Origin: Diphasiastrum complanatum
Lineage: Eukaryota > Streptophyta > Lycopodiopsida > Lycopodiales > Lycopodiaceae
Assembly (NCBI GenBank): GCA_029204225.1
Contig: MU831832.1
Location: forward strand, 1-64,000
Direction: 5' to 3'
DNA: 64,000 nucleotides
The translations under genes and the position numbers were made by a program. Every line of letters begins with the position of its first letter. The stretch's first letter is position 1. Positions 1 through 64,000 of this stretch are shown one piece after another. Below the pieces are notes generated by a model that worked only from the letters and a program-made list of their open reading frames with translations, was not told the origin of the DNA and made no database searches.

Positions 1-33
1 GTTTAGATCCACTTAGGATCTGTATTTTTTACA
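1..33 (+). repeat. 3' end of the 5' LTR of element A
   Basis: These bases match 5785-5817 at 32 of 33 positions and end in the ACA expected at an LTR terminus. They are followed at once by a primer-binding-site-like sequence. Confidence 0.9.
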
Positions 34-48
34 GGTATCAAGAGCTGG
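34..48 (+). promoter_or_regulatory. Primer-binding site of element A
   Basis: The sequence GGTATCAAGAGC directly after the LTR resembles the initiator-methionine tRNA complement TGGTATCAGAGC used by most plant copia elements, with one extra A. It is the likely site for minus-strand priming. Confidence 0.75.
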
Positions 49-1214
49 TTGGCTTCTATTCAGTAAGTATTCCATTTTTGGTGATATTGGATGTTTGATC
101 AAGTTTCTAGCATGAGTTTGCATTGCTTTGTTGCTCAAATATCTTACGAAGCCTTTGTTTTGTGAGTTGAACTTGTGGATCAACAAAGCATATTTCAGGT
201 CTAGTGAAGATCAGTAGGCTGAAAAGATAAACTATTTGGATCAGAGTCATATACACCTAATCTTTTGTGATTGTGAGGCTTGTTGCATATTCATACTAAC
301 AAGGTTCTTTCAATCCTATTGTTGACAAATCTCCATTCTTGGATGAACACTCACCTTAAGGGGATGAAGACTTCTCCTTAAGGTGGATGACAAATGCTAC
401 TTTTGAGTGAGTTGTAATTCTCCTAAAGCTGAGCAAAGCTCCCATTTGGATGAAAGATCCCCTTTTTTGGGTGAACATATTGTAAGCTCCATTGTGAAGA
501 GGCAATTGTAAAGATTGTCATCAATTTTGGCATAAATTTTGGTGTACTTTGTTGAGCATGTAAGTAACTCTCCTTATGTAATTTGATTGGAGCATTTGCT
601 GGAAGGTGTTAAACATTATGCAAGTGTGTTTTCAGGTTCTTAACAGGTTGAGGAACATTCTCATGTGAAGTGATCTTAGATCTACATCTAAACACCAAGA
701 TTTGACAAGATAGTGAAGCTAGTCTTGTGATTCACTAAGTGTGCTCATTCATTCACCTCTAAATCTTGTATTTATCACTTGCTGGAGTTTATAAACTTTT
801 AGAAGTGTGGTTTACATGTGGTTTTACAGGTTGAATCAATATCTTAGTGTGTTGATCATATGTTGATCAAGTTTGTTCATTACTAGGTAATCTTGGCATC
901 CTAGTTTTGGGTATTTTCTAAGAATGCAAGTAACTCTTCACACCATAACTTGATTTGGTCACTTGCTGGAAAGTTTTAGAGCTTAAGCAAGAGTGTGTTC
1001 AGGTTGGTTTGATTTTGTAATCCATTCTTAGTGTGTGCAAAGTGTTGCATGTGTTTCAATCTTCCTTTCTATGCTTGGAAACCATCTAGGTTCAAGATAG
1101 AAGTGTTTTAGGGTCCTAAATCTTCATAGATCTCTTTATCTATCATTTGTTGAGAGAAAAGTGAGTGCTAAGTGCTTTAGGACAGAACCTAAAAGTTGAA
1201 GAAACATTAGAATC
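49..1214 (+). other. Untranslated leader of element A
   Basis: About 1.17 kb between the primer-binding site and gag, with no ORF. It contains loosely repeated phrases such as CACTTGCTGGA and AGTGTGTTCAGGTT, near 777-785, 960-968 and 990-1003, that suggest internal duplication. No splice or promoter signal is convincing. Confidence 0.6.
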
Positions 1215-1979
1215 ATGGCTTCCAATGGTGGGATCATGCTAGAGTCTAGTGAAAGGTTGAGTTCATCAAACTACTCTACTTGGAAAGTGAGGATGGAGTC
1301 CTTACTTGAGTTGAATGAACTCATGGACATAGTTGCAGAAATTGAAGAGAGACCTCTCACACTTCAAGAGCAACAAAGGTTTGATAAGAAGGCCAAAAGG
1401 GCTCTTCATATCATTAAAATGAATGTTACAAATGAACTTCTCAAGGAAGTTGGAAAGTGTCAAAGTGCAAGTGAGGCATGGAATGCCTTAAAGAAGCTCT
1501 TTGAATCAAAGTCCACATCTAGGGTATTGACCCTAAGGAGACAAATATTTTCTAGTAGGCAAAGAGAGGGTGAAAGTGCTCATGCATTTATCTTGAGAGT
1601 TAAGTCCCTAAGTGATGATTTAGCATGCATTGATGAGAACATAAAAGATGGTGAAATAGTCCAAGTTATGTTGAATGGTTTGCTAAATGAACATGCTAAC
1701 CTTGTGCAAAGTTTTGCCATTCAAAGAGTCTTGCCAAGTGTGGTTGACTTGCAAGAAATCTTATTGGCTGAAGAACATAGGTTGCAATCAAAGCTTGATG
1801 GTGCATCCTTGCAAGGTGGAGGTGAAGAGGCTTTCTTCACAAAGGCAAATTCAAGGGCAAAGGTAAAGGCAAAGGGAAATGGTCCAAAGGTGGTAACTTT
1901 GATCATGATGATCACTCTTCCTCTTCCTCTTCTACTAAGAACAATAAGTCAAAGTTCAAGTGCTTTTATTGTGGGATAA
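1215..1979 (+). CDS. gag: Copia Gag of element A, frameshifted near its C-terminus
   Basis: Structural capsid protein of a copia retrotransposon, of the gag-polypeptide/UBN2 family. The N-terminus contains the family's SNYSTWKVRMESLL motif and the body contains RVLTLRRQIFSSRQREGES. The frame is lost about residue 210, where 1841-1846 reads AAAGGC but element E has AAAGGGC. One missing G sends the last roughly 40 codons out of frame. The +1 frame from there reads through a CCHC zinc knuckle (CFYCGIKGHFANEC, about 1953-1994) and without a stop into pol. Gag and pol were therefore one ORF before the deletion. The ATG at 1215 aligns with the gag start of element E. Confidence 0.9.
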   Translation: MASNGGIMLESSERLSSSNYSTWKVRMESLLELNELMDIVAEIEERPLTLQEQQRFDKKAKRALHIIKMNVTNELLKEVGKCQSASEAWNALKKLFESKSTSRVLTLRRQIFSSRQREGESAHAFILRVKSLSDDLACIDENIKDGEIVQVMLNGLLNEHANLVQSFAIQRVLPSVVDLQEILLAEEHRLQSKLDGASLQGGGEEAFFTKANSRAKVKAKGNGPKVVTLIMMITLPLPLLLRTISQSSSAFIVG

Positions 1980-2086
1980 AAGGTCATTTTGCAAATGAAT
2001 GTTATAAGAAGAAAAGAGAGCAAGGAGAGAGGCAAGGAAATCTTACAATAGATGAGGAAGAACATAACACATGTGAATCACTTGTT

Positions 2087-5000
2087 ATGACTTCAAGTTT
2101 GTTAGCCAACATAGATGATAATGATCCTTGGTGGATTGATAGTGGAGCCTCATCTCACATGACAAGACATAAGGAATACTTTACATCCTTATTGTCTTAT
2201 GAGGGAGAAGGTAACATCATCTACACTGCAAATGATGGTCAATGTGACATCAAAGGCATAGGCACTATTCCTATTTCCCTTTCAACAAATAGAAAAGCAA
2301 ATCTTGAAAATGTTTTGTACATTCCTTCAATCACTAAGAATTTGCTTAGTGTAAGTCAAATGATTGACAAAGGACTTGATGTGGAGTTCATTGGAGATGC
2401 ATGTTTGATAAGTAAATGTGGATCCTTGATTGCTCAAGGTAGGAGGCATGGTAAACTTTTCAAGCTTGATGCATGTGTGATCTCTAATCATGAAGGATGT
2501 ATGGCTAGGGAGCAATTGACAAACCAAGAAGTTTGGCACAAGAGGTTGGGCCATCCCAACTTCAAATCTTTGGAGGTAATGGCAAAGAAAGAGCTTGTTC
2601 TTGGTCTCCCTAAAAGTCTTGTTGCAAACAATAGTGTTTGTGAACATTGTGCCTTGTCCAAATCTCATAGACTTGCTTATTCTAGATCTACTTCTAGATC
2701 TAAAGAAGCTTTTCAACTTGTGCATTCTGATATTCATTCTTCTAGTACAACTAGCAATGGTGGGGCAAAGATGTATGCAACTTTCATTGATGACTTTAGT
2801 AGGTATACTTGGATCTATCTTCTTAAAAGTAAGGATGAAGTGTTTGCTGCATTTGTCAAGTTCAAGAATGAAATGGAAAACCAATTCAATACAAAGATCA
2901 AATGCTTAAGATCTGATAATGGAGGGGAATACACCTCAAATAGGTTCAAAGACTTTTGTATAGCACATGGGATTAAGAGGGAGATGTCTAGTCCTAGGAC
3001 TCCACAACAGAATGGAGTGGCCGAGAGGAAGAATAGAACCCTTTGTGAATGTGCCAAGGCAATGAGACTACATGCTAATCTTGCTAAGTCTTTTTGGGGG
3101 GAAGCTTTAGCATGTGCTAACTATCTATGTAATAGATGGACAAGTGCTTCCTTGGATGGTAAAACTCCTCATGAGGTTCTTTATGGTAGAAGGCCGAGTG
3201 TCAAGCATTGTAGGATCTTTGGATGTACATGTTTTGTCAATATCACACTTGATGATAGAACTAAAGAAGATCCTTCATCAAAGAAGGGTGTGTTTGTTGG
3301 CTATAGTGAAGTAAGCAAGGCCTACAAAGTGTACATTCCTTCTACAAAGAAAGTTGTCATAAGTAGGGATGTCATCTTTCATGAAGAGAATGTTTCCAAT
3401 GTTGTTGATGTTGATGTTGATGTGCCTACTAATCATCATGATGTGCAAGATGTCTTGGATGAAGATGAAGATGCCACTCCAAAGCAAACTTCAAGGAAGA
3501 CTCAAAGGCAAAGGGCTAAGCCATCAAGGCTAACCTATGATGAAAAAGGAAAGCAAGTGGTGGACAACTCTAACCTTGCTTTTCTTACCTCTTTTGATGA
3601 ACCAACTTGTGTAGGTGAAGCAATTCAAAAGAAGGAATGGATCCAAGCCATGGATCATGAGCATCAAGCACTCATCAAAAGCAACACATGGAGGTTGGTA
3701 AAGCTTCCAAAGGACAAGAAGGCAATTGGTTGTAAGTGGATCTTCAAGATCAAGACAAATCAAGATGGATCAATCAACAAGTACAAGGCAAGGTTGGTGG
3801 CAAAGGGGTATGCTCAAGAATATGGTATTGACTATGATGAGACCTTTGCACCCGTGGCAAAGATGGTAACTATTCGAATCCTAATCTCTCTTGCAACTCT
3901 TTATGATTGGGATATGTGGCAAATGGACGTTACTAATGCCTTCTTGAATGGTGATCTTGAAGAAGATATTTACATGGAGCAACCCGAGGGCTATGTTTCA
4001 CATGATGAGCCTAATCATGTGTGCTATCTCCAAAAGAGTTTGTATGGGCTAAAGCAAGCACCAAGGAGTTGGTATGCTAAGCTCAATTCCTTCTTACTTT
4101 CTCAAAACTTTGTTATGAGTGAGTATGATCATTCTCTCTACTTTAGATTGAATGAAAATGATATCACTTTACTTTTGATCTATGTTGATGACATTATCTT
4201 AAGTGGTGGTAACAATCTAGATATAGATGAAATCAAGATGGCACTCAAAAGAGAGTTTGAAATTCAAGATCTTGGTAAACTTCATTATATCTTAGGAATA
4301 GAGATTATTAGAACTTCTAAATCTACATTCATATGTCAAGAAAAGTATGTTAACTCTATTCTAAAAAGGTTTCATATGGAAGATTGTAAAGTTGTTTCTA
4401 CTCCTATGGAATCAAATGTAAAGCTAACTACAAGAAGTAATGAAAGATCCTTCAAGGACATTACTCTCTATAGAAAGCTAATAGGATCTCTTATATGGTT
4501 AACCATCACAAGACCTGATCTAAGCTTTGTGGTTGGTAAACTAAGTCAATTTATGCAAGATCCTAGTGAGGCTCATTGGAAGCTAGGAAAGAGAGTACTT
4601 AGATACATCTCGGGATCTAGAGATTTTGGCATCTTGTATGGAGGTACTACACCTAACCTTTGTGGATTTTCAGATTCAGATTTTGCAGGTGATCAAATGG
4701 ATAGGAAGTCAACAAGTGCCTTTGCAATCTATCTTGGAGATGGAGTGGTCTCATGGCTATCAAAGAAGCAACCAACTATCTCTCTATCTTCCACCGAAGC
4801 CGAGTACAAGGCATTAACAACATGCACCAAGGAGATTCTTTGGATCAAGAGGATGTTATTGGATCTTCACTTGCTGGAACCAGAGAAGACTCCAATCATA
4901 CTTTGTGATAACCTTTCAGCCCAAAGCTTGGCAAGCAATCCTGTTTTTCATGCAAGGAGCAAGCACATTGAGATTGCTCACCATTTTGTGAGAGATCAAG

Positions 5001-5167
5001 TCATTGCCAAAGAGGTGGAGCTTCAACATGTCTCTTCAAAGGAGTGTGTGGCTGATATCTTCACCAAACCATTGGGAAAGGACCTATATTTAATGCATAG
5101 ATCTAATCTTGGAATGTGCTCAAAGACTATGTTGAAACTAGCATCCAATGTTGAAGAGGGAGTGTGA
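2087..5167 (+). CDS. pol: Copia Pol polyprotein of element A (protease, integrase, RT, RNase H)
   Basis: Replication polyprotein, 1026 codons from the first ATG, though the same frame is open upstream through the zinc knuckle. Protease shows DSGA at residues 18-21. The GAG-pre-integrase motif WHKRLGH is at about 150 with a following CEHC. The integrase core has SDIH near 213, SDNGGEY near 276 and NGVAERKNRT further on. The RT runs from about residue 533 and holds the catalytic YVDD at 699-702. RNase H has FSDSDFAGD near 861, STEAEY, and the terminal ADIFTKPL near 989. The stop codon falls inside the 3' LTR, as in element E. All catalytic motifs seen are intact, so this copy could supply RT, but not Gag-Pol, because of the upstream frameshift. 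Confidence 0.97.
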   Translation: MTSSLLANIDDNDPWWIDSGASSHMTRHKEYFTSLLSYEGEGNIIYTANDGQCDIKGIGTIPISLSTNRKANLENVLYIPSITKNLLSVSQMIDKGLDVEFIGDACLISKCGSLIAQGRRHGKLFKLDACVISNHEGCMAREQLTNQEVWHKRLGHPNFKSLEVMAKKELVLGLPKSLVANNSVCEHCALSKSHRLAYSRSTSRSKEAFQLVHSDIHSSSTTSNGGAKMYATFIDDFSRYTWIYLLKSKDEVFAAFVKFKNEMENQFNTKIKCLRSDNGGEYTSNRFKDFCIAHGIKREMSSPRTPQQNGVAERKNRTLCECAKAMRLHANLAKSFWGEALACANYLCNRWTSASLDGKTPHEVLYGRRPSVKHCRIFGCTCFVNITLDDRTKEDPSSKKGVFVGYSEVSKAYKVYIPSTKKVVISRDVIFHEENVSNVVDVDVDVPTNHHDVQDVLDEDEDATPKQTSRKTQRQRAKPSRLTYDEKGKQVVDNSNLAFLTSFDEPTCVGEAIQKKEWIQAMDHEHQALIKSNTWRLVKLPKDKKAIGCKWIFKIKTNQDGSINKYKARLVAKGYAQEYGIDYDETFAPVAKMVTIRILISLATLYDWDMWQMDVTNAFLNGDLEEDIYMEQPEGYVSHDEPNHVCYLQKSLYGLKQAPRSWYAKLNSFLLSQNFVMSEYDHSLYFRLNENDITLLLIYVDDIILSGGNNLDIDEIKMALKREFEIQDLGKLHYILGIEIIRTSKSTFICQEKYVNSILKRFHMEDCKVVSTPMESNVKLTTRSNERSFKDITLYRKLIGSLIWLTITRPDLSFVVGKLSQFMQDPSEAHWKLGKRVLRYISGSRDFGILYGGTTPNLCGFSDSDFAGDQMDRKSTSAFAIYLGDGVVSWLSKKQPTISLSSTEAEYKALTTCTKEILWIKRMLLDLHLLEPEKTPIILCDNLSAQSLASNPVFHARSKHIEIAHHFVRDQVIAKEVELQHVSSKECVADIFTKPLGKDLYLMHRSNLGMCSKTMLKLASNVEEGV

Positions 5168-5817
5168 AAATTGTCAACATTTCCTAGCTAGTTTGAGGCC
5201 TAAATTGGCTAAAATTGTAAATAGTTTTGGTTCTGGAGTTTCACACGTGTGAACCAGGCCACAATGTTTTTATTTACTGTATTTTTTTAGTATGATGAAG
5301 TGTCAAACTTCATACCCTTCAAAATGAGACCATTTTGATGTATTTTGGTCATATAAGCCATTTTTAGCTATTTTTCCTATATAGGGAATATCTAGGGTCA
5401 AGTACCTTCTAGAGAGAGGAGAGAGAGTCATCTTCCTCATCCATAAATAGTAGGGAAGTCGTGGAGAACAGGTTGGAGAAACCTTTTGTATGCTTCATTG
5501 AGATCAATAGATCATTGTCATTGTTTCTTCCTCCATTGAGAGCATTGTTGTGTGTATTGTCTTCAAGCTATTGTGTATGATCTTAGGTGCTTTCCAAAAG
5601 TGGTAGGCTGATGTATTATGGACTGTATAATGCTATTTTGGTCCGCACTTGATGTTTATGGAAGTTTCCATTTGTGATAAATGCTTTTTGATCAAGTTCT
5701 TTGCATTCTAGGTAGCATAGAATGTGTTGCCAATTCCTAGCTTATGTAGTTTGGAGTGCAAGCATTTAAGCCAATGATCTTGGAGTTTAGATCCACTTAG
5801 GATCTGTATTTTTCACA
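5163..5817 (+). repeat. 3' LTR of element A
   Basis: Starts TGTGAAAATTG directly after the polypurine tract GAAGAGGGAG (5153-5162) and ends in CACA. Length is 655 bp. A TATATAGG box at 5378-5385 is a plausible U3 promoter. Its end repeats the sequence at 1-33, and its start resembles the LTR of element E. Confidence 0.92.
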
Positions 5818-6341
5818 GAGAACGCCCTTTATCAATAGCTGACTCCTTGGAGTTAGTGATATATATAGAGGGAGAGGACTATTTTAGAACCTTAGCAATT
5901 GTCCTGAATCTGTTAGTAGGATCACGGCATATTAGCGCAATTGTATTGTGGTTTGAAAGTTGTATTTACGACTTCAATATACAGAACTTGTTGAATGATA
6001 ACTCTCGCTCCTCTCACATAAACACTATTAAGAAGAGATTTGTATGGCTGTCTCTGATGTCTAAATTAATTCTACACTCTCTTAATATAAGATTATCAGT
6101 ATTAGAGGATTGCATGGCTGTCTCAGGCACCTTATTGTCTTTGCAATCTCTCTTTTACAACAGTCTATGACTCCTACAAAGATAATCTGATTTCACACAC
6201 AAAGAACTGCTCGTAACTCCATTTCCCAAGTAATCCATGATCTTGGTTATAACAATTTGTGTTTCCTTCCAATAGAAGTGGTATTAGTGCTGATATCTAT
6301 TTCTTCCCATAGAGTGATATCAGTGCCTGCTTTCACAGAAG
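5818..6341 (+). repeat. Truncated 5' LTR-like region of copia fragment B
   Basis: Non-coding DNA between the end of element A and a primer-binding site at 6342. It has a TATATATAGAGG box near 5859 and leads straight into primer-binding-site and gag sequence. It is probably the 3' part of an LTR whose start was separated by the insertion of element A. Only one copy is present, so the LTR ends cannot be proved. Confidence 0.45.
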
Positions 6342-6354
6342 TGGTATCAGAGCC
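6279..6354 (+). promoter_or_regulatory. Primer-binding site of fragment B with two degenerate copies upstream
   Basis: TGGTATCAGAGCC at 6342-6354 is the canonical copia primer-binding site. TGGTATTAGTGCT at 6279 and TGATATCAGTGCC at 6315 are two weaker versions within 64 bases upstream. Confidence 0.7.
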
Positions 6355-6445
6355 AAGGTTCACTGGATTACTAGAGTCTAGGACTTATTCTAACTTTATA
6401 GAACTGTGGTTTCTGTTTGTGTTTCATTTCTGCTACACGATTGTT

Positions 6446-7120
6446 ATGGAAGGTGCAACTTCAGAGATCCGCTTGATCAACAAATTCAACAAAGATGACT
6501 TCCACATGTGGAAGTTCAAGATGAGAATGATCTTGACCAAAAAAGAGTTGTGGGGGTACGTAAATGGTTCAATACCCAAGCCGATAGAACCTTAATTGCT
6601 TCCAACATGGGAAGCAAGGGATGGCAAAGCACTTGCCATTGTATCCTTGAATATGAAAGACACTCAGATTGCTCATGTGTCAAACAACACCACCTCTAAA
6701 AAAGTGTGGGATATTCTTACAAGAATCTACGAGACCTCAGATGTGTCCATTTGTCTCTTCTTGAGGAAGATGATGCTAACACTCAGAATGAGCAAAGGCA
6801 CCTCAGTAAGCGACCATCTGAACGAGTTCAAACAATTGCTAAACCAACTAGCTGCAATAGGATCACCTATATTAGAAGAAGACTGTACCATGTCTCTTCT
6901 TGCTGGTCTTCCATCCTCCTATGACAATTTAGTGTTGCTTCTTAGCAACACTCCTGCGCTGACTCTACAACAATTGACAGCAAGTCTGTTGCAGGAAAAA
7001 GTAAGGAGGAAAAGCTTGTCCACATCAACGAGTACCAAATCCATGGCACTCTACTCAACCAAGCAGCAATCCAAAAAGAAGAAAGACTTCAAGGACAAGA
7101 AGACAAAGACAGAACAGTTA
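6446..7120 (+). pseudogene. Copia gag fragment B, with internal stop, joined to inverted DNA
   Basis: From the ATG at 6446 the frame reads a copia Gag of the UBN2 type: LINKFNKDDFHMWKFKMRM near the N-terminus, then ISKVWDIL-like and LLAGLPSSYDNLV motifs. A TAA at 6593-6595 interrupts it, and the reading continues in the same frame to about 7120. A lysine-rich stretch (about 7065-7110) is where the zinc knuckle should follow. Instead the homology ends and minus-strand copia sequence begins. This is a different family from elements A and D. Confidence 0.8.
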
Positions 7121-7797
7121 GATGTCCTAGTCTTTGATGCCATAAATTAGCATCTGAACAACTCACAAAAAGAGCAACATTGTGACTTAGTATGTACGAA
7201 TTTCCTTCTCTATAAACAGAGAGGATTTTCTTTGAATTCTCATCTAAAATAGTACATCGCCTAGCAGTAAACAAAGCTCTATACCCTTGACCAATGATCT
7301 TGCTAATAAACAATAAGTTCTTTGTTAATTTGGATACATAAAGTACACCATTAAGTTGTCTAGTGATGCCATCAGAGAATTGTAGTCGAGCCTTGGCCTT
7401 CCACTTGATGTGAACTGGAGTCACCAAAGAAGATGTACTTCAATTCTATAGCTGTGAGTGTAGAGAAAAGGTCCTTGCATGGAGTCATGAGCTGAGAGGA
7501 ATCTAAATCGAGATACCACTGATGGGCATCTCTGTTGGGTTGATCTTGTACCATCAGCGCTCTCTCATCTTCTTGCGAATCTCTGACTGTGTCAGAGTTG
7601 CCTTGTTGTTGCTGCTGCATCTTCTTCCTAGCTTCATTATGCTTGAGGACTCGACAGTCCTTGATATCATGGTTGGTTCTTTTGCAGTACCTACAAAATA
7701 GCTTGGTCTTGGATGATGATTGGCTGTGATGTTGTTGTTGTGGTTGCAAAACTAACTGTCTATATAGCATAGCATCAAATGACTGTGATTCATCAAG
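7089..7797 (-). pseudogene. Copia gag C-terminus, protease and pre-integrase fragment C
   Basis: Read on the minus strand from 7797, this gives a glutamine-rich Gag tail and a zinc knuckle CRYCKRTNHDIKDC near 7650-7690. A degenerate protease active site follows (WYLDLDSSQLMT, where DSG has been lost). After a frame change near 7400 it reads LNGVLYVSKLTKNLLFISK and the pre-integrase motif LWHQRLGH near 7115-7140. It abuts the RT of element D at 7797/7798 and fragment B near 7118. Neither join is in a natural order, so this is a rearranged remnant. Confidence 0.78.
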
Positions 7798-10173
7798 CTA
7801 AGAAAGCCTTTTACCTGGTTCAATAGGAGTGTTTACTGGTTTGCAATCCTGCAACCTAAACCTGTGCAACAACTCTTTGACATATTTCACCTGTGTTAAA
7901 CCCACTTCATATCCTTTTTGCCACACTTCTACTCCAAGGCAGTAATGCATCAGGCTGAGATCCGTCATCTCAAATTGTTCCATGAGGTCTTTCTTCATCA
8001 TGTCTATCATCTCTTGATTATTTCTCGTAATAATCAAGTCATCAACATAAAGAGCAATCAAAGCAACCATACCATCAAAGCATAAGACATATAGATTTGG
8101 ATCAGAATGTGTTCTTACCATCCCCTTTGAACGAAAGTAGGCATCAATCCTACTATACCACGCATGTGGTGCTTGTTTAAGACCATAAAGTGCTTTCTTC
8201 AAGCGACATACTTTATTTTCCTGTCCTTTCGTTACAAAGCCTTCAGGTTGATCCATGAACACTTCTTCTTCTAACTCACCATTTAGAAAAGCAGATTTCA
8301 TATCCATCTGATGCAAAGGCCAACCAAAATGTGAAGCTAAAGCAATAAGTAGACGTAGAGTATTCCACTTACACACCGGCGCAAAGGTCTCCTCATAGTC
8401 AATGCCTTTATTTTGTGCGTACCCTTTGATTACCAATCTTGCTTTGTGTCTTGCTATGCTTCCATCTGCATGGTACTTAGTTCTATATACCCATTTGCAA
8501 CTAATGGGTTTCTTGCCAACTGGTGGTTCTACTAAATCCCATGTGCTATGCTTAGCAATTGACTCCATCTCCTCTCCCATGGCTTTGATCCAAATGTCAT
8601 CATCCTTCGCTTCACCATAAGTTGAAGGTTCTATGCTTTGAATAATGTTGGATAACAGAGCATAATTTGCTTCATACCTTTCAGGTAGTATCTTCTCTCT
8701 TGTTGATCTTCGTAGCTCTCCCTGGTTAGATGATCCTGGAAAGTCATCTATATCGTGGCTCTCCATCAATCTCTCAAACCACTTAGGGAGCTTTCTGTCA
8801 GGTGATCGGCTTCCTGGTGAAAATGTATCCCACGGTACATCCTTCTCCTTGCGTTTGTCACCTGCAATTTCAATCCTTCTTGCACCAAAAGGTTTGTCCC
8901 TACCTCTCCAACCTATTTCATGAGGTTGAGTAGTAGTATCTTGAGATGTATCCTCATGTTCATCACTCAGAAGGTCAATGAATGGATCATCATCAGGTGG
9001 TATCCTCACTATATAATTTTTCCTACTGGATGTGTCTATCTTCTCAGCATCTTCATCTTTATACATCCTGGATTCATCAAAGATAACATCTCGGCTTATA
9101 TGGATTTTGTTTTCGACTGGATCAAAACATCTATAGCTCTTCACGCGATCATCATATCCTAGGAATATGCACTTGATAGTTTTTACATCAAGTTTACGTC
9201 TTTCTTCCTTAGGAATATGTACAAAGGCCTTACATCCAAAGATTCGCAAGTGGTTCATCTTTGGCTTTTTCTTTGTGAATGCTTCCTCAGGTGTAATTTT
9301 TGGTATGGCAATGGTAGGACTTCTATTTTGAAAATAGATTGTCGTGCTACATGCTTCTGACCAGAAATCTTTTGGTAATTTCATCTCAGCTAGCATAGAT
9401 CTGGCACTTTCCACAATTGTACAATTTTTGCGCTCAGCTACACCATTGAGAGCAGGAGTATGAGCTTGCATAAATTGTCTTTTAATCCCACATTGATCAC
9501 AAAGATCATTGAAATCATTAGACTTATACTCACCTCCACTATCTGATCTTAGGACTTTGATCTTCTTACCTGTCTGATTTTCGACCAAGTTTTTGAAGTT
9601 CTTGAAGTTATCAAAAGCATCTGATTTCTTCTTCAAGAAGTAGATCCACGTCTTACGTGACATATCATCAATAAAGGTCATGAAATAGAAGTCTTTTCCT
9701 AAGGACATGGTCCTCATAGGCCCGCATAAATCTGTGTGGATTAAATCCAGGATGTTCTTTGCTCTTGCAACATCCCCTTTATTGAACTTCTCTCGATGCT
9801 GCTTCCCATATATACAAGATTCGCACATCGATTTCAAGTGATCTTCTATTGTAGGTAGTCCTGTTACCATCTCCAATTTTCTCATCAAACTGAGGCTTCC
9901 CAAGTTCAAGTGACCAAGCTTCTTGTGCCACAACTCAGTTTGCGAAGGAACGGATGATACAAGTCCATGTTGCCCCTTGATTGTAGCATTCAACCTGTAC
10001 AATTTTGTATTGGGCTCTCTAACTCCATTCGCAATAACTTTGAACTTTTGGTTCGCATGCTTCACAAAGCAACGATCATGGGCGAATTCTACTTTCAACT
10101 TTTGATCAGTAATGACTCCAACAGAAAGTAGATTTTTCTTCAAACCTGGTACGTAAGGTACCTCTCTGATCAT
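7798..10173 (-). pseudogene. pol: Copia Pol of element D, lacking RNase H
   Basis: An open frame of 791 codons. The pre-integrase motif WHKKLGH is at residue 82. The integrase core carries IHTDLCGP, LRSDSGGEY and LNGVAERKN. A linker rich in acidic and serine residues precedes an RT with CKWVYRTKYHADGSI, then YVDD at about 709-712. The reading ends at a stop created at the junction with fragment C, so the connection and RNase H domains are missing and the polyprotein cannot complete replication. It begins one base out of frame with the upstream gag-protease ORF, where a single base appears deleted near 10,175. The first ATG is therefore not the natural start. Confidence 0.93.
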
Positions 10174-11240
10174 CCTGCTTTTCCATCAGGCAGTTGGATT
10201 GAAACTGTGCCTATTCCCTTGATCATGCATATTTCACCATTTGCTTGTGAAACAGATGTCCCATTATCCAATGTCTTCAAGCTACTGAACCATTTCTTGT
10301 TACCTGTCATGTGTCTTGTGGCTCCTGATTCAATATACCATGCTTGATCATCTTGATTAGATGACAATGTAGATATGAAGATGCTAGAGTCTTCAATCTC
10401 ACCTTCATCGACAAGGTTACTTGCTTGTTTTGGTTTTTCCTTGTCTTGTTCCACCAGGAATTTGCGACATTCACTCTTCCAGTGGCCCTTTTTACCACAA
10501 TAGAAGCACTTGCCTTTCTTTTTAGTTTTGCTGGAAGATCCCTCATCCTCCTGAAACTTGGCAAATTGTTGTTTAGTCTTCTTCTTGCCCTTGCCTTTGC
10601 CCTGTTTTTGGCGTGTTGCAAGTGCCTGATCATCAGTATTTTGACGTCTAGCTTTCACCATTTCTCGTCGTTGCTCTTCCTGCATCAAGATTCCTATGAG
10701 CTCGTCAAAGCTTGGCAATATTTCTCTTGAGACTATTCCGCTCACAAACATCTGATAGGGTGCTGCAATGCCGCATAATGCATTATGCACCAGTTCCACA
10801 TCACGTATGCGCTCTCCAATAGAATGCAGTTCATCTCTCATTGTCTTGATTCTGGTCATGTACGTCTGAATGTGCTCTCCTTGCTCCATGTGGGCACTAT
10901 TCAACTTTGACTTCAGAAACATGATTCTTGACGGATTTGACATCTCGAACTGCTCCTTTAGCACATCCCATGCCTGTCTGGGTATAATAGCATCACAAAT
11001 GTGGGTAACGATGTGATCTTTCACTGACAAGTTAATGAAGGTCAAAGCTTTCCTCATCTTTTTGTCGAACACTTTGATGTCTGCTTCATTTGGCGGCCTT
11101 CTCTCATCACCTGTGATGACTTCCCACGCATCTTTCTCCATCAGTATGTTTTTCATTTTGAATTTCCACACTGCATAGTTGGAAATCCCGCCCAATTTGC
11201 TACTTTCACTCAAAATGGACTCTCCCATGTTTGCCATCAC
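10170..11240 (-). CDS. gag: Copia Gag and protease N-terminus of element D
   Basis: 356 codons on the minus strand. The Gag body has SNYAVWKFKMKNILM and a conserved SRIMFLKSKLNS region. A lysine-rich basic stretch follows, then the zinc knuckle CFYCGKKGHWKSEC near residue 244. The protease segment reads WYIESGATRHMTG near 301-313: the catalytic aspartate of the usual DSG is replaced by glutamate, which should inactivate it. The frame ends at LPDGKAG through a one-base deletion, and the next frame continues with IREVPYVPGLKKNLL of Pol. It is otherwise uninterrupted. Confidence 0.92.
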   Translation of the reverse strand: MMANMGESILSESSKLGGISNYAVWKFKMKNILMEKDAWEVITGDERRPPNEADIKVFDKKMRKALTFINLSVKDHIVTHICDAIIPRQAWDVLKEQFEMSNPSRIMFLKSKLNSAHMEQGEHIQTYMTRIKTMRDELHSIGERIRDVELVHNALCGIAAPYQMFVSGIVSREILPSFDELIGILMQEEQRREMVKARRQNTDDQALATRQKQGKGKGKKKTKQQFAKFQEDEGSSSKTKKKGKCFYCGKKGHWKSECRKFLVEQDKEKPKQASNLVDEGEIEDSSIFISTLSSNQDDQAWYIESGATRHMTGNKKWFSSLKTLDNGTSVSQANGEICMIKGIGTVSIQLPDGKAG

Positions 11241-12534
11241 AAAACTTCTTAAAACTTCTGCCTTAGGCTAAGAACAGTATGTTGAGGCCAACAGTGATGT
11301 CAAAAGCTGAAAATAATGACCTGCACTTTTTTTCTTACCAAGCCACTCGCCGCTTTTCCACCAATTGAAAGCCAAATTGGCGTCACCTTCCGAAATGCAC
11401 TTAGTCGTCAACTCCCAACAACGCGCCCAGTGGAATGGTGAAACTACTTCTGACGTACTCCGAACACTTTCTCCGCTGCAACTGCTCTGTTTTGTTGTAC
11501 CGTATTTGCAGGTACAGTCCGGGTGCCCTTCGTTTGGAGGTTATAGCCTTTCGTTTGGGTCAAAATGGGCAAAGGACCCAAAAATAGGGACTTTTCTAGC
11601 TTTTGAACTGTTTCTTCACTTTGAAGAAACTTCACTCTTCACTTGTGAAGGGACCCAACTCAACTTTCAATATGAAAATTTTTAATGAAGTTGAAGGCCA
11701 AAATCCACTTCAATTCTTCAGGACCCTGTTTAAAGCTCATCCAATAGCTGAACCAGATCTTGTGGTTCACATTTCTCTCCCATCACAGATGCTGGACCGT
11801 TGATTCATTTGACACCTCATCCACAGGTTCAAAGGACATCTGGGCATCGAACTAAACTCTTGCAGACGCTATGGTCTTCGATACACTATGCTAAGTGTTT
11901 CTGTTGGGCGCGCGAACAGCCTGCGACTTCCCTGCCTGCGGCTGTGCCTTCCTTCCCTGAAAAATGTTGGATCAACCTCTCCTGTACATCGTTTTGAACA
12001 CGATCTGAGGCCTGGAGTAGGGTCGCCCTACTGAATCCATGACTTTAGAGTCAGTCAGGAAATTCCGTGGAGAAACGGTGATTTTAGCTCAACTTGACAA
12101 AGTGGCTTTTTCACCTTTTTACCGCAAATCTGCTAGGTTAACTGTCTGGAGACAAATCTTTGACACAAACCTCAGAATCTCTCCAAGGCTCATTGACAAT
12201 GTGATTAGCTTCCTTCCTGTCCTTACGGCATCCAAAACGGTGCAAAAACAGTGAAGAAATCACCAATTATGTATAAAAACCGTAACCCCAAGTCCGGTTT
12301 CAATTTTCAACTGGCTTCGAAACTGTCAATTTTTCACCAAATTTTTCCCTGTCTGATGCTATGCACAGGCTAATAATCCCTCTGCTGAGCTTAGCAAGCC
12401 TCTATAAATTAGAAACCGTGCACCAGTGCTTCTCTTTCCATCTTCACCCCGCCGTAAAACCCTGAACTCTCAGAAGACAATTCTTCCGAAGCTCTCTTCA
12501 ACGGCGACACTGTACTGTGTACACTCCTTGTACG
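11241..12534 (-). other. Untranslated leader of element D
   Basis: About 1.3 kb between the primer-binding site and gag, more GC-rich than its surroundings. It holds only short, unconvincing ORFs. On the plus strand a CTATAAATTAG box lies near 12,402, but no gene follows it. Confidence 0.5.
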
Positions 12535-12548
12535 GCTCTGATACCAAC
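12535..12548 (-). promoter_or_regulatory. Primer-binding site of element D
   Basis: The plus strand reads GGCTCTGATACCAA, the reverse complement of TTGGTATCAGAGCC, the initiator-methionine tRNA complement used by copia elements. Confidence 0.85.
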
Positions 12549-12825
12549 TTAGAATTTGCTTTGCACATGAACACAGATCATGCTAGACAGTAACACAGAC
12601 ATAAAATCACTCTCCTCAACAAGCTCACATAGCAACTGTATTTCTCAAAATGAAATTACACTGTACATATAGTTGTTCACTCAGACAACCCATGCATGAC
12701 CCAGGTTGTCGTTGGCGGGACGCGTGTCCCATCGACTTGCCTCGTGGCGAGGCCAACTGATCCTTATCCACTGATAGGACCCACAATACAGTAACACAGT
12801 GATTCTAACTTTAATTCTAACTAAA
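12549..12825 (-). repeat. Putative 5' LTR of element D
   Basis: The interval next to the primer-binding site begins and ends with related inverted sequence (TTAGAAT at 12,551 and ATTCTAAC at about 12,817), the kind of short terminal inversion LTRs have. Clean TG and CA ends are not visible and there is no second copy to compare, so the limits are approximate. Confidence 0.4.
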
Positions 12826-13880
12826 ATATCTTACAATCCTTTAAGGCTACTTACGCCAGTCTTTGCATATGTACAAAAGTTGGTAACCGCTTCACCGCCT
12901 TTTGGATATTTGGTTGTCCAGCTGTTTTTAGGGCTGGTGATACGTTTGGCGACGTCCGTTTGCCAATGTGAGAAAAAAAAATGCAAAAAAGCCAAAAAAA
13001 ACCCGAAGGTGTCTGTTAGACTGAAGGTATGTAGATCCTGAAGACGCCCTTAGATTTTAAGATAGCGAAAAATCCGAAGGTGTCTTAGTTTTAAGGCAAC
13101 AAAAAAAATGAAGGTGTCTTAAAATGGCATTTTGGGTTTTGTGTCGCTTTTCTCGCAAAAAGGCAAAAAAGGCGAAGGTGGTCTAGAAATGGTTTTTAAG
13201 TCATTCTGGCCGGTATGTCGCATTTTTCGTAAAGGCATGAAAAAGGGCGAAGAAGGCAAAAGCAAAGGTGCCTTAAATCATTTAAGGCATAAATGGGAAA
13301 AAAAAACTTAAAAGAAAAACGTGAAGGTTCAAAATCATGTTGTCGGCCTTCTGTTTTCAAGATGCTCATTACTTAACGATTTTTAAGAATGAGCATAAGA
13401 AATCTAACAGGAGGGGGGTATAACCCAAGTATCAATTCACCGTATAGAACCTAACATTTGTTAATGGCTTTTAGCAAGTGTCTATTTTAGCAATAATCAT
13501 TTTTGAAATGATTTTTTATTAATTTTCATAAAAATAGTATATATTGGGAACCAGATATAGGAACCGATGGTTCTTATAGAAAACCGGTCCAGACCTATTT
13601 TTGAAAATCAAAAAAGCCGACAATATAGTATAGTAAAGAAACTGGCGAGAACTGAAGAGCGAGCCTAGCCATGTAATTATGCACATAGGCATGCTTCGCA
13701 TATCTAGGCGTAATCCGATATTGCAATTATATTGCTAATTTCGAGAGACTAGTTGCACTAGTCTCAAATTTAGTTATTACATACATGTCTTTTGTTCGTC
13801 TCAATGCATTTATCTAGTTTGTTTGATGTATTGCTGATCATTTCTAATTTTGTGTTCCATCCATTGTCAACTACCAAGAT
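12826..13880. other. Intergenic DNA with degenerate GAAGGTGTCTTA repeats
   Basis: No gene is recognisable. From about 12,990 to 13,330 the phrase GAAGGTGTCTTA and runs of AAAAAAGGC recur irregularly. From 13,500 on the sequence is plain AT-rich spacer. Confidence 0.5.
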
Positions 13881-13886
13881 ACACCG

Positions 13887-15800
13887 ATGCAAATGGTGAA
13901 TTCACGTTCGTCATCTTCAGATAATGAGGTAGGACCATCACATATAGGATCAAAGGCCTGGCATGATGTAAGTATGCACTGCAACGAGAGCGATGTACCA
14001 CTATATCACATGTTCGCATGTATGGTCAGATTGAGAGGGAGTCATTATTTCTATGGACAAAGGTCGGTTCTTTGGTGAGTTCTACTTTGCAAAGCTCTTT
14101 GTATTGCCAAAAAACATGATTGCATGTTCCTTTTCCATGTATGTTATTTGGCGCCCTTTCTGATTAGAGAAATATTATGTTATTCTTGATTGTTGTTGCA
14201 CTTGTATTGTGCAGGACGATGACTCACACTCACATGACTATCGAAGAATTCAACCAGATGTTGCCATGCAATCCGCAAGATTCAGACGTGCAAGCGCACG
14301 AGAGCCACCACTTTCCTCGCATACACCACCCGTGGACTTGCACAAAGATATGTCCCGAGGAGACACAGCACACGAGGATGTGCCATTCACATCGCATGAT
14401 AATGAGGGGGACATGGATGACATGATGCATGCATTCTTCACAAGCCCACTCGAGGCCACATTGACAAGGGAAAAAGAGATGATACATGGCTTGGCATCCA
14501 CTCCTTTGTACGAGGGTGCACAAATGTCAAAGTTGCGACATTGTATGCTACTTTTGAACTTGCAAACTAAGTACGGGTGGTCAGATGCGAGCGTCACGAA
14601 GTTGTTTGGGTAAGCTTGCTTGTTTCATGTGTGTTATAGACAAATTGCTCTAATCTTGTTTTATTTTAATTCATGCGTTGTGAGAAACTATATATAACTA
14701 ATTACATAAATTTATATTTTGTCACAGTTTGTTCAAGAAAATGTTGCCCCCAGATAACACCATGGCGACGTCTCGACAAGAAGCCAAGAAAATGCTATCC
14801 GCGGTCAGCATGGATTACAAGAGCATCCATGCATGTCCCAATGATTGCATCTTATATCGAGATGAGTTTGAGGAGGCAAGCATGTGTCCACGTTGTGGGG
14901 AACACTGCTACAGGCAAGATTTACAAGGAGTGACCATACCCGCCAAGGTGGTAAGACATTTTTCCATCATACCCAGGATACGCCACATGTTTAAGTGTAG
15001 TTCCATCACGGAGCTAATGACATGGCAGTCGAGCAATCGTTCATCCGACGATACTATGAGAATCCCTGCCGATTCTCCAGCATGGAAGCACGTGGATGCT
15101 ACCTAGCATGAGTTTAGGGACGAGCCTTGCCATTTGCATTTGGGGTTGGCCATGGATGGTGTGAATCCATTCAGTTTGCGCTCCACATCATGGTCCACTT
15201 GGCCAGTTGTCTTTGTAAACTACAACATCCCCCCTTGGCTAAGTATAAAGAAGGGGCACCTAATGCTCGCCCTTCTTATCCTGGAAAAATACAAGGTAAA
15301 AAATATGGACGTGTATATGGCTCCCTTGATAGATGAGCTAAAGATATGGCAAGGAATTCAAGTGAGCATTATATCAAGACCACTGAGACAAAGAGATTTT
15401 GTGGTAAAGGGGATCTTCATGTGGATGATGCACGACTTTCCTGGCTATGGGGAAAGTTCAGTTGAGATATCCTTGCTATTGGTTTGATTCATGGTATTAT
15501 ATTAAATTTTATGTGCATTCACAAATTTTCTTTCAATTCAAACATTGGACTCACGATTAAGTTGGTTGTTTTGTCTCAATGTAGGGCTCCAAACTAGTGG
15601 TTACAATGTGTGCCCCGTTTGTGGCGCGTATTTGCAAGCACATCACTCACAACATCTACGAAAGATGGTTTATGAGGGGCACACTCCACCCTATGCGTGA
15701 TGGACTTGTTGGCCAACATCCTCAATCCATGAAGGTACAATACATATTTGGGCCAATTAATGGTACATGTCATTTGTTTATTTTATGATTACTCGCTTTA
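13887..15800 (+). pseudogene. Decayed CACTA (En/Spm) TNP2-type transposase
   Basis: Several exons of the TNP2 family (PF02992) can be read. The first clear one (about 14,209-14,611) ends with SKLRHCMLLLNLQTKYGWSD and a GGTAAG donor. The next starts at about 14,728 after TTTGTCACAG and has SIHACPNDCILYRDEFE and the zinc-like CPRCGEHCYR. An in-frame TAG at 15,104-15,106 interrupts it, then it continues HLGLAMDGVNPF, NYNIPPWLSIKKGHL, VYMAPLIDELK and MHDFPGYGE. After an intron, a third exon at about 15,586 reads GLQTSGYNVCPVCGAYL and HLRKMVYEGH before losing frame. The product would have bound and cut element ends. The in-frame stop, the frameshift and the missing C-terminal half make it inactive. 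No CACTA terminal repeats were found. Confidence 0.85.
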
Positions 15801-16083
15801 TGTTTCCTCTAACGATACATAATCTGTATTAAATGTGTGTACTTGTTTCCGCTCCCCCCGCGACTCATTTTAGAAACTATCTTTCAAAAAAATGCTCAAA
15901 AAAAGCCTTGGAAATCGTCCGTCCCCTTGTAGTGGATGATGTTGATGAAGAATCATCGACATTACTTGAATCATTCACTTTTCTGATTTTTCTAATTGAA
16001 CTCTTGAAGCATCACCCTCAACTTGGACATCTGGATGAAAATTCGTTGGTGTACTTTTGGTTGTTGCACATTGTTGGCTTGTA
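15801..16083. other. Spacer after the + strand CACTA remnant
   Basis: No recognisable coding or repeat structure. This may be further decayed transposon sequence. Confidence 0.4.
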
Positions 16084-17540
16084 TCATTGAATGATTTCAT
16101 TGTCTATTCCCATTTTTCTTTTTGAAGTTCTTCGCAATGGATAGCCAATTGGATTGAGTAATCTAGCGAACATGCCATTGGCATGGATGTGACTATAGTA
16201 GTCTTGAGCTTCTATTGGAATTGATCCAGATAGTAATGAACATAATGTGGCTCGTTCAACAAATAATGCAGCGTTAGTGTCCTTGTGGATTGATTGTAAG
16301 AAGCTATTGAATGAATATCTATCAAAGAGCACCATTTCATGAATTTTTCTTGATCAAAGACTCTTCTACATTCACTTTTAAAATGTCTCCAATTCCATTC
16401 CATGGAATTTTGAACATGTTGCCACCAATATCCAACAAATCCTATAAAATACGATGTCACAAAAGTGACTTTATCGAAATTGGAACTTGCATGACAATAG
16501 AAGTAATAGTTCATGAAACTCAGTCATTCACTTATTTTCATTGAATGGCTTTGACCATCATAAGTAGGGATAGTCAAAATGCCCTGTAGTTTCTTATTTC
16601 TGATTATAGCACAACTCATTACTTGTTGTAGATAATAACTGCCATGATATGGATTGCTTTTCATGATTGCTCGTAATTGAGGTTCAAGTCCATGAATGTA
16701 GCATATCACATTAGTTTTTTCAATTAGAAATTGAACACATTCAACTATTTTAGCAAAGTGCATACTATATTCTTCAATAGTAGATGTTTGTCAAATGAAA
16801 TACCATTTGTAAAATAATTCACGTGAAAAGACTTCAATAGCCTTTTCTCGGAACAATCACCAACCATTTGTCGAGCATGCCAATGTTTCATATTTGATCG
16901 AGTATTGCCACCAGATAAGCACAAGAAATCTGAATTCAAATAGGGTATTTGGGTCCTTCTTAGGCCACCATGCAATTTCAATACCTATATTATGGTGTTG
17001 AAGATCCACAGCCAAAAACTTGTTAGTGTGTTCAACAACGTTTTGGGGGTTTAGAATAACTTTGACATGAATATGAAGGGCCTTGTGCTCTCACAGATGA
17101 CACTCAATGAATGTGGCTAAGATAAATGAAGGTGAATGCAGAGGTGGAGGAACTGTATTACCTTTAAGTACATCTACCCAAGATTGGGACAACCGTATGA
17201 TACTATTCTACCTAATTTTCAAGCTGTTGGAGTTTAGCTGAAGTAGCTACGTGAGAAGGCATGTCACTCTTGATAATTACAACTTTAGTCTTGAGTTCTT
17301 TGATGTAAGTATCTAGCTTCTTGAGGTGCGATTGCCAACTAGAAGTAGAAAATCATGAGAAGCTAGTCTTTCTCTATGATTGTTGAGATATTTGAACATT
17401 CGAAGGGGTTCTTCACGAAGAAGAGTGAATGCGGCAAATGATGATAGAGAATTTACTAGGAAAGTTGGAGCCAAAGGGAGAGCTACAATAGCTTCACTAT
17501 TGAAAATAGGATTCAATGGTGAAATGGATACTATCAAAAA
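16084..17540 (-). pseudogene. Degenerate retrotransposon gag-like debris
   Basis: One minus-strand frame, with a single stop near 16,524, reads a Gag-like block. It has PTYDGQ, then FMNYYFYCHASSNFDKV, then the tryptophan pair of FVGYWWQHVQ and WRHFKSECRRVF. These resemble the Gag domain PF03732 (WW and W-x-x-FK motifs). A segment resembling the part normally downstream of that domain (HFAKIVECVQFL, YIHGLEPQLRAIM) lies upstream instead, so the order is permuted or two fragments are joined. 16,745-17,540 holds only short ORFs. Low confidence. Confidence 0.35.
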
Positions 17541-18828
17541 TTGAAAATTTGAACTACATCTCTCTCATTAAGAAATTCAAAGGAAAATTTCATAATTCTG
17601 GCAAATTTGATCCAACTTCACTAAACTGATCATAGATTTCTTATTAATGATCCAAATCACAAAAACGCAGTATCTCTAAAAATCTAAGAGCAACTTCTAT
17701 TAGCCTATATAATCATATCAATGATTGGCAATGATTTGATAAGCCAAATTAGCAATAGAACAAGTTTGAAATTTTTGAAGGAAAACTAACAAAACCCAGA
17801 AAACAAGAACGATTATAACTTCTTCAATACTAATCCACATGACTTGAAAATAGGATCATATTAAAGCTAAAAAAAAACTCTAAAGTCTTATGAAAAGAAA
17901 TCAAAAGAAGTAATCGAAATTCAAGCAAGTTGAAAAACCAAATTATCATCACCTTTTTTGACAACTTTAAGGAAGATTGCAATAACTATTAACATGCTGA
18001 CCAAAAAAAAGAGAAATGATAGAAGACCCATTTTTCGTAATATTAAATGCCTATATTCAAAATACTTTGCAAATTTTATATTATCATGTTAAAAATGTAT
18101 CATTTTTTACTAAGAATTAAAATCATACTAAAAAAGTTAGATATTGAATTTTGACAACATATTCAATTTTGCACGTATTTTAAACTAATTGATAAAAAAA
18201 AAATCATTAAATATAAAAATACTGAAATCAACAAAAAAAATTATTTTACTTATTTGAAAAATTATCATGTAACAAATATTCTGGAATATTAATTTTTTTT
18301 ATTTGAAATAATATTTTATGAATGCAATATAAATTCTTTTTTTTTTAAATTTCAGTTTTTTAGAATAATAATTTGCACATATCTAAAAAAATTTATGTAA
18401 TTTGATTTTATAACACACAAACTCTAATTTTACAAAAAGTTACTTAAATACTACATGACTTTTGAAAATATTTTTTAAAAAAATTAAAAATCTTTTTTTT
18501 TTAAATATCATAATTAAGAGCTTGAAATTTCATTAATAAATTTTGATATTTTAAAAGATAAAAAATATTACTAATCTTAATAATATTTATTAACTTTTGA
18601 AAAACATTATTTTAGAACAAATTTAAAATAGTATTGTCATTCCAAAACAACATTCATTAAAACAAACATTTATTGAATTTGTATTAAAAGATTAACATTG
18701 AAAATAAATTTTAAAATATTCGAAAATATTTTAGATAGCAAATAATATTAAAAAATATAAATGAATTTAAAAACTTCATGTCACAAAAGTTTGAAATTCA
18801 TATATAATTTTCAAAATGATGAAAATAG
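17541..18828. other. Strongly AT-rich spacer
   Basis: No genes. 18,000-18,800 in particular consists of A and T runs with little G or C. Confidence 0.7.
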
Positions 18829-19104
18829 TCATGTACATACTTTCCAAAAATCATCAAGGTCATTGACGTCTTTGGGCTTTTCAGGAGGAGACTTAATAGA
18901 GACAACGACATCTTCTTCAACAGTTTCGTCTACAATGACAACATTATAATCTTGAACTAGGACATCTGCAAAGTCTCTTGTGTCACCCACTTTCCCACTA
19001 GCGGGAGGTTGTGGTTCTTTCGGTAGTGGAATTACAGAGTCTTTGTCATCTGTAGACTTTTCTACCTCAGTTAATTCATCTGACAAAACTAAGATAGATT
19101 TCAT
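18829..19104 (-). CDS. Small acidic ORF, unrecognised
   Basis: 91 codons, strongly acidic and proline-rich in the middle (IPLPKEPQPPASGK, SIKSPPEKPKDVNDLDD). It has no membrane segment or family motif I recognise. It may be a fragment of a larger retroelement Gag or a chance frame in a less AT-rich island. The frame is open a few codons upstream of the ATG. Confidence 0.25.
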   Translation of the reverse strand: MKSILVLSDELTEVEKSTDDKDSVIPLPKEPQPPASGKVGDTRDFADVLVQDYNVVIVDETVEEDVVVSIKSPPEKPKDVNDLDDFWKVCT

Positions 19105-21885
19105 TCGTATTTTTACAAATTTTACTAAGCTAGAATCTAATTCTATAGTAGCAATATGCCTATCTTTTTACACAGCGCATGCGTTTGTAGTGCCGCTACC
19201 GCCAAACAAATCTGAAACTCAATCTACTAGGTGTAAAAAAATTTCAATAAGATAATTTATTAATTGTTGTGGCTTTTGATAAGGACAAGCCACAAAACCT
19301 GTCATCGGATTTTTTTTGTTACTATTGGAAATTAGAACAAGTTCTTTAAACTAGTCAGGTTGGTGATGTTGTAGTGCAACATAGAGCGTTTGCTATCCAG
19401 TGAATAATAACCAATGGTTATGTATTCAATTTCATTGCATAGTCATGCACCACACATTGCGAACATTGGGCTTGTATCTAAAAAAAAAAAAGTAAGTTAT
19501 TATTTTAAACAATGATCTATACTAAGCATAGATTATATAAAATCAAAACAACTGAAATATTGCAACTATCAAGGTACATTATCAATGTTGATGAATGCAA
19601 GTTTTGTTCGACAAGTGCTATACAGTTCTCACTCTCTGTAACGTTTGTTTATTTCCTTGTTTCTCGTCACCTATTTTGTGTGATTGATTTTTGCTCAAGG
19701 AGAGTCTTCTGCAGAGCATCTCCAAAACACATTTTCATTCATCTATCCATCTTCAGATTCCCTTGTACATTAGTTTAGGATTTTTGAGAAATATCGGAAA
19801 TCCATGTACAATCAGAGTTAATTCCTACATCTCATTGTCATATTTATCTTCGAGTCAACTAAAGTAAGATCGAAACAAATTTAGTTAAAATTTGTTTAAT
19901 CTTTAGTCCAGTTGCATGTTCAACGTGTTTCAGCTACGTGTTTCACATGCCGCTCCAATCTTGAGCATGAACAATTACAAGCAATTACATCCCCACCAAC
20001 AAATTTTTTTTTTTGGGGGGGGGGAGAGAGAGTGGATTTGCTTGGATCCACTGGAGCAGTTGCGCTGCCAGCAACAACATCAGCAAGATCGACAGCCAAG
20101 GTCACAAGTCTAATATGAAAAAAACAAGACTAAAGAAGACAGATGGGTAATCCAAAAAGACTCAATCAGAAGAAGTACCCCAGTCACGATGAAGATCCTT
20201 CAGAAAGAAAAACACAAGCATTGGAACATCAGTCTCTTTCTTCAACCGACCTATTGCCATACTTCTGCGCCATTCTCATGCCTATCGTCCACACCATCTA
20301 CCAATGTCACCACCTCTGCCCTACCTTCCATCTATTTGTTTATCATCAGTTTACTGTTTTTCTGATAAATCCCTAGTTTTGTTATAGTCCTACCAAAGCA
20401 GTTGAAAGATCATTGCAAGTGTCTTGCAAAGACCAATTGACACCTACAATGGTTGATCAGTCAAACGAAGACCTAAGAAGCAGGCGAAACAGCTAGAAGA
20501 ACTAAAAAGAAATATCCAAGAAGCTGAGGAGGAAAGGACAAAAACTTAAGCAACAGATGAGCCAAATCAATCTTGATCAAAAGAGACTCTCGGGAGCAAT
20601 GATAGTTGGATCCCCTCCTATGAAGCCCAAAGAGATCCAAAAGTAAAGGATCAAAAGAAAGAGCTGTAGAAAAAGAAAGATGAAGACAACCGTGAACCTG
20701 CAAATAAAGCAAGCTCCTCACCCAGCAAGTGGTGGTCAAAGTTCGATATTGCAAAAGTCCAAGGCTGCAACTGTAGAACTATCAGTTCCTTCACCCTACC
20801 ACCAAGTCTACATCATGTTTTCTTACTGTTACCAAACCGTCCATCCAAAACTGTTCCTACCACCAATTTTTTATGAATCCATCCCCTTGAGACTAATAAT
20901 CAAGTTTGTGCAACCTGCAGATCAAAGGTTTTCCTTGAGACTGGAACTTTAACTGAGAGAATAACCACGGAAACACCCAAAAGCAAATGGAGGATACAGA
21001 CCTCCCAGAAGATAGAATCTGCCAAGAAACCAAAGATGAAACCATCCATGGCAAATACAAGTGACAAAACAAAGAGACATGAGGAAAGCACTCGAGCATG
21101 CAAGTTGTGAAGCTACTGAGAGCTCTCCAATTTTGAGAATGTCAACCACCTATAGCAATAAGACAATCTGATCCAATCGCGACAACTTGTAATAAACAGT
21201 TTTTGTGATAAAGACTGGCAACAATAAGCACTTGGTTTTATGTAAGCAAACGAGGATCTACACTTTTCCAAGTGACAATCAAAGACTCCAATGCCGAAGC
21301 GGAGCGACATCGTCCAGTATGAGTTGCAGTGGGTCTTGCAACACATTAGAGTTCAGCACCATAAAAATGGGCTTGTGCTCGTGAAAACTCGGTTCTATCA
21401 GATTCTTATCCGTTGAATGGGTTTGTGGATGGCTCGTGTATTTGGGCCCGCATTCAGTAGAACCTATGACATCTGATTTGTTCATCTATAGGGGACCTGA
21501 TCTCGTAGAGATAATCTTCTGGGATTTCAGGTTCTATATATTTGTTCATTGAGTACTATTGTGTCTTTTTTGTGTTGGGTATGTGTTTCTGGTGTTTTTG
21601 GATTTTTTTTGGATTTTTGGTTTTTTTTTTTTTTTGAATTTTGGGTATTTTTTAGATATTTAGGGTATTGAAGGAAGTAAAGGTGGAGACTCGGTATGAA
21701 AAAGGCTTTTTATTGTATGAGTTTTATTTTTGAGATTTTTTTGGTGTTCATGCCTTTTTTTTCTTTTTTTTTTCAGTCTCAAAGGCTTTGGGGAGATGGT
21801 GGTTCAGTTGAAATGCCAATCAGAGGTGTCTTCTGAAAGTTCTATGATCTGGCATGGAGTTGGTAGGTTGAGATGGTGAGAAATT
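19105..21885. other. Intergenic DNA without a supported gene
   Basis: Only short overlapping ORFs on both strands. A T-run/G-run/GA tract occurs at about 20,006-20,035. 20,480-20,545 could encode a short lysine/glutamate-rich coiled coil (KQLEELKRNIQEAEEE), but stops follow it. 21,600-21,780 is T-rich. If the gypsy element at 21.9-25.0 kb continues leftward, its body would lie here, but I see no gag or pol motifs. Confidence 0.5.
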
Positions 21886-23472
21886 CCTTCGGTCGAGATT
21901 GGAACCAGAACCGTCGGTCGAGATTTGATCAGAACCCGTCGGTCGAGATTTGATCGGCATCTGTTGGCTGATTATGACGAATCCCCAAGATACTCGGACA
22001 GAGCAACTCAAGAGCACCTCTCACCTTAGACCGAGGAGGTCTCTGAGAAGACGAGACGAATGAAGACTTAGAGCCAAGTATGAGAGCCGAGAAATGCTAG
22101 TTAGTAATAACAAGCCATAATTGTGTAAGCCTCATGGTGAATCCCGAAAGATGGAATGACCATGTAGGAACTAGTATTTCTAGGCAAATGTAATAAATGC
22201 AAGTAGACTCCTCTTAAAGAAAGTAGAGTGAGCCACCTTTTGATGGTGACCTCTAGTGCAGAGCATTATTCCACTTGTAATTTGTGAAATGTGGAAATTC
22301 CACTAGGATGCCACCTAAGGAGCTCTCTTGCTTATTTAAGAGACTCCCTCTTTGTGAAAAGGAGCTTTTTGTGTATTGTATCAACTCCATGTTGAAATGA
22401 GAAGAGCCTCCATGAGATAGATGCATCCATTGAGCTCCTTGATCATGATGGTTTTCTAGAGTGATGCCCCTATGATCATGCCCTTCCATTCATATTGTGT
22501 GTGGTTGTGGATTTAGAGTGGATTAGTTTTCTAGCTTTCTTAGTTCTGGATTAGATTTCATGTTTTCTTGTGGATTAATGTAGGAGCCAGCATTCAAGTA
22601 AACTAAATAGGCTAGAAATGTGGCATAAATCTTGCATATTCTCTAGCATTCTAGTTATTGATGTTCTTGGGATGTCCAAGAGTCAAAAGACTGATTAGTT
22701 TCTTGATTCTTGGACTTCTAACATGTTGTAGATTAGTTTTTGTTTCTTGTTTTTTCAATTTATGCAAGTAAAGTAGTGTAGGATCTGATTTTAGTTCATT
22801 TTGCAGCAAAGTAGAAGTAGACTTTCATTGTTTGTTCAACGGATCTACACACTGATTTTATGGTTGAACATTTTGGCATATATGAGTGGTTGTTTATGCA
22901 TGTGCATTAGTTCAAGAGTGACTTCCTTGGATTGTCCTCTGACAGGCAGGACATTTACTACATCAATATCAGTCCCTTTTGCTTGGTTTCGGCATTGAAC
23001 TAAAAAAGCTAACATTCAAAAAATGCCAACAAGCCTCTAAACAGACAGAAAACAGTTCTTGTAAACAATGAAGAACTAGTAAACAGATTGTATACGCTCT
23101 GAAAATGTCAACAGAATCCGTCGGTCGATATTTAATCGAGATTTGTCAGTCGAGATTTGATCAAAAACTCGTCGGTCAAGATTTGATCGGAACCTGTCGA
23201 TCGAAATTTGATGGAAAACCCGTCGGTCCAGATTCGATCGAAAACCCGTCAGTCGAGATTTGATCAAAATCCATCGGTCAAGATTTCAAGAAAACTTGTC
23301 GGTCGAGATTTCAACGAAATCCGTCGGTTGAGATTTCAAGAAAACCCGTCGGTCGAGATTTCAACGAAATCCGTCGGTCGAGATTTTAAGGAAATCTGTT
23401 GGTCGAGATTTCAACGAAATCCATCATTCGAGATTTCAAAGAAACCCGTCAGTCAAGATTTCAACGAACGAA
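21886..23472. repeat. 25-bp tandem array, split by a solo LTR
   Basis: Degenerate units beginning GTCGGTCGAGATTT and 25-26 bp long run at 21,886-21,961 (about 3 units) and 23,114-23,472 (about 14 units). A 25-bp period shifts frame each unit, so the apparent ORFs across it are accidental. Removing the intervening LTR with one target duplication restores an exact 25-bp unit at the join. The array lies downstream of a gypsy-type primer-binding site on the minus strand and is probably part of that element's leader. Confidence 0.88.
21962..23113 (+). repeat. Solo LTR of a gypsy-type element
   Basis: Starts TGTTGGCTGATTATGACG and ends AAAATGTCAACA. It is the inverted counterpart of the LTR at 23,825-24,962. 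It is flanked by GCATC and GAATC, a 5-bp target duplication with one change, and both flanks are 25-bp array. No primer-binding site or polypurine tract adjoins it. A TTATTTAAG box near 22,333 is a possible promoter. The 78-codon ORF at 22,253-22,489 (-) is matched by an ORF in the other copy, but it sits inside an LTR and is likely incidental. Confidence 0.85.
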
Positions 23473-23824
23473 AAGGGAGCATGAAGGACGGGTGAAACAA
23501 TGTGGCTCTATTGGGAGGGAGCGTGTAGGTCTGTCTGAGAGAAATGTAGGAGATGTGTGTGTGAGAGTTAGATGAGTTGTTTCAGATCTGATGAGGACTG
23601 GTACAGGTCATGAGATTGTTGATGCGTGGTCAGCACGATTTCAAATGTAGGTGTGGTGGTGATCGGAATAGTTTGGCAAAATCATTTGGTAACTGTTATG
23701 AGAAGGTCTGGAGGAACTCAGAACGTTTAAAATATTCAGATAACAGTTGCAGTGATCTGAGCATTGACTATTGTAGCTATAGGGATAAATGATGTGTGTT
23801 AGTACAAGCAGCAACGGCGCCAAA
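23473..23824 (-). promoter_or_regulatory. Gypsy-type primer-binding site and start of leader
   Basis: On the minus strand TTTGGCGCCGTTGCTGC (23,824 downward) follows directly on an LTR ending TGTCAACA. TGGCGCCGTTGCC is the usual primer-binding site of many plant gypsy elements. The rest is non-coding leader running into the 25-bp array. Confidence 0.85.
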
Positions 23825-24962
23825 TGTTGACAGATTCTCTGTCTTAGAATCTGTTAATTGGTTCTCTTTGTTTTTTTCTTCTTTTGTCTATCAGCAGAGA
23901 CGGTGGGCTCTTGCTTAAATTATTTGTTCTTGTTCAAAGCCCAAAATCAAGCAGAAGAGACAATGTTGTAGTGATTTTGTCCTGCCTGTCAAAGGACATC
24001 CGGATGGGTCTCTCTTGAACTGAATGCACATGCATAATCAACCAAAATGCAAGCCAATGTATTCAACAAATGATGTATGTTACTGCTCAGTTGAACAACA
24101 ATGGATTCCTACTTCTACTTTGCTGCAAAATGAGCTGAAATCATATCCTAAGCACTACTATACTTGCATAAATTGACAAAACAAGAAACAAGAACTAATC
24201 TACAGCATGTTAGAAGTCCAAGAAACCAACCAGTATTTTGATTCTTGGACATCCCAAGAACATGAAGAACTAGAATCTTAGAGGATATGCAAGATTTTTG
24301 CCACACTTCTAGTCTATTTAGTTTACTTGAATGCTGATTCCTACATTAATTCACAACAAGAAATGAAAACTAATCCACAACTAGGAAAACAAGACAACTA
24401 ATCCACTCTAAATCCACAACCACACACAACATGAATGGAAGGGCATGATCATAGGGGCATCACTCTAGAAAACCATCATAATCAAGGAGCTCAATGGATG
24501 CATCTAACTCATGGAGGCTCTTCTCATTTCAGCATGGAGTTGATACAATACACAAAAAGCTCCTCTTCACAAAGAGGGAGTCTCTTAAATAAGCAAGAGA
24601 GCTTCTTAGGTGGCATCCTAATGGAATTTCCACATTTCACAAATTACAAGTGGAATAATGCTCTCCACTAGAGGTCACCATCAAAAGGTGGCTCACTCTA
24701 CTTTCTTTAAGAGGGGTCTACTTGCATTTATTACATTTGCCTAGAAATACTAGTTCCTACATGGTCATTCCATCTTTCGGGATTCGCCATGAGGCTTACA
24801 CAATTCTTGCTTGTCATTCCTAACTAGCATTTCTCAGCTCTCATACTCGGCTCTCAGTCTTCGTTAGTCTCGTCTTCTCAGAGACCTCCTTGGTCTAAGG
24901 TGAGAGGTGCTCTTGAGTTGCTCTATCCAAGTATCTTGGGGATTCGTCAGAATCAGTCGACA
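23825..24962 (-). repeat. 5' LTR of a truncated gypsy-type element
   Basis: In minus orientation it starts TGTCGACTGATTC at 24,962 and ends TGTCAACA at 23,825; length 1,138 bp. The inverted match to the solo LTR at 21,962-23,113 extends end to end. No gag, pol or 3' LTR is recognisable to the left, so the element is truncated. Its outer end cuts off the CACTA transposase at 24,963. Confidence 0.85.
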
Positions 24963-26665
24963 TATAGATAATCTTTTCATACCATCGATTGGCTTTGCTT
25001 GAGATTCCTCCCATAGTTTTCGTCAATCTTCCACAGACATCCTCTTTGGGGACATCTCTCTCTCAACTCTTCCTCCAAAACCTCTTCTATGAGTGTCTCT
25101 GAATGGATGGCCTTCATGCAAGTATTTACGATGATTTTCATAAACCACTTTTTTGAGACTATAAGAGTATCTTCCCACAAGATCTGGCCCATACAAAAAA
25201 ACAAGCATTTTTTCCAGCCGTTTGAAAAAAGTATATGTCAAAGAATAATTCTAGCCATTGTAGTATATCATGTAAATGCCAGGAATTACTAGCTGTATGT
25301 AACTATAAACAAACTCCTATGTACACAAGATAGACATTGTTTGAATGATTACCTAAGCATTCACCTAATCCTGGATAGTCATGCATTGTCCACATTACAA
25401 TGGCATGTAGTGTAAAATCCCTCTCATGTAAGGGGCGCGAAATGTCATATGCTTTTATCCCTTGCACAAATCTTCCAACTCATCAATAAGCGGCTCAAGA
25501 TACACATCCATGTTCTTAACCTTGCGTTGCCCAGGAATTAGAAGTGCCAACTTAATGTGTCCCTTTTTTATACTCAGCCAAGGAGGACTATTATAATTTA
25601 TCAAGCAAACAGGCCAAATGGACCACATACTTGTTCGTATACCAGAGGGGTTCACACCATCTGTTGCAAGACCAAATTTCACATTTCTTGACTCATTGGC
25701 AAAGCTTGGATACTCTTTGTTGATGTGCTTCCATGTAGGTGAATGTGAAGGTACCCTCAGAGGTATGGTGTGCATGCCAGTCCATAAGTTGTGCAAGAGA
25801 TTTACAACGAAATAAACGTTGCAATCATGGAATTACTAGAAAATGTCGTAAAACTTTTCACAGAATGGTTGCCCCTTGCAAATCATCTCTATATCGAGGA
25901 GTATCACAAATGAGACATTTCTTGAGCGATTCGTAGCTTCCTCGATATAAAATATAATCTTTTGGACATGCATGATATTGCTTGTAGTCCATCCCGATGT
26001 TAGACAACATCTTTCATGCCTCATCTCTTGTCTCAGGCATGACATTCCCTTCTAGGAGAATTTTGTTTTTCAATAGTCTTCTGTACATGACAAAAGAAGT
26101 CATTGTAAAAAAATTATCACTAGATGTCCAAATTGTAAATTTTGTTTCAAAGCAAAAGTGACAAGTAGATGAAAAAAAATTTACTCAAATAATGATGTGA
26201 GGCTTCAGTCACTCCATTATATTTGGCTTGAAGATTTAATAGAAGTAGAGAAGTCGCCAAACGAGATGTCTTTGCTCCAGGATACAATGCGGTCTTTGAT
26301 TCTTCTCGCAATTTCTTTTCTTCTTTAGACAAAAGTGCCTCCTCATCTTGTTCATTGTGTCTAGTTGCACTATTGTTCTCGTACATATCATCCAACATGT
26401 CTCCCATGACTTCAAATTCTTCATTCATTGGAAGCTCATTTTCATCGTTGGAACTTGTTTGCGAAGAAGTAGATCTAGATGAGTTAGATTCAGATGCATT
26501 AGTCTCTTGATTAATGCACTCATCAATTTCCATCATCTCTTTTAAGCCTTGACGTAGACGACGAGATAATTGCTTTATATGAGGACAATTGTATTGCATT
26601 TGTTGTCTACGTCGACTATTACGACGATTATTGTCTCCAACGCTAAATGAGGATGAAGAGTCCTA
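24963..26665 (-). pseudogene. CACTA TNP2-type transposase, minus strand, truncated
   Basis: Exons of TNP2 can be followed leftward on the minus strand. An acidic, serine-rich N-terminal exon (from about 26,662) ends with ALYPGAKTSRLATSLLLLNL. The next, about 26,080-25,830, has YKQYHACPKDYILYR and a CLIC cluster. The next has KFGLATDGVNPSGIRT, NYNSPPWLSIKKGHIK, VYLEPLIDELEDL and MWTMHDYPGLGE, with a frame change near 25,780. After an intron (about 25,350-25,260) comes VVYENHRKYLHEGHPFRD and FGGRVE. The reading stops abruptly at the gypsy LTR. Exon positions match the plus-strand copy at 13.9-15.8 kb, so both are the same lineage. The C-terminal half is missing. Confidence 0.85.
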
Positions 26666-27356
26666 TATACCAAAATAACAAGAAGTAGGTTGAAACAATG
26701 TTTGATAAACATTTCCTCCCAATATTTGATAGATCTAAATGTTGCATATGAATATAAATTACCTCTTTGTTTAAAAAGTATGAACATACCAATGTATCTA
26801 TTAGACCATTTTTCTTTTCAACTTGTTAACATTCAATGAACTCAAAGAATTGCACACTTTTACATATTTACATATTTATATTTCACATTCATTATTTTTC
26901 ACTTATTATCTTATGTAAACATCAAGGCAAATGACGAATAATGCTTCTAACATTTGACATATTTAATGACACAAACCAAATACAATCAAGATGCATGGAT
27001 TATACATCTATGCATATCAACAAAACTCTATTTGGATTTTTCCTTTTAGAAGCAAGTGAGAGATTGACTTCATCTAATTATTCTGTTTGGATTTTTCCTT
27101 TCAGAAGCAAGTGAGAGATTAACTTGAAAGTATTATGGCACTCATCCTATCACTCAATATTTATTGGCCAAACTATACTTAAAGTGTCATAAGAGTCAAA
27201 GATTAAAGCATTTCCAAAACCCACTTTTAAGAGTTTACCTCTCGTACTCTTGGATTCTCTGTGTGCACTCCATTGGCCCAAATATGATCGTTGACAATCT
27301 TCCTTGTCCGAATCCTAAGGCCTTTGCATTATGTGCATGTAGATGGTATCCTCTCA
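26666..27356. other. AT-rich spacer or intron
   Basis: No coding motif. A direct repeat of about 42 bp (GGATTTTTCC...AAGCAAGTGAGAGATT) occurs at 27,032-27,064 and 27,090-27,120. Confidence 0.5.
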
Positions 27357-27649
27357 TCATATTCTGGTTGAAACTGGTCCAATAATCCAATTGCAAATGG
27401 CACAAATTCTTTCAGTGTCATGCAAGTGAATATTGACAAATTCTAACATGTGACGAATTGTAACATGTGACAAAAATTGACAAAATAGTCTTTGTACATT
27501 TAGTGCATTTGCAACCTTCATTTGTGATGGAGTGGTGTCTTGGCTTTCCAAAGAGCAATATACTATATCACAATCCTCAACCAAATTGGAGTACATCACT
27601 ATTACAAATAAAAAAATTATGACATAAATCAATATACATACATGTGATG

Positions 27650-27980
27650 GATCAATAGGTGGTCTATGTCGACTGATGGAAGAGCTTGAAGATGAACCAG
27701 TCAATAGTTGTTCATTGTACTTTAGTCTTGCTTGCTCCTTTTTTCTGTGATAGAGCTCAATTCTTTTTTCTTTCTCTAAATCATGTGGAGGTACGATAAT
27801 TTTCCTAGAATTCATAATTCCAATCAAATGTCATTGTAAGAATAAATTTGCAAGAAAAATTATACACTAATATTCAAATAACAAATAAAGTGCAATTGAT
27901 GTCAATATCAATAACAATATATACCTACTGTTGCGATCATGAGATGAATCGTTATCACATGATGATGACATCGTCGATGA
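27650..27980 (-). CDS. Two small exons of an unrecognised gene upstream of the - strand CACTA transposase
   Basis: On the minus strand an ATG at about 27,974 starts a serine-rich exon (MSSTMSSSCDNDSSHDRNSR) ending before GTATAT. A second exon follows an AG near 27,808 and reads a charged stretch, IVPPHDLEKEKRIELYHRKK, then a serine run and SRHRPPIDPSH before a GTATGT donor at about 27,641. The lysine/arginine/glutamate-rich exon looks like a transposon or nuclear protein N-terminus. Further exons to the left are unclear, so it may be the 5' part of the CACTA gene or a separate gene. I do not recognise the family. Confidence 0.35.
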
Positions 27981-29190
27981 CATATACACACTGTAGCCAG
28001 CTACTCTATACCACATCATAAGTAATCATTATGAGACCGTATGTACTGAACAAATATAATAAAATTTGTTAAAGACATGCCAACATCTGATCCATGTATA
28101 TTCTAGTTATGCTTAATGAAAATTTAATCTTCTAGTAACATTGCTATCAAGAAAATTACTTGGGTGGGGCAACACATGACGAGCAATCAAAATGAGTTTC
28201 ATATTGACAAATGTTAGACATCAGTAGATAGTGCGCACATGCCTATCTCAACTAATTTAAAGACCACATAGCAGTCAATATTCGAAGCTTTCAGTTTGAA
28301 CTCTTGTCCAAGATGAGTGATGATCTCACTCAATCTTTTTTTCAAGATGGAATGATTAAAATCCAACACTCAGTCATATACTCAATTGATTCATTGCCCA
28401 TACTTGGCTCGAGTTAGTTAGGGATAAATCTCTTTGGATTGGCCTAGTGTGCCATGGTATCTCATGACGAGCAATATGCATTTGCCCTTTCTATCTATGG
28501 TTGCTTTGTATGCAGGATGATGTTCCTCGAATCGAAAAGAAAAGACGAGCAATTGGACAATGTCAATCAATCATATACTAGCTAGCACACCATTGATCAA
28601 CATCTTTATTACAATGCTAAATGATATTTCAACTAATTACTATGATTTTATATAGGGTTATATAGGTCGCACACCAACAATTAAAAAGATATATCATATA
28701 GGTCACATATCACTAAGGTCCTCAATATAACATAAATGCTTTTGATCATGAATCTAAATGACCCCATGCAACCATTTAAGAGGCCACATGACAAAAGAAA
28801 AAATTTTCTATTTGACCATATAATTATGTCATCAAATTATATCAAATCTATGACACCTAGAGTATTAATAAACTAAATGTTTTATGACATCATCGATTTG
28901 ACATAATATTATTTCATAAAATCCAAAAAACCTGTCAAATTACTTGTTTAATAATAATATGTAGCATTTCTTATCTCATGATTTTGTCTTGTATGTCAAA
29001 TCTCAAGAAAAATAAAATTTATAACAATATAAAACTAGTTTTCACAATTAAATACTACCATAATGATCATTGAATTGATTTTTTTATGTTCTATCATATT
29101 AAAAATATGTCAAATCCTACAATAAAATATTCTCATAAAATCTAGAAAAGATTATGACTTGCATGCAAGCCCATGTGGGGGACCCTCTCA
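27981..29190. other. AT-rich spacer between two divergent transposon genes
   Basis: No ORF with coding character. Contains small repeats such as TATAGGTCGCACA/TATAGGTCACATA near 28,665-28,705. Confidence 0.55.
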
Positions 29191-29215
29191 CGTGTGAAGA
29201 GAGGAAAAAAAAAAC

Positions 29216-29288
29216 CGCGTGGAACATCCACGCGTGGATATTGCGTGGATTATCCACGCATGGGTAACTTATGTGTGGATAATCCACG
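29216..29288. repeat. Left array of the 17-bp palindrome GCGTGGATWATCCACGC
   Basis: Four copies or part copies in 73 bp, including GCGTGGATTATCCACGC at 29,243-29,259. The same motif fills 31,529-32,015, on the other side of the gene at 29.6-30.8 kb. Clustered subterminal motifs on both sides of a transposase gene are typical of CACTA/En-Spm elements, where they bind a transposon-encoded protein. Confidence 0.8.
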
Positions 29289-29630
29289 CGAAACTTGAAT
29301 GCCAATAAAACCGCATTTTCATGAGCATTCTTGTTTTTCTTCTTTTGCTTTCAAGTTTTATAGGTTTTTCTAATCTAGTGTTCAGTGCTCTTGCTTGCTA
29401 TTGCTCTGGTTGCTTGCTTGCTTGCTTTTGGTTGCTCTTCCTTGCTAGTGATCTTGCTCTTGCTATTGCTTGCTCTATTGATCTTGCTTGGTATTGATCG
29501 TGCTTGCTCTTGCTTACTATTGATCTATTGCTTTCTTGTCATTGCTTACTCTTCTAATCTAATACTCTTCACTACTCTTTCACTCCCATTCTCCACTACT
29601 TTCTAACTTTTAAAGTTTTTCTTTGATACA

Positions 29631-30757
29631 ATGTCTTCAAGGGTCAAGTGGAAGGTCAAGTGGGAGACCATCTAGGAGAAGAGCTCGTGAGGAGCCCGAA
29701 GAATATAATCAAGAGTGGTTTGAGAATCTATCTCCTCAACAAAGAGATAGATTCAAAAATCTTGTGTTATATTCTTCGGGTGAATCATTCGAGAGAAGAG
29801 CTTCTGAAGATGCCCCTTCCCAGGAATCATGTAGTGTGTATTATGATCTTAATCCACGTGGTGGAGTTATAAAAAATATGCGTGGCAATGCAGTTCATGC
29901 CCGTTTGTGTGATTTAGTTGCTTTATATTTTGTTGAAGATTGCATGATCAATTGGTCCTCCCAATCACTTCAAGACAAAAATAAAATAGTAGAGACTTTA
30001 TATTCTGAATTCCCTCAATCCAATGCTTTTAGTAGGACATGGGCCTTGAATTCAATGTGCCTTTGGATTCAAAACAAAAGGCAACTGATGAGAAGATCCG
30101 TGAGGAATCCCAAGAATCCCACGAAGCTTGGATGGTGCTCCAAAAGGGATTGGAGGAAGGTGAAAGGGGAATTGTTGCAAAACAATCCCCAAAAGTATGA
30201 ACAACAACGTAGGGCCGCTGCCGAGAAGCTCTTAAAACATGACCAAAGACACTTGGGATCGGGAGGAAGGGGCAATCTAGAGGCCCAATTTGTAAGTGCA
30301 ATATTTTTTACTATGATTCTATTTTTGTAGTGATATTGTTAATTTTTTTATTGCTAAACTATGTTTTTTTGTTGAATGTAGCTTAGTGATTTTGGAAGAC
30401 ACATGACCGTCGTGGAGTACAAACAAGGTTACGATCATGGATATGCCGGCCTTAAGGCTTTTATGGAATCCCATGGATTGTTTTCAATCGTAAACTCTTA
30501 ACCTTTATTGTTTTGTGATTGTTTACTTTGTGGTTTACAAGTAAGTTAAATCTCAATTTAATTGAATCTTTGATTCTATTTCGTAGAGAGGCTCTACAAC
30601 TTCAAGTGTTCGTGATGTGGAAGAAAATGTGGAAAATATTGAGGAGCAAAATGTGGAAGAGAATATGAATGAGAGCGGAGGGGAGTTTGAAGATGTGGAC
30701 ACCAACATACACCTACCAGCCGAAGGAAACGAGGAGGGAGGAAGTGATGATGAGTAG
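29631..30757 (+). CDS. Three-exon transposon gene resembling Transposase_24 (Ptta/En/Spm)
   Basis: Exon 1 runs to 30,291 with donor GTAAGT, exon 2 about 30,382-30,489, exon 3 about 30,587-30,757 ending TGATGATGAGTAG. The protein has a basic N-terminus (SGRPSRRRAREE), a middle region with NWSSQSLQDKNKIVETLYSEF and LNSMCLWIQNKRQLM, then QRHLGSGGRGNLEAQF, and in exon 2 MTVVEYKQGYDHGYAGLK. The C-terminus is very acidic. The layout resembles the second protein of CACTA elements, which binds subterminal repeats, and such repeats flank it. The only ATG, at 29,631, is one base out of frame with the long frame, which has no other early ATG. This suggests a one-base insertion or a different start. Exon limits are predictions; the family assignment is moderate. 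Confidence 0.6.
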
Positions 30758-31528
30758 AGTTTTTTAATTAAATGTAAGACCTTGTAGAAGGCAATGTATG
30801 AAGGGAGAATTTATTCTCTTTTTTTTTAAATCAATCAATATAATGTTTTGGCACTACATCATTCTTGCAAAAATTTTGAATGCATATATTTTTAATTCAT
30901 GAATGCAAGTGCATAGTCTATTGAATGCAAATGTATCTATTGATGTATTCAATGCAATGTATAGTCTATTTAATGCACATCTATGGAATGCAAATGTATC
31001 TATTGATGATTTCAAAGCAATATATCTATTTTAGCACATGATTTGCATGCTAGAATACACAATAGAAAGCAATGGAAACCACAATGGAAACCACAATATA
31101 ATGCATCAATAGATAACACATTAAGTTATCAACTAAATATCAAATGAATCAAAATAAATGTGAATTTACCTTTACTATTGTATCTTCATTGTTTTGCAAT
31201 CTTTGCTTTTCCTTTTGCATGCACTTGATCTTTCAATCCTTTGCAATGAAGCTTTTTTTTCATTTTTCATATCCAAGCCTACATCACAAACAAAAAAGAT
31301 CTTAAAACTTATGATCACAAAATGCATACTATTAACATCTATCAATGAACTAAAAACCCTAAACTCTATCAATATTCTCACTCACATTCATCCCCATCTC
31401 ATCCTCACTCCCATCTATACTCTCTTTTTCTCTCTCTCACACAACAGAAAAAAGGAAGTTGACCTCTGGTTTAGGAGCGAACTACATTTTGGTTCACGCC
31501 AAATGTTTTTTTTTTGTCAAAAAAATTT
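30758..31528. other. 3' non-coding part of the palindrome-flanked unit
   Basis: AT-rich. The phrase GAATGCAAATGTATCTATTG recurs near 30,923 and 30,988. No ORF of note. Confidence 0.5.
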
Positions 31529-32015
31529 GCGTGGATAATCCATGCATACTCCAGAGACTTAATCATGTGGATACCGCGTGGATATTAAAAAAAATTTATC
31601 CACGCGGTATCCACGACCCCAGCTCTCTGGATTTCGCGTGGATAAAAAAATTTCGCATGGATTATCCACATGTGGATAATTTGCCACGCAATATCCACGC
31701 GAAAGCCAAGCCTTTTTTAAAAAAATCTTACTATGGCGTGGATTATCCACGCCAAATTAAAATTCTCATTTTTGGCCCTGGGTGTCGGAGGTTTGCCCGC
31801 CGGCTGCCAGTTGTCGAAGTTGGCGTGGATAATCCATGCAGTTTGAATTTCACAACCTACGGCCGATCTGCTGCTGGAAATGACACTTGCGTGGAACATC
31901 CACGTGACCGTATCCACGTGTATATCCATGCCTATCCACGACTATATTCACCCAAAAAAACAAATTTGCCCGCGCCTCCTCCTTTGTATTGTGTGTGGAT
32001 ATTTGCGTGGATATT
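31529..32015. repeat. Right array of the 17-bp palindrome
   Basis: About ten to fifteen full or half copies of GCGTGGATWATCCACGC in both orientations, for example 31,529-31,545, 31,736-31,752, 31,823-31,839 and 31,889-31,905. Half sites such as ATATCCACGC and GCGTGGATATT lie between. Some half sites sit back to back around A-runs (31,575-31,605), which would allow further hairpins. Confidence 0.85.
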
Positions 32016-33738
32016 TGCTACATGTGTGTGGGACACATGGAGGATGAAAAAGGAGTCAAATAATCACACTTTGGATGTTCTTGGAGAGTAGTAAGTGTGA
32101 TGATTTTGCGGTTTTGCAGTTGGTGAGTCATTTTCATCAAATCACATTGTAGCTGTGGAGCAATGTGTTAGGTTTGTCATCGAGAGATATACTTCAACTG
32201 CCTATTCTAGGTAAGTCAAGTCAATTTGCCGTATTAGTATTGCATCAGGGATGTAGATTCCAGTGATGAAAAAGTGCAAATCGTTTGGTTTGGGCCATGG
32301 AAGATCTCACAAGTTCACTTGGAGAGATATTGGCATGCATAGTATGTGAGAGACTTGATGGTGGCTTTGGAGTTCACATCTCAGTGTATTCTTAGGAGTG
32401 GTTTGGAACCATTCATAGGAGAAGCTTGGAGCTAGCTTGGGGGAATACAAGAAGGACATTACAAGATAGATGTTCAAATCTTCGAGATCGAGGATGACAT
32501 TGGGGTACTTGATAGGGATGGACTGCAAGATGACATTGGACGATCATCAGGGGGCAGTTATTTCATATTGGACTTGAGTCATTGGACAGGACTTACAGGG
32601 ATGATTCATGATGGAATCAAGAAGCTACAAACGCAAATGGGCAAAGCGTAAAGCTTTGGGAGCTAGCTCTATGATAGAGAGCTGATGGAGATCACACGGG
32701 TGGGTGTGATCAGAGGTCAACACGTGGTGGGTGTTTTGCTAGCAATCTACTGGGGGACTTCATGGTGTGCTCATTTGGGAGTACATGTTGGGATTACATT
32801 AGGGGGCCAGTCATTGGCATTGGCATTGATGGGGAGGCATCTATCATCACAGGTGTGAATAAGCTACCTATAGCTTTCATGCATTTGCCTATATTTGTAG
32901 GAGTCTATGATTGGTACAGGTGTTGGAACTTGTATGGTTCAGATCTACAGGTGATGAGATCAGGAAGCCTAGAGGAGGTCACTCAGAGCCATATACCTCA
33001 ATACAATCAAAGAGACATTAGTCTCGGGATCCCGTGAGTGGCGACTCAGGGATAGGCTTGTGTTGGCATAGTGTTGGGTGGCACATAGCCAGAGAGAGTG
33101 AGCAGATGCTAGGAGCTAGGGGAGACATATATAGCTTTGATGTTTGACTTGTCTAGCAGGATGGTGACCAGGATCGGAGACATCATGTGAGCATAGTATG
33201 TGGATGACGAGTCCATTGGGGTGGCACTCAAGGAGATGCTATAGTTGTTGCTCGGGTATGATATGTCATTTGATGTGTTCTTCAACTGGTGCATCATGTG
33301 TGATGACCTAGGGATGGGTCAAGCCTACTTGGAGGTAGGTGGCATGGAGTGTACCTGGAGGTGGTACATATCCTGAGGGCATGGAGTGCATTACGAGTTT
33401 TATTCAAATTTAAAAAAGTGTGAGAACCATCAAATTGGAGGGAAACCCAACTTTATTCACTAACTTGACATTTAGGCCCTGCGACATTAAAAGTCCCACA
33501 AAAAGGCCTAAAGTCCTTTTATATTCTAATTAATCAAATAACTATGTGATCATCGGGTTGGACTTACACACGCAGGGTGCCAAATCCCTCTCACTTATTA
33601 ACTAGGGTTAGGGTTGCCTTGGAATCCGCAAACCCTCCAACATCCCCTTAATGAAAGCGGAACTTTCCTTGGTTATTGTGCTTAATGAAACATGGACAGG
33701 ACATGCACATCTAGATCTTTCACATTGGGGATCTTTCC
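32016..33738. other. Intergenic DNA, no supported gene
   Basis: More G-rich than its surroundings, with a 91-codon ORF at 32,762-33,037 that has no recognisable motif. Possibly old repeat sequence. Confidence 0.45.
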
Positions 33739-33848
33739 ATAAAGCATCTCCTAATATCCAAGAGTTGGCTCAGTTGGTTACCTTGGCATCCAAAGTTTCT
33801 GTGGTCCCAGATTCAAGCCTCCCCTTGGAGACCAAGATGCATAAAGCA
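33739..33848 (+). repeat. tRNA-derived SINE, copy 1
   Basis: Contains an A box-like TGGCTCAGTTGG (33,766-33,777) and about 40 bases later a B box-like AGATTCAAGCC (33,810-33,820), the spacing of a tRNA head with an RNA polymerase III promoter. It ends ACCAAGATGCATAA. It aligns along its length with copies 2 and 3. No intact tRNA cloverleaf is needed or seen. Confidence 0.72.
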
Positions 33849-33975
33849 TCTCCTGAGGAGTTTTTCCTTTGATGGCCCTACATCATCAAACAAAGTTAGA
33901 TCAATTGGTTAGCTTGGTATTTGAAGTTTATTTGGTACCAAGTTTGAGCCCCCTTGGAAGCAAAGATGCATCGTT
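33841..33975 (+). repeat. tRNA-derived SINE, copy 2, in tandem with copy 1
   Basis: Shares the lead ATAAAGCATCTCCT with copy 1 and has the A box-like region at about 33,896-33,910 (AGATCAATTGG) and B box-like AGTTTGAGCCCC at 33,941-33,952. It ends GCAAAGATGCATC. Confidence 0.65.
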
Positions 33976-35042
33976 ACCTTCAAATCTAGTAATGCTGGCT
34001 ATCTTCATTATATTTCCAATGTCAATTATGAGACCAATAGGATATTTAAAGCTACAAACAAAGCTACAAACTTTTCCTATGGTATTGTTTTTGTTGTTAA
34101 CGACAAAAGATATTGTCTTCTCTTGGTTTAGCTCCCATTATGATGTAGTCTATCCTCCCCAAAAGAGAAACATTATCAAGATTGCTTGTACAAGCTCTTT
34201 GCACAATGTTTATTGCAACAAGCTTTTTGAATAAGAAACAAGTACATATGAAGCCATAGATCTAGTTGCTTCATATGCCATTGGAAAGATCAAATGCTCA
34301 TTCATCTATTCTAATGTATGCAATGAATTAATTTGGAGGGAGACACAGGCTCTATTTGAGAAAAAAATACATTTCAAGTTTAGAAAAACTTTCATTTCAA
34401 TTTTAGTGACTTATCAAATATAGCTCATTGGCATAGCATAAACCTGAGGAAATTTGGTAGTAGCCTTAACACTACTTTTCCCTTTATTAATTAGTAGTAG
34501 TTGCTGGTGTTCCTTCTCTTTTGTATTTATGTACAAAGGCAATATAACAATTTAGTTTTTGTGATAAAAAAAATAATGAGAAAGTCCATATAATAAAATC
34601 CCATATGATAGTTTTTTTCTTATGACATTTCGATATTTTAAAGTACTATATTTCCCTCAAATGTTTTTTTTAGCCAAGATTTTTCAAGAAAGGTGCTTGC
34701 TTCATTCTCTAGATTCTTGTAGTTGTTCAAGCATTGCTTTACATCATTGGTAAAATATACACATTGAAATATTAAAGAGCTTCTTATGCCATACTTCAGT
34801 TGTATAAGACCTATAATTGTGGCCATGGTTGCAAAAGCTCAATCATTGTTCATGCTCAAGTGTGCTTTCAAAGTGTGTGATCCTGAGATGTGTAAAATGT
34901 GCACATTAAATTAAACAAACCTAGTTAAGTTAGTTGTTGTGAGTTGTGGGTTATTGTGCAAAGATGAATGTAAACCACCTTGGTAGATTGGACAACTTGT
35001 ATATAAATTGTCTATTATTAGTAACTTGTTGCCTTTAATGTT
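33976..35042. other. Intergenic AT-rich DNA
   Basis: No gene or repeat structure recognised. Confidence 0.5.
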
Positions 35043-35126
35043 ATGCATCTTGGTTTTCAAGGCAGGCTTAAACCTAGGACGAGAGAAACTTTAGATGCCA
35101 TTGATTAACCATCTAAGCCAACCTAG
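35043..35126 (-). repeat. tRNA-derived SINE, copy 3, reverse orientation
   Basis: On the minus strand TTGGCTTAGATGG (A box-like) is followed by AGGTTTAAGCCT (B box-like) and the shared end ACCAAGATGCATAA. Length and order match copy 1 almost base for base. Confidence 0.7.
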
Positions 35127-36574
35127 TTGGATTGTCGTTAATATTATGGAATGGGCCATGCCCCTAGTGCATTTCGCCATTTGCTCCCTTTGTGGGCCTT
35201 CTACCCCTCGTCCCTTATTGATGTCATCATGGCAAATGTTTGAGGGGGGGAGAGTGCATAGGTTGTTGCAATAGGCCTTGCCATGCATCCTATTACAAGA
35301 ACTCTTTGAGTTTCATGATCTAATTTGCCAAGTAGGTTTTGTTACAGTTTGCAACTATTGTAGCCATGTAAATTATCTACAGAGTGGGTCACCCATCAAG
35401 TAGCAAGTGAGAGAAAGAGAGACCCATCTAACATAACTTTTTTGCACATGGGGGTCATTGATGTTCATGGAAAGGCCTGCTCTGACCCTCTCACCCATTC
35501 AAGACATTATGTTGAATAAGTCGAGGGGTTGCATGGAAACACGCTCTTAACCAACCTAATGAGCCACACACATTCACAATAGTAATTCTAAAGCTAACAT
35601 GACTAGTTTCTCAAACCCTCAAGGACAAAGGACCGCAAGGTGCCAGCCTCCAGCCTCCCGCTGAAAGCCTTTATTTCTAACGAGAGAATCATGAGTTACC
35701 ACACTAAAAGTATTTAGTTTGGAGAAGATCGTTGCCTCTTAAGGCAGTCACGAGTCATGACTCCTAATCTTCGGGAGATTTTGGAGTGCTCTACGTAGTA
35801 AGGCCGAAGCCTGAAGCCTGAAGGGACTGTAATTTGTGGAGGACGTGGTTTATACGAGTAACGGTGGCGGTAGTTCATAAAACAATTATGAACTTACAGT
35901 CTTTAAGGTTTAACCTTAACCTTGTGAAGTACAAGGTAGATACTTCCTTAAGAAGTAAAGGCTATGGCACGTGTGATTGTCCTATACCTCGTCATTGGCC
36001 TCTTTTACTCTGCTCATTCCCACGTGAGAAATCGCTCATGAACTGGTTCGAACTTCTTCTTCGAAGTTCGGCTTCGGCCCCTCCACTGCCTCAAGCCGCA
36101 GCAGCCTGGCAGGCACTCTGCTTGCTAGCCTGCTACTACTTCAGGAAGGAACTAAAACTCTGCTCTGCTTCGTCACTCATCACGCATATGGACCATGGCT
36201 CATATCTTGATGCATTCTTTGGTCTTTTATTCGAAAACGCCATAGAGCTGTGCTCCATGACCCATACATGCCATACAATACTAGCAATTGGGTGGCATTA
36301 TGCATACATGAGCATGCCCATGCCCATGCCCGCGCCTCAGCCCCGCTCCTTTGGTAGTGTCGCCACCAGCCCTCCTTCTTCGCTACCCTTTTCCATTCTG
36401 GGCTCTCCCCTACGATCCAATCCGAATCCATATACTTGAGAGCAGCGAGCTCGGCGGGTTTCTCAGTGCTCACGGCCTCCTATCTCAGTCTATCCCTACA
36501 TAGGCTTCACGAGTAAGGGACGCTGCGTCGTTAATCTGAGGAAATTTTGCTCCCAAAGTTCGAGCAAGATCTTT
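35127..36574 (+). promoter_or_regulatory. Upstream and 5' leader region of the GAMYB gene
   Basis: Non-coding and increasingly GC-rich toward the gene, with a CATGCCCATGCCC run near 36,313. It probably holds the promoter and transcription start. I could not fix a TATA box or start site. Confidence 0.45.
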
Positions 36575-36923
36575 GTAAGTTTAACGTTAATTTTTCGGAG
36601 TTTTCGAGTTTTCGGTCCTGAGATAGGGGAACAAGAACTCGGAAAGCTTGGCATCGACTGAACCGTATGATCGTCAAGGTCTCATATCGCTGGATTGTCT
36701 ACAGCTTCTGTAACGTTACTGCTGAGCTAAGACAGCCGTTTGAAATACAGATCTTGTTTTCACCTCAGCAGACGAAACAGGCGCTTTCTCTTATTTTTAT
36801 CTTATCTTGAACAAATAGATCTAATGTGGGGGAATTAGTCTTGAAATCCATCAGAAGTTCGCTGTAATAAATTTAAAACCAAGCTGAATAATAGATCAAA
36901 ACGGAAAAGTTCGTTTTAATCAG
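36575..36923 (+). other. Predicted 5'UTR intron of the GAMYB gene
   Basis: Strong donor TTT/GTAAGT at 36,575 and acceptor TTTTAATCAG/T ending at 36,923, only 22 bases before the start codon. GAMYB genes in other plants are often reported with an intron in the 5' leader. Prediction only. Confidence 0.5.
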
Positions 36924-36945
36924 TCTAAACTTGAAACAAGAGAAA

Positions 36946-39261
<2,316 letters not shown>

Positions 39262-42200
39262 AGGTATCAGATGTCCTACAACAACATTATCAAATCAGCA
39301 GATGCTGCAATGTGTTGCAGATACAGCTGGGGCGATGTACATACCACGTTGGTTCTGTAGCGACGAACATCTATATATTCTTCAAATCGTTACGTTTTAG
39401 CTTTCTTTTTCCTATTAACGTCCTATCGTTCCAGATCTACACTGGAACTTTTGCTGGAAGGTAGACATATATAAACACGTAAGTAACCATTACGCCTATA
39501 TGAATCAAAACAGTTCAGAAGCAGTCATACTTTCAATAGTCCATCACAAAAGATATTGTTTCAAGTTTACGGGAAAAAATTGAATGTAAAACGTTTGTAC
39601 ACTTTGCCATTTTGAGCTTTTTCAGAAGGCAACTGTATAAGTGTTCTACGGTAACTTGGTATGACATAACACCGGAACTGTTTCTCTTTATTTGTGGAGA
39701 TTTGCATTTTGAGCTTTGCATGAGCCGTGTCAATTTTTTCGTACAAAAGCTTCGGTCGAATGAATCTCAGGAATATGTAAGTTGTAAAGAAGTTAGAAAT
39801 GAGGCCTTAATACTGAAACAGATATGAGCTTCTCAATTTGAAGGCTTAACAGTTTGTGCCAACTGGAAGGTTGAAATTTATTACTACAGAATGATTCGAT
39901 AGACTACTGGTAATAATGAATAATTTGGATAAATGTTGACTGGTAGTAGAGTCCTGGCATGCGGGTACATAAGGCAAAACGGTGCAAGGTATAAGACTTA
40001 AGTGGCTTGGTTACTGTAAATGATTATCGCATCTTATGATTTGACTCAGTTACTTTTGGAATTTCATCATGAAACAAAAGCCATTACTCTTTTTCACCAT
40101 TTTGAATATACTACGTAGATAATCATGCACTACAGGTAGCCGATCAACATATATACTTTCGAACCTTGCTGATCAGCAGTTGAGTTGGTATTTCCTACAA
40201 TAATTCATCTAATGTGGATGCTTAATTGAAGAAGCATCGTTACATTAGATCTTCGTTAAGCTGTTTGCGGCGGCGTAAGAATAGGTCTATCTCTTGTAAG
40301 TTTACATCTACGTAACGAGCATTTCAGACAAGCTAATCGAACAGATATATGAAAATATGAATCTCCAGAAAATAAGATAGGAAACTCCGAAGTAAAAATG
40401 AAATTGATTCTTAATGTGTTGCGATAACTGTTTTGGGAACTCGTCATATAATATAGATGTGTTTAGACTAAAAGCTGATCATCAAAGCTTATTATGAATA
40501 ATCAGACGCATTGAAAGGATTGTTGATATTAAAATTTCTAAGCATCATTCGGAATTCGAGTCACGACCGGAGAAAAAAAGCTCAGATAGGAAGGATCCCG
40601 AGTACGGGTGCCTGCCCACTGCTCACAGAAGAACCAAATCTGGCTCATGTCCAAAATCGGGACGGTGCTCAGTCTGCTCCAGCCTGCATTCAGCCGTTCT
40701 TTCACTTTTTTTCGTCTCTCCTTTGGGGTGCAGGATTGTGCATAGACTCTAGGTAATCTGCGTCTTGCCGAGTCCTGCAGACCCTTGAGAGTGGAGAGAG
40801 TCCGAGAGAGTCACGCAAGGCTTGGAGGCTCGATTCTCTTCTTCTGTATGCTCAGGTGAATGATGGTACTATCTGTTGAGCTGTGATATGCAGTCTGAGC
40901 GTTCAATGTCTATCAAGAAACGCGAAAAGAAGAAAGAAGCAAAGCAAATCCAGATATTATGTCAGAGCTTCAAAGTACAAACATGATTGGGAATATTCCA
41001 GAGCTCCGCCTAACCGTCCGAATGTGATGCGCCTCGATGCACTATTTTATCATACATCATACATACCCATAGATGCTACACCACCCTAGCACCTACAAAC
41101 TCCAAAATCCATATGTGCACCATTATATTTTCCTATTATGTTAGAACTTGGGATCCTTGGAGGAATTACTTTGTATTTTGACCCTCCCTCGGTGTTCTAG
41201 AAAGCCGGCGGCATTCTTAAGGAGTGGAACCGGCATCTTTTTCCAAAAACCAACAACAACAAAATTTTGCAGGATTTTTTACGTGATAAATTTCAGATTG
41301 TTAGGGGAAAATCGGCAAGTAAAAGCATATCCCCTGTTAGTAGCCGAAAAATTCCTTAAGATATCAGATTTTTGAGGGAAACCTCAAAAAAGTTTCCCGA
41401 ACACTGCGGGCCTCCCTTGCTATTTTGCTTTCCATTTTAGGAATTTATGTGCATGGCATGACGTTGCTATATTTGAAATAAATTACCGATTTTTCAAAGG
41501 GTTGTCCTAGGTTTTTTTTTATGGCATTGCCAAAAAGGCAATAGTATGTATTCAAGTTGGTCAATAGAGTTTTTGCAAAAGTATACATTAAAGTCAATGC
41601 CCTAAGGGGTATGTGCACACAAAAAACTTTCTCACATTGCTAAGGACTTTATTGCAAGAACTAGATCCTTTAGATGCAACTCATGAGTTTATTGCAAGAA
41701 CTTGATGCTTTAGACGCAAGTCATTAATAGCCAAAGATTCATGTTCCTCTCTTTTTCTTGCATGCATGCCCATGCTCTAGATGCACCCTTATACACAAAT
41801 CATAAGTAGCAAAAAATCCATGTCCAACACATGCAAAGGCTCTGAACCTGCATAACATACCAAGTTCATCATCACCAACAATTTATCATTAAACAAATAT
41901 TATTTATTTATGTTCACAAAATCACTTTGTATATGTTTTTTTGTTGGCATATGAGACTGTACACATTTCGAATCAAAGTTTAATCGTTGAAAAAAGAAAA
42001 GAAAATGCTAACTGTTAGATCACAATTTCAAGACAACTCGGATTTAAAAATAGCTAATTACCTTCATTAGAGGTGTTTCAAACTATAAAATGACCCTTTG
42101 TAGATATACTTTCAATTTTTTTCTTTGATTTCATTCATCATTTGGTCCAATCAAATGCACGGATTTGAAATCTACATAAAGTAGCTCACATAAATTGAAT

Positions 42201-42424
42201 AATCAAAGTATTTTTTAAGAAGCTTTGAAATTGTCATCAAGCAGCATGGAAGCATTCCATTGGTTCACTCTGCTTGTCCTGAACATGCTAAATCTACTCG
42301 ACAAGGATATCTCATGTTAAAATGCTAAATAATATTGGTTAATATAATGGAATACTAATAACTACATTGGTTAAGGTCATAGATTGACAATAAGCGCAGT
42401 AACTAGATGTTGTTACAATGATTA
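39262..42424. other. 3' flank of GAMYB and intergenic DNA
   Basis: The 3' UTR presumably occupies the first few hundred bases. A more GC-rich island at 40,580-40,860 has no convincing ORF or splice signals. The remainder is AT-rich spacer. Confidence 0.5.
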
Positions 42425-43047
<623 letters not shown>

Positions 43048-44361
43048 TGGTGACTATCTGGGTTATGGTTGTGGTCGAGACGTGTGAATGAAGCTCAGAG
43101 CGGGTGATTGATAATCGAAGGCGAACATAATTAGATGTGGTGGCCAATAATTTGGGGGGATGTTTTGGATGGTTTTGACATGCATTGACATGAAGCTTTG
43201 ACATCTTGACGTGTGTGTGTGTGTGTGTGTGCTTTTAGGTGTGCATGTGTGTGTGCATGTGTATGTTTGTGTATGTGTGTGCGTATGTATGTGTGCATGT
43301 GTTTGCAAATGTATGTTTATGTTTGTGTGCATGCAGATGTATTTGTGTATGTGTGTGTGTACGTGTGTGCATCTATGTTAAAATATTGGATAAAGAATAG
43401 ATTCTGCAAAATTATAAAATACATCATACACAAAAAAATCCAAATGTACTCTTGTATACATTATGAAATTCAATTGTACTCTAAATAAAATTTGCAAACA
43501 TTTCATGAAAGTCAATCTATGAAAACTTGATAAATCCAAAAGGGTATGCATTTCAATAGGACGTAGAGTCTAAATGCTACAAAATTTCATCGGTAAATTC
43601 ATGCATAAGGTGAATTTGCTCCACCATAGTATCCAGCATTTGTCTTGAATGGTTAAGTCTCACAAATGAGACACTACTCATATGTTGTCTAATATTACAC
43701 ATAAACTCTTCCACATCTATTATTAAGCATCTATTTTGTGGAAGAAAATGTCCATTGAGCTGTTGTAAGTACAAAAAGTACGTAAACTGATCAATGACCC
43801 ATACGACACTACAACTTTTGACAACATCTCCAAAGCAGCAGCTCCAAAACATCATGTACCAATGTTTGATACCTTATAACAATTTGGACCATCTACAAAA
43901 AAAACAAAAAGGTATTAGCTGATATACAAAATTTAATCTACAAAGAACAAAGGACACAATATACACAAAACATGACTCAAATGTAATTAAAATTATGTTT
44001 ATCTAAAATATATGTTATATATTTGAATATCATGTTTTGTAAGTAAACAATGGAATTTGTGGAAATTGCATATAAACATAAAGATATATATTTATAAAAC
44101 ATGACAAACCATTAATTTGATATACAAAGTGAAGCAAATACCTTTTTCACAAAAAGTTGTTTGCTTCGCAGTGAATAATGAGCTCATCCAAACTGCATTT
44201 GTGCTTTGTTACATCTTCCACCAACTTCACGGAATTAAAACTCACCGACATTACTAACATGCTTGCTGACTGGATTCAATATTCAAAGTTTGTCATCAAA
44301 TAAGGTGCAAATATAAATCCCAATAACCCTTCTTTGCAGACCGCTCCCAAACTACATCTAT
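43048..44361. other. Intergenic DNA with GT-rich tract
   Basis: 43,211-43,380 is a degenerate TGTGTG/GCATGTGT tract. A 92-codon ORF on the minus strand (43,577-43,855) has no recognised motif. The rest is AT-rich. Confidence 0.5.
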
Positions 44362-44622
44362 TTGTTGTGTGACACAGGCTATGCTACAACTTCCACCTAG
44401 GAGAATGCAGAACCTTTAAGTTGGGATAGGCTCTAATTGATTAAGGGTTTTGACTACAGGCCTCTACAGTTGTACACAGATTTTCAACTTTGGCATTCAC
44501 CAAAGTGATCGTGTACAGTTGCAGATGCCTACATCTAAATACTTGCAAGAATAAGAGCCTCTCCAAACTTGAAGGTACATTCTCCTAGGTGGAAGGTGTA
44601 GCAAAGCTTATGTCAAACAAAC
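44362..44622. repeat. 260-nt imperfect foldback (MITE- or small-RNA-precursor-like)
   Basis: The two halves are inverted copies meeting near 44,493. The best part pairs CTTCCACCTAGGAGAATG (44,390-44,407) with its inverse at 44,576-44,593. Pairing continues inward through CAGTTGTACAC/GTGTACAGTTG to a loop of only a few bases. No target duplication is clear. Confidence 0.8.
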
Positions 44623-44724
44623 ATTAATATTCACCAACTGGCAAAAAAAACATTTATGTTTATTGGAATGTACATACATACACATACATATACACACCCA
44701 TACATATATACAGGATACACATGC

Positions 44725-45381
<657 letters not shown>

Positions 45382-45706
45382 TGTCGTAAAAACGATGGAA
45401 ATGCGGAAGGATCGACTGATATCGGATCAGTAGAAATCTAATAGAAACCGAAAGTCTGATATCAAATCAGAAATGTGTAATATCAACGTAAGTTTTAGCA
45501 ATAGATGGTTGCGGATCGGAAGCGCATTAGTTACCAGCAACAATAATCAAGATGAATGAACAATAGGAAATGCACAATAGAACAAAACAGTAGTGTAGAC
45601 AAAATTTGCACTCTGATTGAAAGAATGAGTACAATAGCTTGAAGCAACAGAGCTTTCAAGATGCTCATTACCGAATGGATTTTGGCTTGAGCATTGAAAC
45701 CCAACA
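45382..45706 (-). repeat. Probable LTR of the copia remnant at 45.8-47.4 kb
   Basis: On the minus strand a polypurine tract AAGGGAGAG is followed by TGTTGGGTTTCAATGC at 45,706, as expected at a 3' LTR start. A TG...CA unit ends at 45,382 (TTTACGACA). The bases after it, TAATATCAGAACTC, resemble a primer-binding site. Confidence 0.5.
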
Positions 45707-45789
45707 CTCTCCCTTAATGTGAATCCTGAAAAACTTCGATCTTCAGATTTAGCATATTGCTAAATCTAAGATGGTGCTCCTTGGATAGT

Positions 45790-47354
45790 GCTATCGTGAA
45801 GTAATTTGCTGCCATAAAATCTGTCCTGCAGTAAACCAATGACAATTCCTTGATTTGCACTTTCTCTCTAAGGTTTTGATATGCTTGCTCTGAGAATGAA
45901 ATCTCGGATTTAGAGATAGTGCGATTGTGCTTTGATTATCACAATAGATAGTCGTTGGATGTGGCTGAGCAAGGTCGATATCTGCAAGTAGGTTTCTTAG
46001 CCAATTGCCTCCTTGGTAGCATTTGTGACAGCTATGTATTCCAATTCTGTTGATGATAATGCTACTAATGTCTGTTTTCGGCTGTACCATGAGATTGGTC
46101 CTTGATTGAACAAGAACACAAATCCAGAAGTCGATCTTCTGGTGTCGATATATCCTACCCAATCTGCATCTGTGTAACCTTTGAGCCAATGATGGCGAAA
46201 ATGGATACTGCTTCATTTTCTCCTTTTATGCCTTGGTTTGAGGACATTGCTCCTTTGACAGCTTCAAACCAAGGTCGAGTGGGAAGTAGCTCGATTTCCA
46301 GTTGGCCATTCTATATTTGTCCACGTTGGTGAGATATCGTTGTTGACTGAAGAAAAGTTGTTTGCTGGATTGAATTCATTGAATCTGAATTTCGAGACAG
46401 TAATGGGCTGGATCCATATCAGTCATCATGTATTCCTATGATAGCATGCATTTGGTGTCCTTCAACAAATTCAAATTTTTACTAAATAGTAATGTATCAT
46501 CTACATAAAGAGTGATGATTATGAAGAAATCTGATACAGACTTGAAATAGACATTCGAGTCTGTCGAGTTTGGAATGAAACCATTCTCGATTAGAAATGC
46601 ATTAATTTTCTGGAACGAGGCTCTTGGTGACTGTTTCAGACCATATAGAGTCTTGTAGATTTTGCACACTAGGTGCTCCTTATCCTTCAGTTCGTATCCC
46701 TATGGCCGCAACATATAAATCTACTCTTTGATCGTCTCGTTGAGGAAAGTGGTATGGACATCCATTTGGTGGACTTCAAGATCTGCTAGAGCTGCATAGG
46801 AGAGTAGTAATCGAATCAAAGCATGCTTCACAACAGGGCTGAAGGTCTCGGAATAATCCAGATCTAGAATCTGGGAGAAGCCTTTGGTGACCAGCATGGC
46901 CTTGTATCGATTTAATCTTTCTTCAACATCATACTTCGCTTTATATATCCATTTGCATGGAATTGGATTTCGATCCTTTGGCAACACTATTACATTCCAC
47001 GTTTGATTCTCGATCACAGAATCAAATTTTGTATCCATTCCAGCCTTCCACTGATCAGCATTAGGTGTTGACATTGCCTCTGAAATAGTGTTTGGTTCAT
47101 GCACAAAGTAGCAGACTAGATCACTCATAAATCGGGATGGAGTTGTCTGGATCAGTTCGATCTTCTAGGCTGAATTTTGATCCTCTGATTGATTCAATCC
47201 GTTGGTCCTGACTCATCTTTCGAGTCAGTATATAGTCATGACACAAGGTGCTAAACAATGTAACCCAACTAAGCAATTGTGCTAATTGATAATAAAGTCT
47301 TTTGAAGTCCTTATGTGACTTGGAATCTCCAAAATATATATTTTTGCCATACAT
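45790..47354 (-). pseudogene. Copia pol remnant: RT and RNase H
   Basis: Minus-strand reading in several frames. 47,128-46,721 gives an RT start: QWKAGMDTKFDSVIENQTWN, IPCKWIYKAKYD, ETFSPVVKH, VHQMDVHTTFLN. 46,669-46,436 gives KTLYGLKQSPRASFQKI and YVDDTLLFSK, the RT active site. 46,216-45,791 gives RNase H sequence with TTIYCDNQSTIALSLNPRFH and SKHI. A stop and frame changes separate these blocks. The family is distinct from A, D and E. Integrase, gag and the 5' LTR were not found upstream. Confidence 0.85.
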
Positions 47355-47631
47355 TTAGAAGCATGAGATGTGACAAACTACTCTCTCTCATAGGTCATGT
47401 GCTAAAAAGCACCTGAGTGAAATGATCAATGACGAGACTCAAGTACTTATGGTGAATAGCATGAAAAGCTTTTCAGCTTTGCATGCTCTTGAGAATTTTG
47501 AGTTTTGATAATATTGTTCTGTTGCTACTTCTTTTTTGATTTATTGTTAATCCTAATCTTGAAGCCTTTAATGTCATGGTTAATTTATTTGTAATATTTT
47601 TTATACTAGCTTACAATTATTGGAGAGCTGA

Positions 47632-47720
47632 TCACAAATGTGTAATTGTGCACACCACAATGAGCAACATAATAGGAAGCTTGTGAATGTTTGTAAGTGG
47701 CATTGCATCAAGGGAGAGAC
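47632..47720 (+). pseudogene. Copia gag fragment, left part, interrupted by element E
   Basis: One frame reads a decayed Gag segment ending MFVSGIASRE, with an internal stop. It matches MFVSGIVSRE in the Gag of element D. The reading resumes at 53,746 on the far side of element E. The last five bases, GAGAC, are the target duplication. Confidence 0.75.
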
Positions 47721-48370
47721 TGTGAAAGATTTCAGATCCTTAAGATCCAATCTACTTGAATGATCTTTGGTTAGAAAGAGAAATACACTACCAATTTCAC
47801 CAATGTAGAAAAAATCAGCATCTACACACAATTTGAGATGCAAACACTAATAGAACTTGATCAAACTTGAATGAAATGATTATGTACTGTTGTTGTCCGT
47901 ACAAAACCAGCAAGCTACTGTATTTCACACGTGTGGATCCAAAAATAACAAATATAGATCATTCTACACATAGAATTGCAAGCAATCACCAAGATAGTCA
48001 CCAATGGATAGTAGAACCCAAGAGAACCATGTATAAGCATGAAATGAGATAGAGAAGAGAGAAGATGACTCTCTCCACGAGTTACATCCTTTTATAGCAG
48101 GTCCAAACCCTATTTGGCCACTTGGCTTTCCCACCAAAATGCTAACCCTACCAATTTTGGGTCTAGATTCAATGTACCCAACTTATTCAAATTGAATCTA
48201 CTCAAACTCGCATTCTATCTTCCCCACACTTTCAAAAAGTGTTTATTCAAATGAAATTTAGACTAATGAACTTTGAAAAGTCAACCTCTAAGTCTAAAAC
48301 AAGTTTTGGCCTAAATATGCCAAATATGGAAATATTGCAAAATGTAATGAAACTAGTTGAATCTTTCACA
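47721..48370 (-). repeat. 3' LTR of element E
   Basis: In element orientation it starts TGTGAAAGATTCAAC and ends CTGAAATCTTTCACA. A TATAAAAGG box is at 48,096-48,088. The polypurine tract GAAGAGGGAG is at 48,380-48,371. Confidence 0.95.
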
Positions 48371-48926
48371 CTCCCTCTTCAACTAGTTTTAGCATAGACT
48401 TTGATAATACTCCAAGTGAAGTCCTATGCTTCATGAACAAGTCTTTTCTCAATGCTTTGGTGAAGATATCAGCTACACATTCCCTTGAAGACACATGTTG
48501 AAGCTCCACCTCCTTTGCAATGACTCGCTCCCTCACAAAATGATATTGTATCCCAATATGCTTGCTCCTAGCATGAAAGATAGGATTTGATGCCATTCTT
48601 TGGGCTGATTGATTGTCAAAAAAGATGATTGGGCTCTCTGAAAAATCCAGCAAGTGAAGATCCTTGATCATCCTTTTGATCCATACCATCTCCTTTGTGC
48701 AATGTGTAAGAGCTTTGTACTCGGCCTCACTAGATGACAATGAGATAGTGGCTTGTTTCTTTGACATCCATGATATAGCTCCATCACCTATGAAAATACA
48801 ATAAGCACTAATGGATTTCCTATCCATTACATCTCCAGCATAGTCCGAATCTGAAAATCCAAAAAGATTAGGTGATGATCCCTCATACAATATGCCAAAA
48901 TCTCGAGTTCCAATGATGTACCTCAA
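48366..48926 (-). CDS. RNase H segment of element E Pol
   Basis: The frame has GFSDSDYAGDVMDRKS, SSSEAEYKALTHCTKE, a DNQSA motif, HARSKHI and ADIFTKAL, so it is a copia RNase H. It ends with a stop inside the 3' LTR, as in element A. It lies in a different frame from the preceding pol ORF: the boundary with the foreign segment at about 48,953 is out of frame, so RNase H would not be translated as part of the same polyprotein without a frameshift. The frame is otherwise undamaged. Confidence 0.92.
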   Translation of the reverse strand: MRYIIGTRDFGILYEGSSPNLFGFSDSDYAGDVMDRKSISAYCIFIGDGAISWMSKKQATISLSSSEAEYKALTHCTKEMVWIKRMIKDLHLLDFSESPIIFFDNQSAQRMASNPIFHARSKHIGIQYHFVRERVIAKEVELQHVSSRECVADIFTKALRKDLFMKHRTSLGVLSKSMLKLVEEGV

Positions 48927-48937
48927 AACTCGCTTTC

Positions 48938-51631
48938 CTAGCTTCCAATGCTCCTAGCATAGTTTTTGCCAATAGAACTTTGATCCATCATAAGAATGAT
49001 CTTCTTCCTAAGAATAGATCTCCTTTCAATGATCATGTAATGCTCAAAATAGAAACAACCATAATTGATATAGAGAATAGTGTCCACTTGGGATGCTTCA
49101 CTATTTCTTACATCAATTTTACATGTAAAAATGTGACTAGAACATGAAGAATCAAATAGAATGTAAATGAAATGATTCCACCATGCTTCCAACTCTGAAC
49201 TCTCTGGAAAAATACAGCAAACAAACAATAAATGTGAGTGATCAACTTTTGCTTGCATGTCTCCTCCTTCTTTGTCCTTTGTTGCCATGTATCCACCATG
49301 ATACTCCATGAATGAGCCTCCATCTTCATCTTGCCACAAGATACCATCAAACCTTAGAAATCCATGAGTAGGTGAGTACATTAATGATGAAAATCCAGCA
49401 CCACATGACTCCATAAACCAGGTAGGTTGCACTAGTCCATCTTCAAGATCTACTTGACACAAGAAAATGACCATGAATTCACCAAAAATTGACAATCTCC
49501 AAGTATTGGCACCAAGTAGCTCAACACTTGCGAACTTAGCCATGGATGAGTGACATAATGAACCTCCAATAGCTTCATTTCCATCAGCAAAATCAGCCAA
49601 GAATGCTAGTACAAATCCAACATCAAAACAATGCTCACCAATGTAGCTAGTTTTACCATATCTTGACAATTTGCACACATCCACATGAAATTGCTCAAAC
49701 ATGAGATAGAAAAAGTAAAGTAAACTTGAACAACACTTCCTTGATGCTCCTTTGACCTTACTTGAGTCTTCAATATTCTGCAAAAATAGATCCATAACAC
49801 CTTTGCCAATTAGCTCTCCTTTGATACTCTTGACTAGCTCCAAATTGCCACCTTCCCTTTTGACTAGTTGAAGCGCTTTGAGATCAACCTCTTGATCTTC
49901 AACTTGACCATCAAAGTCATTGAACAAACTTTGTTTTCCAGATCCATTACTTGATTTTACAGCAAGATAACATCCGTCCACTTGCATAGCTCCATGTACA
50001 CAAGAAGATCCTCCAAAAGATGTTTCACTCTTCATAAGAGCTTGATACTCAAGATCCATTGCTTGGATCCACTCCTCTTCTTTCCTTGCCTGATCTACAC
50101 CTGTAGGCTCATCCAAAGAGGTTAGAAAAGCAACATAATTTCCAAAAACTACTTGCTTACCCTTTTGATCATATGTGAGCCTTGAAGGTACTTGTATTTC
50201 TCTTGATGTTCTCCTTGGCTTTTGACTTGATGAAGGTCCATCATCACCACCATCCAAAGTAGGATCCTTCTCATCAACATCAAGAATGTTAGATCCATCT
50301 ACTTTACCATCAATCATGCTTGAAGACACCTTTGGAATGTTTCCCTCATCAAAAATGACATCTCTACCAACAATCACTTTGTTAGTAGAAGGAATGTAAA
50401 CCTTGTAGGCTTTACTCACCTCACTATATCCAACAAAAATACCTCTTCTTGAAGATGGATCCTCCTTGGTCCTATCATCAAGAGTAATGCTGACATAGCA
50501 TGTGCATCCAAAGGTTCTTAGAAAGTTGACACTCGGCCTCCTCGTGAATAGCATCTCAAAAGGTGTCCTTCCATCCAAAATAGCACTCGACCACCTATTG
50601 CACAAGAAATTGGCACACAACAAAGCTTGATCCCAAAATAGTTTGTCAAGATTGGCACTTAACCTCATAGCTTTAGCCCTTTCACATAAAGTTCTATTCT
50701 TCCTTTCAGCCACTCCATTTTGTTGTGGGGTCCTTGATATTGTATACTCCCTCTTGATCCCATGCTCATCACAAAAGGCCTTGAACTTGTTAGATATGTA
50801 CTCACCACCATTGTTTCCTCTCAAGCACTTGATCTTTGTGGAAAATTGGTTCTCCCTTGCATTCTTGAACTTGACAAAGACATCATACACTTCATCCTTG
50901 CTCTTTAGTAGATAGATCCAACAAAATCTACTAAAATCATCAATGAATGTTACATACATCTTAGCTCTACTATTGCTAATTGTAGTAAATCCATGAATAT
51001 CCGAATGTACAAGTTGAAAAGGCTTTGTACATCTAGAAATAGATCTAGTATAAGGTAGTCTATGTGACTTAGACAAAGCACAAGACTCACAAACATGCTT
51101 GTCATTACTTAAGGAACTTGGAAGACCAATCACAACCTTCTTCCTTGCCGTTACCTCCAATGACTTGAAGTTGAGGTGCCCCATCCTTTTGTGCCAAACC
51201 TCTTGAATAGAAATTTGCTCCCTTGCAACACATCCACTTTGGTTAGCAATAACACAAGCATCAAGTTTGAACAACTTCCCTTGCCTTTTACCTTTTCCAA
51301 TCAAGACATCCTTCCTTTTGATCAAACAAGCATCTCCATCAAACTCCACCTTGAGGCCCTTACTTAGCATTTGACTCACACTAAGCAAATTCTTGGTAAT
51401 AGATGGAATAAACAAGACATCCTCCAAATGAAGATTCCTATCTGTAGAGAGAGAAATACGAATTGTGCCAATCCCTTTGATTGCACACTCACCATCATTG
51501 GCCATGTAGATCACCCTCTTGTCATCTCCATATGCCAACAAAGAAGTGAAGTATTCTTTGTGAAAGGTCATGTGTGAACTTGCTCCACTATCAATCCACC
51601 AAGGATCTAGATCTCCATCATTAGCAAGCAT
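48938..51631 (-). CDS. Element E Pol: protease and integrase fused to a foreign 350-codon segment
   Basis: 897 codons. Residues 1-537 are copia protease (WWIDSGASSHM near 11-21), pre-integrase (WHKRMGHLNF) and integrase (SDIHG, LRGNNGGEYIS, NGVAERKNRT), ending in the linker EWIQAMDLEYQALM. In this integrase the second catalytic aspartate appears as N (RGNNGG instead of RSDNGG), which should abolish activity. Where RT should begin, residues 538-893 instead read a sequence unlike any retroelement protein I know. The frame then stops at 48,938, just past the return to RNase H homology. The start is the first ATG after a gag-pol frame break at about 51,637. Confidence 0.88.
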   Translation of the reverse strand: MLANDGDLDPWWIDSGASSHMTFHKEYFTSLLAYGDDKRVIYMANDGECAIKGIGTIRISLSTDRNLHLEDVLFIPSITKNLLSVSQMLSKGLKVEFDGDACLIKRKDVLIGKGKRQGKLFKLDACVIANQSGCVAREQISIQEVWHKRMGHLNFKSLEVTARKKVVIGLPSSLSNDKHVCESCALSKSHRLPYTRSISRCTKPFQLVHSDIHGFTTISNSRAKMYVTFIDDFSRFCWIYLLKSKDEVYDVFVKFKNARENQFSTKIKCLRGNNGGEYISNKFKAFCDEHGIKREYTISRTPQQNGVAERKNRTLCERAKAMRLSANLDKLFWDQALLCANFLCNRWSSAILDGRTPFEMLFTRRPSVNFLRTFGCTCYVSITLDDRTKEDPSSRRGIFVGYSEVSKAYKVYIPSTNKVIVGRDVIFDEGNIPKVSSSMIDGKVDGSNILDVDEKDPTLDGGDDGPSSSQKPRRTSREIQVPSRLTYDQKGKQVVFGNYVAFLTSLDEPTGVDQARKEEEWIQAMDLEYQALMKSETSFGGSSCVHGAMQVDGCYLAVKSSNGSGKQSLFNDFDGQVEDQEVDLKALQLVKREGGNLELVKSIKGELIGKGVMDLFLQNIEDSSKVKGASRKCCSSLLYFFYLMFEQFHVDVCKLSRYGKTSYIGEHCFDVGFVLAFLADFADGNEAIGGSLCHSSMAKFASVELLGANTWRLSIFGEFMVIFLCQVDLEDGLVQPTWFMESCGAGFSSLMYSPTHGFLRFDGILWQDEDGGSFMEYHGGYMATKDKEGGDMQAKVDHSHLLFVCCIFPESSELEAWWNHFIYILFDSSCSSHIFTCKIDVRNSEASQVDTILYINYGCFYFEHYMIIERRSILRKKIILMMDQSSIGKNYARSIGS
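48953..50020 (-). other. Foreign segment replacing RT in element E
   Basis: About 1,068 bp. It has no similarity to the RT of element A (3683-4575) and no YVDD. Homology with A stops after codons for QALMKSE and resumes at codons for HWKLGKRVLRYI. The segment is open in the pol frame over its full length. Its translation is rich in C, W, F, D and E, with phrases such as SSCVHGAMQVDGCYLAV, LSIFGEFMVIFLCQVDLEDG and FMEYHGGYMATKDKEGGD. Several hydrophobic stretches occur but none is a clear membrane helix. Capture of a spliced host coding sequence or of another element is possible. I do not recognise it. Confidence 0.85.
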
Positions 51632-51634
51632 ACA

Positions 51635-52495
51635 TCACAAAAGCATCATCATTTGCATCTTGCACATCCAAACCATCTTCATCAAGAGTAAGATTACCTT
51701 GCTTGTCTCTTGATCTCTCTTCTTCTTGTAGCACTCACTTGCAAAGTGTCCTTTGATGCCACAATAGAAGCACTTGAGCTTTGATCTATCCTTCTTTTTG
51801 CCACTTGAAGAAGCATCCACTTGATCTTGCCCTTTAGACCACTTGCTTTTGGTTTTTCCCTTGAATTTGCCCTTTGTGAACATAGCATCCTCTTGAAGTG
51901 TCGATGTAGATCCACCTCTTGCTTGAAGCCTATATTCCTCATTGATCAAGATCTCTTGAAGATCCATCAAACTTGGCAAAGTCTTTTGAATAGCAATACT
52001 TTGAACAATGTTAGCATGAGCATCCAACAAGCCATTAAGAATCACTTGAATAAGCCCTCCTTCCTTAATGCTTTCATCTATGCAAGCTAACTCATCATTC
52101 AATGCTTTCATTCTCAAAACAAAAGTACTTGGACTTTCTTCATTCTTTTGCAAACAAGAAAAGATTTGCCTTCTTAGAGTCAACACTCTAGAAGTAGACT
52201 TGGATTCATAAAGCTTCTTCAATGAATTCCAAGCTTCCAAAGATGATGTGCACTTACCAACTTCCTTGAGAAGTTCATTGGTAACATTCATCTTTATCAT
52301 GTGTAGAGCCTTCTTGGCCCTCTTGTCATACCTCAATTGATCTTGTTGTGTTGCTGGTCTCTCCTCCAAACCTACAACAATATCCAAAACATCATTCATC
52401 TCAAGAAGTGACTCCATCCTCACTTTCCATAATGAATAGTTACTTGAGGTAAGCCTATCATTGGCTTCCAACATGACTCCAATTGAGGTTGCCAT
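51635..52495 (-). CDS. gag: Copia Gag of element E
   Basis: 286 codons beginning MATSIGVMLEANDRLTSSNY. The Gag body (SLWKVRMESLLEMN, RVLTLRRQIFSCLQ, NGLLDAHANIVQS) closely follows element A. It contains an intact basic stretch FTKGKFKGKTKSKW and the zinc knuckle CFYCGIKGHFASEC (about 51,731-51,772). After the knuckle a one-base deletion near 51,700 leads out of frame to a TGA at 51,637-51,635. The linker to protease reads correctly in the neighbouring frame and a second shift restores it before pol. Gag itself is complete and could assemble particles. Confidence 0.93.
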   Translation of the reverse strand: MATSIGVMLEANDRLTSSNYSLWKVRMESLLEMNDVLDIVVGLEERPATQQDQLRYDKRAKKALHMIKMNVTNELLKEVGKCTSSLEAWNSLKKLYESKSTSRVLTLRRQIFSCLQKNEESPSTFVLRMKALNDELACIDESIKEGGLIQVILNGLLDAHANIVQSIAIQKTLPSLMDLQEILINEEYRLQARGGSTSTLQEDAMFTKGKFKGKTKSKWSKGQDQVDASSSGKKKDRSKLKCFYCGIKGHFASECYKKKRDQETSKVILLLMKMVWMCKMQMMMLL

Positions 52496-53083
52496 GTAGC
52501 AATGACCTGATCTTATCTTTCAACCTACTTCAATGCACAAAGCACTCCTTTGAACAACAACAAATGCTTTCAAAAAAAATCACCAAGATTTGAAACTATC
52601 TCACAAATTCTCTTCTAGCACTTATCCAAGCAAATCAACACATAGAATCATGGAATCTTGATCAACCTATGATCTATCCTCAATCTAATGACTTTTGCCA
52701 CTTCCTAAGATTGAAACACACTCAAATGAAGTCCAGCAACCTCACTATCTAGAGATCCAATCAAAATTAGGGTTTTGACAAAATCAAAAAAATTGACTAT
52801 TCCAAATCTACATGCAAATGCTGAAAATTTGATATGCAATCTATAAGCAACCACTTAGGTTGAACCAATGATCCAAAAATCAGCCAAATCCAGCATGTGA
52901 ATTCAAAAATCGGAATTAAACAAGTATATTGACCTATTTAGTGTTTTGATCTACAAAAGATCCAATCTACAAAAGCAAAAAATCCGATTTTGGTGTAGAA
53001 TCCTCTCTAGCATGCTCTAGACTTGATATCTTCACCAAATCATTGATAGATCTGATTTCCTCCTTCATAACCTGAAACACAAG
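52496..53083 (-). other. Leader of element E
   Basis: About 590 bp between the primer-binding site and gag, without ORFs. Half the length of the leader in element A. Confidence 0.7.
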
Positions 53084-53094
53084 CTCTGATACCA
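53084..53094 (-). promoter_or_regulatory. Primer-binding site of element E
   Basis: The minus strand reads TGGTATCAGAGCTT directly after the LTR end; complementary to initiator-methionine tRNA. Confidence 0.9.
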
Positions 53095-53745
53095 TGTGAA
53101 AGATTTCAGATCCTTTAGATCCAATGTACTTGAATGATCTTTGGTTAGAAAGAGAAATACACTACCAATTTCACCAATGTAGAAAAAACCAGCATCTACA
53201 CACAATTTGAGATGCAAACACTAATAGAACTTGATCAAACTTGAATGAAATGATTATGTACTATTATTGTCCGTACAAAACCAGCAAGCTACTGTATTTC
53301 ACACGTGTGGATCCAAAAATAACAAATATAGATCATTCTACACATAGAATTGCAAGCAATCACCAAGATAGTGCACCAATGGATAGTAGAACCCAAGAGA
53401 ACCATGTATAAGCATGAAATGAGATAGAGAAGAGAGAAGATGAATCTCTCCACGAGTTACATCCTTTTATAGCAGGTCCAAACCCTATTTGGCCACTTGG
53501 CTTTCCCACCAAAATGCTAACCCTACCTATTTTGGGTCTAGATTCAATGTACCCAACTTATTCAAATTGAATCTACTCAAACTCACATTCTATCTTTCCC
53601 ACACTTTCAAAAAGTGTTTATTCAAATGAAATGTAGACTAATGAACTTTGGAAAGTCAACCTCTAAGTCTAAAACAAGTTTTGGCCTCAATATGCCAAAT
53701 ATGGAAATATTGCAAAATGTGATGAAACTAGTTGAATCTTTCACA
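53095..53745 (-). repeat. 5' LTR of element E
   Basis: 651 bp, with the same ends as the 3' LTR. The TATAAAAGG box at 53,471-53,463 is the likely promoter for the element transcript. Confidence 0.95.
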
Positions 53746-53796
53746 GAGACTTCCAACCTTTGAAAATCTACACAAGATCTTGTTACAGGAGGAACA
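53746..53796 (+). pseudogene. Copia gag fragment, right part
   Basis: Continues the Gag reading broken by element E: RLPTFENLHKILLQEEQW, matching LPSFDELIGILMQEEQ of element D. It ends where Helitron helicase sequence starts. Confidence 0.75.
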
Positions 53797-54051
53797 ATGG
53801 TGAGAAGTGATGAGGCTTCCATGGTACATAAGTATGCCATCGAGTGTGTGGATCGGTCACTACGTGACATATTGGGTATTGAAATTCCATTTGGAGGGAG
53901 TTCCGATCATTTTTTTTGGTGATTTCTGTCAGGTGCTCCTGGTTGTACGACAAGGCAATCGTGCACATATTGTGAGACCTTCATTGAAGTGCTCGCATTT
54001 GTGAAAATATATGGAGATGCACAAGCTGCCATTGAACATGCACGTTATGGG
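53797..54051 (+). pseudogene. Helitron PIF1-like helicase fragment
   Basis: A first frame reads SDEASMVHKYAIECVDRSLR and LGIEIPFGG, which matches the DEA(P/S)M Walker B region of plant Helitron PIF1-type helicases. After a frame change near 53,910 a second frame reads IIFFGDFCQVLLVVRQGNRA and then SLKCSHL, a TGA in place of a tryptophan codon, and KYMEMHKLPLNM. This is the usual order GGDFRQVLPVV, SPLW, LTxNM. Two lesions in 250 bases and no flanking helicase domains make it a short dead fragment. It abuts an LTR at 54,052. Confidence 0.8.
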
Positions 54052-54999
54052 TGTGAGAAATTGTCAGCTAGTTTGATCTTTTCTGTTTGGCAATTGAGGC
54101 CAATTTGCATTTTTAGACTTAGAGATATATATTTCAAAGTTATATTAGTCTAAACGTTTTTGAATTACCACTTTTGGAAAGTGAGGAAAAGTAAGTAGGC
54201 GAGTTTGGACCCATTCAAATTTGAATGATTGGTACATTGAATCTAGTCCATATTATGAGTAGGGTTTCGGATCTAGAAGTTTCTATAGAGGGAAGCCACA
54301 TTGTAGAAGTTCATTTGTTGATGGAATTGCTCAATCAATTGAGTACAGAGTAAGGTGACTCTCAGTCAGTGATGGCCAACCAGTAGTCGCTATCAGATAG
54401 CGATGGTCAGTCAAAAAAGAGTTTCATTAATGGCTTGCTAATTTGAAGAAACATGCACTCATGTTTGTCATAGAATAAGTACACATATCTTGCATAGGAG
54501 TGCGATGAAGTGTCCTATAGAAATGCGCTTGAGTTTCCTTGGATGGTAGTTAGAAATCAGAGTTAATCTAATATACATTTTATGTAAGCTCTAAATGTGA
54601 TATTGTAATTAGTGTACAGTTAATTAGATTTGTTGTATTCAGGTGTATTCGGGATGTGACCCGTTAGGATATATTGATCGAGCACTGATCCCGTAGATGG
54701 CTACTTGGGTTAGCCGGGTAGCCACACATAGGAAGAATTAGCTTGTACATAATTTTATACAGTGTATGCTATACTCGAGGGCATGTCTCGAGTTTGTCGG
54801 TCGAATGTGGCCATATCAGGCCCGACCTTAGTTTGACAAGTGGTAGGCCAATTTTAGGACACCTACCTTTTCATGCAGTTTGTGAATACTCTATATGTAC
54901 AATGTTTTTTTGTAATCTATTAACTTTTGTTGATAAGGAGTGGCTATGGTGATTGTGTGATGTGATCTGCATACTGCACTAGATTCTATCGGAATTTCA
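54052..54999 (+). repeat. 5' LTR of gene-less LTR element F
   Basis: Starts TGTGAGAAATTGTCAGC and ends GGAATTTCA, followed by a primer-binding site. Its first 250 bases align with the LTR of element E (shared TTTTAGACTTAGAG, ATTAGTCTAAA and GTACATTGAATCTAG). The end, from about 54,845, is repeated at 56,885-57,057. Confidence 0.75.
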
Positions 55000-55002
55000 A
55001 CT

Positions 55003-55014
55003 TGGTATCAGAGC
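55003..55014 (+). promoter_or_regulatory. Primer-binding site of element F
   Basis: TGGTATCAGAGC, the canonical copia site, four bases after the LTR end. Confidence 0.85.
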
Positions 55015-56884
55015 GTCAGGGTGTTGCAGGTATGCAGGATCCGGTGGAGCTATGGGATAGCATCTTTCACCAGGAGAAATAGCACTCAGAGCGTCTTAGG
55101 AGAGAGGACTCCATACAAGGTATCGGCAATCCGGATGGCTAGAGAAAGCAAAGTTCCCTCGATCGAAGCTTTGAGGAAGATCAGAACGATCGTCGTAGGT
55201 GGATTTCGGGGAGAATTCACGGAAAAACTTGTAGTTTTGGTGGTTTCGAGGAAGTCATTGATGGTGGCTTCATAATTCATTGTGTGGATAGTCGTTTGGT
55301 GCAACGGGGCTTGCATGAGAATGCAAAGAGCGGTGATGGAGAGCCATAGAAATTTACAAGAGCAGATTGGGTGGAAATCTGAGAAAATTGCAAAATTTTC
55401 AGATTCTATGAGCTATTGAAGACTTTCTCAGAAAAGCGGATCTTTAGCGGACAATTGGACACCAATCGAATAGCTGTAAATTTGATCACTGAGCTAAAGG
55501 AAGGGCGACTCAGTCAGATGATGATCTGCAAGAGAAACCATAGGAAATTGTGGTGTAAAAAGCCCAAAGGTCCTCTCTTTCTCACAGCTAGGGTTTAAAG
55601 ATGAAAAATCATGGATCTCTCTCTCCACATAACTATTTCTGGAACTATAAAAGTCCAGTGGAGGGCGCCCTGATGAGAGGATGGACATTGGCGGCCGTGG
55701 AGCAGACATAAAGAGGTCGTGAGAGAACCAAGTGGGTTTTCAAACCCCATTCAAGCAACCATACTTGGAAAACCTGGAGGAGGAAGTAGAGGTGAAGGAA
55801 GGAGAGCCGTGGAGGAGGCGCAGGCCTCGCGCGCATCCTACGAGAGGGAGGCCATAGCGTCTTGAGGAGCACAACGGCCGAAAGAGTTTGGATAAGTGCA
55901 CAGATGGGTGTAGGGCCATTGGATCTGGATCCATGGAGATCCACGGTCAGGATGTGATGCTTGGGGAGCAATATGGACTGCAGGATCAAGAGCCACCATT
56001 GGGATGCAAGTAAAGGGCCATGAAGGGCCAGAATGAAGTTTCTTCATTAAAAATTCTCAATGAGAAAGGCATTGAAGGGACTCAAAGTCCAGAATGGACT
56101 TCACTTCCTTAAAAATCTTCATTATGAAGAATCAGTTCAATTTTGCAAGGCATATTGGTTTTGGGCCTAACCTTGGCTAGAGGGCACCTTTTTTGGCCAT
56201 CCTTGGGCCAAAATAAACCCTGAAACTAGCTGCTCAGAGCCAGCGGATAGAGCAACGTCACAGAGCAGGGAAAAACATGTTTTGAGGTGTTTTCATCACC
56301 ATTCTACTGAGCAGAGTGCTGGTGACCTAGTGATGGGCTACATTCGCTATTTGGGTACCGTAGGGCCAAATTTGGGGCAATCTTTTGGCTTGTGAAACCT
56401 GCTACAAGGTGGTACAATGAGGCATTATTACTTCAAAATCATTATTACTTACTCTTGATAGGGTAACAGGGTGTTTGGAAGCGGTAAATGTAGTATGGGG
56501 GCAAATGGTAGCAGAATTGTGTGGAGAAAGCTAGTTTTGGCGATGAAAGTGCAGTTTGGCGGCGTGACTACTCATCATTGGCGACAATTTTGAGAGGGCA
56601 AGCATCACAGGTGAGAGGTAGGCATGGTATGCTGGTTACAAGTGAAAAATTCTTGTGATCAGGTTCAACTCTTGGGGTTAGAACCGACCAACGTCAGGTG
56701 GCATTTTGGGGGAACGCTCTCACAGGCATGATCGACAATAGTATTGTCGAATCAAGTGATAGCTTCATTGACGCACGCATCTGTAGCTTGGAAATTTTTT
56801 GTTCAGAGGGAAATATGGGCTAGCTTGGAGGTACACACATTTTGGCAGTGACGGGTGATGGAAGTGCGAGGTGGTGCCTATTGG
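55015..56884 (+). other. Interior of element F, without retroelement genes
   Basis: About 1.9 kb with only short ORFs and no gag, protease, integrase or RT motif on either strand. Relatively GC-rich at 55,650-55,900. Probably the interior of a non-autonomous LTR element, or a leader whose coding part is lost. Confidence 0.55.
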
Positions 56885-57057
56885 AGGCCAGTTTTAAGAC
56901 ACCTGCCTTTTCATGCAATTTGTGAATACTCTATATGTACAGTGTTTCTTTGTAATTTATTAACTTTTGTTGTGCCATCTTTGAGAGCTTATGAGGAGTG
57001 GCTACAATGATTGTTTGATGTGATCTTTATATTGCACTAGATTCTATCGGAATTTCA
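56885..57057 (+). repeat. Partial second copy of the LTR of element F
   Basis: Direct repeat of 54,845-54,999 with a roughly 20-base length difference in the middle (GTGCCATCTTTGAGAGCTTA). It ends in the same GGAATTTCA. Only the 3' part of the LTR is present. Confidence 0.75.
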
Positions 57058-57147
57058 ACTATGGTTGCAGGATTTTTGATTCAAAAATGCGACGGATCTC
57101 TGCTACAACATCGGCTCCCTAATTGGTAGTAGAAAGCGCGATAAGAT

Positions 57148-57250
57148 CTATTATGGAAATGCGCTAAGGTCTCATCTGGAAATGTGCTCGAGTCTCTTCT
57201 GAAAGTGCGCCCAGATCTCTTCTAAAAAATGCGCTCAAGTCTTTTCTCAA
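57148..57250. repeat. Short tandem array, 23-28-bp units
   Basis: Four degenerate units around ATGCGCTCAAGTCTCTTC. A single similar unit (AAATGCGCTTGAGTTTCCTT) lies at about 54,519 in the LTR of element F. Confidence 0.65.
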
Positions 57251-59357
57251 CCATTTTCCTTATTCCACCACCTCAGTCGGGCCATTAAAGTGCCATTTTC
57301 ATCTCGCGCTTCAAAACGAGTGATAAGAATTCAAGATCAGCCGAAGTTCCTGAGACTTAGGAGTAGTCTTTGATGGAAGTGCATGCAAACTTTTAGTCCA
57401 AGAGAAATAAGGCTCACTTTGTAGTGTGTGAGGTGGGTTAGATTAGGTGAAGGTAGGTGGCTTAAGATTTTTAGATTTGGCCTTTAATCTTAATTTTTAT
57501 TGTCTCAAGCTAGGATTACATCCCAAGTGCAAAACATTCTAGGGTAGAGAGTTATATGCCCATCTTATCTTGTGTAATTTTCTTCAATTCCTAGGCTCTC
57601 TTTTTTTTTTCTAGAGGTTGCCCATCCTCAGTCATAGTGGAATGTGACCAAAAGGGTGATCAGTCCTTCGGTCTCTTCTTCAATTTTTTAGAGACTCGAT
57701 TGAGCCTTCTTTATAGACTCGATTGAGCCTTCTTTATAGACTTCGTAAAAAGCCTTCTTGGTTACTATCTTTAAGCTTAGAAAGCTTCTAGTTTTGATTC
57801 TTGCTCTTCGGGCACTTTCTCGAGTACCTGCACATACCCTTCAATGAAAGGTTAGTCCTTAAGCCCAGAGGGCTTCTTATTCTTATTTTTGATTCTTCAG
57901 GTACATTTGTGAGTAGTTGCACATCCCTTCAAAGAAAAGTTAGTGTTCATAATACCATCAAATATGATTTTCTTAGTTCTACAGATATCAATGCTTGTTA
58001 CTCAATTCATAAACTCCTGCAATATTGCAAAAGAATATAATTTCATATTATCAAAGTCTATAAGGAGTTTAAAGCTGGGAAACTCTTTATTTCTTTGGGG
58101 CAATTTGTATCTGCAAATTACAATTGGTCAAACTTTTGATGTTTAGAAAGATGGGTCCCTATTTTCACATGATGCAAGTGAGATTCTAAACTCCTTTACT
58201 CATAAAATGAACAACTCCTCAAAAGAATGGATTCACAAAATACTTTGTCTTTTTCTAGTAGTTTGAAAATTTCTTTTGCCATGATGTAAGTGTGCTAGAG
58301 GATCTCCAAAAGTATATCTTATGCATATATTAGAATCATACTTTAGTTGAAGGCTACCCACTCATAAAATCAATTGTACAAGACATTTAGGCTCCCTTCA
58401 ATATTGTTGTCCACACTGAAAAAAAAGAAATTTCTTGAATTTGAATTCTTTTCCTTCTCAAACAATGCACTTAAATTTTGAGGCTAGGACAACAACTCTT
58501 CAAGTTTATATGCACATCCCCTTCATGATTATCAAACTTGAATAGTTCATGTCATTGCAGTCGTGCTTCCTTCATGACTTTAATGGTGGTGGAGAGCCAG
58601 AGCTTTAGTGGACTTACTAGAGGTAGAGCTTCTATTTCAGCCATTGTAATGACACTACATTCTTTACATGGAAAGCTCTAGTCCATGGCACAAATATCTT
58701 GAGTCGACCCTTCCCATGCCCTATGCCTAGAAGTTTAGATGCACGATCTCTTATGATCTCTTGAAAAATATGAGCAACATGGGGGACATAAAGAGATTAT
58801 GTAGCTTCTCTCATTCCATTAAGTAGCTCCATAGAGAGAACATTCACTCTTTCCTACAATCACATGCTTCTTGTTTGTTGTTTATAAATATTGTAAAGCA
58901 CTGACCCAAATGTGACTTATTTTCATTGCAACAAATATAAAAGGTTTAGTGTAAACCAATTCATATATGGCCCCCTAGAGATGGTGCAATTTACAGCCTA
59001 GGTTGTTATTCCCTACATAAGTCTACAAAAGCTTGCATCCAAAGGAGCTATTCCTAGGAGCGTGGTTTATAGAAGAGAGATCCAACATGATCAAGTTGTA
59101 GCCCACAAGATCTATAGCCCACATAAGCTTGTAGCCCTATAAAAAATAATAAATATTATTATCATTTCTTCTTTCGTGAGATAGAGATGTAAACACCCTA
59201 AATTTGAAAAACTACTAAAATGATGGCTAAAATTAAAAATGAATGTAATGCCTACTTTATCAAATGTAAACAAGAAGATTTAGCTTGGAAGACTAAACAT
59301 AGTCACACTCAAAATAGTATGAAAGCTATTCAAGGGGAGCAGCCCACATGATAATCC
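57251..59357. other. Intergenic DNA with local duplications
   Basis: The phrase GACTCGATTGAGCCTTCTTT is repeated back to back at about 57,692-57,737. An 88-bp unit ending CAATGAAAGGTTAG is duplicated at 57,766-57,852 and 57,855-57,942. No gene. Confidence 0.55.
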
Positions 59358-59531
<174 letters not shown>

Positions 59532-59687
59532 CATGGTACTAATCATGTTTTGGAAGGTAGCTAATGCTTAATGATTACATTCAATAATGCATGGTGTGCT
59601 GGATATGATCTAGGCTTGTGGATTTACCCACCCAAGTACGAGCCCTATATGCATGTTAGGGGGATAGTTTTGTCATAGTTTTAGTTG

Positions 59688-59935
59688 GATGAAGTTTGAA
59701 GGCCACCCTTTAGGGACATATTGCCTATTGATATTGTTGCTTGGAGTTGCGTGGATGGAAGTTGAAGGCTATCCTTTAAGCTTGGACAAAAATGAAAGGC
59801 TATCATGTGGGACATGTTGCAAGTTGATGCTTAGACAAAAAGTAAAATTTGCCCTTTGGGGTACCTGTTGTTGTTGTCGCTTGGATGAAAGTTGAAGGTT
59901 GCTTGCCCTTCAAGTTCAATGTTGTTGTTTGGTCC
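59688..59935. repeat. Degenerate tandem repeat
   Basis: Three or four loose units built on GTTGAAGGCTACCCTTT, GGGACATGTTGC and GTTGTTGCTTGG. Units are about 60-75 bp. Confidence 0.5.
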
Positions 59936-61020
59936 TTGAGCTTCTTGGACTTTGAGGCTGACTACCTTGCCCTTTGAGGCTATTACGATGGGCCTTGAGG
60001 CCTATATCTTTTGTGTTGTCTATAATATCCTAATTTCATGTGCTGTATCCCAAAAAGAAGAAGAAAAAGAGGGTTGCCGCTAGGCAATCTCAAAACAATA
60101 CCTAAAAATGCTACCAAGGTTGATATAATTCAAACCTCACATAAGTTGTAGTTTTAAGACTATGCCCAATTAATAAGTATGTGAGTTGCATTATGCCCAA
60201 TCAATTAGATGTTTCACAATTTTTTTTGTGTATGGTAACATTTTACAGAATAGCCTAGCCAAGCCTCAACAAGCTCTTAGCACAATGTCTCAAATCTACC
60301 ATGTTCATGTCCATGATGTAGTCTTGTTCACTGACCTTGCTTGTCTAACTCCAAGAAAAACTTTCACACTTAGAATGCCCAAATGTTTATATAAAACTAT
60401 TGGGCAAATATGGTTAAAAAGGCAAAATATTCATCTTTCTTAGGCAAAGCATATTTAGAAAAGACCTTCATAACACATGTTCCAAACTCATTCTTGGAAA
60501 GGCAAAGCAAGATCTTTGATGGGTATTAGACTTGAATGATAGTGGCTTGCTTACAGTTTCTATGTATGGGAAATGGATTATCTTATGACCTTTAACAATC
60601 CTTTCCCACAAATGTGAGTGAGATCAATTCATTTTTCCACATATCATGAACTTTCAAGCCCATTTCAAAAACCCAAAGATGCTTAGGTGTCATAAAAAGG
60701 AAAAAGAAATATGACCATACAAACATTTTCTTAGCACAACGAAATTTTGAGAGTTGTTCATGCTTGGGAAAGACTGTGAGCTTCTCATTGCATTTAACAA
60801 ATAATGAAATATGGCTCTAAAAAATGTCATTAAACAAGATGATTCATATATCACCAAAAACTTTGTCTTATGCATGGCATTCAAATTGCTAAAAAAGGAT
60901 AGAACAAAGATTGCATGCTAGATGAATTAAAACTCTAAAAAAGTTATTTTAATGGTTGATCTAACCTAAGAGTGGCACCTTAGCTTTTAGCAAATGTTCA
61001 CAATAGCTTACCGCCTATGA
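59936..61020. other. Intergenic DNA, no supported gene
   Basis: Short ORFs only. Confidence 0.5.
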
Positions 61021-61112
61021 CAAGAAGATAGAACCACCAGTTGGCAAGAAACCCATTGGTTGCAAATGGGTATATAGAACTAAGTACCATGCAGATGGAA
61101 GCATAGCAAAAA
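61021..61112 (+). pseudogene. Isolated copia RT fragment of the D family
   Basis: About 30 codons read EPPVGKKPIGCKWVYRTKYH and ADGSIAK, nearly identical to residues in the RT of element D. Homology stops abruptly at both ends. Confidence 0.85.
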
Positions 61113-61500
61113 TACCATTTATGCAAAGACTCATCGAAGTAGTATTTTGTGTACAACATAGCTTTTCTTGATTACTCCATTGGAATAACAACTTGCCCCT
61201 TACAAATTGTGAGGACCAAAAGACAATGTACAGAGAAATCAACTACGTATAAAACCTTGATGGAAACCCATAAATTATGATGCCAAAATCATAAATCATT
61301 AATTAAAAATCATAACTCTATGAGTGCATACTTAAAAGAAGAGTATTAGCTTGTGCTTGGGCAATGATGGAACCTCGGAAAGATGTAGAGTAGGGTGGCA
61401 CCATTTAATGCCCAAAACTAATTTTCGAAACGATAGCAATGAAATCATGGACTACGATGGTTGCATTGGAAAGCAATGCATCCATTGTCTTTTCACATCA

Positions 61501-61624
61501 AATGATTTGGAAAAATATGAGTAAAATCAACTACAACAAAGATGAGTTGCTTTGGCTTTTTGTTGTAGTTGGTTGCTTCGACTCTTTCTTGTAGTTGATT
61601 CTACTCATATCTTTCCAAATCATT
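61501..61624. repeat. 124-nt near-perfect foldback
   Basis: The left arm starting AATGATTTGGAAAAATATGA pairs with the right arm ending TCATATCTTTCCAAATCATT. Thirty-nine of the outer 42 positions pair, with a loop of about 30 bases. It borders a copia integrase remnant and may be an inverted duplication of its edge. Confidence 0.8.
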
Positions 61625-61865
61625 GACTATCATAGAGTTGATATTTGAACTTGATGCAATATCATGGGCTGATTCAGCATCTATAACTTTCCATTTTTCC
61701 TTCTTCAAAATAAAAAACTTTTCTACTTTCAACAATCCTTTTGGTCAATGGATTATGAAGCCTATAAGCTTTCTAATTAGAGAAATAACCAGCAAAAAGT
61801 GACTTAGTGCCAGTTTCATCTAGCTCTTGTCCGAGCTCTGTTGGCAATTTGTGCAAATACGATAC
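61625..61865 (-). pseudogene. Copia integrase C-terminal remnant
   Basis: One minus-strand frame reads ELGQELDETGTKSLFAGYFSN, a stop, then KAYRLHNPLTKRIVESRKVF and FEEGK. This is the part of copia Pol between integrase core and RT (typically GYS...KAYRL...). It is too short to place in a family. Confidence 0.6.
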
Positions 61866-63289
61866 ATGGCCCATTAAAGCATAGATCTCATTCTATTTCT
61901 CGTGCCATCGGCTTACGAGTACAGTGCACCTTCTAAGGGTGCGTGACGTTATTTTTACAATTAGATCTGAGTCTTTTTGCCGACTCGGCCATGCTTTTAT
62001 TCCCATCGTCGTAAGATATGTTGGAGAGATGATGGGCTTTGGTTCTGCTCATTGGTCGATCTGTGACTTGTTGTCGACCTTCTGATCTTGGCATTCCTGG
62101 TAAATCTAGATTCTGGAACTCCTTCTTGGTTAATTCTTGATGCTCCATAGTGCAGTTTGGTGGCTCGATTCCTTCACTTAATATCCATTGGGCACTTTTG
62201 GCATTTGGAATCCATTAGAAGAATCTTCACCAGAATCTTCTAACATGCCCCCACTATAATTTTGGTGGCAGTCCCTTGGCACCTGCATATGTCTTTGGTG
62301 TTGGCGTGTGTGGCGATGTGAGACCGTTGCGAAAGAGGGTGAAAAAGGGGCATAGACAAGATGGGGAGGAAACTCGGCCTAAAAATGTGAGAAAAAATTT
62401 TGGCAACAAAATTGAGCGGTAGAGGGGGGAAAACAGAGAAGGTGTATATACAAATAGATAAGGGAAAAAATAAATAAATGGAGAAAAGAACATATGAAAG
62501 TAAGAAAGAGAAAATGAATTAACTTGAAAAACAAGAAAAAGAAGATGAGTCCATTGGTACTTTTTCTAGACTTCTAGTTTTTTTTGCTTTTTCTTTTTCT
62601 TTTTTCTTTTTCTTTTTTTTTATAAAAGAGAAACCAAGTGTGGAGATATGCTTCAGGGAGTCTATTCTAGGTGTTTGCCCTTCAGAGAGTCAAATTTCAT
62701 ATTTGTTCCTCCATCTCTTTGGGATCATCCGACTTTGTACATATTCGACAACATAGAATCTTTGAGTTCGAGCAATATCGCGTCAATGGTCCGGCACTGC
62801 TTGACAACTCTAATGACACAAGACAAATTATGTGTCATTGTATTATTCTTGGAGCAAATCATCAAAGGAGGAGTCAAAGGGAGCCTAATGGCAATGCATG
62901 ACGGAGGATGCTTAGTTTTTGAAGGATATTACGAGAATGGCACCCACTTGAGATAGGGCAATGTTTCACTTTAAAATTTGCAGCCCGTACTATTTGTTCT
63001 ATATAATATAGAGGAGCTAAACGATATAAGTGCATGTGTGTACAACAAATTTAAGTTCTTGAAATTGTGTTTTGGCAACAGTGGAAAGCACTCAGAAAAT
63101 CATGTGAGGTGCAAGCCATCTTACAAAAAAAGAGCAAAGCATTGGAAAGGCATGAACAGCATTGTTGAGTCCTTCTCTGCTCTGGACTAGTCGGTGTGTT
63201 TATATCGATTGTCTTATATGGTAGCCCCATTGCTAAATGCCGGTGGAGAAAAACATTGTATCGATCGACACTCCATAAAATACAAATCT
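61866..63289. other. Intergenic DNA, no supported gene
   Basis: A CT-rich and T-rich tract occurs at 62,576-62,622. A 71-codon ORF at 61,933-62,148 (-) and a 102-codon ORF at 62,648-62,956 (+) have no recognisable motif. Confidence 0.5.
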
Positions 63290-64000
63290 TACTCAAGCCT
63301 ATATGGAGAGCTGCTTTGATCTCGGCCCCATCCAAATTGAGCTTTTGATCTTCATGAAAGATCACATTACTACTTACAACAACTTTGTTAGTAGAGGGTA
63401 CAAAGATTCTATATGATTTCTTTGTAGATGAATATCCAACCATCACACCTTTGACAGAACTAGGATCATCTTTCTCCCAAGTATCTAAAGGCACATGCAC
63501 AAAGCAAATACATTCAAAGATTATAAGGTGATATTCCTTAGGCTTCTCCTTATACAACATTTTAGATGGTGATTTTCCTCCTAGGGCAAGATTTAGAAGT
63601 CTATTACAAAGATAATTGGCACATGAGATTGCTTCTCCCCAAAAGAAGAGGTGCTTCAATTCTAAGTGCTTTGGCACATTCACAAAGAGTTCTATTTTTT
63701 CCTTTCGGCAACCCATTTTGTTGAGGTGAATAAGCACAAATAAACTCTCTTCTTCCTCCCTCTTGCTCACAAAAGTCATTAAATTTGTTGGAGATGTACT
63801 CTCCTCTACCATCACATCTCAAAGCTATCTCAAAGCTTTTAACTTGAAAGAGAATTGCTTTTCAATTAGTGCTTTGAACTTGAGGAAAAACATCAAACAC
63901 CATAGACTTGGAAGATAAGAGATACAACCATGAAAATCTTGCATAATCTTCATAATTTGCATGAAACTATGTGGCTATGGCTTCAAAAACACCTCGATCT
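63290..64000 (-). pseudogene. Copia integrase remnant running off the window
   Basis: Minus-strand frames give RCDGRGEYISNKFNDFC, YSPQQNGLPKGKNRTLCECA, then after a frame change FWGEAISCANYLCNRLLN, KSPSKMLYKEKP, ECICFVHVPLDTWEKDDPSS, GYSSTKKSYRIFVPSTNKVV and NVIFHED. This is the integrase core to the integrase/RT linker of a relative of elements A and E. DNGG is changed and frames shift, so it is inactive. It continues beyond 64,000. RT does not follow on the left. Confidence 0.85.

Follow-up and report, generated by a model that had tools for sequence, protein, structure and literature searches.

Two LTR retrotransposons of plants, BARE-2 and VejuL, have been explained by template switching (PMC13317346, PMC1950507), a process known to occur between plant LTR families (PMC1950507). 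BARE-2 is a copia element that presumably borrows the GAG it lacks (PMC9744471), and in wheat the non-autonomous and autonomous copia elements of a single family, RLC_Angela, amplify side by side (PMC9744471). Maize Bs1 is described as a case of host gene capture, with inserts in which host genes have been identified (PMC13317346), and Gypsy elements of Phalaenopsis carry an AlkB-type domain that is active in vitro (PMC9289625).

Here, we describe a Ty1-copia element (E) of Diphasiastrum complanatum, found in a window of 64,000 nucleotides (the whole stretch of DNA that was analysed), in which the place of the RT is taken by part of the ORF of another copia family (X). Like BARE-2 and VejuL, it would be a chimera of two co-packaged element RNAs that then spread. 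The account of these elements speaks of an LTR region or unknown sequence being introduced (PMC13317346), whereas in E the RT slot was swapped for a piece of another family's ORF. As in RLC_Angela, non-autonomous and autonomous copia elements seem to amplify together, but the non-autonomous Angela is described as having decayed coding sequences with many frameshifts and stops, whereas E has long open frames with an internal swap and X has long open frames. E shares with Bs1 a coding-derived insert inside a plant LTR element, and with the Phalaenopsis elements the presence of extra coding sequence in an LTR family. Yet, the inserts of Bs1 have host genes while the direct source of the E segment is family X, and the AlkB domain is recognisable and active in vitro whereas the segment has no recognisable domain, predicted fold or constraint. 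Among the titles and abstract openings covered, which include few subscription papers, none reports an RT slot replaced by the ORF of another family. TR-GAG elements are non-autonomous LTR elements that have kept some coding capacity. X comes close to them, since it has gag and protease and, by Pfam, neither integrase nor RT, and differs from them by its long extra ORF; E is unlike them, since integrase and RNase H regions are also present. The features of E, and the ORF of the RT-bearing element A used as comparator, are the following (window coordinates):

47721-53745, minus strand: element E, whole; Ty1-copia, without RT
53746..53750: TSD GAGAC, 5' side of E, read from the flanks
53095..53745, minus strand: 5' LTR of E, TGTGAAAGAT...ATCTTTCACA; 97.8% identity to the 3' LTR, K2P 0.020
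53083..53094, minus strand: PBS, directly after the 5' LTR, from the sequence
51635..52519, minus strand: gag ORF (Retrotran_gag_2, zinc knuckle), by ORF and Pfam
50021..51634, minus strand: protease, integrase and pre-RT linker part of the pol ORF; 67% amino acid identity to element A
50018..50026, minus strand: 5' chimera junction; sister GGAACATGGAG, X ACATGTTTTGG, most E copies GGAACATCTTTTGG; common ACAT, 4 nt
48953..50020, minus strand: segment in the RT slot, 356 open codons, 1,068 bp; from the ORF of family X
48938..48964, minus strand: 3' chimera junction; X ...AACTATGC joined to sister ...AGGAGCATTGG; includes the stop that ends the segment ORF
48371..48952, minus strand: RNase H region, off the frame of the segment ORF in 20 of 21 copies
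48371..48380, minus strand: polypurine tract (PPT) GAAGAGGGAG, from the sequence
47721..48370, minus strand: 3' LTR of E, by comparison of the LTR pair
47716..47720: TSD GAGAC, 3' side of E, read from the flanks
1826..5164, plus strand: ORF of element A, 1113 aa, with RVT_2

E belongs to the copia class. Pfam matches Retrotran_gag_2, gag_pre-integrs, rve and SH3 in it, its protease-integrase and RNase H regions share 67-73% of their amino acids with copia element A, and its ends are of the copia type, i.e., LTRs of the form TG...CA, a PBS (TGGTATCAGAGC, which we take to be of the initiator-Met tRNA type), a PPT and a 5-bp TSD are all present. Pfam finds no RVT_2 in E: at the place where element A has this domain (E-value 2e-78) lies the 1,068-bp segment. 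The RNase H ORF of E has no Pfam match of its own. The gag-pol ORF is interrupted in the window copy, and several other E copies have a single open frame of 1196 aa in the protein search.

The segment is in the pol frame, where it has no stop in 356 codons (12-32 stops in each of the other five frames), and it is the end of an 898-aa ORF in which matches to gag_pre-integrase, rve and SH3 precede it. The frame reaches a stop four codons beyond the segment because RNase H follows in a different frame. Order-2 Markov simulations with the composition of the segment had on average 14.6 stops, and none of 2,000 was open. The codon-position composition is also non-random (chi2 of 33.5, against a mean of 6.2 and a maximum of 25.9 in 500 simulations). 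The first-pass annotation had claimed an RT replaced by an open segment of about 1,068 bp, a run without stops unlikely to arise by chance, and intact young LTRs and TSD; these claims hold, the latter with LTRs 97.8% identical and GAGAC on both sides. A chance open frame in non-coding filler would be compatible with the lack of protein-level constraint in E and X and of a predicted fold (mean pLDDT 31.7), but it is very unlikely given the simulations, the codon-position signature above all 500 of them, and the open frames of up to 1203 codons around the X ORF. A chance ORF alone was rejected by the simulations.

Neither Pfam nor Rfam has a match in the segment, the best result of the PDB search was one match at chance level (E-value 0.28), and a search for an origin in alternative frames (six fragments and one complete X ORF) gave no Pfam match. 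AlphaFold2 predicted no fold for 11 sequences (nine E-type and two X), with a mean pLDDT of 31.7 and a pTM of 0.22, on which grounds a folded domain in the segment was rejected. The recognisable captured domain that typifies Bs1 was thus not found, by Pfam, PDB (E-values of 0.28 or above) or predicted fold. Low AlphaFold2 confidence may be expected when, as for the segment, the alignment is shallow.

E is one of many copies. We searched the host genome (1.74 Gb in 5,176 contigs) with the segment. The best 40 of 4,071 candidates of the DNA search were scored, and all were about full length at 98% identity or more; the protein search gave at least 114 matches at 94-100%. The chimera was common to all of the 20 copies that we fetched. 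In 19 of them the segment is directly followed by the start of RNase H, and the remaining one, L021, has a deletion of most of RNase H past the joint. Some fetched copies lack parts of the 5' half. With E itself counted in, 20 of 21 copies have RNase H off the frame of the segment (L021 is the exception), and a single stop interrupts the segment in five of the 21. Of the 21 records, 17 contain an LTR pair longer than 400 bp, at K2P distances of 0.014-0.041, and matching 5-bp flanks could be read by eye in 10 of these 17. Among the 114 best protein matches, 30 have one or two stops (counted by eye). Stops at a neutral rate from the start had been named as evidence against a captured coding segment; those observed do fit neutral decay, but decay after insertion.

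The 3' junction of E occurs at 971 places (at most one mismatch) on many contigs, against none for the reversed-pattern control. The insertions are probably somewhat fewer than 971, because the assembly holds duplicates: the window contig duplicates the locus at 62.25 Mb of C7 (99.2% over 8.7 kb, same TSD). One of the 20 fetched copies, L009, is the same insertion as E. Many insertions thus carry the same defect, as in a non-autonomous family. An assembly artefact or a one-off rearrangement, which the duplication of the C7 locus might suggest, is hardly credible when so many contigs hold the junction and all fetched copies hold the chimera. A single copy or assembly error, with which the first-pass annotation would have abandoned its reading, is refuted by these counts.

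One fetched record contained a diverged segment followed directly by a PPT and an LTR. In a search with this diverged segment the best 40 of 5,732 candidates were scored, the top one after the query itself at 90%. Eleven other loci, cut out and read, are copies of another large copia family, X, itself non-autonomous. Its LTRs are mostly 77-81% identical to those of E (matches range from 74 to 83%), and its gag-protease is 74-79% identical. Pfam finds gag and protease in X, and no match to integrase or RT. The DNA comparison finds only the last ~40 bp of RNase H; the statement that X lacks RNase H rests on this comparison because Pfam misses RNase H in E also. The homolog in X spans positions 3-1064 of the E segment in pieces that are 80-89% identical and ends at the PPT. 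Two copies, L045 and L046, have the whole segment (88-89% identity); L050 also has a 58-codon part at which other copies (X-del) lack 174 bp.

X has a long ORF in place of pol, of which the segment makes up the C-terminal third; this ORF runs smoothly across both ends of the segment and extends 331 aa further upstream. A protein search with this upstream part gave at least 121 matches (89-100%) with open frames of up to 1203 aa; 33 of the 121 matches listed have stops (counted by eye). The two X copies read upstream, L043 and L044, have gag-protease and the following ORF in different frames. A 29-mer from the core of the segment occurs at 5,396 places (at most two mismatches; control 0). A search for deeper relatives by means of the most divergent X copy returned 88-100% identity for all of its best 40 matches.

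X is continuous at both breakpoints of E, and so is the RT-bearing sister of E described below at both joints. There are thus two parent families, each continuous where E breaks, as expected of template switching. The segment moved after the families E and X split, because it is more similar between them (88-89%) than gag-protease (74-79%) or the LTRs (74-83%) are, even though constraint acts on gag and not on the segment. The direction is from X to E, and the arrangement of X the older one, because the linker homology of X crosses the 5' breakpoint of E unbroken. The reverse order, in which E captured a host gene fragment directly, as Bs1 did, and X took the segment later from E, would account for the open frame, the codon-position signature and the lack of a Pfam, PDB or Rfam match above threshold. 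It is improbable, since in addition to this unbroken linker homology the 3' end of the segment enters the pol tail and PPT of X, the last ~170 nt resemble RT and the ORF of X is longer by 331 aa upstream, whereas E has two sharp breaks. No genic parent was found among the best 40-121 matches per search, places that were filled by element copies, and one degenerate motif for a diverged genic parent had no match (control 1). A host gene as the direct source of the segment in E was rejected, since X holds the segment continuously.

The genome search suggested by the first-pass annotation uncovered both the E family and X, and its idea of a foreign coding segment captured by E gave way: the same segment (80-89% by piece, 88% at full length) is continuous in the ORF of X. 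The direct source is another retroelement because of this continuity, and because in X the segment starts as the pre-RT linker and ends with likeness to the RT C-terminus. In E, too, the segment begins with likeness to the pre-RT linker and resembles the RT C-terminus over its last ~170 nt; both resemblances are weak but in the pol frame. The claim that the segment lies exactly in the place of RT stands for the slot and needs refining for these last ~170 nt, whose weak likeness to RT goes beyond that of shuffled sequences. Similarly, the match to a known retroelement domain that would have contradicted a foreign origin is present at the two ends of the segment and absent from its core.

We compared pieces of the X ORF with the pol of element A using 100 codon shuffles each as controls, at most one of which reached the score. 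The ORF matches, in this order, RT (2131-2175 and 2310-2370) and the pre-RT linker (1711-1803), and across the end of the segment the matches are to the RT C-terminus (at about 2570-2742) and to the end of pol (3241-3339). Both the match of E and the upstream pieces keep the pol frame. The end of the E segment scores 47 with the RT C-terminus of A (shuffle maximum 43.5, 0/300 shuffles) and 50 with that of a sister copy, L051 (maximum 42.5, 0/300). The end in X itself is weaker, its scores being reached by 9/300 (A) and 2/300 (L051) shuffles. The upstream ORF of X matches the RT of A in hhalign with an E-value of 0.00066, at a probability of only 27% (E-value of 0.49 for the reversed control), and none of 400 shuffles reached its score. 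The ~830-nt core (about positions 40-870) has nothing convincing, with scores like those of codon shuffles against the pol of A. The whole segment protein against the RT of A gave a z of 0.2, and hhalign of the E-segment profile against RT gave nothing. An origin from gag, LTR, leader, RNase H or antisense sequence was sought in 126 piece tests, the best of which (z of 3.8 with 60 shuffles each) is not convincing.

These resemblances also bear on the possibility that the segment is an RT that drifted beyond recognition in its own slot and frame. The linker at the start, the RT C-terminus at the end, the common frame, the similar length between them (about 840 vs 767 nt) and the RT remnant upstream of the segment in the X ORF are all in its favour. 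We nevertheless consider it unlikely, since neutral drift would have kept the core as similar as the ends, whereas the core is at the level of codon shuffles, and since the order is scrambled in X, because the RT remnant sits upstream of the linker.

The same genome seems rich in an RT-bearing sister of E, judging by joint counts and slot size. A pattern for the uncut joint between RT and RNase H, from which the bases preceding RNase H in E were excluded, matches 3,213 places (at most one mismatch; control 0), at least one of which is an E variant; most of those listed read CTAGTGAGGAGCATTGG (PSEEHW). The 5' joint of the sister, MK(S/N)GTWRLV, occurs at 1,179 places (control 0). Contig C1 has 22 RNase H joints among those listed, and at 15 of them it lies 872-897 bp upstream, a spacing close to the size of the RT slot of element A. 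In L051, the one sister copy that was read, the end of integrase agrees with E at 311/333 positions (93%), the RNase H start is identical over 27/27 bases, and the linker and most of RT are lost.

With a probability of roughly 0.7, we regard E as a sister-X-sister chimera made by two template switches, and as a non-autonomous Ty1-copia family moved in trans. A particle would have co-packaged two RNAs, one of the RT-bearing sister and one of X. Minus-strand synthesis would start on the sister, copying LTR, PPT and RNase H, switch at the start of RNase H to the 3' end of the X ORF, copy ~1,065 nt there, and switch back at the short common ACAT to the end of the integrase linker of the sister. 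The product would have LTRs, PBS, PPT, gag, protease and integrase, no RT, and an RNase H out of frame. It would then be amplified with RT, and probably all proteins, provided in trans by the sister or another copia element. We infer the switches from junctions that are themselves observed, with ACAT at the 5' joint and 0-2 nt in common at the 3' joint. Two observations fit a double switch less well. The base next to the 5' microhomology differs, since E has ACATC where X and the sister have ACATG, and the identity between E and X is patchy along the segment: it varies between 0.62 and 0.97 in 60-bp windows (0.89-0.98 between full and deleted X copies), and the fixed E-X differences are heterogeneous (p=6e-9). 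The donor would therefore be an unsampled form of X, or there were more than two switches.

The first-pass annotation had also proposed that the chimera itself transposed using RT in trans. The 971 places, the 5-bp TSDs, the K2P of 0.014-0.041 and the abundance of the RT-bearing sister support many transpositions of the chimera without an RT of its own; the copies and the sister are observed, and from them we infer the supply in trans. Against the sister as supplier count the loss of linker and most of RT in L051 and the 7% that separate its integrase from E. If the double switch is correct, E documents the birth of a successful non-autonomous LTR family by exchange of the RT slot between families, in a genome where the two parents both remain abundant. 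The connection of template switching to the origin of parasitic subfamilies thereby becomes open to direct test.

At the protein level the segment is without constraint, whereas both gag and protease are under constraint when E is compared with X. The mean pairwise dN/dS of the segment is 1.24 between E and X, 1.22 within X and 0.73 within E, so that this comparison, which the first-pass annotation had suggested, yields no sign of constraint. The fixed E-X differences at the three codon positions are 27/35/21 in the segment (27 E and 11 X rows), against 20/7/30 in gag and 17/24/48 in protease (19-20 E and 3 X rows; p=5e-5 for the contrast). Shared variants within E in gag, protease and integrase are flat across codon positions (20/23/21; p=0.007 against the E-X pattern). 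E thus changes like an element to which these proteins are of no consequence, in keeping with supply in trans. Its open frame in the segment was probably inherited from the X ORF, with no sign of selective maintenance in E.

The more unusual matter is the long, unconstrained but open frame of X, a reading frame of pol length without a recognisable or constrained protein, which raises the testable question of its purpose. Three indels, of 9, 174 and 12 bp, are fixed between E and X, and L040, the most divergent X copy, has three more, of 12, 6 and 3 bp. All are multiples of three, against one of the eight other indels (p=0.005, or 0.01 when a 1-bp change at the segment end is included). Three of these eight are common to two or three X copies and the three of L040 come from one copy; under other classings of L040 or of the indels common to 2-3 X copies, p is 0.19 or 0.27. 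The fixed E-X changes (about 93) include no stops, against 4.7 expected (p=0.008), and single-copy changes include 7/283, against an expected 4.3% (p=0.14). The copies were taken from best-hit lists and the counts are small; a picking bias is likely because single-copy changes are also poor in stops. Fixed E-X changes are 79.5 nonsynonymous to 13.5 synonymous, where 23% synonymous is the neutral expectation (p about 0.07 for the nonsynonymous excess); comparison of the fixed and X-shared changes with single-copy changes gave p=0.015 (0.11 with E-shared changes included). The frame of X thus seems, on thin evidence, to be kept between E and X while its amino acids change freely.

It is conceivable, though we doubt it, that the X lineage gave up integrase, RT and RNase H for a real, fast-evolving protein of ~1,200 codons, with a selected frame and amino acids changing at or above the neutral rate. 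The fragility of the indel contrast and the different frames of gag-protease and ORF in L043 and L044 argue against such a protein. If real, it could be a host antagonist or a particle parasite; alternatively, the frame might be kept just because it protects the RNA against nonsense-mediated decay. E would be a case of the X ORF being passed to another family via template switching. The frame of L045 has 1203 codons, which by its length takes it back to gag, and continues up to the canonical pol end (...KTMPKLVEEGV).

The segment that replaces the RT in the copia element E was most likely imported from X, a second large non-autonomous copia family, which probably occupies thousands of places. 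The X loci (L043-L050) encode a gag-protease followed by an ORF of pol length, in which remnants of the RT and of the linker are present in scrambled order. One subfamily, X-del, has a 174-bp deletion that preserves the frame.

Two loci carry unusual copies of these elements. At L010, an X copy (1926-2896) and a 5'-truncated E copy (2895 onward) adjoin head to head, and the start of the X part, at segment position 5, nearly coincides with the E breakpoint. The E copy at L021 has lost most of its RNase H (around 2570), and the deletion leaves the remaining RNase H tail in frame with the segment. In the RT-bearing sister lineage, the copy at C1:2026990-2028020 (L051) lost the linker and most of the RT through an internal deletion, and is a further defective derivative.

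Across 8.7 kb, the window contig (C314) is 99.2% identical to C7:62248200-62256900 (L009), and both share the E insertion as well as its target site duplication. C314 is a second copy of the C7 region, either a haplotig or a duplication.

The window has three further features:
54086-54249, opposite strand to E: a 76% match to the LTR of E, just past its 5' LTR.
45791-47164, minus strand: pieces of another copia pol (RT, RNase H), neighbouring the 3' side of E.
44681-44956: a long (TA)n-type simple repeat, which produces spurious open frames on both strands.
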